The notes below the pieces were generated by a model. It was not told the origin of the DNA and searched no databases. It saw only the letters and a list, made by a program, of their open reading frames with translations. Below, in pieces: positions 1 to 64,000 of a DNA stretch of 64,000 bases. Each line of letters starts with the position of its first letter. Within the stretch, counting starts at the first letter, position 1. The DNA comes from Gammaproteobacteria bacterium. GTDB lineage: Bacteria > Pseudomonadota > Gammaproteobacteria > GCA-002705445 > GCA-002716945. The position numbers and the translations under genes were made by a program. Location: assembly GCA_016779485.1 (NCBI GenBank), contig JADHNN010000005.1:18246-82245 (forward strand), given 5' to 3'.

Positions 1-248
1 GATATTGATTTTTTGGATGAATCTATTCCAGTAACATTAGCACCATTCTTACTTAGCTCTTCAGATAAGAGACCTCCGCCGCATCCAATATCTAAAATAT
101 CTTTTCCATTTAAATTACACTTAGATAATATATATTTTAATCTGATCGGATTTAATTTATGCAATAACTTATAGTGTCCGGATTTATTCCACCAATCATA
201 TGCATACTCATCAAAATGTGATTCTTGGTTTTGATCTTTGTGTATCAT
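1..248 (-). CDS. ubiG: Ubiquinone biosynthesis O-methyltransferase UbiG (N-terminal part, cut by window edge)
   Basis: SAM-dependent methyltransferase for the two O-methylation steps of ubiquinone synthesis. Translating the minus strand from the ATG at 246-248 gives about 82 residues that match the UbiG N-terminus: a W-W motif with GHYKLLHKLNP-like sequence, then the SAM-binding motif I (LDIGCGGGLLSEELSKNGA) followed by VTGID. The rest of the gene lies left of the window. Its ATG overlaps the TGA of the upstream hydrolase-like gene by four bases (ATGA), so the two are probably translationally coupled. The same hydrolase-ubiG pairing next to gyrA is known from Pseudomonas. It is absent from the ORF track only because it is truncated. 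Confidence 0.9.
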   Translation of the reverse strand, partial: MIHKDQNQESHFDEYAYDWWNKSGHYKLLHKLNPIRLKYILSKCNLNGKDILDIGCGGGLLSEELSKNGANVTGIDSSKKSI

Positions 249-1324
249 GCTATATCTACCTGTTTACCAGCTGACCATACATGAGTTAAGCTTTCTTTGT
301 CAAGATTATAAAGATTTGGATTGATATCATAACTATCAACAAAATAATTCTGTTTATAATTGAATAAATTGAAAGAAGCCTGATTGCCTTTTTTTATACA
401 CCCAGATGATAAATAATTTGAAAATAATTCAGATGTATTATTTGTGACACAGTTTATTATTTTAACTGCAATATCTGAATCCATTTTGTTTTGTGTAAAA
501 AGTTTTATAAGATTAATTGTTTGGTAAAACTCATATGATTCACAATCATTAGAAATTAATATGCATTTATATTTTTTTTCAAGCAGCGAAATAAAGTATT
601 TAATGTCCTCAATATTCTTTAGTTCTTTATAGGAAATCATTAGAGTAATATTATTTTTCTTTATATATCTAAGCCATTGTTCATTAAATACTGGGAATGC
701 ATATAAATAAGAATTATTTAGTAGATTTATATCCTCCCAGAATTTGATTTTTTTAATTAATTCTTTTTCATTCTTCACATGACTAATATCATTTAAGCTT
801 ACATGTAAATTTATACTTATCTCATTAGTTATAAATGAGATTTTTTTTATAACATCATTATCAAATTGATTTATATTTTTCAAACTTATACTCAATAATT
901 TAGAAGGATCAGATTTAAAGCTATCTAATAAAGATGTAATATTCTTAATGTCTGATTGATTGGCTATTTTCCCATCAAGCTCTAATATTTGTCCAAGCTG
1001 TATGTGTGAGTTAAATGTATATCTTATAATATTCTCATTAACGCCTGATAGATTTATTTTAGTCACTCCATTTCTTAATAATCTATTCAGCTTAATATTT
1101 AACTGTTCTTCATCAATACAATCATGAATCTTAATGCAACCCTCTGATAGAGATGGCATGAGTATATGATCAGCATATTCAATTACTTTAAAATCTTTAT
1201 ATTTCTTTTTGATAGCATTTTTATCAATGATTTCTTTTATCAGTGATCCATCAATCAATAATGCTTTCTCTTTTTCAAGCTTCTTGTTATGTAAATAAAT
1301 CCATCTTGGAGAAATAATAAACAT
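245..1324 (-). CDS. Degenerate amidohydrolase (TRZ/ATZ, MTA/SAH deaminase-like) without metal ligands
   Basis: 359 codons, intact frame, slightly shorter than the usual ~440 aa. The N-terminus (ISPRWIYLH) and C-terminus (HVWSAGKQV) match the hydrolase that precedes ubiG in Pseudomonas-type genomes, annotated as methylthioadenosine/S-adenosylhomocysteine deaminase. The catalytic HxH of the family (P-G-L-V-N-x-H-x-H) aligns with PSLSEGCIK, so both histidines are replaced (C63, K65). The region expected to hold the catalytic aspartate (GTDG) reads LISNDC. I therefore infer an inactive enzyme, or one with a changed role, not a deaminase. A TAGAAT hexamer ends six bases before the ATG, suggesting a leaderless transcript shared with ubiG. 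Family assignment rests on the ends and synteny; the middle is very divergent. Confidence 0.65.
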   Translation of the reverse strand: MFIISPRWIYLHNKKLEKEKALLIDGSLIKEIIDKNAIKKKYKDFKVIEYADHILMPSLSEGCIKIHDCIDEEQLNIKLNRLLRNGVTKINLSGVNENIIRYTFNSHIQLGQILELDGKIANQSDIKNITSLLDSFKSDPSKLLSISLKNINQFDNDVIKKISFITNEISINLHVSLNDISHVKNEKELIKKIKFWEDINLLNNSYLYAFPVFNEQWLRYIKKNNITLMISYKELKNIEDIKYFISLLEKKYKCILISNDCESYEFYQTINLIKLFTQNKMDSDIAVKIINCVTNNTSELFSNYLSSGCIKKGNQASFNLFNYKQNYFVDSYDINPNLYNLDKESLTHVWSAGKQVDIA

Positions 1325-1422
1325 CTTAAAATTCTATACTGTTAAGACTCTAATTTATATCGTTTATAGACACTATTTATGTTAAAATATTGTCTTAAAT
1401 ATGGCACAAAAACTAACCATAA

Positions 1423-3951
1423 ATGTCTGAATATTCACAAATAAAACTTGATGACGAGATGCGTCATTCTTATATAGAATATGCCATGTCTGTAATTGTT
1501 GGAAGGGCGTTACCTGATGTTAGAGATGGCCTTAAACCAGTTCACAGAAGAGTATTGTACTCAATGCATGAGCTAAATAATGGATATAATAAGGCCTATA
1601 AAAAATCTGCTAGGATTGTCGGTGATGTGATAGGTAAATATCATCCTCATGGAGATACAGCTGTATACGATACTATTGTAAGATTAGCTCAACCTTTCTC
1701 TATGCGTTATCCGCTAGTAGATGGACAAGGAAATTTTGGTTCAATTGATGGTGATTCGCCTGCAGCTATGAGATACACCGAAGTGAGAATGTCACGTCTT
1801 TCTCATGAATTACTTTCAGATATAGATAAAAATACAGTTGATTTTAACCCAAACTATGATGGTTCAGAAAATGAGCCAACTGTTCTACCTACGAGAATAC
1901 CTAATTTACTAATTAATGGCGCATCAGGGATTGCTGTTGGTATGGCAACTAATATACCACCACATAATCTAAATGAGGTTATTGATGGAGTTATTGCTAT
2001 TATCAAAAATCCCTCCCTAGTAGAAGACGACTCTATTGATGAATTTATTAGGGAGACTGGTTTTAATGGACCAGATTTTCCAACAGGAGCTGAGATAAAG
2101 GATAATGGAGGAATTTATCAAGCTATTAAATCTGGAAGAGGGTCATTCAAAATCAGAGCGATTCATTCCGTAGAGGAAAATAAAGATAAGAGCTCAATTA
2201 TCATTCATGAGTTACCCTACCAGGTTAATAAAGCTAAGTTAATTGAAACTATTGCAATATTGGTCAGAGATAAAAAAATTACGGGCATTAGTCACCTTAG
2301 AGATGAATCAGATCGAGATGGATTAAGAGTTGTTATAGAGCTTAAAAAAGGTGAACAACCTGATGTAATTTTAAGCAGTTTATACAAACAGACAAACCTT
2401 CAAACTTCGTTCTCTGTAAATATGGTTTGCTTGGTAGATGGAGAACCTTGCACAATAAGTGTACCTACCGCTTTAGCTGAATTCATTAAACACCGCCGAG
2501 AAGTTATTACTAGGAGAACTCTCTATCAATTAAACAAGACATATAGTAAAGCGCATATTCTTGAAGGCCTAAGTATAGCTTTAAATAATATTGATGAAAT
2601 AATCAATCTAATAAAAAAATCTAAATCTAGTATTGATGCTAAAAAGAAAATTACATACCAAACGTGGCCAACATCTAAAAATAAATGGATATTATCTAAA
2701 CTTATAAAAGAATGTGGAGATTACATGACCGTAGAGCCCAATATCGGTCTAGTTGGAGACAAATACACAATTAGTGATGAACAAGCGCAAGCAATACTAG
2801 ATATGAAACTTAATAAGCTTACGAACTTAGAACAGCACACTATTCTTGAGGATTACAATAATGCCATCAAATCAATTAAAGAATATTTGAGTATATTATC
2901 TAATCCTGATGAGCTTAATCATCTAATGATAAGTGAACTTTTAGAAATTAAAGATACTTACGGTCAGGAGAGAAGATCAAAAATATCTGATGATGAAGGA
3001 TTGCTTAATGAAGAGGATATGATAAAGAAAGAGGATGTTATAGTTGTTCTCACGGAAGCGAATTATGTAAAAAGAATGCCTGTTACTGAGTTTAGAAGTC
3101 AAAAACGTGGTGGTCGTGGTGTAAATGCAGCTAACTTTAAAGATGGTGATAAGGCAAAACTTTTAGTGTGTGCTCATACCCATGATACACTCTTGTGTTT
3201 TTCTACTAAAGGCAAAGCTTTTTCTATTAGAGTTTTTGATATTCCTGATACGAGTAGGCAAGCAAGAGGTAAATCCATAAATAATATCTTACCGTTAGAA
3301 ACAGATGAATCAATATCAGCTATTTTAGCAATCAAAAACTTTGAGGAAAACAGCTTTCTATTCTTAACAACAAGATACGGTATGGTTAATAGAATTTCAT
3401 TGTCTTCTTTTAAGAAAGTTCGTAATAATGGTCTCAAGGCAATTCTTTTGAAAGATGATGATTATCTATTTAATGCCTTACACACAAGCGGTTCTGATAA
3501 AATCATTCTTTCTTCATCAGCCGGGAAGTCAATTATGTTTCAAGAGTCTCAAATAAGAGAAAGATTTAGAGGTACACAAGGAGTTTTAGGCATTAAACTT
3601 ACTAGTAATGCTAAAATTATATCTTCTTTGAACACACAATCGGAACAGGTGATTTTCGTAACAGAAAATGGTTTTGGTAATAAGATTTCTGTTGATTCCT
3701 ATAACGAGCAAAATAGGGGGGGCCAAGGTGTTATTTCGATAAAAACCTCTGATAGAAACGGTAAGGTCGTGGGTGCGGTAAACGTTGATAATACTGATTA
3801 TATTATCCTTATAACGAACAAAGGAAAAACAATCAAAATTTCAGCATCTGATATGAAAACCATTAATAGAAATACTCAAGGTGTACGTTTGCAAGACATG
3901 AGTGATGATGAGAAAATAACAGCAGTTTCTTATGAACGCACAAACGATTAG
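1423..3951 (+). CDS. gyrA: DNA gyrase subunit A
   Basis: Subunit A of type IIA topoisomerase, which introduces negative supercoils with GyrB. 842 aa against 875 in E. coli. The breakage-reunion domain fills about residues 1-500: the QRDR is seen as [12 protein letters not shown], with Thr at the position of E. coli Ser83 and Asp at Asp87, and the catalytic tyrosine lies in [11 protein letters not shown]. The C-terminal beta-pinwheel begins with the GyrA box QKRGGRG. The first gene of a rightward run; serC, which often sits between gyrA and pheA, is absent. A TGT-TAAAAT extended -10 lies at 1381-1389, about 33 bases before the ATG, without a convincing -35. Confidence 0.98.
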
Positions 3952-3954
3952 ATT

Positions 3955-5022
3955 ATGTTAAAGAAATTCAGAGATAATATTGACACTATAGATAAAAAAA
4001 TTCTCAAACTCTTGAACCAAAGAGCAGATATTGCTAAAAATGTTGCTGAATATAAAAAATCATCAAATAACACACTTATATTTAGACCAGAAAGAGAATC
4101 TCAGATTATAAAAAAATTAAGAGCCCTTAATAAGGGTCCCCTTGATTCTAATCATATACATAATATTTATAGAGAAATAATATCAGCATGCTTATCATTA
4201 GAAACAAATCTTAATGTATCTTTTCTTGGACCAGAGGGTACATACAGTCAAATAGCTGCTAGGAAATTTTTTGGAAACAGTGTAAGTAGCGATAGTAAAA
4301 ACAATCTTTCAGAAGTATTTGATTCAGTCAGAAATAATACGAGCGATTATGGAGTAGTTCCTATCGAAAACTCAAATCAAGGAAGTATTAAAGCAACAAT
4401 TGAATTTCTTTTGAAATATGATGTAAAGATTTGTGGGGAGCAAAATATACCTATTAGACATACTCTTATGTCTAAAAGTAAATCATATGAAAGAATAAAG
4501 AAAATATATGCGCATAGCCAGACTCTTTCTCAATGCTCTAATTGGATTAATAATAATATGCCTAATGCTGAGTGCATTACTACAGACAGCAATGCCAAGG
4601 CAGCACTTCTGGCTAATAAATTAAAAAACTCAGCTTGTATAGCGAGTGAGACATGTAGTAAATTATACAAACTAAAAATTAATGCTAGTAACATTAATGA
4701 TTCCCATGATAATACAACAAGATTTCTCATTATTGGTAATTCTGAAATAGCTGAATCAAAAAATGATAAAACTACTTTTGTTATGACCTTAGAAAATAAA
4801 TCAGGTTCTCTATCTAAGGTGCTGCAAATATTATCTGAAAATAGGATATCCATGACAAAGATTGAATCTATACCAACAAAAGAAAAAAATTGGGAATATT
4901 TATTTCTTATTGATATAACTGGTCATAAATACAACAAAAAAATATCAAACGCACTTAACAAAATAGAAAAAATATCTAGATACTATCAACTACTAGGATC
5001 ATATCCAAAGAGCATAGATTAG
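3955..5022 (+). CDS. pheA: Chorismate mutase / prephenate dehydratase (P-protein)
   Basis: Bifunctional enzyme of phenylalanine synthesis: chorismate to prephenate to phenylpyruvate. Residues ~1-85 are an AroQ-type chorismate mutase helix bundle, ~90-270 the prephenate dehydratase domain (SFLGPEGTYSQIAA at its start; the catalytic TRF motif in NTTRFLIIG), and ~277-355 an ACT regulatory domain. The two phenylalanine-binding motifs of the E. coli ACT domain, GALV and ESRP, read GSLS and ESIP here, which may alter feedback inhibition. Three bases after gyrA and one base before hisC, hence co-transcribed. 355 aa, normal length for the Pseudomonas-type enzyme. Confidence 0.96.
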   Translation: MLKKFRDNIDTIDKKILKLLNQRADIAKNVAEYKKSSNNTLIFRPERESQIIKKLRALNKGPLDSNHIHNIYREIISACLSLETNLNVSFLGPEGTYSQIAARKFFGNSVSSDSKNNLSEVFDSVRNNTSDYGVVPIENSNQGSIKATIEFLLKYDVKICGEQNIPIRHTLMSKSKSYERIKKIYAHSQTLSQCSNWINNNMPNAECITTDSNAKAALLANKLKNSACIASETCSKLYKLKINASNINDSHDNTTRFLIIGNSEIAESKNDKTTFVMTLENKSGSLSKVLQILSENRISMTKIESIPTKEKNWEYLFLIDITGHKYNKKISNALNKIEKISRYYQLLGSYPKSID

Positions 5023-5023
5023 C

Positions 5024-6127
5024 GTGACAAATAAAATTAAAAAATATACACCTGGATTTAATATACATGATGTAGAGAAGAAATATAATTTAAAAAAAGT
5101 TGTAAAACTAGCATCTAATGAAAATCCATTCATCTCAAAAGATGTCATATCATACATTAAAAAATCAACTCATAAACTTAATCTTTATCCTGATAGTAAC
5201 CCTGTTAATCTTCATTCTGAAATAGCAAAGCTTATTGGTTATAGAATGACGAATAAGAATATTATACTTGGTAACGGTAGTAATGAAATATTAGAACTTA
5301 TCGTAAGATCAACACTTAATCATAAATCTGAAGTAATTATTCCGAAGCATTCTTTTTTAGTTTATGAAATTATTTCAAAAATCCAGCATGCTAAGGTCAT
5401 AACAAGTAAACCAGATACAAATAAAAAAGAAAATAACTACCTTGGTATAGATCTTAACTCTATATATGAAAAGATTACAAGTAACACAAAATTAATATTT
5501 ATTGCGAACCCTGCTAATCCAACCGGAACTTATTTGCCATTAAAATATATTGAAGAATTTCTAAGAATCATTCCTAAAAAAATATTAGTGATTTTAGATG
5601 AAGCATATTATGAATATCTTGATTCAAGTTTTCAAAAATCAGCTGTAAGTCTTATAAATAAATATAAAAATCTATATGTAACTCGATCTTTTTCAAAAAT
5701 ATATGGACTTGCATCACTTAGAGTTGGCTACGGAATTTCCAATCCGGAAAATATTGAAAAACTTAAATTATATAAGCAACCTTTCAATACAAACTATTTT
5801 GCGCAACAAACCGCAGGCATTGCACTAAAAGACTTTCATTTTATTAATGAGAGCAAAAAAAATAATAGTGATGCAATGCAACAATTTAAGAAAGTATTCG
5901 ATGAATTATCAATCAATTATCTTGGTACTTATTGTAACTTTATAACTTTTAGAGCTGGTACATGTTCAGGTTCATTATTCGAGTATTTGTTAACTAAGGG
6001 AGTGATAATCAGACCTCTAAATAACTATAAACTTCCAGAATATCTCAGAGTTTCATTAGGATCGCCAAGTGACAATAAAGTTTTTATTAAATATTTAAAG
6101 GAATTCTATGATGGTACCACTAAATAA
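5024..6127 (+). CDS. hisC: Histidinol-phosphate / aromatic aminotransferase
   Basis: PLP-dependent class I/II aminotransferase of the HisC family, 367 aa. The start is GTG one base after the pheA stop. Visible motifs are ASNENPF near residue 25, NPANPTGTY, LDEAYYEYL, and the PLP-lysine motif RSFSKIYGLASLRVGYG. Lying between pheA and tyrA, it probably transaminates phenylpyruvate and hydroxyphenylpyruvate as well as, or instead of, imidazoleacetol phosphate; in related genomes this second copy is called hisC2. Sequence alone cannot separate the two substrates. It overlaps tyrA by 20 bases. Confidence 0.92.
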   Translation: MTNKIKKYTPGFNIHDVEKKYNLKKVVKLASNENPFISKDVISYIKKSTHKLNLYPDSNPVNLHSEIAKLIGYRMTNKNIILGNGSNEILELIVRSTLNHKSEVIIPKHSFLVYEIISKIQHAKVITSKPDTNKKENNYLGIDLNSIYEKITSNTKLIFIANPANPTGTYLPLKYIEEFLRIIPKKILVILDEAYYEYLDSSFQKSAVSLINKYKNLYVTRSFSKIYGLASLRVGYGISNPENIEKLKLYKQPFNTNYFAQQTAGIALKDFHFINESKKNNSDAMQQFKKVFDELSINYLGTYCNFITFRAGTCSGSLFEYLLTKGVIIRPLNNYKLPEYLRVSLGSPSDNKVFIKYLKEFYDGTTK

Positions 6128-6959
6128 TGTCCTAGTCATTGGCCTGGGAATGATGGGCGCATCATTATGTAGTTCTATCAGGAAAAATAAACTGTCAAAA
6201 AATATTATTGGTTATGATTTAAGCAGGAAAAACTTAAGTTATGCGAGGAAAGAGAGAGTTATTGATGAAGCACTTACCAGTATTTCTAAAATGGGTAATC
6301 CTGATTTAATAATACTCTGCACTCCATTAAATACTCATGTAAATATTATTAGTGAAATCATAAAATATGCATCTAAAAAAATTATATTGACTGATATTGG
6401 TAGTTCAAAAGGAAATATTAGTAGTAATATCTATAAACTTACCGTTAAGTCTAAAGTAGAGTATTTAAGTTCACATCCTATGGCTGGTTCAGAGAAAACT
6501 GGTCCAAGAAATTTGATACCTGATATGTTCCTCAACAAAGTTGTATTTCTGATTGATAAGAGTAAATGTAGTAAATCGACATATAATAAACTAGCTTCGT
6601 TTTGGAAATCATTAGGATCTTATACTTATGATTTAGATAGCAAAGAACATGATATTCTTATGTCAGAAACAAGTCATATTTCGCATCTTATGTCTTATGT
6701 ATTTATGCTCACACTACCTCAAAGAATTATAGATAATAACTTATCATTATTGCTAGGCGGAGGTATTAGAGAGCATGTTCGACTAAGCCAGAGTAGTTCA
6801 GAAATGTGGGCTGATATTTTTATTAATAATAAAAATAATCTTCTGAAATCTATCACTCGCGTAGAAAAAAACCTTAAGTTTTTTAGAAAACTTATAAATG
6901 ATTCTGAAGAAAAAAAGCTCATGTCTATCTTAAAGAAGATAAATAATAAAACCAAATGA
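6108..6959 (+). CDS. tyrA: Prephenate dehydrogenase
   Basis: NAD(P)-dependent oxidative decarboxylation of prephenate to hydroxyphenylpyruvate in tyrosine synthesis. 283 aa, the short monofunctional form without chorismate mutase or ACT domain. The Rossmann fingerprint GLGMMGASL is near residue 12; the family motif HPMAGSEKTGP and the conserved histidine stretch SETSHISHL are present. In Pseudomonas this gene is fused to aroA; here they are separate but overlap by ATGA, which suggests the unfused, coupled state. Two tandem ATG codons open the frame; either could be used. Confidence 0.94.
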   Translation: MMVPLNNVLVIGLGMMGASLCSSIRKNKLSKNIIGYDLSRKNLSYARKERVIDEALTSISKMGNPDLIILCTPLNTHVNIISEIIKYASKKIILTDIGSSKGNISSNIYKLTVKSKVEYLSSHPMAGSEKTGPRNLIPDMFLNKVVFLIDKSKCSKSTYNKLASFWKSLGSYTYDLDSKEHDILMSETSHISHLMSYVFMLTLPQRIIDNNLSLLLGGGIREHVRLSQSSSEMWADIFINNKNNLLKSITRVEKNLKFFRKLINDSEEKKLMSILKKINNKTK

Positions 6960-8260
6960 ATTCTTCGAATAATCTTTTAGTCAATAAATCTAATCCATTT
7001 ATTGGAACTATATTAATACCAGGTGATAAATCAATTTCCCATCGCAGTGTAATACTTGGATCTTTAGCAAATGGTCAACTATCAGTAAAAAACTTCCTTA
7101 ACTCAGAGGATTGTCTATGTACTGTGTCTGCAATGCAACAACTAGGTGCAAAAATAGTGATTGATAACACTTCATTAAGTATTGAAGGTTTAGGATTAAC
7201 TCAGTTAAAAGAGCCAACTAATACGATTGATGCTGGTAACTCAGGAACATTGATGCGTTTATTAACAGGTGTGCTTGCTATTCAAAATTTTAATTCTACA
7301 ATTACTGGTGATTCTTCACTAATTAATAGACCTATGAAAAGGATTATTGATCCGTTACAGGCGTGTGGAGCAAATATAATATCTGATAACTTTAAAGCAC
7401 CCCTTAACATTAATGGTAACATTAATTTGAAACCAATAAATTATAAACAGGAAATAGCTAGCGCACAGATTAAATCTTGTTTAATGTTAGCCTCATTATT
7501 TATTGACGGCACATCCTATTTTTATGAATCTGTAACGACTCGAGATCATACTGAGAATATGTTAGAACATTTTAATTACAAAATAACGAGATCAGAGAAT
7601 ATATCAACCATTGTAGGCAGACAAATGCTTACTGCAAAGGACGTTATCATTGGATCTGATATATCATCTGCAGCGTTTTTTATTGTGGCAGCATTAATAT
7701 CCAAAGGATCTAAAATTACATTACCTGATATCAATATTAACAAATATAGACTTGGAATTATTCATGTACTTCAAAAAATGGGTGCTGATATTAAAATTTA
7801 TAATAAACGGTCAGAATCGAACGAATTGATTGGTGATATAGATGTTACTTCGTCAAACCTTTCATCTATCACACTTGATGGCAATATAATTTCTACACTC
7901 ATTGATGAACTTCCTATATTATTCATTGCATGTTCAGTAGCTTCTGGAATTTCAAAGATTAGCGGTATAGAAGAGCTAAGACATAAAGAGAGTGATCGAA
8001 TTAAATCCATGGAGGAAGGCCTAAAGGCTGTTGGGATAAATGTTTCATCAAAACATGACTCCATAGAAATTGAGGGCAACGAAATACATGGAGGAAAAAT
8101 TAATAGTTTTGGTGATCACAGAATTGCTATGTCATTTGCAATAGCAGGTTTAGTTTCTAAAAAATCAATTACAATAACTAATACAAAGAACATATGTACA
8201 TCATTCCCAACTTTTGTAGATATTATGAGAGAGCAAGGAGCTGAAATTTATGAAATCTAG
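6956..8260 (+). CDS. aroA: EPSP synthase (3-phosphoshikimate 1-carboxyvinyltransferase)
   Basis: Sixth step of the shikimate pathway, joining shikimate-3-phosphate and PEP. 434 aa, the normal length. Visible family motifs: GDKSISHRSVILGSLANG (N-terminal, shikimate-3-P binding), GNSGTLMRLLTG, and near the C-terminus RHKESDRIKSM and FGDHRIAMSFA. The start overlaps the tyrA stop by four bases and the end overlaps cmk by eleven, so the block pheA-hisC-tyrA-aroA-cmk is read as one operon. Confidence 0.97.
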   Translation: MNSSNNLLVNKSNPFIGTILIPGDKSISHRSVILGSLANGQLSVKNFLNSEDCLCTVSAMQQLGAKIVIDNTSLSIEGLGLTQLKEPTNTIDAGNSGTLMRLLTGVLAIQNFNSTITGDSSLINRPMKRIIDPLQACGANIISDNFKAPLNINGNINLKPINYKQEIASAQIKSCLMLASLFIDGTSYFYESVTTRDHTENMLEHFNYKITRSENISTIVGRQMLTAKDVIIGSDISSAAFFIVAALISKGSKITLPDININKYRLGIIHVLQKMGADIKIYNKRSESNELIGDIDVTSSNLSSITLDGNIISTLIDELPILFIACSVASGISKISGIEELRHKESDRIKSMEEGLKAVGINVSSKHDSIEIEGNEIHGGKINSFGDHRIAMSFAIAGLVSKKSITITNTKNICTSFPTFVDIMREQGAEIYEI

Positions 8261-8930
8261 AACAACATTTATTATTACTATTGATGGAACTAGCGGGTCA
8301 GGCAAGAGCACTATATCGAAGTTACTTGCAAAAAAACTTAACTTTATATTATTAGATAGCGGGAAGTTATATCGAGCCGCGGGATACATCGTCTCTCAAA
8401 CCGGCACCAAGATAAATACCGCTATAGATTATAAAAAATTAACATCTCAAATATCTCTAAAGCCTAATGAAAATACGTATGAATATGTGGTATATTTTAA
8501 GAATCAAATTATAGATCAATATTTATACACTGATGATGTTGCAAAAGCTGCATCTGTTGTATCTAAAATTGCTGAAGTACGTGAATGTATGTTTAATTTG
8601 CAACAGTCATGTGTGAAAGGAACCGGACTTATAGCAAATGGACGAGATATGGGTACCGAGGTATTTCCTGATGCGCCATTAAAGATTTATATAGATGCTG
8701 ATTTAGAGATTAGAGCTAAGAGAAGATTGAGCGAATTACTAGATAAAGGTGAAAATGTAACATTTGAGAATATTTATGATTCTCTGATGAAAAGAGATGA
8801 TAGCGATATGAATAGAGAGCTTTCCCCACTAAAAATACCTAATAATGGACATATATTAGATACTTCTCACCTAAAACCTGATGCAATTGTTGATAAAATA
8901 TTAAATTTGTATATTATAACTAGCAATTAA
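8250..8930 (+). CDS. cmk: Cytidylate kinase
   Basis: Phosphorylates (d)CMP to (d)CDP. 226 aa, normal length. The P-loop is seen as IDGTSGSGKSTISK; the family motif GRDMGTEVFPDA (usually GRDIGT) and the C-terminal RDxxD region KRDDSDMNRELSPL are present. It lies between aroA and rpsA, as in nearly all gammaproteobacteria, and starts inside the aroA 3' end. Confidence 0.97.
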   Translation: MKSRTTFIITIDGTSGSGKSTISKLLAKKLNFILLDSGKLYRAAGYIVSQTGTKINTAIDYKKLTSQISLKPNENTYEYVVYFKNQIIDQYLYTDDVAKAASVVSKIAEVRECMFNLQQSCVKGTGLIANGRDMGTEVFPDAPLKIYIDADLEIRAKRRLSELLDKGENVTFENIYDSLMKRDDSDMNRELSPLKIPNNGHILDTSHLKPDAIVDKILNLYIITSN

Positions 8931-8943
8931 TTAAATATAACAT

Positions 8944-10518
8944 ATGACAACAATTTCTGAATTCGAACAATTACTGGAATCTAATATTTCACAATTAAAT
9001 ATGACACCAGGTGAAATAATTCCTGCTACTGTCATCGACATAAAAAATGATTTTGTCATTATAAATGCTGGCCTAAAATCTGAAGGCATAATACCAAAAA
9101 GCCAATTTATTAACTCTGATGGAGAGTTAGAAGTTGCTATAGGGGATGTAGTAGAAGTTACTCTTGATCTTGTGGAAGATGGTTATGGCGAAACAATACT
9201 ATCCAGAGAAAAAGCAAAGCGCAAGAAAGTATGGACTGCATTGGAAAATCTTTTAAATAATCAAGAAATCGTTTCTGGAAAAGTCTGTGGCAAAGTAAAA
9301 GGCGGTTTCACTGTTGAACTAATGGATGTGAAAGCATTTTTACCTGGCTCACTAGTTGATGTAAGACCAACAAAAGAAACGGACTACCTTGAAGGAAAAA
9401 CTCTAGACTTTAAGATTATTAAAATGGATAAAGTTAGAAATAATATTGTTTTATCTAGAAAAGCAGTATTACTTGATCAAAACTCAAGTTCTGAAGAAAT
9501 GAAAGAAAAATATGCAGAGGGAAACACAACTAAAGGGTTTGTTAAAAACTTGACTGATTACGGTGCTTTTATAGATTTAGGTGGGATAGACGGCCTCTTG
9601 CATATTACAGACATTGCATGGAAGCGTATTAACCATCCTCAAGAAATACTCAAAGTTGGTGATGAAATAGATATCAAAGTTCTAAAGTTCGACCAAGAGA
9701 AAAACAGAGTCAGTCTAGGTATGAAACAACTAACAGATGACCCTTGGGAGAAAGTTGAGGGTAACATTGAATTGAATTCTGTTTATGAAAGTAAAGTTGT
9801 TAATATTGCGGAATATGGAGTTTTTGTAGATTTAGGTGATAGTATCGAAGGCCTTATAAGAACCTCGGAGTTAGACTGGACAAATAAAAATATTAGTCCT
9901 AAGAAAGTGCTTAACTTAGGAGATAAGATTAATGTCAAAGTAATCGAAGTAGATGAAGAGAAGAGAAGACTTTCTTTAAGCTATAAGCAATGTCTGCCAA
10001 ATCCATGGGAAGAATTCTCAAACGATCACAATAAAGGCGATGTAATTAAAAGTGAAATTAAATCTATAACAGATTTTGGTATTTTCGTTGGTCTTGATGG
10101 GGGTATTGATGGGTTGGTTCATATATCCGATGTTACTAATCTAGGTAAACCGGAAGATTTTATTAGATCATATAAAAAAGGTAACCTTATTGAGACAGTC
10201 GTACTTTCCATAGACGCAGAAAGAGAGAGAATATCACTAGGTTTGAAACAAAATATTGAGTCAAACTTTGAATCGTTAACACAAGATTTAGAACTTGGAT
10301 CTGAAATTTCTGCTGAAGTGGTAAGTGTATCAGATACAGGGGTATATCTTAAACTAGATCAAAATATTCCAGGCTCACTTAAACTTCTTCAAAAAGAACT
10401 TCGTGAAATTGTAGAAACTAGTTCATTAACTGTTAATCAGAAAATACAGTGTAATATTAAATCTATTGACAAGAAGAACTTTCAAGTCATTTGCACTTTA
10501 TTAAACAGTAGTGAATAA
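8944..10518 (+). CDS. rpsA: 30S ribosomal protein S1
   Basis: mRNA-binding ribosomal protein that aids initiation, particularly on messages with weak or no Shine-Dalgarno. 524 aa against 557 in E. coli, the difference being mainly at the C-terminal end. Six S1 repeats can be placed at about residues 20-87, 103-171, 189-257, 275-345, 362-432 and 447-520; repeats 3-5 show the canonical DYGAFIDL / EYGVFVDL / DFGIFVGL core. The first two are the divergent ribosome-binding repeats, and the sixth is weak. Followed by ihfB, which starts inside its last codons. Confidence 0.97.
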   Translation: MTTISEFEQLLESNISQLNMTPGEIIPATVIDIKNDFVIINAGLKSEGIIPKSQFINSDGELEVAIGDVVEVTLDLVEDGYGETILSREKAKRKKVWTALENLLNNQEIVSGKVCGKVKGGFTVELMDVKAFLPGSLVDVRPTKETDYLEGKTLDFKIIKMDKVRNNIVLSRKAVLLDQNSSSEEMKEKYAEGNTTKGFVKNLTDYGAFIDLGGIDGLLHITDIAWKRINHPQEILKVGDEIDIKVLKFDQEKNRVSLGMKQLTDDPWEKVEGNIELNSVYESKVVNIAEYGVFVDLGDSIEGLIRTSELDWTNKNISPKKVLNLGDKINVKVIEVDEEKRRLSLSYKQCLPNPWEEFSNDHNKGDVIKSEIKSITDFGIFVGLDGGIDGLVHISDVTNLGKPEDFIRSYKKGNLIETVVLSIDAERERISLGLKQNIESNFESLTQDLELGSEISAEVVSVSDTGVYLKLDQNIPGSLKLLQKELREIVETSSLTVNQKIQCNIKSIDKKNFQVICTLLNSSE

Positions 10519-10789
10519 GTCTGACATTATTAATCTTGTATGCGAGAAAAATAATTTAGGCTTGTCTGATGTAGAATATTCCATAAAAAAAATTATTAAT
10601 TTTATGAGTGAAAATTTATATCAGGGAGAACGAGTTGAAATAAGAGGCTTTGGTACTTTTTCTCTTCATACACATCAATCACGTCTAGCAAGAAACCCTA
10701 AGACTGGTGATAAAATTGCACTTGAAAGAAGAAATACAGTTCATTTCAAGCCAAGTAAAGAACTTAAATCTAGAGTTAATAATATCTAA
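10511..10789 (+). CDS. ihfB: Integration host factor subunit beta
   Basis: DNA-bending nucleoid protein, partner of IhfA. 92 aa, with GTG start overlapping the rpsA stop by eight bases. The HU/IHF signature is clear: GERVEIRGFGTFSLHTHQSR followed by ARNPKTGDKI and a FKPSKELKSRV tail, with the intercalating proline in RNPKTG. Its place directly after rpsA is the standard ihfB location, which separates it from HU. Confidence 0.95.
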   Translation: MNKSDIINLVCEKNNLGLSDVEYSIKKIINFMSENLYQGERVEIRGFGTFSLHTHQSRLARNPKTGDKIALERRNTVHFKPSKELKSRVNNI

Positions 10790-10826
10790 TCTATCCAATC
10801 TAGCAAATTTACTTTAGAATATACAC

Positions 10827-11123
10827 ATGGGAAGGTTATTTTTTCTTATATTTACTACTATCTTAATAATAATTACAGTGGTAATCTCTACTCACAATAC
10901 AAGTAATATAAATATTGATATATATTTTTATAATTATGAGCTACCTATATCCATCTTGATACTTTATTCTTTTATTGCTGGAATGATTACAACGCTAATT
11001 TATCTTATAAGTATTATTATCTCCTATAAAAAAAGAACTAGAGATATGAAAAGTGCGTTACAGAATACCCAAGAAGAGCTCGACAATCTTAGACGAAATC
11101 CATTAAGAGATGGTACTGAATGA
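10827..11123 (+). CDS. lapA: Lipopolysaccharide assembly protein A (LapA)
   Basis: Small inner-membrane protein (DUF1049 family) that works with LapB in controlling LPS synthesis through LpxC turnover. 98 aa with two predicted membrane helices, about residues 1-22 and 39-65, then a charged coiled-coil tail (MKSALQNTQEELDNLRR). A TAGAAT hexamer at 10815-10820 ends six bases before the ATG, so an internal leaderless promoter is possible. It overlaps lapB by ATGA. Confidence 0.88.
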   Translation: MGRLFFLIFTTILIIITVVISTHNTSNINIDIYFYNYELPISILILYSFIAGMITTLIYLISIIISYKKRTRDMKSALQNTQEELDNLRRNPLRDGTE

Positions 11124-12277
11124 TTGAAATACTGGTTATCTCAATCATATTTTTCTTTATAGTTATTTACATTATTAGTAAAAGTAAAGGTAATGTTAAT
11201 ACGACTAATAATATATATAGCCAAGAGTATTATCGTGGACTTAACTATCTTTTAAACAATGAGGATGATAAAGCATTAAAAATATTTACCGATCTTATAG
11301 ATGTTGATAGTTCAACAATTGAAACACATTTAGCTCTTGGTGGTGTTTACAGAAGAAGAGGAGAGTTTGATAAAGCTATATTAATTCATCAAAATTTACT
11401 ATCTAGACCTAAATTAGATAAAAACATCAAAAACCAGACCTTATATGAACTTTCTAAAGATTTTTTCTCTGCTGGCTTGTATGATAAATCAGAAAAAATA
11501 TTACTTAATTTAAAACAACATGAATCATACTTTGAATCTTGCAATGAATATCTTTTATTAATTTATGAACTTTCTAAGGATTGGGATAATGCAATTAAAT
11601 TTACCAAAAATCTTAAACAATCAAATATTAGAAAATCAAGTATTGATGTAATTGTCTCTCATTATTATTGTGAAAAAGCTAACGATTATAAAAATGATAA
11701 CCAATTGAATAAATCTATAACCGTTTTAAGAAAAGCTATAGATATTAATAATAAAAGTAAAAGAGCATATATGACTCTCTTTGAGTTTAATATACATTCA
11801 AATCCTGGTCTAGCTCTCGATAATCTAGAGATTTTGCTTAATATAGATTCAATTTACTTAATCATTTTATCCAATGAAATTGTTTCATTATCAACAATAC
11901 ATCAAGACAATAATCTTGATAAGAGAATATATGATATTATTTTGAACTTTTCTAATAACAATAATTTTTCTCCAAAACTGTATGAATTTATGTTTAATAT
12001 CTCTGGCTATGATGCTCCTCATGATTATTTAAATTTAACTAAAACTAATATATTTACAAATATATTTAATAACCTTTACTTATCGAAAAACTCTAGTGAT
12101 AAAACTTATTTGCTCAATAATGATTTGCTTGCATTAATAAAAAATAATTTCTTGACGTATAATTGCTCAAACTGTGGCTATACTGCTAAGAATTATATTT
12201 GGCAATGCCCATCATGTAACCATTGGGAAACTATTAAGCCGATTACAATTAGCGAGAGAATTACATATAGTGCATGA
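11120..12277 (+). CDS. lapB: Lipopolysaccharide assembly protein B (LapB/YciM)
   Basis: Inner-membrane-anchored TPR protein that couples FtsH to LpxC and coordinates LPS assembly. 385 aa (E. coli 389). An N-terminal membrane helix occupies residues ~1-20, followed by TPR repeats (for example LNYLLNNEDDKALKIF and LALGGVYRRRGEFDKAILIH). The C-terminal rubredoxin-like zinc knuckle is intact: CSNCGYTAKNYIWQCPSC. Coupled to lapA (ATGA) and followed by pyrF with an eight-base overlap, as in E. coli. Confidence 0.94.
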   Translation: MIEILVISIIFFFIVIYIISKSKGNVNTTNNIYSQEYYRGLNYLLNNEDDKALKIFTDLIDVDSSTIETHLALGGVYRRRGEFDKAILIHQNLLSRPKLDKNIKNQTLYELSKDFFSAGLYDKSEKILLNLKQHESYFESCNEYLLLIYELSKDWDNAIKFTKNLKQSNIRKSSIDVIVSHYYCEKANDYKNDNQLNKSITVLRKAIDINNKSKRAYMTLFEFNIHSNPGLALDNLEILLNIDSIYLIILSNEIVSLSTIHQDNNLDKRIYDIILNFSNNNNFSPKLYEFMFNISGYDAPHDYLNLTKTNIFTNIFNNLYLSKNSSDKTYLLNNDLLALIKNNFLTYNCSNCGYTAKNYIWQCPSCNHWETIKPITISERITYSA

Positions 12278-12947
12278 TAGTAAAAAAATAATCGTTGCTT
12301 TGGATTATGATAATCTAGATTCGGCTATAGATTTTGTTGATTCGATAGATTCAGAATTATGTAGAATAAAGATAGGTAAAGAACTTTTTACAAAATATGG
12401 TCCTAGTATAGTCAATAATATTCATGAAAAAGGATTTGAAATTTTTTTAGATTTGAAATTTCATGATATACCTACAACAGTATATAAGGCCTGTATCTCT
12501 GCATTTTCACTTAATATATGGATGTTGAATATTCATCTATCTGGAGGATATGATATGGCTATTTCTGCTATGAAAGCTAAGAAAGATTGCCAATCAGCCT
12601 CTAAACTTATAGGTGTTACTGCTCTTACCAGTCTATCTGATCATGATTGTACAAAAATTTATGGTTGCAAAAGAACAGATCAATTAAAAAGATTGAGAGA
12701 TATTGGTCTAGAAGCTGATATAGATGGATTTGTGTGTTCGCCATATGATATTAATACTCTTGCAGCAGAGGATAAAATTTTTGTAACACCAGGTATTAGA
12801 ACTAACAATAATACTCATGATCATCATAAAGTAATTACACCAGTAAATGCATTGCAACTAGGCTCGACCTACCTTGTCATTGGAAGAAGTATCACAGAAA
12901 GCTCAGATCCAACCAAAGTGCTAAAAGAAATTTATCAATCTTTATAA
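12270..12947 (+). CDS. pyrF: Orotidine 5'-phosphate decarboxylase
   Basis: Last step of UMP synthesis. The ORF track starts at 12174, deep inside lapB; the GTG at 12270, giving (M)HDSKKIIVALDYDN, yields 225 aa, the family length, and an eight-base overlap with lapB, so I choose it. The catalytic DxKxxD is seen as DLKFHDIP, and the phosphate-binding VTPGIR and LGSTYLVIGRSIT motifs are present. Its 3' end overlaps the converging kinase gene by six bases. Confidence 0.95.
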   Translation: MHDSKKIIVALDYDNLDSAIDFVDSIDSELCRIKIGKELFTKYGPSIVNNIHEKGFEIFLDLKFHDIPTTVYKACISAFSLNIWMLNIHLSGGYDMAISAMKAKKDCQSASKLIGVTALTSLSDHDCTKIYGCKRTDQLKRLRDIGLEADIDGFVCSPYDINTLAAEDKIFVTPGIRTNNNTHDHHKVITPVNALQLGSTYLVIGRSITESSDPTKVLKEIYQSL

Positions 12948-13934
12948 GTCAGATTTAAGCTGTGCGTATTCTTCTTCACTGTCGTATTTAGCCCCATATT
13001 TTTGAATAATTCTTCCTGCACATTTATTAGCAAACTTTATGGATTCAGTAATAGTTTTATTATTTCTCTTTGATAATAGATATGCAGCTAAAAACATATC
13101 TCCAGCGCCTGTTAAGTCAACAGGCGTAACACTCTCACTAATTACATGAGTGATTTTAGTGTCATAATAAACATAAGCTCCTTTATTACCAGAAGTAATA
13201 ACTATTTCATTTGAATAATTGCTTAGAAATTTTATAGAGTCATTAATATTATCAGATGAAGAAATATTATATGCCTCTTGTTGGTTACAAAAAATAATAT
13301 CAAAACTTTTATTAATCAATTCCATCATATTATCTTTGAAAAAACTAACTACATTTGGATCTGATAAAGTAATAATTTTTTTTATATTATTTTCACTTGC
13401 TACATCTAAACAATACTTCGCAACACTATTAGTACTATCGGAGGTAACTAGATACCCTTCAATTAATAAGTATTCAGATTTAAATATGACGTCTTTTGAT
13501 ATGTCTTCTTTTGATAAATCAGATGAAACGCCAAGATAGGTATACATTGTTCTTTCATGGTCAGGTGTGATTAAAACTATACATTCACCAGTTGTACCGG
13601 TTTCTACTTGTTTAATAGCAGATTGCATGCCAACAAATTTCAATGATTCTTCAAATGTAGCCCCAACATTATCTTTTGATACCCTACCAGTAAAACTTAC
13701 ATTTTCACCAAACTGAGCTAGAGCATATAAAGAATTTGCTACTGATCCCCCTGGCATCATTTTTACAACTCCATACTTCTTCTTGAGTTCATTATTTATT
13801 CTATTATGATTTTGAATATCATTTAGCTCCATACAACCTTTTTTTAAGTTAAGTTGCTTAAGTTCATCTTCTGATATTATATATTCACTATCAACAAGCG
13901 CATTTCCTATTCCATATATAAATATTTCTTTCAT
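12942..13934 (-). CDS. PfkB-family sugar/adenosine kinase
   Basis: Ribokinase-fold kinase of 330 aa. The first PfkB signature appears as PGGSVANSLYALAQFGENV with nearby GRVSKDN; the second, DLTGAGDMFLAAYLL, carries the catalytic aspartate and anion hole. A lid strand opens with MKEIFIYGIGNALVDSEY. It resembles the adenosine kinase-like branch found across marine gammaproteobacteria, but the substrate cannot be fixed from sequence. One base separates it from upstream zapE, so the two are probably co-transcribed leftward. Confidence 0.88.
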   Translation of the reverse strand: MKEIFIYGIGNALVDSEYIISEDELKQLNLKKGCMELNDIQNHNRINNELKKKYGVVKMMPGGSVANSLYALAQFGENVSFTGRVSKDNVGATFEESLKFVGMQSAIKQVETGTTGECIVLITPDHERTMYTYLGVSSDLSKEDISKDVIFKSEYLLIEGYLVTSDSTNSVAKYCLDVASENNIKKIITLSDPNVVSFFKDNMMELINKSFDIIFCNQQEAYNISSSDNINDSIKFLSNYSNEIVITSGNKGAYVYYDTKITHVISESVTPVDLTGAGDMFLAAYLLSKRNNKTITESIKFANKCAGRIIQKYGAKYDSEEEYAQLKSDL

Positions 13935-13935
13935 C

Positions 13936-14976
13936 TTATTCCTTTGTATTTGTTAAATAATACATTCCTTGCATTTCATTTAGTCTACTTTGGCATCTAT
14001 TCCAAAGATTTCTTAGTTTATCACCTGTATACAAATCATTGCATGCGTAGTTATTAAAAAAGAACTTAATTTTCATTTTATTTCTATAACAAATATCAAT
14101 AAATGATATAAATCTTCTTATAAGATCTGCTGAGTCATCATTGCATGTAATGAAATCATTAATGAAGATCCATTCTGTCTTTTTAGATATTTCTATATAT
14201 TCTTTGTCCCCACCTGGTTCTCTAAAAAAATCAGAAAAAGAAATCCATAAAAAATCACTTGAAGTAGCCTTACAGCTAAACGCTCTTGAATTAACATAAT
14301 ATTTTTTATTAAAGTTTAAATTCTCAAAATTATTCTGCAAAAAACATATAATACTCTCATCATTATGAACATGCTCAGAACTATTATTTAAATTTAGGAT
14401 ATTTCTTGATCTATAATCTACCAATCCTTCAATTTTATAAATATTAAGTGATTTTTTCATAATCTCCATTTCTTTTATAAATATTTCTCTCTGCAGTCCA
14501 TCTTTATATAGATCATCTGGATGTGTGTTAGATGTCAAATAAAGTGTTATGTTTAATGTAATAAGCTGATTTAGAAGATTTCCAATAATCATTGCATCTG
14601 TTATATCTTCAACTTGAAATTCATCTATGAAAATAACTTTACATTTCTTACTTAAATCTCTAGCTATAATATTTAAAGGTTTCTTCTTGCCGGATAAGTT
14701 TGATAAATGTTCATGTATACTTTGCATGAATTCCATATAATGGAATGATGCTTTTCTTTCAGTAAGTAAATTAAAAAATGTTTTAGTAATTAAAGTTTTT
14801 CCCCTTCCAACATCTCCCCACACATAAAAGCTTTTCTTAGTTGATTTACTATCTAATTTGTCATTTAAATCTTTATCGGGCTGTATTGACTCTATCAACT
14901 TATGAATTAAATGTAATTGTGCTGAATCTAAATCTATTCCTCGTTTTTTTAATTTTTTAATAATATAGTCAATCAT
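13936..14976 (-). CDS. zapE: Cell division ATPase ZapE (AFG1-like)
   Basis: AAA+-related ATPase of the AFG1/LACE1 family; in E. coli ZapE binds FtsZ at the constricting septum. 346 aa. Walker A is YVWGDVGRGKTLITK, Walker B is KVIFIDEFQVEDITDAM, and the sensor region LYLTSNTHPDDLYKDGLQRE is typical of the family. C-terminal half is divergent. A TATACA hexamer lies close upstream of the start on the minus strand. Confidence 0.92.
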   Translation of the reverse strand: MIDYIIKKLKKRGIDLDSAQLHLIHKLIESIQPDKDLNDKLDSKSTKKSFYVWGDVGRGKTLITKTFFNLLTERKASFHYMEFMQSIHEHLSNLSGKKKPLNIIARDLSKKCKVIFIDEFQVEDITDAMIIGNLLNQLITLNITLYLTSNTHPDDLYKDGLQREIFIKEMEIMKKSLNIYKIEGLVDYRSRNILNLNNSSEHVHNDESIICFLQNNFENLNFNKKYYVNSRAFSCKATSSDFLWISFSDFFREPGGDKEYIEISKKTEWIFINDFITCNDDSADLIRRFISFIDICYRNKMKIKFFFNNYACNDLYTGDKLRNLWNRCQSRLNEMQGMYYLTNTKE

Positions 14977-15016
14977 GTTCTTTTGTGTATATCACTATTT
15001 GCACGTGACATTCTAA

Positions 15017-15100
15017 TACCACTGATCGGACTCGAACCGATACTTTCTTGCGAAAAAGGGATTTTGAGTCCCTCGTGTCTACCAATTCCACCACAGTGGC
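15017..15100 (-). tRNA. tRNA-Leu (CAA)
   Basis: Minus-strand cloverleaf of 84 nt without encoded CCA. The acceptor arm GCCACTG pairs with CAGTGGT (first pair G-U), with discriminator A. Anticodon stem AGGGA/TCCCT encloses loop CTCAAAA, anticodon CAA, reading UUG. A long class II variable arm (TTTC-GCAA-GAAA hairpin) and T-arm ATCGG-TTCGAGT-CCGAT confirm leucine. Confidence 0.96.
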
Positions 15101-15131
15101 ATAATATTCGTATATTGTGCTAAGATAAACT

Positions 15132-15332
15132 ATGTTGGATTATATCATATACTTCACAATCATAATTATTGCAATATTAGTTGTATTGTATATTCGAAAA
15201 CAAATTACATTATCTCAAAATATTCGTATCGAAGATACTACGCTAGAGAAGCTTGACGAAAAGTTAAAAAAACATAAATTGATTGGCGGAAGACATAAAC
15301 GAACTAATAAGAAAAACCCGCCGATAGTTTAG
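15132..15332 (+). CDS. Small single-pass membrane protein, unknown function
   Basis: 66 aa; I do not recognise the family. One strongly hydrophobic helix spans about residues 3-21, followed by a lysine-rich cytoplasmic tail (DEKLKKHKLIGGRHKRTNKK), orientation inferred from the positive-inside rule. An extended -10 (TGC-TAAGAT, 15118-15126) lies five bases before the ATG, suggesting a leaderless message. It sits divergently next to tRNA-Leu and its stop overlaps the converging gene by four bases. The frame is open and well placed, so I take it as real. Confidence 0.6.
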   Translation: MLDYIIYFTIIIIAILVVLYIRKQITLSQNIRIEDTTLEKLDEKLKKHKLIGGRHKRTNKKNPPIV

Positions 15333-15772
15333 CTATTTTGCTCTTTTGCTGACTGTGCCATTTTAGCCATCTCAGGTGTGTATGCTTCTCCTTGCCATAA
15401 CATATCATAGACAATTTCTTCGTTGCCATTTTCACAAAGGTCAATTACGTTTTGAAATAAAGGTTGGAATTTATCGCTTTTATGAGAATTCTCATGCTCC
15501 TCATATGAATTCCAATATGTGATGATAAGTGCTTCCTTATTTTTTAATTCACTCTCTAAGGCTTTTCCAAGGTTAGATCCTTCATTTGATATTTGTCCAC
15601 TATTTAAAACAACCATTCCACCAATAAATCCAGTCTCAGAATGATATGTTTTTACATTTTCACACATCAGGGCAACTCTTTCTTGAAGCTCGTCAATAGT
15701 ATGACCTTTCTTAAGGATTACTCGATTAATAGTTACTATGCCATCATGAGGAAAATTTTTTATCAATGCCAT
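15329..15772 (-). CDS. Probable ABM-like (dimeric alpha/beta barrel) protein, unknown function
   Basis: 147 aa. The alternation of beta strand and helix (IVTINRVILKKGH... then FIGGMVVLNSGQ... and ALIITYWNSYEEHENSHKS) resembles antibiotic-biosynthesis-monooxygenase-type domains, used by very different small enzymes; the assignment is tentative and no active site is visible. A strong Shine-Dalgarno (AGGAG) lies seven to eight bases before the ATG, one of few in this window, implying efficient translation. No signal peptide. It converges on the 66-aa membrane protein gene. Confidence 0.6.
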   Translation of the reverse strand: MALIKNFPHDGIVTINRVILKKGHTIDELQERVALMCENVKTYHSETGFIGGMVVLNSGQISNEGSNLGKALESELKNKEALIITYWNSYEEHENSHKSDKFQPLFQNVIDLCENGNEEIVYDMLWQGEAYTPEMAKMAQSAKEQNS

Positions 15773-15867
15773 AGATTTACTCCTGTTATTTTATTTAAAA
15801 AGTTCATATCAATTTTGTATCAAATTTCTTTTTAATTTGCAATGATGATAACCTATAATCCATTCTG

Positions 15868-18304
<2,437 letters not shown>

Positions 18305-18305
<1 letters not shown>

Positions 18306-20089
18306 TGTATAAATATCCTACCTGGAAATATATTTTAGTGCTGCTAGTTTTAAGTTATGCAGTAATATATTCTTTACCTAATTTTTATAATACATATCCT
18401 TCTATTCAGGTAAACACATTTGATAAAAAAGAAGTCGACAGTCTAAATTTAAAGCAACTGTCAGAAGACAACAAGATTTCTAATATTGGCATAGATGGAA
18501 ATAATCTTTTTTTTAATTCAATTGATGATCAATTAAATGCATATAATAAATTGATTAAGCTGCCATCGTATCAATTTACATTAAGTAACTATAATCATAT
18601 TCCTAAATGGTTGAGTACTATTAATGCAAATCCAGTGTCTTTAGGTTTAGACCTAAAAGGCGGAGTTCACTTTCTTCTTCAAATTGATAGTGATAATGTG
18701 AAAAAATCTAGATTCACTCAATTGGAAAATAATCTTAGAAACTTTTTTATTGATAATGGCATTCGATACAATACCTTCTTTACAGATACAGATAGTGTTA
18801 CTTTTAAGTTAAATAAAGATTCAATTGATCCTGAAGTTTTAGCTATCCTTAATGAGAACTTCTCGGATTATCAAATAACAACTCTGAAATCTGAAAGTGG
18901 CATGGATATTAGTGCAACTCTATCTCAGAAATCCTTTCAAAATGATATAAAAGCATCAATGAAAAAGAATCTTGCAATATTAAGATCTAGAGTTAATGAA
19001 CTCGGTGTTTCTCAACCTATTATTCAGCAGCAAGGAAAAAACCGAATTATCGTTCAACTACCGGGACTACAGGACTCAACTAGAGCTAAAACTATTCTAG
19101 GTTCTACAGCTACTCTAGAATTTAGACTAACAAGAGGATCTCCTGATGATTGGAGTCAATCTGAAGCTATTGGTACAAACACTATTAGTGAATCACTATT
19201 ATATAGACATAAAAATGGCTCCCCTGTACTTCTGTCAAGAGATGTTATTGCATCAGGTAAAGATATTGAAGGAGCAAACTCTGGCTTTGATGGACAAACT
19301 AACCAACCAGCTGTATTTGTTAATTTAAGCGCATATGGCGCATCCAACATGCTTGATACAACATCAAAAAACATTGGAAACAGAATGGCAGTCGTCTTTG
19401 TTGAACAAGATAAAAACCAGGTAATTAATATTGCTACAATAAGGGAAGCATTCAGCAAACGTTTTCAAATAACAGGTCTTGACCTTCAGGAGGCAAAAGA
19501 CTTAGCAATACTTTTAAGATCAGGATCGCTTAGTGCACCAATGACAATAGTTGAAGAGAGAACGGTTGGCCCGAGTCTTGGTAGTGAAAATATAATTTCG
19601 GGAAGAGACTCCATGTTACTAGGGATGATGTTAGTAATATTGTTCATGTTTATTTACTATAAGAAATTTGGAGTGATAGCAAATATTGCTCTAATATTTA
19701 ATATATTAATCATCACAGCAACATTAGCTCTTTTTCAGGCAACACTTACCCTTTCTGGTATCGCAGGTATTGTACTCACGGTGGGTATGGCAGTGGATGC
19801 AAACGTACTAATATATGAAAGAATAAGGGAAGAGATCCTAAATGGAAATAGCCCAAATGCTAGTATCATCTCAGGTTACAATAAAGCATTTTCTACTATT
19901 TCCGATGCAAATATCACCACGCTTATTGCAGCAATTGCATTGTTAACAATTGGTACAGGTGTGGTTAAAGGATTTGCAGTTACATTAGTAATAGGAATAT
20001 TGTCTTCTATGTTTACAGCAATCGTCGGTACTAGAGCATTAGTAAGTTTTATATATGAGAATAAAAACAATAAAGGGCTGTCTATTTAA
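18305..20089 (+). CDS. secD: Protein translocase subunit SecD
   Basis: Inner-membrane RND-type motor that, with SecF, drives late protein export using the proton gradient. 594 aa (E. coli 615). First helix at residues ~8-26, then the large periplasmic P1 domain beginning with the conserved SLGLDLKGGVHFLLQID, and five C-terminal membrane helices from ~455 (MLLGMMLVILFMFIYY). VDANVLIYERIREE in TM4 is the conserved protonation-linked motif. One-base overlap with both yajC and secF. Confidence 0.97.
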
Positions 20090-20979
20090 TGTTTAGAATT
20101 ATAAAAGAGCTTGATATAAAATTTATGGAAATTAGAAAGATTCCATTAATTCTTTCATCACTATTGTTGGCAGTATCAATATTAAGCATCATAATCAAAG
20201 GTTTTAATTTCGGAATTGACTTTTCAAGCGGATATATTGTCCAGTTAAAATTTGATAACAAAGTTACAGTTATTGATGTGCAGGATAAACTGTCTAAAAA
20301 TAATCTGAGTGACTCGACTGTTCAGCTGTATGGATCAAGTAAAGAAATACTTATCAAGCTTAAAGATGAAGAGATATTTAAGAAAACTAATATTAATAAT
20401 TACCTAAAAAAGATATTTAATGATTCTAGCTTCAAGATTACTAAACTGGAATATGTAGGAGCACAAGTTGGAAGTGAACTAAGAGAGAAGGGTGAATGGG
20501 CCATGTTAATAGCACTATTCAGCATTCTGATATACATAGCTCTAAGATTTGAACTTATCTATGGTCTGGGAGCAATTTCTGCTTTAATTCATGATGTTAT
20601 AATAACACTTGGATTTTTTTCCTTTTTTAATTTAACTTTTGATTTAAGTGTTTTAGCTGCAGTATTAGCTGTAATTGGTTACTCACTTAATGACTCAATA
20701 GTCGTATTTGATAGGATTAGAGAAAATAATATTATTCTGAGAAAATTATCAATATTTGCTGTTTTAAATAAATCAATCAATCAAACTTTATCTAGAACAC
20801 TTGTAACTTCATTCACAACAATGCTTGTTATAATTTCTTTACTTATATTTGGAGGCAATGCTGTTGAAAATTTCTCTATAGCGATGCTTATAGGTATTTT
20901 AATTGGTACATATTCATCTATATTCATAGCTAGCACAAGCTTGTCATATTTTGGAATCAAACGCCCAGAAGAAAGCTAA
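20089..20979 (+). CDS. secF: Protein translocase subunit SecF
   Basis: Second half of the SecDF exporter motor. 296 aa. Helix 1 at ~18-37, conserved NFGIDFSSGYIVQ at the start of the periplasmic loop, and five membrane helices from ~130 with GYSLNDSIVVFDRIRENN in TM4. It ends in a palindrome shared with the stop of the converging suhB-like gene. Confidence 0.97.
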   Translation: MFRIIKELDIKFMEIRKIPLILSSLLLAVSILSIIIKGFNFGIDFSSGYIVQLKFDNKVTVIDVQDKLSKNNLSDSTVQLYGSSKEILIKLKDEEIFKKTNINNYLKKIFNDSSFKITKLEYVGAQVGSELREKGEWAMLIALFSILIYIALRFELIYGLGAISALIHDVIITLGFFSFFNLTFDLSVLAAVLAVIGYSLNDSIVVFDRIRENNIILRKLSIFAVLNKSINQTLSRTLVTSFTTMLVIISLLIFGGNAVENFSIAMLIGILIGTYSSIFIASTSLSYFGIKRPEES

Positions 20980-20986
20980 TTAGCTT
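20973..20986. terminator. Small palindrome spanning both convergent stop codons
   Basis: AAGCTAATTAGCTT is self-complementary and contains both the secF TAA and the TAA of the minus-strand SuhB-like gene. No long T-tract on either side except CCTTTTC rightwards, so termination strength is doubtful. Confidence 0.3.
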
Positions 20987-21713
20987 ATAGCCTTTTCATT
21001 GTTTTTTCATTTGCTAAAAGCATAAAATCATTTGAGTCATTAATTATTATTCCAGACTCTTTAGCCACAAGCATGCAGTCTTGATTTTTTTTAAAATCAT
21101 CATGGCTTAATATATAAAAATCAATAAGTCCTCTTGACAGATATATCAATTCTACAGATAGAGAATTTAAAGATAATATTTTATGAACACTTAAATAATC
21201 AGGCACCTGAATATTATCAGAACAAGCATAAATTAACGTTTCTGATTCATTATTGGATCTTACCTTTCTTTGATTATTCACTGAACCAGATCCTTTCTCA
21301 CTGAATAAGAAAATATCTAAAAATGGGTTTAAAATAAATGTAGATATAATATTTTCTTTATGTGCTACAGATAGTGATAAAGTCCAAAAAGGAAGTTTTC
21401 TACAAAAATTATCATAATCATGGATAAAATTTATCATCCATATGTACGCATCATCTGGATGAACTTTCTTGTTATAAATTATATTAGGATCCTCAAGTCT
21501 TAGCCGGTCTTTATCTTCTGTGTAATTGAACTCAATATAGTCATCTACACCTAATTTATAGTAAGTATTAATATGCTCAACTGCTTTGCTTGTTAATATT
21601 TCTCTAACTGGCATATTTCTCAAAGCATCAGTACTTTTATTAATAAAGAATCTTCTCACTTCTTCTTCAATAAGCTCTCCGGCTGATTTTGCTATGTTGA
21701 GTCTTGGTTGCAT
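20985..21713 (-). CDS. SuhB homolog lacking the inositol-monophosphatase metal site
   Basis: 242 aa. Identity is shown by position (divergent from trmJ-iscR, as suhB in E. coli) and by collinear matches to E. coli SuhB: QPRLNIAKSAGELI at the N-terminus, NFCRKLPFWTLSLSV after the active-site loop, SEKGSGSVNNQRKVR, and SVELIYLSRGLIDFY. The catalytic motif DPLDGTT is replaced by NFIHDYD (residues 95-101), removing both metal-binding aspartates, and the distal WD motif aligns with FK (207-208). Phosphatase activity is therefore very unlikely. E. coli SuhB also acts, independently of catalysis, with NusA in rRNA transcription antitermination; retention for that role is my inference. Confidence 0.8.
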   Translation of the reverse strand: MQPRLNIAKSAGELIEEEVRRFFINKSTDALRNMPVREILTSKAVEHINTYYKLGVDDYIEFNYTEDKDRLRLEDPNIIYNKKVHPDDAYIWMINFIHDYDNFCRKLPFWTLSLSVAHKENIISTFILNPFLDIFLFSEKGSGSVNNQRKVRSNNESETLIYACSDNIQVPDYLSVHKILSLNSLSVELIYLSRGLIDFYILSHDDFKKNQDCMLVAKESGIIINDSNDFMLLANEKTMKRL

Positions 21714-21746
21714 AATAATTTATAGTTAGATAGTGTATACTACATT

Positions 21747-22457
21747 ATGTCACGTAATATTAATATTATTTTAGTTAATACCAGCCATCCCGGAAACATT
21801 GGTTCTACTGCTAGAGCAATGAAGACGATGGGATTGGATCAACTTACTTTAGTAGCCCCTAAAAACTTTCCATCTGATATAGCAAATGCAAAAGCTGTTG
21901 GCTGTGTGGATGTCCTAGAAAAAGCTAGAGTTGAATCGTCTCTAGATGAAGCATTATCTGACTCTAATATTGTTATTGGGTTTTCAGCAAGATATAGAAA
22001 GTCAAATATTCCCTCTCTATCCATGGAACAGCTCATGACTGTATTAAATAAACAAAAAGAACATAAGGCATCAATTGTTTTTGGTAATGAACAATCAGGC
22101 TTATCTAACGATGAACTTAAACTATGCAATTATTTGGTATCAATTCCAACTCATGAGTCATATGCTTCACTTAATCTTGCTTCGGCTGTTCAAATATTTT
22201 CTTATGAATATTTTAAATCGTATAATGTCAAACCTACTATTATACATTCAACCAAACTATCTACTCACTCAAGTAAACTTGTCTTAATTAAGAAATTTTT
22301 ATCTATCATGCAAGATTTAAAAATAATTACAGATAAAAACAGGAATTCACTTACTCAAAATATTCATATCATTTTTAATAAAACAGATTTAACTGAGAAT
22401 GAAGTTAACCTTTATCTTGGAATACTTTCCAATATAGATAAAGCCTTACAAAAATAA
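21747..22457 (+). CDS. trmJ: tRNA (cytidine/uridine-2'-O-)-methyltransferase TrmJ
   Basis: SPOUT-family methyltransferase acting on ribose 32 of tRNA anticodon loops. 236 aa. Motif 1 SHPGNIGSTARAMKTMGL, motif 2 IVFGNEQSGLSNDEL and motif 3 IPTHESYASLNLASAVQIFSYE (knot) are intact. Divergent from the suhB-like gene with a 33-base gap; TATACT at 21736-21741 lies five bases before the ATG, suggesting a leaderless transcript. Upstream neighbour of iscR, the standard gammaproteobacterial arrangement. Confidence 0.94.
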   Translation: MSRNINIILVNTSHPGNIGSTARAMKTMGLDQLTLVAPKNFPSDIANAKAVGCVDVLEKARVESSLDEALSDSNIVIGFSARYRKSNIPSLSMEQLMTVLNKQKEHKASIVFGNEQSGLSNDELKLCNYLVSIPTHESYASLNLASAVQIFSYEYFKSYNVKPTIIHSTKLSTHSSKLVLIKKFLSIMQDLKIITDKNRNSLTQNIHIIFNKTDLTENEVNLYLGILSNIDKALQK

Positions 22458-22481
22458 TAGTTGACTGAACAAGTCAAGTAT
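22457..22481 (+). promoter_or_regulatory. IscR type-1 operator
   Basis: A 25-bp imperfect dyad with half-sites ATAGTTGACT and AGTCAAGTAT. It matches the E. coli type-1 IscR consensus at all but about two central positions. It overlaps the -35 of the iscR promoter, so [2Fe-2S]-IscR would block polymerase: negative autoregulation of the isc operon. Confidence 0.8.
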
Positions 22482-22489
22482 ATGATAAT
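22461..22489 (+). promoter_or_regulatory. iscR promoter (sigma70 type)
   Basis: TTGACT at 22461-22466, a 17-base spacer, and GATAAT at 22484-22489: five of six consensus bases in each. The predicted start falls at or next to the A of the iscR ATG (22496), so the isc mRNA is probably leaderless. Confidence 0.75.
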
Positions 22490-22495
22490 TCATTC

Positions 22496-22942
22496 ATGAA
22501 ATTAAGTACTAAATCTAGATATGCCATAACAGCAATGATTGACTTGGCTCAAAATCAAGATGGAGCAGTGTCACTTAAGGATATATCTGACAGACAGTCA
22601 ATTTCTTTATCGTATTTAGAACAACTATTTTGTAAACTTAAAAACTTTAAAGTAGTGACTAGCAGACGTGGCCCTGGCGGCGGGTACGTTCTTAACAAAA
22701 AATCCAGTGAAATTTCACTTCACGAAATTATCACAGCAGTTGAAGAGAATATGGATCAAACTCAGTGTGGTGGTAGCATGAATTGTAATAAAGATAAGCC
22801 ATGCACAACACATAATGTTTGGACCGGGCTTAACAAAATTATAAGTGATTACATGAAGAATATAACTATTAAAGACGTAATATCTAATCAAGTTATACAT
22901 AGTTTGCATGATGCAAGGGAGAGCGATACTCATGTCAGTTAA
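22496..22942 (+). CDS. iscR: Fe-S cluster regulator IscR
   Basis: Rrf2-family repressor that senses Fe-S status by its own [2Fe-2S] cluster. 148 aa. N-terminal winged helix ([19 protein letters not shown], then [13 protein letters not shown] recognition/wing). Cluster ligands are intact as C-x5-C-x5-C-x2-H ([17 protein letters not shown]). First gene of the isc operon, with a matching type-1 operator over its promoter. The iscS start overlaps its last codons. Confidence 0.97.
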
Positions 22943-24179
22943 TACAAAAAAAATAAATTCCACCCTCAATATTCCTATTTATTTAGATTATTCCTCAACA
23001 ACTCCAGTAGATAATAGAGTTGCAAAAAAAATGTCAGGGTGCCTAACGCTTGATGGAGCTTTTGGAAATCCTGCATCAAGATCTCATTCGTTTGGATGGG
23101 ATAGCGATCATTTAATTAAAGAGGCAAGAGAAAATGTTTCAAAACTAATTAAATGTGATACTCGAGAAATAGTTTGGACGAGTGGTGCAACAGAATCAAA
23201 TAACCTGGCAATAAAAGGTGCCGCACATTTTTATAAATCAAAAGGAAATCATCTGATAACGCTTACAACAGAGCATAAGGCTGTTCTTGATACAATGAGA
23301 CAACTAGAATTGGAAGGCTATAATGTCACTTATTTAGACCCCGAACCTAATGGACTAGTAGATTTAAAAAAACTAGAAAATGCCATGACAGATCAGACTA
23401 TACTCATCTCAATTATGCATGTTAATAATGAAATTGGCGTTATTCAGGATCTTGAAAGTATAGGGCAAATAACAAAAAGAAAAAAAATATTATTTCATGT
23501 TGATGCAGCACAAAGTCCTGGAAAAGTTGACATTGATGTTAATAAATTTAACGTTGATTTATTATCACTGTCTGCACATAAAGTCTATGGACCAAAAGGT
23601 ATAGGCGCATTATATGTAAGAAGAAAACCTAGAGTAAGATTAGAAGCTCAAATGCATGGAGGAGGCCACGAGAGAGGGTTCAGATCTGGCACCTTACCTA
23701 CACATCAAATCGTTGGCATGGGCGAAGCATTTCGTATTGCGTATGAAGAAATGAAAGATGATAATAAACGCATCAAATTACTTAGAGACAAATTTTGGAA
23801 TCAACTGAAAGATGTCGAGGAAATATACCTTAATGGTGATTTAGAAAATAGAATTCCCGGCAACCTTAATGTCAGTTTTAACTATGTTGAAGGTGAAAGC
23901 TTAATAATGGCTATCAAAGATATAGCGGTCTCATCAGGTTCAGCCTGCACATCTGCAAGTCTGGAACCTAGTTATGTCTTGAGAGCGCTTGGAAGAGACG
24001 ATGAATTAGCACACAGCTCAATAAGAATCACTATTGGAAAGTATACTACGGAAGAGGAAGTTGATTATGCAGTAGACTTACTAAAAAAATCTGTTTCTAA
24101 ACTTCGTGATTTATCACCATTATGGGATATGTATAAAGATGGCATTGATATCAAATCAATCAAATGGAATACACATTAA
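22932..24179 (+). CDS. iscS: Cysteine desulfurase IscS
   Basis: PLP enzyme that mobilises sulfur from cysteine for Fe-S clusters and tRNA thiolation. I prefer the ATG at 22932, behind a GGGAGA Shine-Dalgarno, over the track start at 22908; this gives 415 aa (E. coli 404). Visible: [26 protein letters not shown], the PLP-lysine in [17 protein letters not shown], and the catalytic mobile-loop cysteine in [21 protein letters not shown]. It is followed after three bases by iscA; the iscU expected here is missing. Confidence 0.97.
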
Positions 24180-24182
24180 ATT

Positions 24183-24503
24183 ATGATTAGTGTAACAGAT
24201 AAAGCTGCAGACCATATTAAAAGCCAGTTAAGTCAAAGAGGTAAAGGTATAGGTATAAGACTAGGTGTAAAGACTACTGGATGCTCTGGATTGGCATACG
24301 TCATTGAGTTTGCTGATATTGAAAATGATGATGATAATGTATTTCAAGACAAAGGGATAAAGCTAATAATTAACCCCAAGAGTTATGCTTACCTTAAAGG
24401 TACAGAGGTAGATTTTGCTAAAGAAGGAATCAATGAAGGATTCAAGTTCAATAATCCTAACGTAAAAGATACTTGCGGTTGCGGCGAAAGCTTCAATGTC
24501 TAA
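24183..24503 (+). CDS. iscA: Iron-sulfur assembly protein IscA
   Basis: A-type carrier that receives Fe-S clusters and passes them to apo-proteins. 106 aa. All three ligand cysteines are present: GCSG at ~35 and the C-terminal CGCG. Family signature [16 protein letters not shown] is clear. In this operon it follows iscS directly, where iscU would normally be. Overlaps the hscB start by one base (TAATG). Confidence 0.95.
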
Positions 24504-24994
24504 TGTCTGTTCTAAAACTTACTTACTTTGAATTATTTAATATAAATGTAAGTATAACACTTGATTTAAATGAACTTAATAATAAGTATCTAAAACTTCA
24601 AACTAAATTTCACCCAGATAAATATTCAAATTCTTCTGCTGTAGAAAAAACAATGGCTGCTAGAATTTCTACACGTATCAATGATGGTTATAAAATACTT
24701 GGCGATCTTACAACTAGAGTTGACTATATTCTAAAAATCAATAATTTTACTACAGATGAAAATATTACATTTAAAAATAATCAGTTTTTAATTGAGCAGA
24801 TGGAATTAACAGAAATGATAAATAATTCTGATAGAAAGCAATATAATAATATTAAAAAAGAAATCAAAGCTAAGATAGCATCATTGATATTAGATATGAA
24901 AAACAATCTTTCTACTGGAGATTTTGATATACTTTATCAAAATAATTCTATGATCAAATTTTATAAAAAAAATATTAATCAATTAAGTAAATAA
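24503..24994 (+). CDS. hscB: Fe-S co-chaperone HscB
   Basis: J-domain protein that in known systems delivers IscU to HscA. The track start lies inside iscA; the ATG at 24503 gives [13 protein letters not shown] and 163 aa, the usual size. The HPD tripeptide is intact (QTKFHPDKY) in the J domain (~1-75), followed by a three-helix C-terminal domain (~90-163). Retained although iscU is absent from the operon. Confidence 0.93.
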
Positions 24995-24995
24995 C

Positions 24996-26801
24996 ATGGC
25001 TCTTATACAAATATCTGATCCTGATAAATCCGTCGCATTTAATAAAGAATTATCTGTTGGTATAGACTTGGGAACAACACATTCACTGATTGCAAAAAAA
25101 GAGGGAGAAAATCTGGTTTTTTTTAAAGATAATAACAATGTTTTAATACCATCTATCATATCTGATGAAAATGGAAAGCTGACCATTGGTGATTTGAATT
25201 CAAAAAATTCAGTTAAGTCTATCAAAAGATTGATAGGTGTCACATCAAAAGAGCTACATACCATTAATTATGAAGACCTTGAATTAGATTCTAGTGAAGA
25301 TCTTCCTAGAGTCTCTCTAGGAAATAATAAATATAATGCTATAGAACTCTCATCGAAAATACTTTCACATTTGTGTGAAATAGCGCAAAGTCATGAAAAT
25401 ACTTCTGTTAATTCAGCTGTAATAACTGTTCCAGCATACTTTAATGACATGCAACGTCAGGCTACAAAACTTGCTGCTGAAATGGTAGATATTAAAGTAC
25501 TTAGATTGATTAGTGAGCCTACAGCAGCTGCAATTGCTTATGGTATTGATGATAAGAAAACTGGTAATTTTATTGTATATGATCTTGGTGGAGGGACATT
25601 TGACGTATCTATCCTATCCATAGAGAAAGGAATCTTCAAGGTATTATCAACTAAAGGAGATACACATTTAGGTGGTGACGACATTGATAGATTGCTTAAT
25701 AAGTATCTTCTTGATAATTATCCTCATCTAACAAAATTACATAAAACTGAACTATATAATTTATCTAAATTTCTTAAACATGGTTTATCTAATAAGAATA
25801 CAATCACAAATGAAAAACATAATGTTTCCATAGACTTAAATGACTTTAATAAACTTATAAATCCATTAATAGAAAAAACCCTAAAGTTACTTAATGAGGC
25901 TATTATTGAATCTAAGGTTGATATAAACGATATAAAAAATATTATGCTCGTTGGCGGCTCCTCAAGATTAAAGATAATTAAGTCAACACTAAACGAAATA
26001 TATAAAATTAATATTTTAGATTACCTTAACCCTGATACTGTAGTTGCAGAAGGTGCTGCAATCCAAGCAGAGGTATTATCAGGAAACGCTAAAGATGACT
26101 TTCTATTATTAGATGTGTTGCCACTATCTTTAGGTATTGAAACTTATGGTGGATTATCTGAAAAAGTTATCCATAGAAACACACCTATACCATCATCATC
26201 TGAAAAAACATTTACAACTTTTAAAGATGGCCAATCAAAAATGATGATCAATGTGGTTCAGGGAGAAAGAGAAGACATTTCAGAATGTATTTCACTTGCA
26301 CAATTTATATTGTCTGATATTCCACCCCTTGTTGCAGGTGCTGCAAGAATTAAAGTACGATTCCAGGTAGATGCTGATGGACTATTAACGGTATCCGCAA
26401 AGGAGGAAACTTCTGATAAAGAAACAACCATTGAAATAAAACCATCTCATGGTCTTACACCAGAATTAATTCAAAATATGATTTCTACTTCAAATAATAA
26501 GGCTGAAAACGATAAAAATTATAGAGCATTAAAAGAATCAATTGTAGAAGCTGAAAGAGCAATCTATGCAATAGAAGAAGCATTAAAAGTCGATAGTAAT
26601 GATCTGTTGAACCAAACAGAACTAGATTTAATTAATCAAGCCATAGATAATTTACAAGACGCTTTACTCTCAAAAAATATTGATACCATCAAGCTAGCTA
26701 ATGATAATCTTGAAAAGACTTCTGAATTTTATGTAGAAAGAAGAATGAATAATAGTATTAAGTCCATAATTACAGGTAAAGATATTAATGATATAATCTA
26801 G
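24996..26801 (+). CDS. hscA: Fe-S specialised Hsp70 chaperone HscA
   Basis: Hsp70 dedicated to Fe-S assembly; its known client motif is the LPPVK loop of IscU. 601 aa (E. coli 616). Nucleotide-binding domain ~20-380 with [27 protein letters not shown] and [11 protein letters not shown]; substrate-binding domain from ~385 ([17 protein letters not shown]) and helical lid to the end. One base after hscB. Confidence 0.96.
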
Positions 26802-26803
26802 AA

Positions 26804-27142
26804 ATGCCAAAGCTAACATTCTTACCTAACCCTGAATTATGTCCAGATGGGATTACTGTCACTGCTAATAAAGGTGATTCGATATGCAAGGTAGCATTAG
26901 AGCATGGAATAAAAATTGAACATGCCTGTGAAATGTCATGCGCATGTACCACTTGCCACATATATATTACTGATGGTTATAACTCACTTGAGCCACCTAC
27001 AGACGACGAGGATGATTATCTTGATAAAGCTTGGGGATTAAGGCCTGAATCTAGATTGAGCTGTCAGGCACAAATAGCCGATGAAGACTTAGTAATAGAG
27101 ATTCCTAAATACACAATTAACCATGCTTCGGAGAATCATTAA
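26804..27142 (+). CDS. fdx: [2Fe-2S] ferredoxin of the isc system
   Basis: Adrenodoxin-type electron donor for Fe-S assembly. 112 aa. Cluster ligands in [10 protein letters not shown] and later LSCQAQ are all present, and the C-terminal end [13 protein letters not shown] is nearly identical to E. coli Fdx. Overlaps iscX by one base. Confidence 0.97.
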
Positions 27143-27339
27143 TGTCACTTAAATGGACAGATACATTAGACATCGCAATAAATTTAAGTGAAAAATATCC
27201 GGATATCGACCCTCAATATGTCAGATTCACTGATCTTCATTCGTGGATATTAGAACTAGAAGATTTCGATGATAATCCAGAAAATTCTAATGAAAAAATT
27301 TTAGAAGCCATTCAAATGAGCTGGATAGAGGAGATGTAA
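27142..27339 (+). CDS. iscX: Fe-S assembly protein IscX
   Basis: Small acidic protein that binds IscS and modulates cluster assembly, a suggested iron donor or adaptor. 65 aa, with the conserved [14 protein letters not shown] and final SWIEEM. Last gene of the isc set; ndk begins two bases later. Confidence 0.95.
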
Positions 27340-27340
27340 T

Positions 27341-27742
27341 ATGGAAACTACACTAGCACTAATTAAACCTGATGCTGTTCAAAGGAATATAGTAGGGCAG
27401 ATTATAACCATGATTGAGAACGATGGTTTTCTTATAAAGAAAATGAAACTAATGAAAATGTCAGATGAGCTCGCAAAAAAATTCTATTCTGTTCATGAAG
27501 GAAAAGAATTTTTTAGCAAATTAATTAAATATATGACATCCAGTGATATCGTTGCGCTTGTTTTAGTTAAAGAAGATGCAATATCAAGCTATAGAAAATT
27601 AATAGGCGCAACTGACCCTGAGACTGCAGAGGAAAACACTATAAGAAAGTTATTTGCTATAGATAAATCATTTAATTCTGTTCATGGCTCAGATTCTATT
27701 GAGAATGCTCAAAGTGAAATATCTATAATATTTGGTAGCTAA
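27341..27742 (+). CDS. ndk: Nucleoside diphosphate kinase
   Basis: Equilibrates NTP and dNTP pools by a phosphohistidine intermediate. 133 aa, slightly short (E. coli 143). TLALIKPDAVQRN at the N-terminus and the active-site histidine in SVHGSDSIENAQ are present. The rlmN-rodZ-ispG genes that commonly follow are missing; hisS starts directly at the next base. Confidence 0.97.
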   Translation: METTLALIKPDAVQRNIVGQIITMIENDGFLIKKMKLMKMSDELAKKFYSVHEGKEFFSKLIKYMTSSDIVALVLVKEDAISSYRKLIGATDPETAEENTIRKLFAIDKSFNSVHGSDSIENAQSEISIIFGS

Positions 27743-29005
27743 ATGAGTAATCTAATATCAAAAAAAATCAGAGGCTTTAGAGATATTCTTCCCTCTGAAG
27801 CTAATAAATTTATTTTTATAGAAAATATAATAAATAAAATGATGCTTTCTTATAATGCAGAGCAGGTTAGATTACCAGCATTAGAATCACTTAACCTTTT
27901 TAAAAGATCAATTGGAGAAACATCCGATATAGTGACAAAAGAAATGTATTCCTTTGATGATAGGAATGGCGATACGTTGTGCATGATTCCTGAAGGGACA
28001 GCATCATGTTTACGTTTGGCATTGGAAAATAATCTTATCTATGACAGAGGGCCAAAGAAAAAAAGATTATATTATATAGCACCTATGTTTAGACATGAAA
28101 GACCACAAAAGGGAAGATATCGACAGTTTACTCAATTCGGCGTCGAATTTTATGGAGATCAATCATATCATGATGATATTGATTTACTCTTATTTATATC
28201 TAACTTATTCATAAATCTTGATATAAATGATATTAAATTACATTTAAACACCATTGGTTGTAATAATGATAGACAAAGGTATTCTAGTAAATTAATAGAA
28301 TATTTTAGTAGATATGAGAATCACTTCACAGATGAGCAGAAAAAAACTCTATCAAAAAATCCATTGAGATTATTAGATACAAAAGATCCATCACTGCAAG
28401 ATATAGTTTCATCAGCACCAAGCATAGATGATTTTATTAATAAAAATGCTAAACAGAATTTTGATTTAATCAAAAATGAGCTTTCTAATCTGAATATAGC
28501 GTTTGTTCATGATACAAAGCTTGTTCGTGGTCTTGATTATTACAATGATCTTGTTTTCGAATGGAAAACTTCTAGATTAGGATCTCAAGATGCAGTGTGT
28601 GCTGGAGGCAGATATGATCAATTATCATCTATTATTGGAGATAAAGAAATACCTGCGGTTGGCTTTGCCATGGGACTAGATAGAGTGGTCGAGCTTTTTG
28701 AAGATAAAAATACATTTATTAATATTGGATTAGCAAACATATCAAAAAAAAATCATTCTATACACAAGTTAGTGCAATACATAAGAGATCTTGATTGTGA
28801 CTTTAAACTAAAAATTATGGATAAAAATAAAACATTAACTAAACAAATTAAACAAGCAGATAAGGAACAATGTGAGCTTTTAATAATTGTAGGTGACAAT
28901 GAAATAAGTAATAATAGACTTACTGTGAAGCATCTTAGAGCTGAACAAAAAGATAGAAATGTTTCACTAGCTGAAATAAAAGATATTATTTTAGAGAGTA
29001 GTTAA
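27743..29005 (+). CDS. hisS: Histidyl-tRNA synthetase
   Basis: Class II aminoacyl-tRNA synthetase, 420 aa. RGFRDILPSEANKF at the start, motif 2 in APMFRHERPQKGRYRQFTQFG, the histidine-binding LVRGLDYYNDLVFEW, motif 3 PAVGFAMGLDRVVELF, and a C-terminal anticodon-binding domain. No other synthetase-like gene nearby except hisZ at 49.5 kb, a non-catalytic paralog. Confidence 0.97.
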   Translation: MSNLISKKIRGFRDILPSEANKFIFIENIINKMMLSYNAEQVRLPALESLNLFKRSIGETSDIVTKEMYSFDDRNGDTLCMIPEGTASCLRLALENNLIYDRGPKKKRLYYIAPMFRHERPQKGRYRQFTQFGVEFYGDQSYHDDIDLLLFISNLFINLDINDIKLHLNTIGCNNDRQRYSSKLIEYFSRYENHFTDEQKKTLSKNPLRLLDTKDPSLQDIVSSAPSIDDFINKNAKQNFDLIKNELSNLNIAFVHDTKLVRGLDYYNDLVFEWKTSRLGSQDAVCAGGRYDQLSSIIGDKEIPAVGFAMGLDRVVELFEDKNTFINIGLANISKKNHSIHKLVQYIRDLDCDFKLKIMDKNKTLTKQIKQADKEQCELLIIVGDNEISNNRLTVKHLRAEQKDRNVSLAEIKDIILESS

Positions 29006-29022
29006 AAACTTAGGGTATTAGA

Positions 29023-29616
29023 ATGAGCGATGAAGAAAGAGTTGTAAGTTGGCTTGAGGAAAATTATAAAGGCTTATTAATAGGCTTATTTTTAGGTTTA
29101 AGCTTGTTGTATGGATATAAGTTTTTTTTATCTAATCAAAATACATATCAACTTAATCTATCTCGACAATATGATCTAGCTATTAATGACTACAATAGCG
29201 CAGACAATCAATCAATAATTGAGTTCTCTAAAAAACATATTACAGAGAATCCAGATAATATCTACACTATTCTTTCAAGCCTTTATTCTGCCAAGATTAT
29301 GTATACTGATAATAACTACGAACAAGCTCACTTCTACCTGGATCATATAATTAATAATTCATCAGACAATGAAATAACTATGTTAGCTAAATACAGAAAG
29401 GCCAAGATACTGTTTGATGAAAATAAATTTAATGAAGCTCATAAACTTCTTGGCGATAATCCACAAAATTATCAACATGCTGAATTAAAAGGAGACCTAT
29501 ACTATATTCAAAATAACTATTCAAAAGCGTTAAATTTTTACAACATTGTTCTCGAATCTACTATTACTCCTAATGAAAGAAAAAATATTATTCAAAAAAT
29601 AAATCTAATTAAATGA
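29023..29616 (+). CDS. yfgM: YfgM-type TPR membrane protein (ancillary SecYEG translocon subunit)
   Basis: 197 aa. One N-terminal membrane helix (~17-35, GLLIGLFLGLSLLYGYKFF) and a periplasmic TPR-like domain with DNNYEQAHFYLDHI and KFNEAHKLLGDNP repeats. In E. coli YfgM works with PpiD at the translocon. Position hisS-yfgM-bamB-der is the standard order; it overlaps bamB by ATGA. Confidence 0.88.
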   Translation: MSDEERVVSWLEENYKGLLIGLFLGLSLLYGYKFFLSNQNTYQLNLSRQYDLAINDYNSADNQSIIEFSKKHITENPDNIYTILSSLYSAKIMYTDNNYEQAHFYLDHIINNSSDNEITMLAKYRKAKILFDENKFNEAHKLLGDNPQNYQHAELKGDLYYIQNNYSKALNFYNIVLESTITPNERKNIIQKINLIK

Positions 29617-30890
29617 GTCGATATAGATATTCTGCAGTCATAATATTAACTTTATTTTTATCCTCATGTTCGAATTTTCTAACTTGGCATTTAGATAGAG
29701 GTATTCATGCCGCCAGCAATACTGATTCTCAAGAATTACTTACAAGGGAACCGCTTGCTTCAGATTCGAAGAATAATGCACTCACTAACATAAATCTTCA
29801 AATAGATATCATTTACAATAAATCGATTAATTCTGGCATAAGTGGCAATAGCGGTTATCTCCATATGAAAAAAATTAATAATATTCTTTATGTAGTTGAT
29901 ACAGAAGGTATGTTATCCGGTGTTGATTCCAATAATGGTAAAATTTTATGGAGTGTAGATACTAACACTGAAATTAGTTCGGGTTTAAGTATTATAAATG
30001 ACTCAATATGTCTTGGTTCTGCAAATGCAGAACTGCTTTGTTATAAATTAGACTCGGCAGAATCGAATAAATATACTCCTTTAATATCAAGTTTATCTAA
30101 TCTAACATCTTTCTCTGAATATAACCCTGATGTTAAAATACAACTATTGACTGAACTAGCTTCACCAATACAATCAATTAATAATCTTTTACTTCTTAAG
30201 CTAGACAATGATGATTTGTATTTAATAGATCCTGATAACAATGATGTAATCTGGAAATCCGAAAGTCAGAATATACCATTAAGATCCAAGGGTGCGTCTA
30301 GCCCAATGATTATTGATAATAATATAATCATCGCTAGAGACAATGGTTCAGTAGCATCATATAATGCTGTTGATGGTACTCTGAAATGGTTTACTATCAT
30401 ATCTTCTAGATCTGGAAGAAATGACTTGGAGTCACAGCGTGATGCTGAAATGGACCCAATAGTTAGTGATAAAATGCTTTTTTATGGGCATTATCAAGGA
30501 GAGCTAAACGCACTAGATATATCTACTGGAGATATTATTTGGGCGAGTCCATTTTCATTTATTAATGATGTTATTATTAATGAGAATTCTTTGTATGGTT
30601 CAACATCAGATAACCTTATAGTATCTATAGATAAAGCTTCAGGCTTCATTAATTGGAAGGATAGTGTTGATGATTCTATACTTACAGAACCTTTTTTAAT
30701 TAAAGATCTACTGCTTGTGTTCAGTACTACAGGTAAGTTGTATGTTTATGATAAAAATGAAGGAAATAAAATCTTTGAAGATAATCTTGATTTTGATTTG
30801 CATCCACAAACATCCTTTATATTAGATAAGGATAAAGTATACTTTTTTACAGCAGATGGTGATATAGTTCACCTCAAAATTACTATTTAA
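29613..30890 (+). CDS. bamB: Outer membrane protein assembly factor BamB
   Basis: Lipoprotein of the BAM complex, with an eight-blade beta-propeller. 425 aa. Lipobox LFLSSC places the acylated cysteine at residue 19. PQQ-like propeller repeats are visible, e.g. LSGVDSNNGKILWSVD, SYNAVDGTLKWFT and LNALDISTGDIIWASP. ATGA-coupled to yfgM and five bases before der. Confidence 0.93.
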   Translation: MSRYRYSAVIILTLFLSSCSNFLTWHLDRGIHAASNTDSQELLTREPLASDSKNNALTNINLQIDIIYNKSINSGISGNSGYLHMKKINNILYVVDTEGMLSGVDSNNGKILWSVDTNTEISSGLSIINDSICLGSANAELLCYKLDSAESNKYTPLISSLSNLTSFSEYNPDVKIQLLTELASPIQSINNLLLLKLDNDDLYLIDPDNNDVIWKSESQNIPLRSKGASSPMIIDNNIIIARDNGSVASYNAVDGTLKWFTIISSRSGRNDLESQRDAEMDPIVSDKMLFYGHYQGELNALDISTGDIIWASPFSFINDVIINENSLYGSTSDNLIVSIDKASGFINWKDSVDDSILTEPFLIKDLLLVFSTTGKLYVYDKNEGNKIFEDNLDFDLHPQTSFILDKDKVYFFTADGDIVHLKITI

Positions 30891-30894
30891 TCTT

Positions 30895-32211
30895 ATGACA
30901 GAATCTGTAGCCCTTGTGGGCAGAACAAATGTAGGTAAATCTCTCTTATTTAACAAATTAACTCAATATAAAAACTCTATTGTTCTTAATAAACATGGAG
31001 TAACTAGGGATGTAAACCAGGGAAAACTTCTTTTTGAAGATAAGTACCTAAATATTTATGATACAGCAGGCATAACATCTGATGATGAGCAATTTTCTAA
31101 TCTAGCCTATGAAAAAACGTTGCAAGCTATAGATAAATCGTCATTAATATTTTTTGTGACATCTTTGGAAGATGGCATTACTTCAAAAGATAAAGAGATT
31201 TGTTCCATACTTAGAAAATTTAATAAAAAAATAATTCTCATAATTAATAAGTGTGATAAACAAAAATCTGATCTTAAAAGATTCGAATTTGGTGAATTAG
31301 GATTTAATTGCACTTTTGAAGTGTCTGCAAAAACTAATAAAGGTCTATTGCAGTTAATTGAAAAATCATTTTCTATAACCAACCCATCTTTATATACAGA
31401 ATCAAAAACTTGTCGTGTTGCATTCATAGGTAAACCTAATGTTGGTAAATCAACGCTTATCAATAGCATACTCAATGAAAGTCGATCAATTACTTCTGAT
31501 ACTCCTGGTACAACTATCGATTCATTGGAAATTCCTTTTACTTTCAAAGGAAACAAATATCTTATCTATGACACAGCCGGCATCATGAAGAAATCTTCAA
31601 CAAAAGAAATAATCAATAAATACTCAATAAACATGTCTCTTAAGTGTATAAGTCATGCGAATGTATGTATTCTTGTAATTTCAGCGGAAGAACTTATATC
31701 AAAACAAGATAAAAGTATTTTTAATATAATTAAAGAAAACAATAAACCATTTATCCTTGTTATTAATAAAATAGACGTAGTAACTAGACATGAAATGAAA
31801 AAGCTTAGAAGTAATGTTGATTACTTTTCAAATATATTATTTGGAACTAAAATAATCTATTTATCTGCTCTTGAAAATAGAAATATTAGAAAATTATTAT
31901 TTACAATTAATCATCTTGCTAATAATTTATATAATGAGTACAGACCTTCTAGATTAACAAAAATTTTAAATGATGCTTGTAATAAACACCCTGTTAAAAA
32001 TAGTCGAAATAGATTAATTAAGCTCAAATTTGCAAAACAAAATAAAAGCTCAGATTTATCTATAACAATACATGGTAATCAAACAGATAAAATTCCAGAT
32101 TCGTATAGAAAATATCTTGTAAATTATTTTTCAGAGCAGCTTGGATTATCAGGCGTTCCAATAAGGTTGATATTTAAAAAGGAAAAGAACCCATATGATA
32201 CGGGTTCTTAA
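30895..32211 (+). CDS. der: Ribosome assembly GTPase Der (EngA)
   Basis: Two-G-domain GTPase needed for 50S maturation. 438 aa. G1 motifs GRTNVGKS (domain 1) and GKPNVGKS (domain 2) with G3 DTAG in both, G4 NKCDK and NKIDV, and a C-terminal KH-like domain ending in IRLIFKKEKNPYD. Its last codons form one arm-pair of a hairpin that probably serves as terminator for the converging gene. Confidence 0.97.
   Translation: MTESVALVGRTNVGKSLLFNKLTQYKNSIVLNKHGVTRDVNQGKLLFEDKYLNIYDTAGITSDDEQFSNLAYEKTLQAIDKSSLIFFVTSLEDGITSKDKEICSILRKFNKKIILIINKCDKQKSDLKRFEFGELGFNCTFEVSAKTNKGLLQLIEKSFSITNPSLYTESKTCRVAFIGKPNVGKSTLINSILNESRSITSDTPGTTIDSLEIPFTFKGNKYLIYDTAGIMKKSSTKEIINKYSINMSLKCISHANVCILVISAEELISKQDKSIFNIIKENNKPFILVINKIDVVTRHEMKKLRSNVDYFSNILFGTKIIYLSALENRNIRKLLFTINHLANNLYNEYRPSRLTKILNDACNKHPVKNSRNRLIKLKFAKQNKSSDLSITIHGNQTDKIPDSYRKYLVNYFSEQLGLSGVPIRLIFKKEKNPYDTGS
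32185..32209 (-). terminator. Rho-independent terminator of the DUF4242 gene, inside the der 3' end
   Basis: Perfect 8-bp inverted repeat AAGAACCC / GGGTTCTT with a nine-base loop. On the minus strand the hairpin is followed by TTTTCCTTTTT, a good U-tract, so it fits leftward transcripts. It lies within the last der codons and reaches its stop codon; rightward the following bases are not T-rich. Confidence 0.65.
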
Positions 32212-32224
32212 TCTAGCAACATTA

Positions 32225-32497
32225 CTATTCAGCAGTTTTTGGACTAATAATATTTTTAACTTCAGAAATACTATTTGCAGGAAATCCACCTGTACTAGCA
32301 TGATCTTTAATTAACTGCTCATTATCAGCATTGTATACACAATATACTTTATCGCCAGTTACGTAGCTTTGTACCCATTCAATGCCTGTACCCATATCTT
32401 TTAAGATACCGCATGATTTTTGTGAAATACCTTGAAGATCATCTTGTGTTAAATCACCAGCTCCAGCTATTTCTCTTTCAATTACATATTGTGGCAT
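32225..32497 (-). CDS. DUF4242 family small protein
   Basis: 90 aa, recognised by its opening YVIEREIAGAGDLT, SYVTGDKVYCVYNA, and HASTGGFPANSISEV; these are hallmarks of DUF4242, whose Streptomyces member SCO4226 binds nickel. Ferredoxin-like alpha/beta fold inferred. A strong GGAGGAG Shine-Dalgarno precedes the ATG, unlike most genes here, suggesting high expression. Monocistronic, bounded by the hairpin in der. Function unknown. Confidence 0.85.
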   Translation of the reverse strand: MPQYVIEREIAGAGDLTQDDLQGISQKSCGILKDMGTGIEWVQSYVTGDKVYCVYNADNEQLIKDHASTGGFPANSISEVKNIISPKTAE

Positions 32498-32564
32498 AAT
32501 ACTCCTCCATTGTTATGTCTAGACATTATCCACCTATATCAATCATTTTTCAAGCACGTCACAC

Positions 32565-33380
32565 CTAGTTGTTCACTAGAGTTAATGGGTTTATGTATGC
32601 ATTATTCAACAATACTGACCAGTGAAGATGAGGACCTGTAGATAATCCTGTTGATCCTATAGTTCCAATTATTTCACCTTTTTTGACAATCTGATCCTGT
32701 GCAATAAAAATATCATTCAAATGAAGAAACATACTAATAAGATTATTACCATGATTTATCATTATAAACTTTCCATTGTAATAATAGTTCCCGGTAAGTA
32801 CTACTTTTCCTGAAGATGGGGCATATACAGGTGTACCACTATCTCCTGCTATATCATGACCATTATGAAAATTACCTTTTTTTCCATTATAGTATCTCTG
32901 TGTCCCATATACGCCTGTAACGATTCCTTCTGCAGGCATGATAAAGTTAAAATCAGGATGGACTTTATAGATGTTTTTTTTAGCGTTGATTATTTCTTTC
33001 TTCTCATTAAGTATTCTTTTCAACTCTTTATTTGTTTTTGTTTTATATTTATTAATTTGAATATTTTGGATAGGGTATTCTTTGGCTATAACTTCAAGTG
33101 TAATTTTTTTTATTGCATTATCACTTGAGAACTTAAAGTTATTTGTCCCATGCTTTGTATTGTAAGGAATACCAAATAATAGATATGGTTTATCATTTTT
33201 TATAACTGTTGTTACCAAATTATTCATATAATAGAAATCACTATAATCAAGGGATTGATCCAAAGCTATTAAAGCAATATCTCCGGGAGAATAAGATTCA
33301 TTGGAATATGAAATATTAGGTAAAATAAAAAAAAATGTAGCTAATATTAATCTATAAGATATTTTTATTTTTCCATCCAT
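32565..33380 (-). CDS. M23 (LytM-type) peptidase, exported
   Basis: 271 aa. N-terminal signal sequence (~10-26, ILATFFFILPNISYS), an unrecognised ~110-residue middle region, then a complete M23 metallopeptidase domain (~150-271): zinc ligands H-x3-D in FHNGHDIAGDSG and HLH in TGPHLHWSV. Predicted periplasmic peptidoglycan DD-endopeptidase, or an activator if inactive, but ligands look intact. Its start overlaps the queF 3' end by 29 bases, so the two are co-transcribed leftward. Confidence 0.9.
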   Translation of the reverse strand: MDGKIKISYRLILATFFFILPNISYSNESYSPGDIALIALDQSLDYSDFYYMNNLVTTVIKNDKPYLLFGIPYNTKHGTNNFKFSSDNAIKKITLEVIAKEYPIQNIQINKYKTKTNKELKRILNEKKEIINAKKNIYKVHPDFNFIMPAEGIVTGVYGTQRYYNGKKGNFHNGHDIAGDSGTPVYAPSSGKVVLTGNYYYNGKFIMINHGNNLISMFLHLNDIFIAQDQIVKKGEIIGTIGSTGLSTGPHLHWSVLLNNAYINPLTLVNN

Positions 33381-33720
33381 TTTTTGTTTTTCTTATTTCT
33401 AAATGTGTAGTAATTCCACCTCTAACTTTCCAGTGCGCGTTGATAAACATATACCTTGGTTTTGTAAGTGTAAATAGATGATTAAATATTTTATTAGTGA
33501 CATCCTCATGAAAAGCACCTATTTCTCTATAGGCAACCATGTAGAGTTTTAATGATTTAAGTTCTACACATAATTTATCAGGAACATATTCTAAATAAAA
33601 TTCAGCAAAGTCTGGTTGAGATGTTAATGGACAAATACAGGTAAATTCAGGTATATCCATTTTTATGAGATAATCATCTTTCTTCTGCGGATTGTCAAAT
33701 GTTTCTAAAATATCTTTCAT
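33352..33720 (-). CDS. queF: NADPH-dependent 7-cyano-7-deazaguanine reductase (QueF)
   Basis: Reduces preQ0 to preQ1 for queuosine, feeding Tgt and QueA encoded at 15.9-18 kb. Unimodular type. I use the ATG at 33720 (122 aa), not the TTG at 33738. Catalytic Cys and Asp in CICPLTSQPDFAEF, the QueF motif ELKSLKLYM, and GAFHE are present; the C-terminus is shorter than in Bacillus QueF. The queC/D/E genes are not in this window. Confidence 0.93.
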   Translation of the reverse strand: MKDILETFDNPQKKDDYLIKMDIPEFTCICPLTSQPDFAEFYLEYVPDKLCVELKSLKLYMVAYREIGAFHEDVTNKIFNHLFTLTKPRYMFINAHWKVRGGITTHLEIRKTKNGWKNKNIL

Positions 33721-33784
33721 ATGCTCTAAAAAAATCAATATATAGTATAATACAAAATAACATATTATAATCTAAAATCATCAA

Positions 33785-36565
33785 ATGAGATTATCTAGAA
33801 TAAAATTATCAGGCTTCAAGACATTTGTTGATTCAACATCATTAAATTTTCCAAGTAATTTAACAGGTATAGTCGGTCCTAATGGTTGCGGTAAATCAAA
33901 TATAATAGATGCCATCAGGTGGGTAATGGGTGAATCATCTGCAAGAAACCTTAGAGGAGAAACTATGGATGATGTCATCTTCTCTGGATCCTCTTCCCGG
34001 AGCGAAGTTAGTCATGCCAGCATTGAGTTATTATTTGATAATTCGAATAATAAATTAGATTCTAAATTTGCTAAATTTTCTGAAATCCTTATTAGAAGAG
34101 AAGCAAATCGCGATGGGACATCATCATATTTTTTAAATAATACAAGATGTAGAAGAAAAGATATTAGGGAAGTATTTTTAGGAACCGGACTAGGCCCACG
34201 AAGTTATGCAATCATTGAACAAGGAATGATATCTAAAATAATAGACTCAAAACCTGATGAACTAAGAACATATCTAGAGGAGGCTGCAGGAATAAGCAAA
34301 TACAAGGAAAAACGAAGAGAAACAGAACTCCGACTAAAGCATACTTCTGAAAACTTAAAAAGACTTAATGATATTATGAGAGAGATTAATTCTTCACTTA
34401 CAAAATTACAAAAACAAGCTAATGATGCTGAATTATATAAAGATCTTAAAAACACGGAAGAAGCACTTAGGATTAAGATATTAGCCAAAAAAATTATTAA
34501 TCTTGATAAGAAATTAGAAGATACACAAAAAAATAGCACTGATAATATTTTGCAAAAGGAAAAAATACAATCTGATATAACTGGTTGTTTGAGAGAAATA
34601 GAAGATTTGAGGTTAGCAAGGGATAATGAGCAACAGGAATATAATAAAATTCAATCGGAATCATTTCATATTGCTGCAGAAATTGCTAGAGCTGAAAAAG
34701 ATATTGAATATACACAACAGATTGAAACAAGTAAAAAAGATAATATAAATGATATAAATAAAGAAATAGATAAAATACAAAAAGAGATAGATGAGTTAAA
34801 TGAAAAACAAGCTACAAATAATCAAGTAATTGTTATTTACGAAAACGAAAAAAATGAGCTTGAAGAAAAAATAAAAAATATTGATAAAGATATAAAAGAC
34901 TCATCTTTTTCACTACAAAACTGGCAGTCTAATTATAATTCATTTCTAGCTGATAAGCTTGAATTACAAAATAAGATTGAGCTAGAAAAATCAAAAATTG
35001 AGGCATTCGTTGATAATATAAATAATCTTGAAAAAAGACTTAAAAAATTTAATGAATCAGATAGTGATAAGGATAATAATATCCAAATAGAATTACTTGA
35101 TCAATCCGAGTCATATCAGAATGCTCTTATGAAATTCAAAGTTGATTTTGATAGAAATCTCAATAACTTACCAAAAGATATTATTAGTCCTTTAAATTTC
35201 AAAATAAACAAGTTAATTGATGAATTCAAAAAAATTATAATCAAAATTAAAGAAAACAATAAATCAATTAGTCAACAAATTAAGGACATAAAAAATAACA
35301 TTAAACTCTATAAAGATAAAATCAATTCATGTGAAACTACATTAGTCAAATACACTAAGGATTTAGACGAATTCGAACAACATAAAACCCAACTTGAAAA
35401 ACATAAACTCGATTTAAAGCAAACATATGACAAACTTAACTGGCAATTTAATGAATCATCCGAAGATATTAATGCTAATAATGTTCGTATCACAACTCTC
35501 AAAACAGAAATATTATCATTCACACATAATCTCTCGAGAGCAAAAGCTGACATTGATGTACTTACTCAAAAAAAACAAGACATTCTTTCAGATTCAAGTC
35601 AACCAGAAGAATCAAATATACAAAGTAGACTCAATAAATTCATTAATTTGAAAAAAGAAAAAGATTCAGAGCTTAGAATACTGCAAGATAAAATATCCAA
35701 TATTGATGTGAGTACCAAAAATAAAGAAGATGAATTAAATTCTTTTTCTAATGATAAGAATACTATAGAGCAAGCTATTAATGATACAAATATAACTCTA
35801 ACTGAAATTAAAACAAATAAATCATCCCTTCTAGAGAATTCTGAATATGGAAACGAGAAAATTATTGATACTATCAAGAACATTGACGATGAACCTCTGC
35901 AGGTAAGTGAAAATACATTAGTTGATGTAAAAAATAAAATTGATAAATTAGGTGCGATTAATCTTGCAGCTATAGATGAACTTAAGGAAAATACTGAAAG
36001 AAAAAATTATTTAGATAAGCAATATGATGATCTTACTAATTCTGTCTCAACTCTAGAGAATGCAATTAAAAAAATTGATAATGAAACAAAATCTAAATTT
36101 AAAGATACATTTGATTCTATAAATAAAAACCTGTCGTACTTCTTCCCAAAAATATTTGGTGGAGGAAAATCATATCTTGAGTTAACAGATAATGATTTAT
36201 TAAATACTGGTGTAAATATTATGGCTAAACCACCGGGAAAATTAGTAAAAAACTTAAATCTTTTATCAGGTGGAGAAAAAGCTGGAACTGGTATAGCATT
36301 TGTATTTTCTATTTTTAAAATAAATCCGGCGCCTTTCTGTTTGTTAGATGAGGTAGACGCGCCTTTGGATGAAGCAAATAATGAACGTTTTTGTAATGTT
36401 GTAAAAGAGATGTCTGAATCTGTTCAGTTTATATTTATAACTCACAATAAATCAACCATGCAGATTGCTGATGTTCTTTCTGGCGTAACTATGAGAGAGG
36501 CTGGAGTCTCTAAATTAGTATCTGTAAATGTTGATGATGCTCTTGAAATGACTTCTGATAATTAA
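33785..36565 (+). CDS. smc: Smc chromosome-condensation ATPase, short form without canonical hinge
   Basis: 926 aa, against ~1150-1190 for bacterial Smc. Both ATPase head halves are complete: Walker A GPNGCGKSN (31-39), LGPRSYAIIEQGMIS, EEAAGISKYKEKRRET; C-terminal LSGGEKAGTG (827-836), Walker B FCLLDEVDAPLDEAN, and ITHNKSTM. Between them, residues ~175-760 are almost pure coiled coil: no glycine occurs from G267 to G689 and only prolines 463, 469 and 607. The glycine-rich hinge (GRATFLPL- and NPGG-like motifs) is absent; the likely apex is NLPKDIISPLNF at 462-472, splitting two arms of about equal length. Followed by ligA; zipA is missing. A TATAAT at 33766-33771 precedes the start. Confidence 0.9.
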   Translation: MRLSRIKLSGFKTFVDSTSLNFPSNLTGIVGPNGCGKSNIIDAIRWVMGESSARNLRGETMDDVIFSGSSSRSEVSHASIELLFDNSNNKLDSKFAKFSEILIRREANRDGTSSYFLNNTRCRRKDIREVFLGTGLGPRSYAIIEQGMISKIIDSKPDELRTYLEEAAGISKYKEKRRETELRLKHTSENLKRLNDIMREINSSLTKLQKQANDAELYKDLKNTEEALRIKILAKKIINLDKKLEDTQKNSTDNILQKEKIQSDITGCLREIEDLRLARDNEQQEYNKIQSESFHIAAEIARAEKDIEYTQQIETSKKDNINDINKEIDKIQKEIDELNEKQATNNQVIVIYENEKNELEEKIKNIDKDIKDSSFSLQNWQSNYNSFLADKLELQNKIELEKSKIEAFVDNINNLEKRLKKFNESDSDKDNNIQIELLDQSESYQNALMKFKVDFDRNLNNLPKDIISPLNFKINKLIDEFKKIIIKIKENNKSISQQIKDIKNNIKLYKDKINSCETTLVKYTKDLDEFEQHKTQLEKHKLDLKQTYDKLNWQFNESSEDINANNVRITTLKTEILSFTHNLSRAKADIDVLTQKKQDILSDSSQPEESNIQSRLNKFINLKKEKDSELRILQDKISNIDVSTKNKEDELNSFSNDKNTIEQAINDTNITLTEIKTNKSSLLENSEYGNEKIIDTIKNIDDEPLQVSENTLVDVKNKIDKLGAINLAAIDELKENTERKNYLDKQYDDLTNSVSTLENAIKKIDNETKSKFKDTFDSINKNLSYFFPKIFGGGKSYLELTDNDLLNTGVNIMAKPPGKLVKNLNLLSGGEKAGTGIAFVFSIFKINPAPFCLLDEVDAPLDEANNERFCNVVKEMSESVQFIFITHNKSTMQIADVLSGVTMREAGVSKLVSVNVDDALEMTSDN

Positions 36566-36582
36566 TATTTTTCAAATTATTC

Positions 36583-38583
36583 ATGAACAATAAAAAAAGT
36601 ATTTCTAAAAAATATCAAAAACTAATTACCATTATTAATAAACATAATTTACTTTATCACACATACGATTCTCCAGAAATATCAGATAAAGAATATGATC
36701 AACTTTACGCTAATTTAAAACAAATTGAAAATAATAACCCTGAACTAATAGAACCTAATTCACCTACTCAAAGAGTTGGGTCTTTACTACTCGAACAATT
36801 TGATAAAATTAAACATGATTTGCCTATGCTATCTTTATCTAATGCCGCCGATGAATCAGAACTGGAAGAATTTTACAAAAAAATTAATATTACATTAAAC
36901 AATGACAACACTATATTATTTGCAGAGCCTAAATTTGATGGACTTGCTATTAGTTTAACATATATTGATGGAATATTTTCAAAAGCAATAACTAGAGGTG
37001 ATGGATTTATTGGTGAAGATGTTACGCAAAATGTCAGAACTATTAAATCACTACCTTTAAGTATTACTGATAAGAATGTACCTAATAAATTTACATTAAG
37101 AGGCGAAGTTTTTATTGATAAAAAAGATTTCAATAGCATAAATTCTAATCTTAAAAGCAAGAATGAAAAGATTTACTCTAACCCAAGAAATCTAGCTTCT
37201 GGCAGTATAAGGCAGCTAAATCCTAAAATTGCATCTAGTCGTAATCTTAAACTCTTTATTCATGGACTGGAAAATTTCAAACAATTTAATGCTTTTAAGC
37301 AACACCATGAACTTATGAAATTTCTGTCAAGCCTCGGTTTTCCAATAAATAAATATTCTAAATTAACGACTAATCTAAAATCAATATTTAGCTATATAAA
37401 GAACATGAATTCTATAAGAGAAAATATACCCTATGAAATTGATGGCCTAGTCTTTAGAGTTGATGATTTATCTACATACTCACTATTAGGTACTACAAGT
37501 AAAGCGCCAAAATGGGCCATAGCATATAAATTTAAAGCACAAGAGGCATTAACAAAAATTATTGACGTTACTTTTCAGGTTGGACGTACAGGGACAATAA
37601 CACCGGTTGCTGAATTAGAAACTGTTAATATCAGCGGTGTAAACGTATCAAGAGCTACTCTTCATAACTTTTCTGAAATAGAATCTAAAGATATTCATAT
37701 TAATGACTACGTTTATGTCAAACGAGCAGGGGATGTTATTCCTGATATAGATAGAGTAGAACTTAATAAAAGGAAAAATATTACAAAAATTGTAATGCCA
37801 CAAAAATGCCCTAGCTGTAATAGTATTTTAGTTCAAGTTGAGAATCAGATTGCCTATAAATGTCTAAATTCTAAATACTGTACTCCTCAAATTGAACAAG
37901 CAATCATACACTTTATATCTCGTAAAGCTATGAATGTAATTGGTATTGGTAATCAAATAATTAGAGAACTTGTTGCAAAAAAAATTATTTCAAGAACAGC
38001 TGATCTTTATAATCTTAGTAGTTCAGATTTTGAAAAACTAGATAGGGTAGGTGAAAAATCTATTAAAAACTTTTTACAATCTATAGAAGAATCTAAAAAT
38101 GTTTCTTTTGATAAATTTATATATGCACTAGGTATGAAAGAAGTAGGTGAAGCATCAGCTAAATCACTTGCTAATTCTTTTTCTGATATTGATAAATTAT
38201 TAAAATGTAATAATTCTGATTTGCTAAAAATCTCTGATATCGGACCGATTGTTGCAGAAAATATTACTAAATTCTTAAAAGACCGAGATAATTATAATAA
38301 TATTTTAAAACTGATAGCATCTGGTATAAATATTACTTACAATAAGCAAATTCCAAATGACTTTACTGTTGTAATAACTGGGAAATTTGATAATTATTCT
38401 AGACAAGAAATTATTGATAAAATATCTAAGCTTGGTTACAGGGTTATAAGCACTGTTTCAAAAAGAACTAATTTATTGATATGTGGCAGTAAGCCTGGCA
38501 GTAAAAAAAATAAAGCTGAAACTTTGGGGATTAAAATAATCTATGAAGATAGTTTATCTAAGCTTCTCTCAGAAGCTCATTAA
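36583..38583 (+). CDS. ligA: NAD-dependent DNA ligase LigA
   Basis: Seals nicks in replication and repair. 666 aa. Ia domain with [15 protein letters not shown], adenylation motif [11 protein letters not shown] (catalytic Lys), [17 protein letters not shown] fold, four-cysteine zinc finger CPSC...CLNSKYC, HhH repeats, and C-terminal BRCT ([17 protein letters not shown]). Eighteen bases after smc. Its last 26 bases overlap the converging dapD gene. Confidence 0.97.
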
Positions 38584-39370
38584 TACCAACTTTACTTAAT
38601 GTTTTAGCATCAACTTTTTTAACAATTACTGCACAGTACAAACTACATGTCTCATCTTTAGATGGTAATGATCCGGATACAACAACCGAACCCTCAGGAA
38701 CTTCTCCATATGATATAGTACCCGCTTCTCTGTCATAAATCTTTGTGCTTTTTCCAATAAAAACTCCCATCGAAATCACAGAATTTTTCCTGACTATAAC
38801 GCCTTCAACAACTTCAGACCTAGCTCCTATAAAACAATTATCTTCTATAATGGTCGGAGATGCTTGAAGTGGCTCTAGTACACCTCCAATTCCTACTCCA
38901 CCGGAGATATGTACATTTGATCCTATTTGTGCACAAGATCCAACAGTAGCCCATGTATCTACCATTGTTCCTGATCCTACATATGCTCCTATGTTTACAA
39001 ATGATGGCATTAAAACAACGTTCTTATCAATAAATGAACCATGACGCGCGATAGCTTGAGGAACAATTCTGATATTATTTTTCTTAAGATAATCTTCTGA
39101 TGTATGCAAGAATTTAGAGTCTACTTTGTCATAAAACTTTGTGTAGTTGGTTTCAATACATTTATTTTGGTTCAATCTAAAAGATAATAGAATAGCTTTT
39201 TTAGCCCATTCATTTACTGACCAATTACCATCATGTCCAGGTTCTGCAACTCGTATTTCGCCACAATCAAGCGATGTTATCGTTTCAGATACGGCATTGT
39301 TTGCTTCTTCTTTATTATCATCATTTATCCCTGTATCGAATACTTGATTTATTATATCTATATTACTCAT
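38558..39370 (-). CDS. dapD: Tetrahydrodipicolinate N-succinyltransferase
   Basis: Succinyl branch of lysine/meso-diaminopimelate synthesis. 270 aa (E. coli 274). Left-handed beta-helix hexapeptide repeats are plain ([39 protein letters not shown]), with the conserved [20 protein letters not shown] near the end. It overlaps ligA convergently and mltF by ATGA upstream. Confidence 0.97.
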
Positions 39371-40677
39371 AGCGCGTTAGGAACCTCTATTGTTATATTA
39401 TCTTTTATTTTTTTATCTTTTTCTTCTAAAAAAGAAATTATATCATAATATTGTTTAACATTTTCTATATATTGAACAGCTTCCCAGCCTCTTGCATAGC
39501 CGTTCTTCATTTTTTTATAAAACTTTTTCTTATTTAACTTAAGTAAATATTTTCTTAGATTATTCCAATGGTTTATATCGATTTTATCTTTTGTAAGTAG
39601 AGACACAACATCATCTACGTGTCCAGAACCAAGATTATATGATGCTAGCATTAAATTTAGTTGAGTATCATTATCATACTTTTTGTATTTATTTCTCAGA
39701 AAAACTAAATATTTTGCACCTCCATCTATACTCTCTGAGGGAATCAATCTATTTACTTCAAGCATATCAGCAGTTTTTTTTGTTAACATCATTAATCCCT
39801 TAACCCCCGTTGGTGAAACAGCATCATTATCCCACTTAGATTCTTGATAGGCGAGAGCAGCCAGTAATTTCCAATCAATATTATATTTTATAGAAGCCTC
39901 TTTAAATAAGTGTTCAAATTTTGGTAATTTCAAGACTATATCTGATATGAAGATTCTTGACCCAATAAATATATATGATGACATTAAATTTTTTGCATAA
40001 TATTTCTTATCAAGACTATTAATGAAATCTAACGTTTTTTCATTTTCTAAAAATTCAAATAAATTATTTCTCAAAGTTCCATCATCATTTGAAAAACTCC
40101 ATAAGAGTTTTACTTCTGTGATATTCTTTTTAATTACTAAGTTAGGGTAATATTTTTTAAAAAAAAGATAAGCACTTCTGGTAAGAATAGTATGTGATAT
40201 AAGATTATTACTTAGATTATATACAAGATTATCTAATTCATCATCAATATAACTTATTTGATAGTTTTTTTTAATATTATTATTTAACTCTATATTTTTT
40301 AATAGTAAAGATACCTCAATATCATTATTATTATCATTTTTATTATTAGACACTAATAATAAATCCTCTTCATTAACTACGACACATGTTTCACATGTAT
40401 TAGATGAATAAAATATCTCAACATCATAGTTATTATCTTTTTCAATAAAACTATTCTTATTTATATTAGTTAAATAGTCTTTTATTAATTCATATTGATA
40501 TCCATGAATTTCTTCTCTAACAGGGAATATTATCTCTGGAAAATTCTGGAATTTAACTACGACTACATCTTTACTTTGCAGTTTTTGTAATGATGTATAT
40601 GAGCTATTTACAAATAATAGATAAATACTTGCAACAACTATCATTGCAGTAAGAAATCTCACAAATAATTTGAACAT
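39367..40677 (-). CDS. mltF: Membrane-bound lytic transglycosylase MltF
   Basis: Cleaves peptidoglycan glycan strands. 436 aa. N-terminal membrane anchor/signal (~8-24), a divergent substrate-binding-protein-like domain (~35-240), then the SLT domain (~255-400) with catalytic glutamate E279 in [20 protein letters not shown] and [10 protein letters not shown], close to E. coli MltF. Its start shares one base with the rne stop, so rne-mltF-dapD form a leftward run. The N-terminal domain is weakly conserved. Confidence 0.88.
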
Positions 40678-42485
40678 TATTCTTGATTATTTTTATTATA
40701 ATTTCTTCTATTACTAGACTTATATTTATTGTATTTGTAATTCTTATTATTATATCTTCTATTTTTATTATAATATCTTCGTGGCCTTTTACTCTCAGAT
40801 TCCTCTTCTTTGAGTCCAAAAATTACTCTAAATATTTTTTTGAAAATATTAACTCTTGGTCTGATTATATCTTGAGTTGATCTTCTAGGTTTAGGGGGTA
40901 TGCTTTTTGGCTGTACAGCAGACATTAAAGCTACCTCTTTATCTTGAATAATCTTCCCATCTGATGCTTTATTATTATTTTTATTATTTCTATTATTCTT
41001 ATTTCTGTTTTTTAATTTTTCTTTAAAATCAGATTCACTTAAACCTTCATTATCAATTTCATAACTTGATGTATCTAAATCTGGATCTGGTACTATCTTA
41101 ATTTCAATTTTATGTCTAGATTCTATATTCAAAATAGTATCCTTTTTCTCATTAAGTAGATATGTCGCTAGCCTAACTGGCAGATAAACTGTTTGTTTTT
41201 CTTTTGCATTCATAGCCTCCTCTTCTATTATTCTTAGAAGAGATATAGCTAACGTGGAAAGGGATTTAATTTGCCCTGTTCCATCACAAGTAGGGCAATT
41301 TTCATAATTATTTTGTATTATGGATGACTTTAATTTCTGTCTCGATAGTTCCATTAAGCCAAATTTTGAAATTCTAGCAAATTGAATCTTAGCTTTATCC
41401 TTTTTTGCATATTCAGCAACTTTTCTCATAACATTTTTTTGAGAATTAATCGACATCATGTCAATAAAATCTATTACAACAAGTCCACCGATATCTCTTA
41501 GTTTAAGTTGTGTCAATATTTCGACAGCTGCTTCAATATTAGTATTTTGTGCCGTATCTTCAATATCCATACCTTTTGTAGAACGAGCAGAGTTGACATC
41601 AATACTAACTAATGCTTCAGTAGAGTCTATTACTATATTACCACCCGATGGTAAATTAATATTTCTTTTGTAAACAGTCTGAACTTGTTTTTCAATTTTA
41701 TGTTTGCTAAATATTGGAATTAAATCAGAGTGATGTTCAGTTTTAATTTCATGATGAGGCATAAATAGTTTCTTCGCTCCAATAAAATTATCATAGAAAC
41801 TTTTATCATCTATATAAACTTCATCAATAGTCTCATCGCAATAATCTCTTATTAATCTCGCCATCATACTGCTTTCTTGATAGATAAGAAAAGGGGCACT
41901 TTGTTGAACAGAGGTTTCAAGAACAGATTCATAAATTTGTATGAGATATTCAATATCCCATTTGACAGATTCACTGGACGCTTCCAAACTAGATGTGCGA
42001 AGAATTACGCTCATACTTTCAGGAATGTCTAATGATTCCATAAGCTCTTTTGCCTTGACTCGATCTTCTCCCTCAATTCTTCTGGAGATTCCACCTGTTG
42101 ATGGGTTTTTAGGGAGTAGAACTAGGTATTTACCAGCTAAACTAAGATAAGTTGTCAATGCGGCACCTTTATTACCACGTTCTTCTTTATCAACCTGGAT
42201 AATAATTTCTTTCCCTACTTCAAGGCAATCGCGTGATGCTTTGTTTGTATTAGAGAAAATTTCTGGGGATATCTCTTTAAATGGAAGAAAACCGTGCCTG
42301 GTTCTTCCAAAGTTTATGAATGCAGCTTCTAAGCTAGGTTCAACTCGAGATATTTTTCCTTTGTATATGTTTGATTTGATGTTCCTTGATGGAAAGTCTA
42401 TATCTAAATCTATTAGCTTGTCGTCTTCTATGACAGCAAGTCTCACCTCTTCCTTCTGGGAGGCATTGAGTAATATTTTTTTCAT
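40677..42485 (-). CDS. rne: Ribonuclease E, short form
   Basis: Main mRNA-decay and rRNA/tRNA-processing endonuclease. 602 aa (E. coli 1061): the catalytic half is complete but the degradosome scaffold is nearly gone. S1 domain at ~37-125, active-site DNase I-like region with VVIDFIDMMS, and zinc-link NCPTCDGTG near 410. After ~490 the protein has an N/K/R-rich linker, an amphipathic helix NIFKKIFRVIFGL (~545-557) resembling a membrane-targeting segment, and a 38-residue tail of almost only Y, N, K, R. RNase G is an alternative name, but the extended C-terminus and position opposite rluC favour RNase E. Confidence 0.92.
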   Translation of the reverse strand: MKKILLNASQKEEVRLAVIEDDKLIDLDIDFPSRNIKSNIYKGKISRVEPSLEAAFINFGRTRHGFLPFKEISPEIFSNTNKASRDCLEVGKEIIIQVDKEERGNKGAALTTYLSLAGKYLVLLPKNPSTGGISRRIEGEDRVKAKELMESLDIPESMSVILRTSSLEASSESVKWDIEYLIQIYESVLETSVQQSAPFLIYQESSMMARLIRDYCDETIDEVYIDDKSFYDNFIGAKKLFMPHHEIKTEHHSDLIPIFSKHKIEKQVQTVYKRNINLPSGGNIVIDSTEALVSIDVNSARSTKGMDIEDTAQNTNIEAAVEILTQLKLRDIGGLVVIDFIDMMSINSQKNVMRKVAEYAKKDKAKIQFARISKFGLMELSRQKLKSSIIQNNYENCPTCDGTGQIKSLSTLAISLLRIIEEEAMNAKEKQTVYLPVRLATYLLNEKKDTILNIESRHKIEIKIVPDPDLDTSSYEIDNEGLSESDFKEKLKNRNKNNRNNKNNNKASDGKIIQDKEVALMSAVQPKSIPPKPRRSTQDIIRPRVNIFKKIFRVIFGLKEEESESKRPRRYYNKNRRYNNKNYKYNKYKSSNRRNYNKNNQE

Positions 42486-42524
42486 TATGAATCCTGTTTA
42501 TCATTATATTTATATATATTTTTT

Positions 42525-42567
42525 GTTATGTGCGCTATTTATATATTGTTATTCTGCGCTATTATAT
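42525..42567. repeat. Direct repeat pair in the rne promoter/leader
   Basis: GTTATGTGCGCTATTTATAT (42525-42544) and GTTATTCTGCGCTATTATAT (42548-42567) are near-identical direct copies offset by 23 bp. The second copy overlaps a minus-strand TATAAT (42566-42561) that could drive rne; the first would lie in its 5' leader. Could be an operator pair or an mRNA element. Confidence 0.5.
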
Positions 42568-42674
42568 CTGTTCTTAAGTATACAAGTATTTCTATGTTAA
42601 TACATTTGAACTTTATAAAACACTAATATAGCAATGATTAGTGGTATCATCAATCTAAAATACATAATCAACTA

Positions 42675-43583
42675 ATGGAAAAAACCAATATTCTTCATGT
42701 AAATAAGGAATTATGCGGGCAAAGACTTGATAATTTTTTAATTAAAAAGTTAAAAGGATTGCCAAAAAGTCTGATATATAAGCTTGTTAGAAGTGGTCAA
42801 GTAAGAGTGAATAAGAAAAGAACAAAAGTTTCTTATAGAATCACAGAAAAAGATCTAATCAGGATTCCTCCATATCTAATTCATAATGAGATTATAGCGA
42901 AGAAAATTATATCCAATGTCTCTGACTTTATTCATTTTGAAAATGAAGATTTTATGATAATAGATAAGCCTTATGGCATAGCAGTGCATGGCGGGACAAA
43001 TCAAGATGTAGATTTTTTATCATCTCTTAAAAAGTCCAAAGAAAATGAAAATTTATCATTAGTACATAGATTAGATAAGAATACTTCTGGATGTATGCTC
43101 ATATCTAAGAACTATCAAACAGCATCATTTCTAGGTAAAGAATTGACCAATAGAAATATACAAAAAAAATACTACGCACTTTTAGTAGGAACATTGAGTA
43201 AAGATATAATAGAGATTGAATCTAAGATAGATAAAGATAATAGAAATCAAAAAATGATAATTAATAACAGTGAGGGTAGAGAAGCTCATACCAAGATTAG
43301 GCTTATCAAACAATTTAAAACCCACTGTTTGGTAGATGTTGAGATAGAAACTGGAAGAACACATCAGATAAGATTACATACATCTTCAATTGGGTATCCG
43401 GTTGCAGGCGACAACAAATATAACGAAGATAGTAAACAATCAAATTTAAATATTGGCCTTAAGAGATTATTCTTACATTCCTACTATTTATCATTCTTCT
43501 ACAATAAAAAATATGAATTTATAATAGATTTACCTTCTGACTTAAAAGAAGTAATATCTAAATTAGAGGAATTAAATGACTGA
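42675..43583 (+). CDS. rluC: 23S rRNA pseudouridine synthase RluC
   Basis: Makes pseudouridine in 23S rRNA (positions 955, 2504, 2580 in E. coli). 302 aa. S4 RNA-binding domain ~13-75 (QRLDNFLIKKLKGLPKSLIYKLVRSGQVRVN) and RluA-family catalytic domain with SLVHRLDKNTSGCML (catalytic Asp) and EIETGRTHQIRLH. Divergent from rne, the standard rluC location. CATAAT at 42663-42668 lies six bases before the ATG. Confidence 0.94.
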   Translation: MEKTNILHVNKELCGQRLDNFLIKKLKGLPKSLIYKLVRSGQVRVNKKRTKVSYRITEKDLIRIPPYLIHNEIIAKKIISNVSDFIHFENEDFMIIDKPYGIAVHGGTNQDVDFLSSLKKSKENENLSLVHRLDKNTSGCMLISKNYQTASFLGKELTNRNIQKKYYALLVGTLSKDIIEIESKIDKDNRNQKMIINNSEGREAHTKIRLIKQFKTHCLVDVEIETGRTHQIRLHTSSIGYPVAGDNKYNEDSKQSNLNIGLKRLFLHSYYLSFFYNKKYEFIIDLPSDLKEVISKLEELND

Positions 43584-44469
43584 GAATGACAAATCGCTGA
43601 ATGAAATAGTATCTACGTTACTTGCTGAACGAAAACGTGACTATAGAAACAAAATTATTCTTAGACTTTTCTTCTTTATTGCTTTTTTGTCTTTGATATT
43701 TTTTGTACCAATTAGCAAAGACATTAGTATAAGTTCACCGCATGTAGCGTTAATAGAAATAAATGGGCTGATATCATCCGAGACACCTGCTAGCGCTGAA
43801 AATATTATTCCTCTATTAAACCGTGCTGCTAAGAATACTAATGCTGAAGCAATCATTATCAAGGTCAATAGTGGTGGTGGCAGTGCTACTCAATCAAAAA
43901 TTATTTTTGATGAAATAAGAAATATAAAAAAAACATCCAATAAGACAATTATATCTATTATCGAGGATGTTGGAGCTTCCGGCGGCTATTATATTGCTAT
44001 GGCCGCTGATCAGATTATTGCTTCTGAGACTAGCATAGTGGGATCGATTGGCGTAAGGCTTGATAGTTATGATGCGAGAAGTTTATTTAATAAATTGGGG
44101 ATTAAATCTAGAACAATTTATTCAGGAGAGAATAAATTGATTTTGGATCCTTTTCATGAGCTAACTTCTGATCAATACAATCATGTAAAAAACTTAACAC
44201 AAGAAATTCACGAGCAATTCATTGCGGATTTAATAGAAAGCAGAAAAGATAAAATTAATCCTGAAAACAAACTAATTTATTCAGGACTATTCTATACTGG
44301 ATTACAAGCAAAAAATAATGGATTGATAGATGATATATCATCAGTTTATAAATTAAAAAATGAAAAATATAAAAATATAAAGATACATAAATATAATAGT
44401 GAGCAGAATATTATTAACCAACTAATTCAAACATCGCTGTATAATTTTTTTCAACTTAAAACGTACTAA
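43576..44469 (+). CDS. sppA: Signal peptide peptidase SppA (short, S49 family)
   Basis: Membrane serine protease that degrades cleaved signal peptides. 297 aa, the short single-domain form. Membrane anchor at ~25-45; VNSGGGSATQSKIIFDEI oxyanion region, nucleophile serine in EDVGASGGYYIAM, and lysine base within KSRTIYSGENK. Overlaps the rluC end by eight bases. Confidence 0.93.
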   Translation: MTENDKSLNEIVSTLLAERKRDYRNKIILRLFFFIAFLSLIFFVPISKDISISSPHVALIEINGLISSETPASAENIIPLLNRAAKNTNAEAIIIKVNSGGGSATQSKIIFDEIRNIKKTSNKTIISIIEDVGASGGYYIAMAADQIIASETSIVGSIGVRLDSYDARSLFNKLGIKSRTIYSGENKLILDPFHELTSDQYNHVKNLTQEIHEQFIADLIESRKDKINPENKLIYSGLFYTGLQAKNNGLIDDISSVYKLKNEKYKNIKIHKYNSEQNIINQLIQTSLYNFFQLKTY

Positions 44470-44471
44470 CA

Positions 44472-45941
44472 ATGTCTAAGATATATTTCTATCCTGATAT
44501 TAATTATCAAGATATAAAACATATTGAAAAAGCTCATTCTGTTCTCAACGATAAACTTCTTATCAATCAAGCTGTTAATGTAATTTATGAAAAAATTATA
44601 AACTTAATAGATAAAACAGATTCTATATTATTTGTATGCGGCCCAGGCAATAACGGATTAGACGCATTAATTACTGCTAACAAGCTTGCTTCATATAATT
44701 ATAAAGTTGAAGTGTTTATTACTGATAAACTTAAAACTGCTATTGATATTAATGACTATAAACGATGCAATATAGTAGAGAGCTTAAGAGATATATCATC
44801 ATATAAGTTTATTATAGATGGTATTTTTGGTTATGGGCTAAACAGAACCCTCTCTCAGCACTATATCAATATAATTACATCAATTAATGAATCATCTGCT
44901 TACATTATATCGATCGATGTTCCTAGTGGTCTAAATTGTGAAACAGGAACACCTATGCCGGTTTCAATAAAATCTCATCATTTAATATCATTACTAAACA
45001 TCAAGAGAGGATTATTTACTAATCATGGTCGTGATATGTGGTCACAGATTTCTCATCACAACTTGATAGACTATGATAGTCAAACAAAAAATTTCCTCAT
45101 TACTGCAAATGAAAAGTTATTCATCAATCACAGCTTAATTAATCCAAGAATAATTTCTAGAGAAGAGCTTCATTCACAACATAAAAAATCTAATGGTATA
45201 TCTTGTATTGTAGCTGGACAGCAACCTTACCACGGAGCATTAATTTTAGCTGCAAAAGGTTCTATTGATACGGGTGCTAAGTACATACATGTGTATACTG
45301 AGACGGAATATTCCTATTCACTTCCATTGCTAATTCCAGAAATTATTGCAAATTCATTTTCTATTAAGGCATTTAGTGATGCTATACGTTCTTATAAAAA
45401 TATATTAATTGGTCCTGGCACAACTACTATAAGTGAAGAGTATGTTTGTGTAGCTTTAGAGAATATAGACTATGTTGACTCAATAATAATTGATGCCGGC
45501 GCACTCAAATACATAGATAAATCTAAGTCTTATTCAGATAAACTTATAATTACTCCTCACCCTGGTGAGGCAGCTGAATTATTAAATATGGATGTATCGG
45601 ATATTCAATATGATAGATATACTGCTGTACAAAATCTATATGATATTTATAAATGTATTGTTGTTCTTAAAGGCTCAGGAACAATAATATATGATGGTAA
45701 GAGTTTCTACACATGCATGGATGGAAACTATAAAATGGCCTCTGCCGGAACTGGTGATATTTTGTCAGGAATAATTTTGTCAGAAACTTCATTTAATAAT
45801 TATAATATAGAAGCTTGTATAAAAAGCGTTACATATCATTCTTATTCTTCAGATATACTTCTTAGTGAATCAGTAAATAATAATTTTAGGCCATCCATGA
45901 TACCTGAAAAATATAGTGAATTAATAACTAATGAAAAATAG
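44472..45941 (+). CDS. nnr: Bifunctional NAD(P)HX epimerase / ADP-dependent dehydratase
   Basis: Repairs hydrated NAD(P)H. 489 aa. N-terminal NnrE domain (~1-215, FVCGPGNNGLDALITANKLA and IDVPSGLNCETG) and C-terminal NnrD domain (~225-489, TPHPGEAAELL, VLKGSGTIIYDG, SAGTGDILSG). First gene of the nnr-tsaE-miaA-hflKC block; overlaps tsaE by eleven bases. Confidence 0.94.
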   Translation: MSKIYFYPDINYQDIKHIEKAHSVLNDKLLINQAVNVIYEKIINLIDKTDSILFVCGPGNNGLDALITANKLASYNYKVEVFITDKLKTAIDINDYKRCNIVESLRDISSYKFIIDGIFGYGLNRTLSQHYINIITSINESSAYIISIDVPSGLNCETGTPMPVSIKSHHLISLLNIKRGLFTNHGRDMWSQISHHNLIDYDSQTKNFLITANEKLFINHSLINPRIISREELHSQHKKSNGISCIVAGQQPYHGALILAAKGSIDTGAKYIHVYTETEYSYSLPLLIPEIIANSFSIKAFSDAIRSYKNILIGPGTTTISEEYVCVALENIDYVDSIIIDAGALKYIDKSKSYSDKLIITPHPGEAAELLNMDVSDIQYDRYTAVQNLYDIYKCIVVLKGSGTIIYDGKSFYTCMDGNYKMASAGTGDILSGIILSETSFNNYNIEACIKSVTYHSYSSDILLSESVNNNFRPSMIPEKYSELITNEK

Positions 45942-46359
45942 AAACTATATTGTAGAAAAATTATCAGACTATGATTCCTTATTTAGTAATCTAATTTTAT
46001 TGCATAAAAGAAAATCTATTGTTTTTCTTAAAGGAGAATTAGGTTCTGGCAAAACAACCTTCATCCAAAGATATTTGCAATATCATTGCAACATTGAGAA
46101 TGTCACTAGCCCAACTTTTGGAATTGTTAATAATTATCTGAATAGTGATAATAATATATTTCATTACGACTTATATCGCATAAACGATCATAATGAATTA
46201 AATGAATTTGGATTTTATGAAAATCTCGACACTAATACTCTTCATTTGATTGAGTGGCCAGAAATAATACCTAGCAATCTTGTTATCCCCAACATAATAA
46301 TCAACTTTAAGCTTATAAATAGTAGAAGATTATTAACTATCAATTTTGTTGATGAATAA
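45931..46359 (+). CDS. tsaE: tRNA threonylcarbamoyladenosine biosynthesis ATPase TsaE
   Basis: ATPase of the TsaB-TsaD-TsaE complex that makes t6A37. 142 aa. Walker A in LKGELGSGKTTFIQRYL, followed by VTSPTFGIVNNY and FHYDLYRINDHNEL; LIEWPEIIP near the end. The amiB and mutL genes that usually follow are absent, and miaA begins within its 3' end. Confidence 0.95.
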   Translation: MKNRNYIVEKLSDYDSLFSNLILLHKRKSIVFLKGELGSGKTTFIQRYLQYHCNIENVTSPTFGIVNNYLNSDNNIFHYDLYRINDHNELNEFGFYENLDTNTLHLIEWPEIIPSNLVIPNIIINFKLINSRRLLTINFVDE

Positions 46360-47269
46360 TATATTTATATTACTTGGGCCAACAGCATCAGGAAAGTCTC
46401 GTCTTTCTCAAAAATTAGCAGATGAATTTTCATTTGAAATCATTAATGCTGACTTATACTCAATATACAAAGGTCTTGATATTGGGACAGCTAAACCATC
46501 GAAAAAAGCACTCATCAAAAATAAACATCACTTGATTAATAAATTAGAACCAACTGACGAATACAATGTGTCAAAATACTGTCATGATGTTAATAAATGT
46601 ATCAATGAAATAACTTCTCTTAATAAAATACCTCTGATTACAGGCGGCTCAATGATGTATGTTTATCAACTTTTAAATGGATTAACACATCAGTACAGTA
46701 CTTGCGATACTGATCTGAAAATTATTAAATACATTCTTAAAGAATATACAAATAAGCAAATTATTGATGCTATTAGAAAATATGATCATTCTCTAATTAA
46801 GACGCTTAATAAAAATGATACTTACCGTATTGAAAAACTATTAGAGCGTTTAATTAGTTCTGATTCTTCTTTTAGCAAAATTAATGGTCTTTATGAAAAC
46901 ACTACATTTAATATAACTATTATTTTTATCAATATTAAAAATCGAGATATTTTAAGAAATAATATTCACAAAAGAACATTAGACATGATAGACGATGGTC
47001 TTATTAATGAAGTAAAAAATCTCAAATATAGTTTTAAATTAACGCATAACCATCAGTCGATGAGAGCAATTGGGTATAAAGAAACTCTTCAATATCTAAA
47101 TCATGAAATTACACTTAAAGAGCTCATAAATATAATCACTCTATCTACACAGCAGTTAGCGAAACGCCAAATTACATGGATGAATAAATTTAAAATAGAT
47201 TTCCATTATTCGTACCCTGATGATGAGTATGAGAAACTGTCTGACTATGTTAGATATCTTTTAAATTAA
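46352..47269 (+). CDS. miaA: tRNA dimethylallyltransferase MiaA
   Basis: Prenylates A37 of tRNAs reading UNN codons. I take the ATG at 46352 (305 aa), not the TTG at 46346. P-loop LLGPTASGKS, YKGLDIGTAKPS, GGSMMYVYQLLNGL and QLAKRQITWMNKF are seen. The substrate motif usually reading DSMQVYR is DLYSIYK here, a mild change. hfq and hflX, which commonly follow, are missing; hflK is next. Confidence 0.95.
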   Translation: MNNIFILLGPTASGKSRLSQKLADEFSFEIINADLYSIYKGLDIGTAKPSKKALIKNKHHLINKLEPTDEYNVSKYCHDVNKCINEITSLNKIPLITGGSMMYVYQLLNGLTHQYSTCDTDLKIIKYILKEYTNKQIIDAIRKYDHSLIKTLNKNDTYRIEKLLERLISSDSSFSKINGLYENTTFNITIIFINIKNRDILRNNIHKRTLDMIDDGLINEVKNLKYSFKLTHNHQSMRAIGYKETLQYLNHEITLKELINIITLSTQQLAKRQITWMNKFKIDFHYSYPDDEYEKLSDYVRYLLN

Positions 47270-47330
47270 ACTAATATAGAATTGATGACATGATGCCTAT
47301 GGTATATCATCTAACAAGGAGATTATTTAA

Positions 47331-48440
47331 ATGGCATGGAATGAACCTGGTAACAAAGACCCGTGGGGTAGAAATAAAAATACCTCAAATTTAGATGGGA
47401 TAATAAAAGATTTTAAAAAAACTATTGATGATTTATTAGGCAATGGTGGACCAGTTCCACCTTCCTCAAAGAAAAGTGCTGGCTTCCTTGCAGCTATATT
47501 TTTTGTAATATACCTCTTATCAGGGATTTATATCGTAAATGATGGTGAACGGGGAGTTGTTCTTCAGTTCGGTAGCTTTAATGAAATTACTATGCCAGGA
47601 CCACATTGGGTACCTAGGTTTATACAATCAGTTGAAATAGTTGATGTAAGCAAGATACGCTCAGTACAACAAAAGGCTGTTATGCTGACTGAAGATGAGA
47701 ACATTGTAAGCATAAGTTTTGCTATTCAATACGATGTTAAAGATGCTAGTGATTATATATTTAATCTTAGAGAACCTGATATTACTGTCTCACAAGCTGG
47801 AGAAAGCGCTATTCGAGAAATCATGGGACAAAACACCATGGACTATATAATTACAGAAGGAAGAACAGGTGTTGCAGCTGATACTAAAAAATTACTACAA
47901 AGCGTTCTCGATAGTTATGGCGCAGGAATAAATGTTCAAACGTTAAACATACTAGAGGCACAACCACCAGAACAAGTCCAAGATGCATTTTCTGATGCTA
48001 TCAAGGCTAGAGAAGATGAACAAAGATATATCAATGAAGCAGAGGCTTACAGTAATGAGATAATTCCTCTTGCAAGAGGAGAAGCTAAACAAATGTTAGA
48101 ACAAGCTCTTGCATATAAAGTTAAGCTAATTAATGCTGCAGAAGGAGAAGCATCCAGATTCACACAACTATATAATGAGTATAAGAAAGCCCCTGATGTT
48201 ACAAAAGAAAGGCTATACATTGAAGCGGTTCAATCAGTATTATCCAATAGTAGCAAAATAATGATAGATGTAGAGGGAGGTAACAACTTATTGTATCTGC
48301 CACTTGATCAGCTAATTGATAAAAATAAAAACAGAAATAATGAAATACAACAAAGTGAAAGTGAAGTTACCATCAAGGACAGAATTAATTCGAGCAGAAA
48401 CAATTTCAATTTAAGAAAAAGAGATTTATATAATGAATAA
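47331..48440 (+). CDS. hflK: FtsH protease regulator HflK
   Basis: Prohibitin/SPFH membrane protein that cages FtsH with HflC. 369 aa. Glycine/proline-rich N-terminus, membrane helix at ~49-69, SPFH domain (VNDGERGVVLQFGSFNEITMPGPHWVPRF) and a long helical region to the C-terminus. Strong AGGAG Shine-Dalgarno at 47319-47323, eight-base gap to ATG. Overlaps hflC by eight bases. Confidence 0.95.
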   Translation: MAWNEPGNKDPWGRNKNTSNLDGIIKDFKKTIDDLLGNGGPVPPSSKKSAGFLAAIFFVIYLLSGIYIVNDGERGVVLQFGSFNEITMPGPHWVPRFIQSVEIVDVSKIRSVQQKAVMLTEDENIVSISFAIQYDVKDASDYIFNLREPDITVSQAGESAIREIMGQNTMDYIITEGRTGVAADTKKLLQSVLDSYGAGINVQTLNILEAQPPEQVQDAFSDAIKAREDEQRYINEAEAYSNEIIPLARGEAKQMLEQALAYKVKLINAAEGEASRFTQLYNEYKKAPDVTKERLYIEAVQSVLSNSSKIMIDVEGGNNLLYLPLDQLIDKNKNRNNEIQQSESEVTIKDRINSSRNNFNLRKRDLYNE

Positions 48441-49302
48441 TAGAAATTTAATAACGGGTTTATTAGCATTTGTGTTAATCGCAATTTCATCCACTTTTAT
48501 TGTCGATGAGAGAGAAGTTGTGATTAAATTCAGACTTGGTGAAATCGTTTCAACATATGATAAACCAGGATTATATTTTATGATTCCTTTTCTAAATAAT
48601 GTCAAAAAGTATGATTCTAGATTATTGACTATGGATTCTAAACCAGAACAGTTTTTAACAAGTGAAAAGAAAAACGTAATAGTTGATTCTTTCGTTAAAT
48701 GGAGGATATCAGATCCAAGCAGCTTTTATAGGTCCTCTAAAGGAGATGAAAGAATTGGTGTTAATAGATTATCACAGATCGTTAATGACCTAACTAAAAG
48801 TGAATTCAGTAAAAGGACTGTTAATGATGTAGTTTCAGGTGATAGAGTTGAAATTATGACAAAAGTTACAGAAGAGGCTAATCAGTTTTCTCAAACACTT
48901 GGTATCACAGTAGTTGACGTACGATTGAAAAAAGTTGATTTACCAGATGAGGTTAGTAACTCTGTATATGCAAGAATGGTAAAAGAAAGAGCAACTGTTG
49001 CAAAATCTTTCCGATCTAAAGGCAAAGAGGAAGCTAAAGGTATTACTGCTGTTGCTGAGCGTGAATCGGAAACTATCATTGCGGAGGCGTATAAAGAAGC
49101 TCAAGAAATTAAAGGGCAAGGGGACGCTCAATCGACTCAAATATATGCAGATGCTTTTTCAGCAAACCCAGAGTTTTACTCATTCTACAGGAGTCTAGAG
49201 GCATATAAATCTACATTTAATGATAAAAGTAATATGATACTTTTGAAACCTGATTCTGATTTCTTCAAGTACTTTAATGATACTAACGGTGTTAAGAAAT
49301 AA
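48433..49302 (+). CDS. hflC: FtsH protease regulator HflC
   Basis: SPFH partner of HflK. 289 aa. Membrane helix at ~5-22, then VDEREVVIKFRLGEIVSTYDKPGLYFMIPF, and the conserved RSKGKEEAKGITAVAERESETIIAEAYKEAQEIKGQGDA helical region. Its stop overlaps the non-AUG start of the next small gene as ATAA. Confidence 0.96.
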   Translation: MNNRNLITGLLAFVLIAISSTFIVDEREVVIKFRLGEIVSTYDKPGLYFMIPFLNNVKKYDSRLLTMDSKPEQFLTSEKKNVIVDSFVKWRISDPSSFYRSSKGDERIGVNRLSQIVNDLTKSEFSKRTVNDVVSGDRVEIMTKVTEEANQFSQTLGITVVDVRLKKVDLPDEVSNSVYARMVKERATVAKSFRSKGKEEAKGITAVAERESETIIAEAYKEAQEIKGQGDAQSTQIYADAFSANPEFYSFYRSLEAYKSTFNDKSNMILLKPDSDFFKYFNDTNGVKK

Positions 49303-49490
49303 CTAGTTTAGAGTCTGTAGCTTTAGTATTTGCTCTAATACTCATATTAGAGGGGATAATACCTCTATTTTACCCAAATACATTCAAAAATGCGCTTTTG
49401 TCTATAGCCGATATGGATGAGAAATCATTGAGAATGATTGGCCTTACATGTATTATCTTTGGGTTAGTTTTGTATTATTTGGCGATTTAA
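49299..49490 (+). CDS. yjeT: DUF2065 membrane protein YjeT, with apparent ATA start codon
   Basis: Not in the ORF track because no ATG/GTG/TTG opens it. The 63-codon frame encodes SLESVALVFALILILEG-IIPLFYP and ends GLVLYYLAI, a clear match to DUF2065 (E. coli YjeT, 65 aa), which sits after hflC in many gammaproteobacteria. The family N-terminus aligns with the ATA at 49299, which overlaps the hflC stop as ATAA: exactly what a G-to-A change would make of the common ATGA coupling. An in-frame stop lies two codons upstream, and the first standard start is codon 34. Two membrane helices. Either AUA initiation by coupling, or a recently silenced gene. Confidence 0.7.
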   Translation: MTSLESVALVFALILILEGIIPLFYPNTFKNALLSIADMDEKSLRMIGLTCIIFGLVLYYLAI

Positions 49491-49497
49491 ATAAACT

Positions 49498-52460
<2,963 letters not shown>

Positions 52461-52476
52461 ATAATGCAGTGATTAA

Positions 52477-52505
52477 TTGAAAAATCTACCTTTGTACTGT
52501 AGTAT
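52477..52505 (+). promoter_or_regulatory. Candidate rpsF promoter
   Basis: TTGAAA at 52477-52482, 17-base spacer, TAGTAT at 52500-52505. The predicted start near 52512 leaves a ten-base leader holding AGG before the rpsF ATG. Confidence 0.45.
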
Positions 52506-52521
52506 TGCCCTAGGTAAAATT

Positions 52522-52854
52522 ATGAAAAATTATGAATTAGTACTTATGTTTTCTGTTGGTGAGGATACACTTACTGATCAGACTATAGACAAATATAAAT
52601 CTGTAATTACAGAGAATAATGGTGCTATAGATCGATATGAAGACTGGGGTTCTCTAAAGATGTCATACGATATCAATAATGAGAATAAAGCTAGATATAT
52701 ACTTATTAACTTTAAAGCTGATAATAAAATTATAGACCAGTTAAATGAATTGATTAAATTCAACGATCATATACTCAGACATTTAATAATCAATACAAAA
52801 GACGCACATACCGAAGGGTCTTTCATGAATAAAGAACAACTTCAAACAGTTTAA
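52522..52854 (+). CDS. rpsF: 30S ribosomal protein S6
   Basis: Binds S18 in the 30S platform. The track start (TTG 52477) coincides with a promoter -35; the ATG at 52522 gives MKNYELVLMFSVGE and 110 aa, normal for S6. Family features YELVLMFS, and DWGSLKMSYDINNENKARYILINF are present. No glutamate-rich tail. First gene of rpsF-rpsR-rplI. Confidence 0.96.
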   Translation: MKNYELVLMFSVGEDTLTDQTIDKYKSVITENNGAIDRYEDWGSLKMSYDINNENKARYILINFKADNKIIDQLNELIKFNDHILRHLIINTKDAHTEGSFMNKEQLQTV

Positions 52855-52857
52855 AAT

Positions 52858-53052
52858 ATGAATAAAGATAAAAATATAATTGACTACAAAAATTTAGGAT
52901 ATATAAAAAAATATATCTCAGAGGCTGGAAAACTTATTCCGAGTCGAGTTTCTGGTTTAACTGCTAGTGAACAAAGAAAAATGAATAAGGCTGTAAAAAC
53001 TGCAAGATTTTTGGCATTAATCCCTTATTGTGATAATCATAAAAGACAATGA
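52858..53052 (+). CDS. rpsR: 30S ribosomal protein S18, N-terminally short
   Basis: 64 aa (E. coli 75). From IIDYKNLGYIKKYISEAGKLIPSRVSG onward it aligns fully with S18. The basic N-terminal extension RYFRRRKFCRFTAEG is missing; an in-frame stop two codons upstream excludes an upstream start. Placed between S6 and L9 as usual, its stop overlapping rplI. Confidence 0.93.
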   Translation: MNKDKNIIDYKNLGYIKKYISEAGKLIPSRVSGLTASEQRKMNKAVKTARFLALIPYCDNHKRQ

Positions 53053-53513
53053 AGCTAGTATTACTAAAAGATGTAAAACACCTAGGTAAAGTAGGCGAAG
53101 AAATTAATGTAAAAGCTGGATATGCTCGTAACTATCTTTTGCCAACAAAGTCTGCATTAACTCCATCTCCTGAAAATCTTGAAGTTATCAATAAGATGAA
53201 AGATGAGTTAATTAAAAAAGAACAAGAATTAAAAAATACTGCTATGTCACTAAAAGAGAAATTGACAGGGTACAGTCAAATACACAAAGTAAAAGTAAAA
53301 GAAGAGTCTAATGAGCTTTTTGGATCAATTACTCTTCAGAATATCGTAGATAAAATGAAAGAAGATGGACATCCTATTGAAAAAAAACAAGTAAATCTGC
53401 CATCTGGTTCAATCAAAGAGTTAGGCTCATATAATGTGAATATTTTACTTCACTCTGAGGTAGCATGTGATGTTACTGTTGTGGCAGAAAAATCTGAAGA
53501 AGAAAGTCAATAA
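53049..53513 (+). CDS. rplI: 50S ribosomal protein L9
   Basis: 154 aa. N-terminal RNA-binding domain MKLVLLKDVKHLGKVGEEINVKAGYARNYLLP is nearly textbook; long connecting helix ~45-80; C-terminal domain to 154. ATGA-type overlap with rpsR. Confidence 0.97.
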   Translation: MKLVLLKDVKHLGKVGEEINVKAGYARNYLLPTKSALTPSPENLEVINKMKDELIKKEQELKNTAMSLKEKLTGYSQIHKVKVKEESNELFGSITLQNIVDKMKEDGHPIEKKQVNLPSGSIKELGSYNVNILLHSEVACDVTVVAEKSEEESQ

Positions 53514-53565
53514 ACCTTTCAAGTCAATCTTCAATATAAATTAAATTTCAGATAATATATTTGTT

Positions 53566-54921
53566 ATGAGCTCATTTCCTAAAACACCAATATCTATTGA
53601 ATCTGAAAAAGCTCTATTAGGCTCGCTCATAATTGATTCTGAATCATGGGAGAAGATTTCTAACTTGATAACCCCCGCAGATTTTTACGATACAAAGAAT
53701 CGTGATGTATTTTCAGAAATTTATGATTTGCAGATAAATGATCAGCCCCTTGATATCCTTATCTTAGAAGAAAGCCTAAAATCTAGAGATAAACTATCTA
53801 AGATCGGTGGTATTGAATATTTAAAAGAACTAGCGAAAACTGTACCTACTTCAGCTCATATCATTAAGTATGCTGAAATTGTCAGAGAAAAATCGGTAAT
53901 GAGAAAACTTATAGGTGCAAGTACACGAACCATTGAGAGCATACATCAAGACAGCTCCGAAGATATAAGTTCAATCCTTGACAGAGCAGAGGCAGATATA
54001 TTTTCAATTGCTTCTGATACTAAAAAACATGAAGGATTAGTGAAGATAGGGCCAATTGTGAACGAAATGGTTGATTCTATCTATAATAAAAAAACTAATA
54101 ATATAGTTGATTACCTTCTAACAGGATATACAAAGCTTGATGAACTTATGGGAGGGCTTCAAAACTCTGATCTTGTTGTAATTGCCGCACGTCCATCTAT
54201 GGGTAAAACAGCATTAGCAATGAATATTGCTCAAGATATAGTCTTTAAGCAAAAAAAGAAAGTAGGATTTTTTAGTTTAGAGATGTCATCACAATCTATA
54301 GCACTAAGAATGTTATCATCTTTAAGTACTGTTGAATTTTCAAAGATAAGGTCAGGTGACTATGAGTCATCTAGCGATGATACAAGAGCTGTTACTCAAG
54401 CTATTGAAATGATGCAAGACTGCTCACTATATATAGATGACACAGGCAGTATTACCCCAATGACCCTTAGGTCCAGAGCGAGAAGAATGAAAAGAGAGAC
54501 TGGTATTGACATGATTGTATTAGATTATCTTCAGTTGATGACGTTACCAGATAAGAGTGAGAATAGAGTTAATGAAATTGCTTCGATAACTAGGCAACTT
54601 AAAAGCTTAGCAAAAGAGCTTGATATCCCTATAATTGCTCTATCACAATTGAATCGTAGTCTGGAACAGAGAAACGACAAAAGACCATTCTTATCAGATC
54701 TTAGAGAATCAGGTTCTATAGAGCAAGATGCAGACGTTGTAATGTTTATTTATAGAGATGACGTATATAATCCAAATTCAGAAGATAAAAATATTGCAGA
54801 GATAAATATAGCAAAGCACAGGAATGGACCTACTGGTACAGCGAAATTAACATTTCTATCACATTGCACAAGATTCGAAGATTATCATCCGCAGATATTT
54901 GAAAATACAGATAACCTTTAG
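53566..54921 (+). CDS. dnaB: Replicative DNA helicase DnaB
   Basis: Hexameric 5'-3' helicase at the fork. 451 aa. N-terminal primase-interacting domain ~1-150 (PISIESEKALLGSLIID), RecA-like domain with Walker A IAARPSMGKTALAMNIA, Walker B MIVLDYLQLM, and LRESGSIEQDADVVMFIYR. No intein. Fifty-two bases after rplI; TAATAT at 53553-53558 lies seven bases before the ATG. Confidence 0.98.
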   Translation: MSSFPKTPISIESEKALLGSLIIDSESWEKISNLITPADFYDTKNRDVFSEIYDLQINDQPLDILILEESLKSRDKLSKIGGIEYLKELAKTVPTSAHIIKYAEIVREKSVMRKLIGASTRTIESIHQDSSEDISSILDRAEADIFSIASDTKKHEGLVKIGPIVNEMVDSIYNKKTNNIVDYLLTGYTKLDELMGGLQNSDLVVIAARPSMGKTALAMNIAQDIVFKQKKKVGFFSLEMSSQSIALRMLSSLSTVEFSKIRSGDYESSSDDTRAVTQAIEMMQDCSLYIDDTGSITPMTLRSRARRMKRETGIDMIVLDYLQLMTLPDKSENRVNEIASITRQLKSLAKELDIPIIALSQLNRSLEQRNDKRPFLSDLRESGSIEQDADVVMFIYRDDVYNPNSEDKNIAEINIAKHRNGPTGTAKLTFLSHCTRFEDYHPQIFENTDNL

Positions 54922-54925
54922 AATT

Positions 54926-55249
54926 CTATTCTTCTAAAAGCTTAAGCTTATCAGGTTTATTTTCCCATTCTTTAGCATCAGCTGGTGCTGATTTTGCTTC
55001 TGTAATTAATGGCCAAGTCTTTGATAATCTTGTATTTAATTCTAGATATTTCTTGTCTTCTTCTTTTAAATCGTCTTCTGATAATATCGCATTTATAGGA
55101 CATTCTGGTTCACATAAGCTACAATCTATGCATTCTTCTGGATTTATGACCAAAAAATTTGGACCTTCATGGAAACAATCTACAGGGCAAACTTCCACAC
55201 AGTCCGTGTATTTACATTTGATACAATTTTCTGTTATCACGTATGTCAT
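54926..55249 (-). CDS. fdxA: 7Fe ferredoxin (FdxA, Azotobacter FdI type)
   Basis: Electron carrier with one [3Fe-4S] and one [4Fe-4S] cluster. 107 aa from the ATG at 55249. [18 protein letters not shown] and [17 protein letters not shown] carry the full cysteine set, and the C-terminal extension [16 protein letters not shown] matches the FdI type. Monocistronic; converges on dnaB with a four-base gap. A dyad lies just upstream of its start. Confidence 0.95.
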
Positions 55250-55259
55250 TCTAGACAAA

Positions 55260-55282
55260 TTTTATCATACAGTTTGATAAAA
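55260..55282. promoter_or_regulatory. Dyad upstream of fdxA
   Basis: Perfect 8-bp inverted repeat TTTTATCA / TGATAAAA with a seven-base centre, eleven bases before the fdxA ATG. On the minus strand one arm includes a TAAAAT -10-like element, so a repressor bound here would cover the promoter. Regulator unknown; orientation is opposite to an FNR box. Confidence 0.4.
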
Positions 55283-55433
55283 GACATTTTTAAAACAAAT
55301 ATAAAATAACCTTATCTAATCAAATTTAAGTAATAAATATGATAATGTTAAGCAAGTATAAAATAAAACGATTTCAATCAATCTAAATAATGATTGAAGA
55401 TTTAGTGCTTTTTTATTACTATCTTGTCATTAT
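55283..55433. other. AT-rich intergenic region before tRNA-Asn
   Basis: About 150 bases with no ORF above 15 codons. Apart from the tRNA promoter candidate at its right end I see only AT-rich sequence. Confidence 0.6.
55394..55422 (+). promoter_or_regulatory. Candidate tRNA-Asn promoter
   Basis: TTGAAG at 55394-55399, 17-base spacer, TACTAT at 55417-55422; predicted start near 55429, five bases before the mature tRNA. Confidence 0.45.
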
Positions 55434-55506
55434 TCCTCGGTAGCTCAGTTGGTAGAGCGAGTGACTGTTAATCACCAGGTCGGCGGTTCGAGTCCGTCCC
55501 GAGGAG
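55434..55506 (+). tRNA. tRNA-Asn (GUU)
   Basis: 73 nt without CCA. Acceptor TCCTCGG pairs with CCGAGGA, discriminator G. Anticodon loop CTGTTAA gives GUU. D-arm TAGCTCAGTTGGTAGAGC and T-arm GGCGG-TTCGAGT-CCGTC are standard. A GUN anticodon, hence a queuosine substrate for the Tgt encoded here. Confidence 0.97.
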
Positions 55507-55594
55507 TACACATTCCATTTGCCTTAACTTTTTAGGACTTGCGTCACATTGTGTAGTATAGTGCACACACAAAAATCTTTTTGAATTGACAAAT

Positions 55595-57409
55595 ATGGAA
55601 CAAATCAGAAATATTGCAATAATAGCTCACGTAGATCATGGAAAAACTACTCTTATAGATTCTATAATGATGCAAGCTGGTATTTTTAGAGAAAATAAAC
55701 TTGTTACTGAACGTGTAATGGATTCTGGTGATTTAGAAAAAGAAAGAGGTATTACTATATTAGCAAAACCAACTTCTATACTTTGGAACAATACAAGAAT
55801 CAATATTATAGATACGCCAGGACATGCTGATTTTGGAGGAGAAGTTGAAAGAGTACTAAGTATGACTGATGGCGTTATTTTGCTAGTCGATGCTGCTGAA
55901 GGAGCTATGCCTCAAACAAAATTTGTTTTATCGAAAGCATTAGCTCAGGGCTTAAAGCCAATAGTAGTTATCAACAAGATTGATAAATCTGATAGCAGGG
56001 CAGATAAAGTTATTGATGATGTATTCGATTTATTTGTTTCTCTGGACGCAAATGATGATCAACTCGACTTTCCCATACTATATGCATCTGGAAGAGATGG
56101 CTGGTGTACGTCTGACCTAGCTAACAGAAAAAATAATCTACATGAAATGCTAGACTTAATTGTAGAGTATGTTGGGGCTCCAGATGTTGAGCTTGACAAA
56201 CCTTTTGCTATGTTAGCTACATTATTAGATTCAGATAAATATCTAGGCAGGTGTTTAATTGGAAGAGTGGAACAGGGTTCGGCAAAAGTAAATGATAATG
56301 TTAAAGCAATTAACCTTTCAGGCGAAAGAGTGGAATCAGGAAGGCTTACAAAATTATTTAAATATGAAGGGACTGATAGAATTCCAGTAGATGCTGTTAA
56401 TGCAGGAGATATAATATGCATTGCTGGATTAGCAGAAACATCAGTTGCAGATACCATCTGTAATGTAGCTAATGAGGTACCAATTAAATCAACGCCAATT
56501 GATCCTCCAACCATGTCTATTACGATAACCGTTAATGATTCACCTATATCTGGATTAGAAGGAAAAAAAGTTACATCTACATTGATCAGAGAAAGATTAT
56601 TATCAGAAGCCGAGTCAAATGTTGCTATTTCATTTAATGAAAATGACCAGAAAGACTCTTTTGAAATTGGAGGAAGAGGAGAGCTTCAGTTAGGTGTCCT
56701 TGTGGAGACCATGCGAAGAGAAGGATTTGAACTAACAGTATCAAGACCAAAAGTAGTGTACAAAATAAATAATCAAGATCAAAAATTAGAGCCTATCGAA
56801 GAGGTGATAATCGATGTAGACGATGATTATACAAGTACTGTTATTGATAGTATGAACAAAAGAAAAGCATCAATGCTTGATATGACAAATATTGCCGGTA
56901 AGACACGTTTAGTTTTTAAGTGCCCATCTAGATCTTTAATAGGGTACCAAAGTCAGTTTTTGACTGAAACAAGGGGAACAGGCGTAATCAATAGACTATT
57001 CGACTCATATAAGGAATACAGAGGAGACATTGCATCTAGAAGAAACGGTGTTCTAATTGCAAACTCAACTGGTAATTCCGTTGCGTATGCAATCTTTAAT
57101 TTACAAGATAGAGGCATTATGTTTATAGATCCTCAAACGAAAGTATATAAAGGTATGATTGTTGGGGAACATAATCGCCCTAATGATCTTGAGATAAATA
57201 TTCTTAAAGGAAAACAGTTAACAAATGTTCGCGCATCAGGAACTGATGAAGCAGTCAAGCTTGTACCCCCAAGAAAAATGTCTCTTGAGCAAATGATGTC
57301 ATATATTAATGATGACGAAGTATTGGAGGTCACACCAGTTAATCTGAGACTTAGGAAAAAATATTTAGATCCTCACGAAAGGAAGAGAGCTGCTAAATTA
57401 TCAACTTAG
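55595..57409 (+). CDS. typA: Translational GTPase TypA/BipA
   Basis: EF-G-like ribosome-binding GTPase, linked to 50S assembly and stress. 604 aa from the ATG at 55595 (the track's TTG is nine bases upstream). G1 AHVDHGKTTL, G2 ERGITI, G3 DTPGHADFGGEVER, G4 NKIDK, then domains II, III, V and the BipA-specific C-terminal domain. No clear Shine-Dalgarno. Converges on aspC with a nine-base overlap. Confidence 0.97.
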   Translation: MEQIRNIAIIAHVDHGKTTLIDSIMMQAGIFRENKLVTERVMDSGDLEKERGITILAKPTSILWNNTRINIIDTPGHADFGGEVERVLSMTDGVILLVDAAEGAMPQTKFVLSKALAQGLKPIVVINKIDKSDSRADKVIDDVFDLFVSLDANDDQLDFPILYASGRDGWCTSDLANRKNNLHEMLDLIVEYVGAPDVELDKPFAMLATLLDSDKYLGRCLIGRVEQGSAKVNDNVKAINLSGERVESGRLTKLFKYEGTDRIPVDAVNAGDIICIAGLAETSVADTICNVANEVPIKSTPIDPPTMSITITVNDSPISGLEGKKVTSTLIRERLLSEAESNVAISFNENDQKDSFEIGGRGELQLGVLVETMRREGFELTVSRPKVVYKINNQDQKLEPIEEVIIDVDDDYTSTVIDSMNKRKASMLDMTNIAGKTRLVFKCPSRSLIGYQSQFLTETRGTGVINRLFDSYKEYRGDIASRRNGVLIANSTGNSVAYAIFNLQDRGIMFIDPQTKVYKGMIVGEHNRPNDLEINILKGKQLTNVRASGTDEAVKLVPPRKMSLEQMMSYINDDEVLEVTPVNLRLRKKYLDPHERKRAAKLST

Positions 57410-58579
57410 ACTCGTATTAAGTCTTTTCATAGCTTCTTTAAGCGAATCCATATCTATCGCTATAGATATCCTAATATGATTATCAATACCAAAAGCGCTA
57501 CCAGGTACAACCGCTACTTTTGCTTTTTCTAGTATATATAAAGCAAGCTCTGTATCATTGGATAATAGTTTATTTTCCTTTAAATAATCTTTAAAAGACG
57601 GAAACACATAGAAAGTGCCATCTGTTGGTTTACACTCTACGCCATCAATTTTATTAAGTTCAGATACAACAAAATCATGCCTTTTTTTATACTCTTTATT
57701 CATTTCCGGTAACTCATGACAAGTATTATTTAGTGCTGTTGAAGCAGCTGCTTGAGATATCGAGGACGCGCATGATGTACTTTGTGATTGAAGGGTTTTC
57801 ATCTTTTTAATAATTTCTTTATCGCCAGCTGCATATCCTATTCTCCATCCAGTCATTGAATATGCTTTCGAGACACCATTTAGAATCACAGTCCTTTGTT
57901 TTAATTCTGGACAAACATTTAAAATATTATGGAATTTTTCTGCATGCCAATGGATGTGCTCATAAATATCATCCGATGATACAAGTATATTTGTATGCTT
58001 TATCAAAACTGATGAAATTTTCTTTAGAAGTTCTGAATCGTAATACTTACCACTTGGATTATTTGGACTATTAATCATGAATAATTTAGTTTTTTCATTA
58101 ATTAAATTTTCTAATTCTGTTACATCTATATCAAAGTTATTTTCATAATTTGTTTGAAGCATGACTGGTATACCGCCCGAATATTTAACTATATCGGCAT
58201 ATGAAACCCAATATGGTTGAGGTATAATTACTTCATCACCATCATCAATTACTGCTTGAAGAAAATTAAATATAGATTGCTTGCATCCAGCTGAGACGAT
58301 AATTTCGTTAGAACTGTATTCAAGATTATTTTCAGTTTTTAATTTATCAATTATAGATTTTTTAAGCTCTGCAGTTCCATCAATTGCAGTGTATTTGGTC
58401 AAGCCTTCATCAATGGCTTTTTTTGCACTGTCTTTAATGTAATTTGGAGTATCAAAATCGGGTTCTCCAACTGTTAGCACAATAATGTCCTCACCTTTAT
58501 GTTTAAGCTCATTTGCTTTGGATGTAAGAGCCATAGTTGAGGATGGCTGAATTAAATTTATACGTTTTGAAAATTTCAA
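57401..58579 (-). CDS. aspC: Aspartate-type aminotransferase (class I, subgroup Ib)
   Basis: PLP enzyme moving amino groups between aspartate/glutamate and oxo acids; some members also use prephenate. 392 aa. VGEPDFDTP, MINSPNNPSGKYYD, NGVSKAYSMTGWRIGYAAG (PLP lysine) and the C-terminal RISIA arginine are visible. The start is TTG, seven bases after AGGA, with no better candidate nearby. Neighbour to uvrB, as in Pseudomonas. Confidence 0.92.
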   Translation of the reverse strand: MKFSKRINLIQPSSTMALTSKANELKHKGEDIIVLTVGEPDFDTPNYIKDSAKKAIDEGLTKYTAIDGTAELKKSIIDKLKTENNLEYSSNEIIVSAGCKQSIFNFLQAVIDDGDEVIIPQPYWVSYADIVKYSGGIPVMLQTNYENNFDIDVTELENLINEKTKLFMINSPNNPSGKYYDSELLKKISSVLIKHTNILVSSDDIYEHIHWHAEKFHNILNVCPELKQRTVILNGVSKAYSMTGWRIGYAAGDKEIIKKMKTLQSQSTSCASSISQAAASTALNNTCHELPEMNKEYKKRHDFVVSELNKIDGVECKPTDGTFYVFPSFKDYLKENKLLSNDTELALYILEKAKVAVVPGSAFGIDNHIRISIAIDMDSLKEAMKRLNTSLS

Positions 58580-58629
58580 TAGAGTTCCTGTAAAAAGGTT
58601 ATAATATCATGAAAGTACTAATTTAGTAA

Positions 58630-60666
58630 ATGAGCGAAAAGATTATTATGAAAAGACTGACTCTAAAATCTCCGATGAAACCCAACGGAGATCAGCCAAA
58701 AGCAATTGATGCTCTTGTGAGTGGTATCTCAAAAAATCTAAAACATCAGACATTATTAGGAGTAACAGGTTCAGGGAAAACCTTTACTATGGCTAATATC
58801 ATATCGAAGACTAACAAAACTACATTGGTACTCGCTCCTAATAAAACACTTGCAGCACAACTTTATTCTGAGATGAGAGAATTTTTTCCAGATAATTCTG
58901 TAGAATATTTTGTTTCATATTATGACTACTATCAGCCTGAAGCATACGTTCCTGTTTCTGATACTTTTATTGAAAAAGATGCATCTTTAAATGAGCATAT
59001 AGAACAAATGAGACTTTCTGCTACAAAATCACTTACCGAAAGAAAGGATGCAATAGTTGTTGGAACTGTATCAGCAATATATGGTCTAGGTGATCCGAAA
59101 ACATACTTTAAAATGATTTTACATCTTGTAAAAGGAGACATTATTCATCAAAGGGATATCTTAAGAAAATTAACTGACCTTCAGTATATTAGAAATGATA
59201 TTGAACTCAGGAGAGGAACATACCAAGTAAAGGGCCAGATTATTGATATTTTTCCTGGTGATTCTGAAAAATACGCTATCCGTATAGATTTATTTGGAGA
59301 TGAAATAGAAAATATTTTTTTATTTGACCCTTTAACGGGAGATATATTTAAACAATTGAATAGAGTTACAGTTTATCCAAAAACACACTATGTTACGCCT
59401 CAGAATAAAATTGATGACGCTATGATTAAAATTAAAAAGGAACTCAAAGAAAGAATTAAATATTTCTCTGATAACTCAAAATTAATTGAAGAGCAAAGAA
59501 TACGAGAAAGAACTAATTATGATCTCGAGATGATGAAAGAAATGGGATACTGTTCTGGGATTGAAAATTATTCAAGGTATTTGTCTGGAAGAAACCCCGG
59601 CGATCCTCCTCCATGCTTATTAGATTATATGCCGGATGATGGTCTTGTAATTATTGACGAGAGTCATGTCGGAGTTCCTCAGTTGGGCGGCATGTACAGA
59701 GGCGATCAATCGAGGAAACAAACATTAGTCGACTATGGATTTCGTCTACCATCAGCTATGGATAATCGTCCACTCAAATTTGATGAGTTTGAAGCATACA
59801 ATTTTCAAACAATATATGTATCCGCCACTCCTGGTTCATATGAAGTTGATAAATCGAGTGCAATTATCGAACAAGTCATTCGTCCAACAGGGTTAATTGA
59901 TCCAATAATTGAAGTTAGGCCATCATCTAGTCAAGTTGAAGATGTATTATCAGAAATTAATACTGTTGTTAAGCGAGGCAATAGAGTACTCATAACAACT
60001 CTAACGAAGAAAATGTCGGAGAATTTATCGGAATATCTTCAAGAACATAACATTAAAGTTAAGTATTTACACTCAGATATAGATACTGTTGAAAGGGTGG
60101 AAATAATAAGAGATTTAAGAAAAGGAGAATTCGATGTTTTAGTGGGTATAAACTTATTGAGAGAAGGCTTAGATATACCTGAAGTGGAGCTAGTTGCAAT
60201 ATTTGATGCAGATAAAGAGGGGTTTCTTAGATCTGACAGATCATTAATACAAACTATTGGTAGAGCTGCTAGAAATTTAGATGGTAGATGTATTCTATAT
60301 GGAGATGTAACTACCGGCTCGATGCGAAGAGCAATTGATGAAACTGACAGGAGAAGAGAAATTCAAATTAAGTATAATAAAGATAATAACATTAATCCTG
60401 TGGGTGTAAAAAAAGATATTAGACAAGCACTAGATGAGGATACCTTCATAGAGGATGAGTCATTGGATAAGCTACAATTAGTTAGCAGCAACAAGAAGAA
60501 GCTTACAAAAGTAAACGGTGATAATGTCGTATCAATAATATCTCAACTTGAAAAAGAGATGTACAGCCATGCTAAAAATCTTGAGTTTGAACAAGCGGCA
60601 AAAATAAGGGATCAGATTAATCAGCTTCAAGAAAAGTATCTCATGATACCGAAAGTAAAATCCTGA
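58630..60666 (+). CDS. uvrB: Excinuclease ABC subunit B
   Basis: Damage-verification helicase of nucleotide excision repair. 678 aa. Walker [16 protein letters not shown], beta-hairpin [20 protein letters not shown] (DEAD-like), domain [21 protein letters not shown] and QTIGRAARN, and C-terminal UVR motif ([22 protein letters not shown]). TATAAT at 58600-58605 upstream gives a leader of about 17 bases. Confidence 0.98.
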
Positions 60667-60714
60667 TGAATTCTTGTCTACACTGTCTTGACATGTTAAT
60701 TTACCTATTCTTAC

Positions 60715-60789
60715 AGGCGCGTAGCTCAGCTTGGTTAGAGCGCCACCTTGACATGGTGGAGGTCGTTGGTTCGAGTCCAATCGTGCCTA
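60715..60789 (+). tRNA. tRNA-Val (GAC)
   Basis: 75 nt without CCA. Acceptor AGGCGCG pairs with CGTGCCT, discriminator A. Anticodon stem CCACC/GGTGG, loop TTGACAT, anticodon GAC. T-arm GTTGG-TTCGAGT-CCAAT. Lies between uvrB and thrS, near the usual tRNA-Val place after uvrB. Confidence 0.97.
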
Positions 60790-60805
60790 TAAAAATTGAG
60801 ATATT

Positions 60806-62692
60806 ATGAAAATTACTGTAAATAATAAAAATATAGAAGCTGAAAATAATGAAACACTTGAAGATGTAGTTAAAAAACACTTCAAAGAGAAAAATATAGT
60901 TGCTGCTAATGTAGACAATACATTAAAAGACTTGTCTGATAATCTTACTGAGAACTCAAACATAGAGCTTGTAACCACAAATCATAAAGATGGTCTAGAT
61001 ATACTGAGACATAGTTGTGCTCATGTATTTGGTCATGCAATTAAACAAATTTATCCAGAAGTTAAAATGGTTATAGGCCCGGTGATAGATAATGGGTTTT
61101 ATTATGATATTTTGTCAAATGAACCTATAACAGAGAAAGATCTAAAGGTTATTGAAAATAGAATGAGAAAGCTTGCTAAAAAAAATTATCCAATTAAAAG
61201 GCAGGTGGTATCTAAGGATCAAGCAATTAGTATATTTAATGAAAGAAATGAGCCTTATAAGGTTGAATTACTTAAAGAAATTAAAAATAATGAAATTATC
61301 GCGGTATATCATCACGAAGAATATATAGACATGTGCAGAGGCCCCCATCTTACAAATACGAAACACATTAAAGCGTTTAAACTTATGAAAATTTCAGGAT
61401 CTTATTGGAAAGGAAACTCTAATAACCAATCACTGACCAGGATTTATGGTACAGCATGGCCAACTTTAGAGGAGCAGGAATCTTATCTTCAATCATTAGA
61501 GGAAGCAGAAAAGAGAGATCATAGACTTTTGGGTAAGAAACTTGATTTATTTCATTTTCAAGAAGAATCTCCTGGCATGGTATTTTGGCATGATAAAGGC
61601 TGGACAGTTTTCAATCTTATAAAAGATTTTATTACTAGCCATCTCAGAAAAAATAATTACCAAGTTATTAACACTCCTCAAATTTTAGACAAATCATTAT
61701 GGAAAAAATCAGGACATTTAGATAAATTTGGAGATCTAATTTTTGATGTAGGCTCTGAGAAAAAAGAGTTTGCTATCAAACCTATGAGTTGCCCTGGACA
61801 TATTCAGGTATTCAATCAGGGTTTAAAGAGTTATAAAGACTTGCCTTTAAAATATGCCGAATTTGGTGTGGTTCACAGAAATGAGCCGTCAGGTACACTA
61901 CATGGTTTACTTCGAATACGGGCATTTACCCAAGATGATGCACACATATTTTGTACCACAGACCAAATTGAACGTGAAATATCCCTATTAATCAATGATA
62001 TAAAAACTATTTATAATAAATTTGGTTTTAATGACCTGAAGATTGAACTCTCAACACGTCCAGAAAAAAGAGTAGGATCAGAGGAGATATGGGATAAGGC
62101 AGAGGACAGTCTAAAAAAAGCTTTAGATTTAAATAATATTGAATTTAGTATTAACGCTGGAGATGGAGCATTTTATGGTCCCAAAATTGACTTCTCGCTC
62201 AAAGATTCACTATCAAGGGTATGGCAGTTAGGAACTATTCAGCTTGATTTTTCAATGCCAGGTAGGCTAAGTGCATCATATATTGACGCTGATGGTACCA
62301 AAGATACTCCAGTTATGATACATCGCGCTATCTTAGGTTCTTTAGAAAGATTTGTAGGGATATTGATAGAACATTATTCTGGTAATTTACCACTCTGGTT
62401 AGCTCCTACACAGATTACTATATTAAATATTACTGATAAGCATAAAGAATATTCAACTTCTATCAATAATCAGCTTATACAGCTTGGATATAGGTCAGAA
62501 TGTGATCTAAGCAATGAAAAGATTGGCTACAAAATTAGAAATCATGCGATGACTAGGGTACCATACATGCTTATCATCGGTGATAAAGAACTGGAAGATA
62601 AGAAAGTTACCGTTAGAGATAGGACCGGTAATGACTTAGGCAGCATGAGTATTGACCAATTTTGTGAAATGCTTAAAAACGAAATAAATTAA
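60806..62692 (+). CDS. thrS: Threonyl-tRNA synthetase
   Basis: Class II synthetase, 628 aa. TGS domain ~1-60, editing domain ~65-225 with HSCAHVFGHAIKQIYP and HHEEYIDMCRGPHL, catalytic core with motif 2 EFGVVHRNEPSGTLHGLLRIR, MSCPGH zinc-site region, HRAILGSLERFVGILIEH (motif 3) and anticodon-binding domain. Sixteen bases after tRNA-Val; begins the thrS-infC-rpmI-rplT-pheS run. Confidence 0.98.
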   Translation: MKITVNNKNIEAENNETLEDVVKKHFKEKNIVAANVDNTLKDLSDNLTENSNIELVTTNHKDGLDILRHSCAHVFGHAIKQIYPEVKMVIGPVIDNGFYYDILSNEPITEKDLKVIENRMRKLAKKNYPIKRQVVSKDQAISIFNERNEPYKVELLKEIKNNEIIAVYHHEEYIDMCRGPHLTNTKHIKAFKLMKISGSYWKGNSNNQSLTRIYGTAWPTLEEQESYLQSLEEAEKRDHRLLGKKLDLFHFQEESPGMVFWHDKGWTVFNLIKDFITSHLRKNNYQVINTPQILDKSLWKKSGHLDKFGDLIFDVGSEKKEFAIKPMSCPGHIQVFNQGLKSYKDLPLKYAEFGVVHRNEPSGTLHGLLRIRAFTQDDAHIFCTTDQIEREISLLINDIKTIYNKFGFNDLKIELSTRPEKRVGSEEIWDKAEDSLKKALDLNNIEFSINAGDGAFYGPKIDFSLKDSLSRVWQLGTIQLDFSMPGRLSASYIDADGTKDTPVMIHRAILGSLERFVGILIEHYSGNLPLWLAPTQITILNITDKHKEYSTSINNQLIQLGYRSECDLSNEKIGYKIRNHAMTRVPYMLIIGDKELEDKKVTVRDRTGNDLGSMSIDQFCEMLKNEIN

Positions 62693-62696
62693 TTTT

Positions 62697-62713
62697 AAAG
62701 GAGAAGAATCATA
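62697..62713 (+). promoter_or_regulatory. infC ribosome binding site with AUA/AUC start
   Basis: AAAGGAG followed by AAGAATC-ATA. The strong Shine-Dalgarno with a rare start codon is the usual infC autoregulatory layout. Confidence 0.65.
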
Positions 62714-63226
62714 TCGAACATTAAAAGAATGCGAATTAATGATCGCATTAATGCAACTGAAGTACGCTTAATATCATCTACCGGGGATCAAGTAGGTGTT
62801 GTCACTAAAGCTAAAGCCTTAGAAATTGCTAAAAGTGAGGAGTTAGATTTGGTAGAAATTGTTGCCAATCAAACACCTCCAGTTTGTCGAGTGATGGATT
62901 TCGGTAAATATAAGTTCGAACAGTCGAAAAAAGCTCATGCAGCTAAAAAAAAGCAAAAACAAATTCAAGTCAAAGAGATTAAATTTAGACCTGGGACAGA
63001 AGAGGCGGATTATCAGGTTAAATTAAAAAATCTTATAAAATTCCTGCAAGGTGGAGATAAAGCCAAAATTACTATGAGATTTAGAGGTAGAGAAGCTGCG
63101 CATCAAATAATCGGTCGAGAATTTCTAGAAAGAGTTGAAAAAGATTTGTTCGAGTATGGTGTAATTGAGCAAAAGCCAGCGTTTGAGGGAAGACAGATAG
63201 TAATGGTTATAGCGCCGAAGAAATAA
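62711..63226 (+). CDS. infC: Translation initiation factor IF-3, with non-AUG start
   Basis: Prevents premature 50S joining and rejects non-AUG starts. The track uses the ATG at 62729, but the only Shine-Dalgarno (AAGGAG, 62698-62703) lies 25 bases before that. In frame, ATA at 62711 has a seven-base spacing and ATC at 62708 four, so I place the start at ATA (171 aa, beginning [13 protein letters not shown]). A rare start codon allows IF-3 to repress its own synthesis in E. coli (AUU). N-domain to ~80, lysine-rich linker, C-domain ([18 protein letters not shown]). Confidence 0.9.
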
Positions 63227-63265
63227 ATAGGATATACTACCCAAAATATTTAGTAAGAGTAAGTT

Positions 63266-63460
63266 ATGCCAAAAATGAAATCACATAGCGGTGCCGCAAA
63301 AAGGTTTAAGAAGACACCTACAGGTAATGTAAAAAGAGGGCAGTCACACCGCAGCCACATCCTTACTAAGAAAAGCACTAAAAGAAAAAGACATCTGAGA
63401 GATGACGTGGTAATAAGTGCTGCAGACAAAGCAGCAATTAATCGTATGTTACCTTATTAA
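63266..63460 (+). CDS. rpmI: 50S ribosomal protein L35
   Basis: 64 aa, highly basic: [19 protein letters not shown] at the N-terminus and [13 protein letters not shown] further on are diagnostic. Between infC and rplT as in nearly all bacteria. Confidence 0.97.
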
Positions 63461-63473
63461 GGAGATTTAGGAC

Positions 63474-63824
63474 ATGGCAAGAGTAAAAAGAGGAGTAATT
63501 GCTGGGGCAAGGCATAAAAAAATACTTAAACTCGCAAAAGGGTATAAAGGTGCAAGAAGTCGCGTTTACAGAGTTGCAAAACAGGCTGTTATTAAAGCTG
63601 GTCAATATGCATATCGTGATAGAAGACAAAAAAAGAGACAATTTAGATCTCTTTGGATAACTAAAATTAATGCAGCGGCAAGACTAAATAATCTTTCATA
63701 TAGTCAATTCATGAATTACCTGCATAAGTCAGAACTAGAAATAGACAGAAAGATGTTAGCTGATATTGCAGCGAATAATCCAGAAAAATTTACTAACATA
63801 GTTAAGACTGTACTTCCAAATTAA
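63474..63824 (+). CDS. rplT: 50S ribosomal protein L20
   Basis: 116 aa; early 50S assembly protein and, in E. coli, repressor of rpmI-rplT translation. [30 protein letters not shown] and [18 protein letters not shown] are typical. Strong AAGGAG Shine-Dalgarno upstream. Confidence 0.97.
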
Positions 63825-63838
63825 GACTTCTTTTTGCT

Positions 63839-64000
63839 ATGGATATACACCATACTGATTTAGAAAATTCACTCAAAGAAGATCTACAAAATTGTAATAA
63901 TGAACATGATTTATTACAAATCAAATCAAAATATTTAGGTAAAAAAGGTCTTTTAACATCTTTATTTGCTTCAATTAAAAATCTTGGTATAAATGAAAGA
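63839..64000 (+). CDS. pheS: Phenylalanyl-tRNA synthetase alpha subunit (5' part)
   Basis: 54 codons before the window ends: MDIHHTDLENSLKEDL, then the conserved IKSKYLGKKGLLTSLF of the N-terminal coiled-coil tRNA-binding region of PheS. Fourteen bases after rplT, in the standard order. Confidence 0.92.
   Translation, partial: MDIHHTDLENSLKEDLQNCNNEHDLLQIKSKYLGKKGLLTSLFASIKNLGINER

Follow-up and report, generated by a model that had tools for sequence, protein, structure and literature searches.

The hinge of Smc is regarded as the protein's constitutive dimer interface, and it has been proposed to serve as a DNA entry gate and a DNA-binding site. Like the Smc described here, Rad50/SbcC and the archaea-specific SMC-related proteins (ASRP) have an SMC-type head and a coiled coil but no hinge; they dimerise via a CXXC zinc hook (PMC9389158). 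In contrast, no CXXC motif was found anywhere in the short Smc proteins that we checked, which argues against a zinc hook as the substitute for their hinge, and their sequence places them in Smc. B. subtilis Smc supports normal growth when its hinge is swapped for the unrelated zinc hook of Rad50, which shows that no particular fold is critical for the dimerisation domain (PMC5344682). That protein and ours have a non-hinge dimerisation element in Smc in common, but the former is a laboratory construct, whereas the replacement reported here would be natural, old and all-helical. Side-by-side contacts between the arms are documented for B. subtilis Smc, and they probably contribute to dimerisation when the hinge is missing (PMC5526789). 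MukB and MksB are also bacterial condensin ATPases, some of them from the same class; unlike these proteins with their subunits MukE/F, of which the family search gave no match, the Smc studied here is accompanied by ScpAB.

A "hinge-less" Smc was described from metagenomes in marine Actinobacteria by Sussfeld et al. in 2025 (PMC12153180), so the architecture is not wholly new. Likened by description, the two cases share an Smc head and coiled coil, the lack of a hinge and of a CXXC zinc hook, an origin in ocean bacteria and the absence of a hinge-bearing paralogue alongside, but our lineage is gammaproteobacterial by synteny and tree. What is new here is this separate lineage, with orthology, the kleisin, the ParB/parS context, a predicted two-helix cap and the evolution of arm length, including a self-insertion. 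The literature searched yielded no earlier publication on hinge-less Smc in Gammaproteobacteria. Compared with canonical bacterial Smc (TIGR02168 / COG1196), the protein retains the head, the joint-side motif, the antiparallel arms, the synteny and the association with ScpA-ScpB and ParB-parS, but it has no hinge, its arms are about 60 to 70 residues shorter per side, and they are predicted to end in the two-helix cap.

The stretch of DNA that we analysed (the window, 64,000 nucleotides) contains at 33785-36565 of the + strand a single open frame of 926 aa, which scored 847 bits with the NCBIfam equivalog TIGR02168 (cut-off, 567). Halves of an ABC head lie at both ends of the protein, and Walker A, signature and Walker B could all be read directly. 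The features are as follows.

33785..36565, + strand: smc, hinge-less Smc of 926 aa (TIGR02168, E=2.2e-254; alignment to the full-length Smc model lacks positions 440-726)
33785..34279, + strand: N-terminal half of the ATPase head, aa 1-165, matching solved Bacillus/Geobacillus Smc heads, e.g., 5xg3 and 3zgx
33875-33901, + strand: Walker A, GPNGCGKSN, aa 31-39, read directly
34292..35044, + strand: helices of the N-terminal coiled-coil arm, aa 170-420 (AlphaFold2 helices 170-308 and 317-420; pLDDT mostly 84-91)
35075..35167, + strand: predicted tip helix A, aa 431-461, preceded by a break at 421-430 (431-461 and 429-457 in two AlphaFold2 models)
35102..35236, + strand: 45 residues, aa 440-484, in place of the hinge and hinge-proximal arms (model 440-726 of 1170; model alignment)
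35174..35257, + strand: predicted tip helix B, aa 464-491, followed by a break at 492-494 (two AlphaFold2 models)
35267..36076, + strand: C-terminal coiled-coil arm, aa 495-764 (AlphaFold2), bearing the conserved motif GAINLAAIDE at aa 723-732
36077..36562, + strand: C-terminal half of the ATPase head, aa 765-926 (structure matches, motifs)
36260-36283, + strand: signature, LLSGGEKA, aa 826-833, read directly
36338-36370, + strand: Walker B/D-loop, CLLDEVDAPLD, aa 852-862, read directly
36583..38583, + strand: ligA, directly downstream of smc (Pfam; synteny over ~30 genomes)

An initial sequence-only reading had stated that the head motifs are fully kept, and indeed Walker A, signature and Walker B/D-loop are complete. 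Membership in RecN was rejected, the recN model giving 46 bits, far short of its cut-off of 408, and the Smc equivalog being the best match by far; MukB and Rad50 were far below their cut-offs or unmatched in the family search. The neighbouring genes in the window are ordinary. Upstream of smc, a frame at 32225-32497 on the - strand encodes a small SCO4226-like (nickel-responsive) protein according to Pfam, and it adjoins an M23 peptidase and a QueF-like protein.

To locate the shortfall, we used a reference model of 21 full-length gamma- and betaproteobacterial Smc proteins (1170 positions, hinge at about 498-657). Model positions 1-439 aligned with aa 1-439 and positions 727-1169 with aa 485-924, leaving positions 440-726 unmatched between aligned flanks. 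The missing part is thus central, as had been proposed from the sequence, and comprises the whole hinge plus about 60 residues of the N-arm and 70 of the C-arm, for which 45 residues (aa 440-484) substitute. The SMC_hinge model (PF06470) gave no match to the protein even at E<=10, and hhalign of a hinge profile against the mid-region returned a probability of 0.1%, compared to 100% for a split-half hinge used as a positive control. A hidden divergent hinge was ruled out by the model alignment together with this controlled comparison. The alignment gap is the decisive evidence; a missing Pfam hinge match is weak evidence on its own, since it is equally lacking from several full-length Smc proteins of the class (e.g., in G033, G052, and G157). 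The letter counts of the sequence-only reading, no glycine and just three prolines in residues 268-688, were correct: after G267 the next glycine is G689, and the prolines in between are limited to 463, 469, and 607. The absence of glycine is, however, not a diagnostic feature, as the mid-region of other hingeless relatives contains several. Altogether, this is an Smc with an intact ATPase head that has lost its hinge, and the earlier view that such an architecture is unusual for the Smc family is supported.

An assembly error, a frameshift or gene decay might also yield a short Smc, and we consider the chance of this negligible. In the order of the window, sampled with 25 genomes from six genera, PF06470 was found in 0/25 genomes, and the complete Smc proteins were 926-944 aa long, with the same lengths in named public contigs, showing that the hinge-less state is common to the order. 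The architecture recurs in ∼20 genomes of this order, as independent assemblies, and in >100 of another, which excludes an assembly gap or a frameshift whose repair would restore a hinge. Decay is contradicted by dN/dS values of 0.01-0.17 along the gene (0.01-0.03 for the heads and ∼0.10-0.17 for arms and tip, the tip alone being at 0.12-0.17, like the arms), which indicate purifying selection throughout smc. With an intact head, low dN/dS and a recurrent architecture, the gene is not a pseudogene, in agreement with the initial reading. Supply of a hinge in trans was also excluded, since none of the 25 genomes of the order encodes a hinge domain in any other protein.

The ancestral neighbourhood smc-zipA-ligA is retained according to synteny over ∼30 genomes, except that in the family of the window zipA is absent between smc and ligA (gap 36565-36583) and ligA lies next to smc. 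In the other hingeless families with ligA found, a frame of 207-237 aa separates the two genes. ScpA and ScpB were each present in 24/25 genomes of the order, their genes adjoining as an operon in the genome of the window, and ScpA was retained in four further hingeless families (f38, f148, f158, and f32). ParB was found in 16/17 genomes tested and near-parS sites (<=2 mismatches) in 15/17. The genome of the window carries two parS-like sites beside a 367-aa RecF-like frame, ∼460 bases apart (G000:C7:230783-230798 and 231245-231260); near-identical spacing was seen in the relatives G001, G008, G010, and G015. The smc-ligA synteny and the conservation of ScpA, ScpB, ParB, and near-parS sites point to a chromosomal Smc and not to a RecN-like protein, so the protein of the window is very probably the Smc subunit of an Smc-ScpAB condensin.

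To see how widely this form is distributed, we surveyed 276 genomes from the class and then examined 19, most of which had scored low. In all, five other families have hinge-less Smc, with lengths of 932-937 aa in f38, 810 in f148, 730-732 in f158, 733 in f32, and 822-826 in f160, and of 730-1010 aa overall; arm lengths differ between the families. Four of them (f148, f158, f32, and f160) are members of a single large order, which we suspect to be SAR86 or near it, whereas f38 lies outside. Smc was detected in 174/199 genomes of the large order and, among the frames listed, all were <=1010 aa. The carriers thus include the genome of the window and well over 100 related small-genome Gammaproteobacteria. 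All hingeless lineages grouped together in a LigA tree (100/100), in which composition bias is strong. In the Smc-head tree they did not form one clade and three changes were needed, but the well-supported branches force just one change and are compatible with a single origin. A single ancestral hinge loss, retained in several small-genome gammaproteobacterial lineages, is likely from these trees.

Several length variants were also observed. In f158, long Smc proteins of about 1000 aa (995 aa in L157-L164 and L175) were initially suspected to have kept a hinge, but duplicated arm segments were found instead. Both arms are present in a second copy, the N-arm at aa ∼216-335 being repeated at 336-455 and the C-arm motif GAINLAAPEE near 650 and 793, so that the long form resembles a 732-aa Smc into whose tip a second hairpin of arm and tip, copied from its own, was inserted. 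Short and long forms occur inside single genera (g233 and g235). An Smc of f4 (L076, in G027; 1000 aa) retains the hinge with shortened arms, showing that arm shortening is separable from hinge loss. In f28, smc is interrupted by many stops in a 1.0-Mb genome (L116, G180), in which scpA survives as broken remnants, and neither gene was matched in a 0.9-Mb genome (G273), a pattern that we read as stepwise loss of the entire condensin.

AlphaFold2 was run on the full-length protein (pLDDT 69; low head confidence, with 11 sequences and a pTM of 0.30) and on a fragment covering aa 375-575 (pLDDT 85). Both runs predicted the N-arm up to ∼420-424, a break, helix A at ∼430-460, a turn, helix B at 464-491 and, after a break at 492-494, the C-arm. 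The arm end is thus predicted to be a discrete two-helix hairpin cap (aa ∼430-491). The turn noted in the sequence-only reading, NLPKDIISPLNF at 462-472, is present, with its position corrected to 461-472; instead of being a simple coiled-coil turn, it is flanked by the two extra helices. Among 28-residue windows of the arms, hydrophobicity peaks at aa 465-492, which coincides with tip helix B (0.47 versus an arm mean of 0.28). In f158, f148, and f160 the top window likewise falls at the tip, making 4/5 families; in f38 it is near the head, away from the tip. This hydrophobicity suggests a surface buried beyond the intramolecular coil, most simply by tip-to-tip packing. Tip conservation within f1 was no higher than that of neighbouring arm segments, and hhalign gave probabilities of 0.1-2% for homology between the tips of most pairs of families (28% for f148-f160), so these comparisons do not support a homologous tip domain common to all families. 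Given both observations, the tip contact may have evolved fast or may differ among families. When the tip fragment was compared with PDB structures by Foldseek, all matches were generic helical ones, none at E<=0.001.

We propose that the protein belongs to a hinge-free Smc-ScpAB condensin whose chains are joined by helical caps, with a probability of roughly 60%. The replaceability of the hinge by an unrelated domain (PMC5344682) and the contacts between arms (PMC5526789) favour such an arrangement. The gene is orthologous to other smc genes and, on this view, vertically inherited, the hinge and ∼60-70 arm residues per side probably having been lost in a common ancestor. Each chain would fold back via its two-helix cap, and two chains would meet at their caps, packed as a helical (four-helix-like) bundle, with side-by-side arm contact assisting. 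ScpA, together with ScpB, would link the two heads into a closed ATP-driven ring or rod, which ParB would load at parS and which head engagement and disengagement would move along DNA. We infer that the loop-forming function is retained. For one element of this scheme, a tip-to-tip contact of two Smc hairpins replacing the hinge as dimer contact, the balance tips slightly in favour.

Of the three options raised from the sequence, dimerisation by another surface fits best. The chains might instead be held together by ATP-dependent head engagement, the ScpA bridge and arm-arm contacts, with a tip that merely caps each coiled coil, in which case the complex would be an open V or rod and not a ring closed at the tips. 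The ordinary conservation of the tip compared to the arms, the lack of recognisable homology between family tips and the side-by-side arm contacts of B. subtilis Smc (PMC5526789) all fit this arrangement; we nevertheless hold it to be unlikely, as the most hydrophobic window sits at the tip in most families and the predicted tip forms a distinct unit of two helices, more than a minimal turn. A separate protein could also bridge the two tips and do the job of the hinge in trans, using the hydrophobic tip as a binding site within an otherwise canonical complex. We judge this improbable, with no hinge-domain protein elsewhere in the genomes of the order and only ordinary genes around smc, and the unknown partner that had been invoked is not needed. 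Finally, the hinge-free hairpin resembles RecN-type rods, and the protein might have abandoned the condensin role for that of a RecN-like or head-only repair rod. The far better score of the Smc equivalog than of the recN model, the smc-ligA orthology and the retention of ScpA, ScpB, ParB, and parS-like sites make this option of the sequence-only reading very improbable.

If the cap-joined condensin is correct, a ParB-loaded Smc-ScpAB works without the hinge fold and without any DNA-binding or gating activity of a hinge. We give even odds to a history in which one ancient hinge loss led to a gammaproteobacterial radiation with a condensin joined via an evolved all-helical cap, its arms freed to vary and, in one family, lengthened again through self-insertion of an arm-and-tip hairpin into the tip. 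Taken with the actinobacterial case, our results suggest repeated losses of the hinge among ocean bacteria. For B. subtilis a series of arm lengths has been engineered, and the variation in arm length seen here is its counterpart in nature. A natural experiment on whether the hinge is needed thus seems to have been run, and the role of the hinge can be tested with natural proteins.
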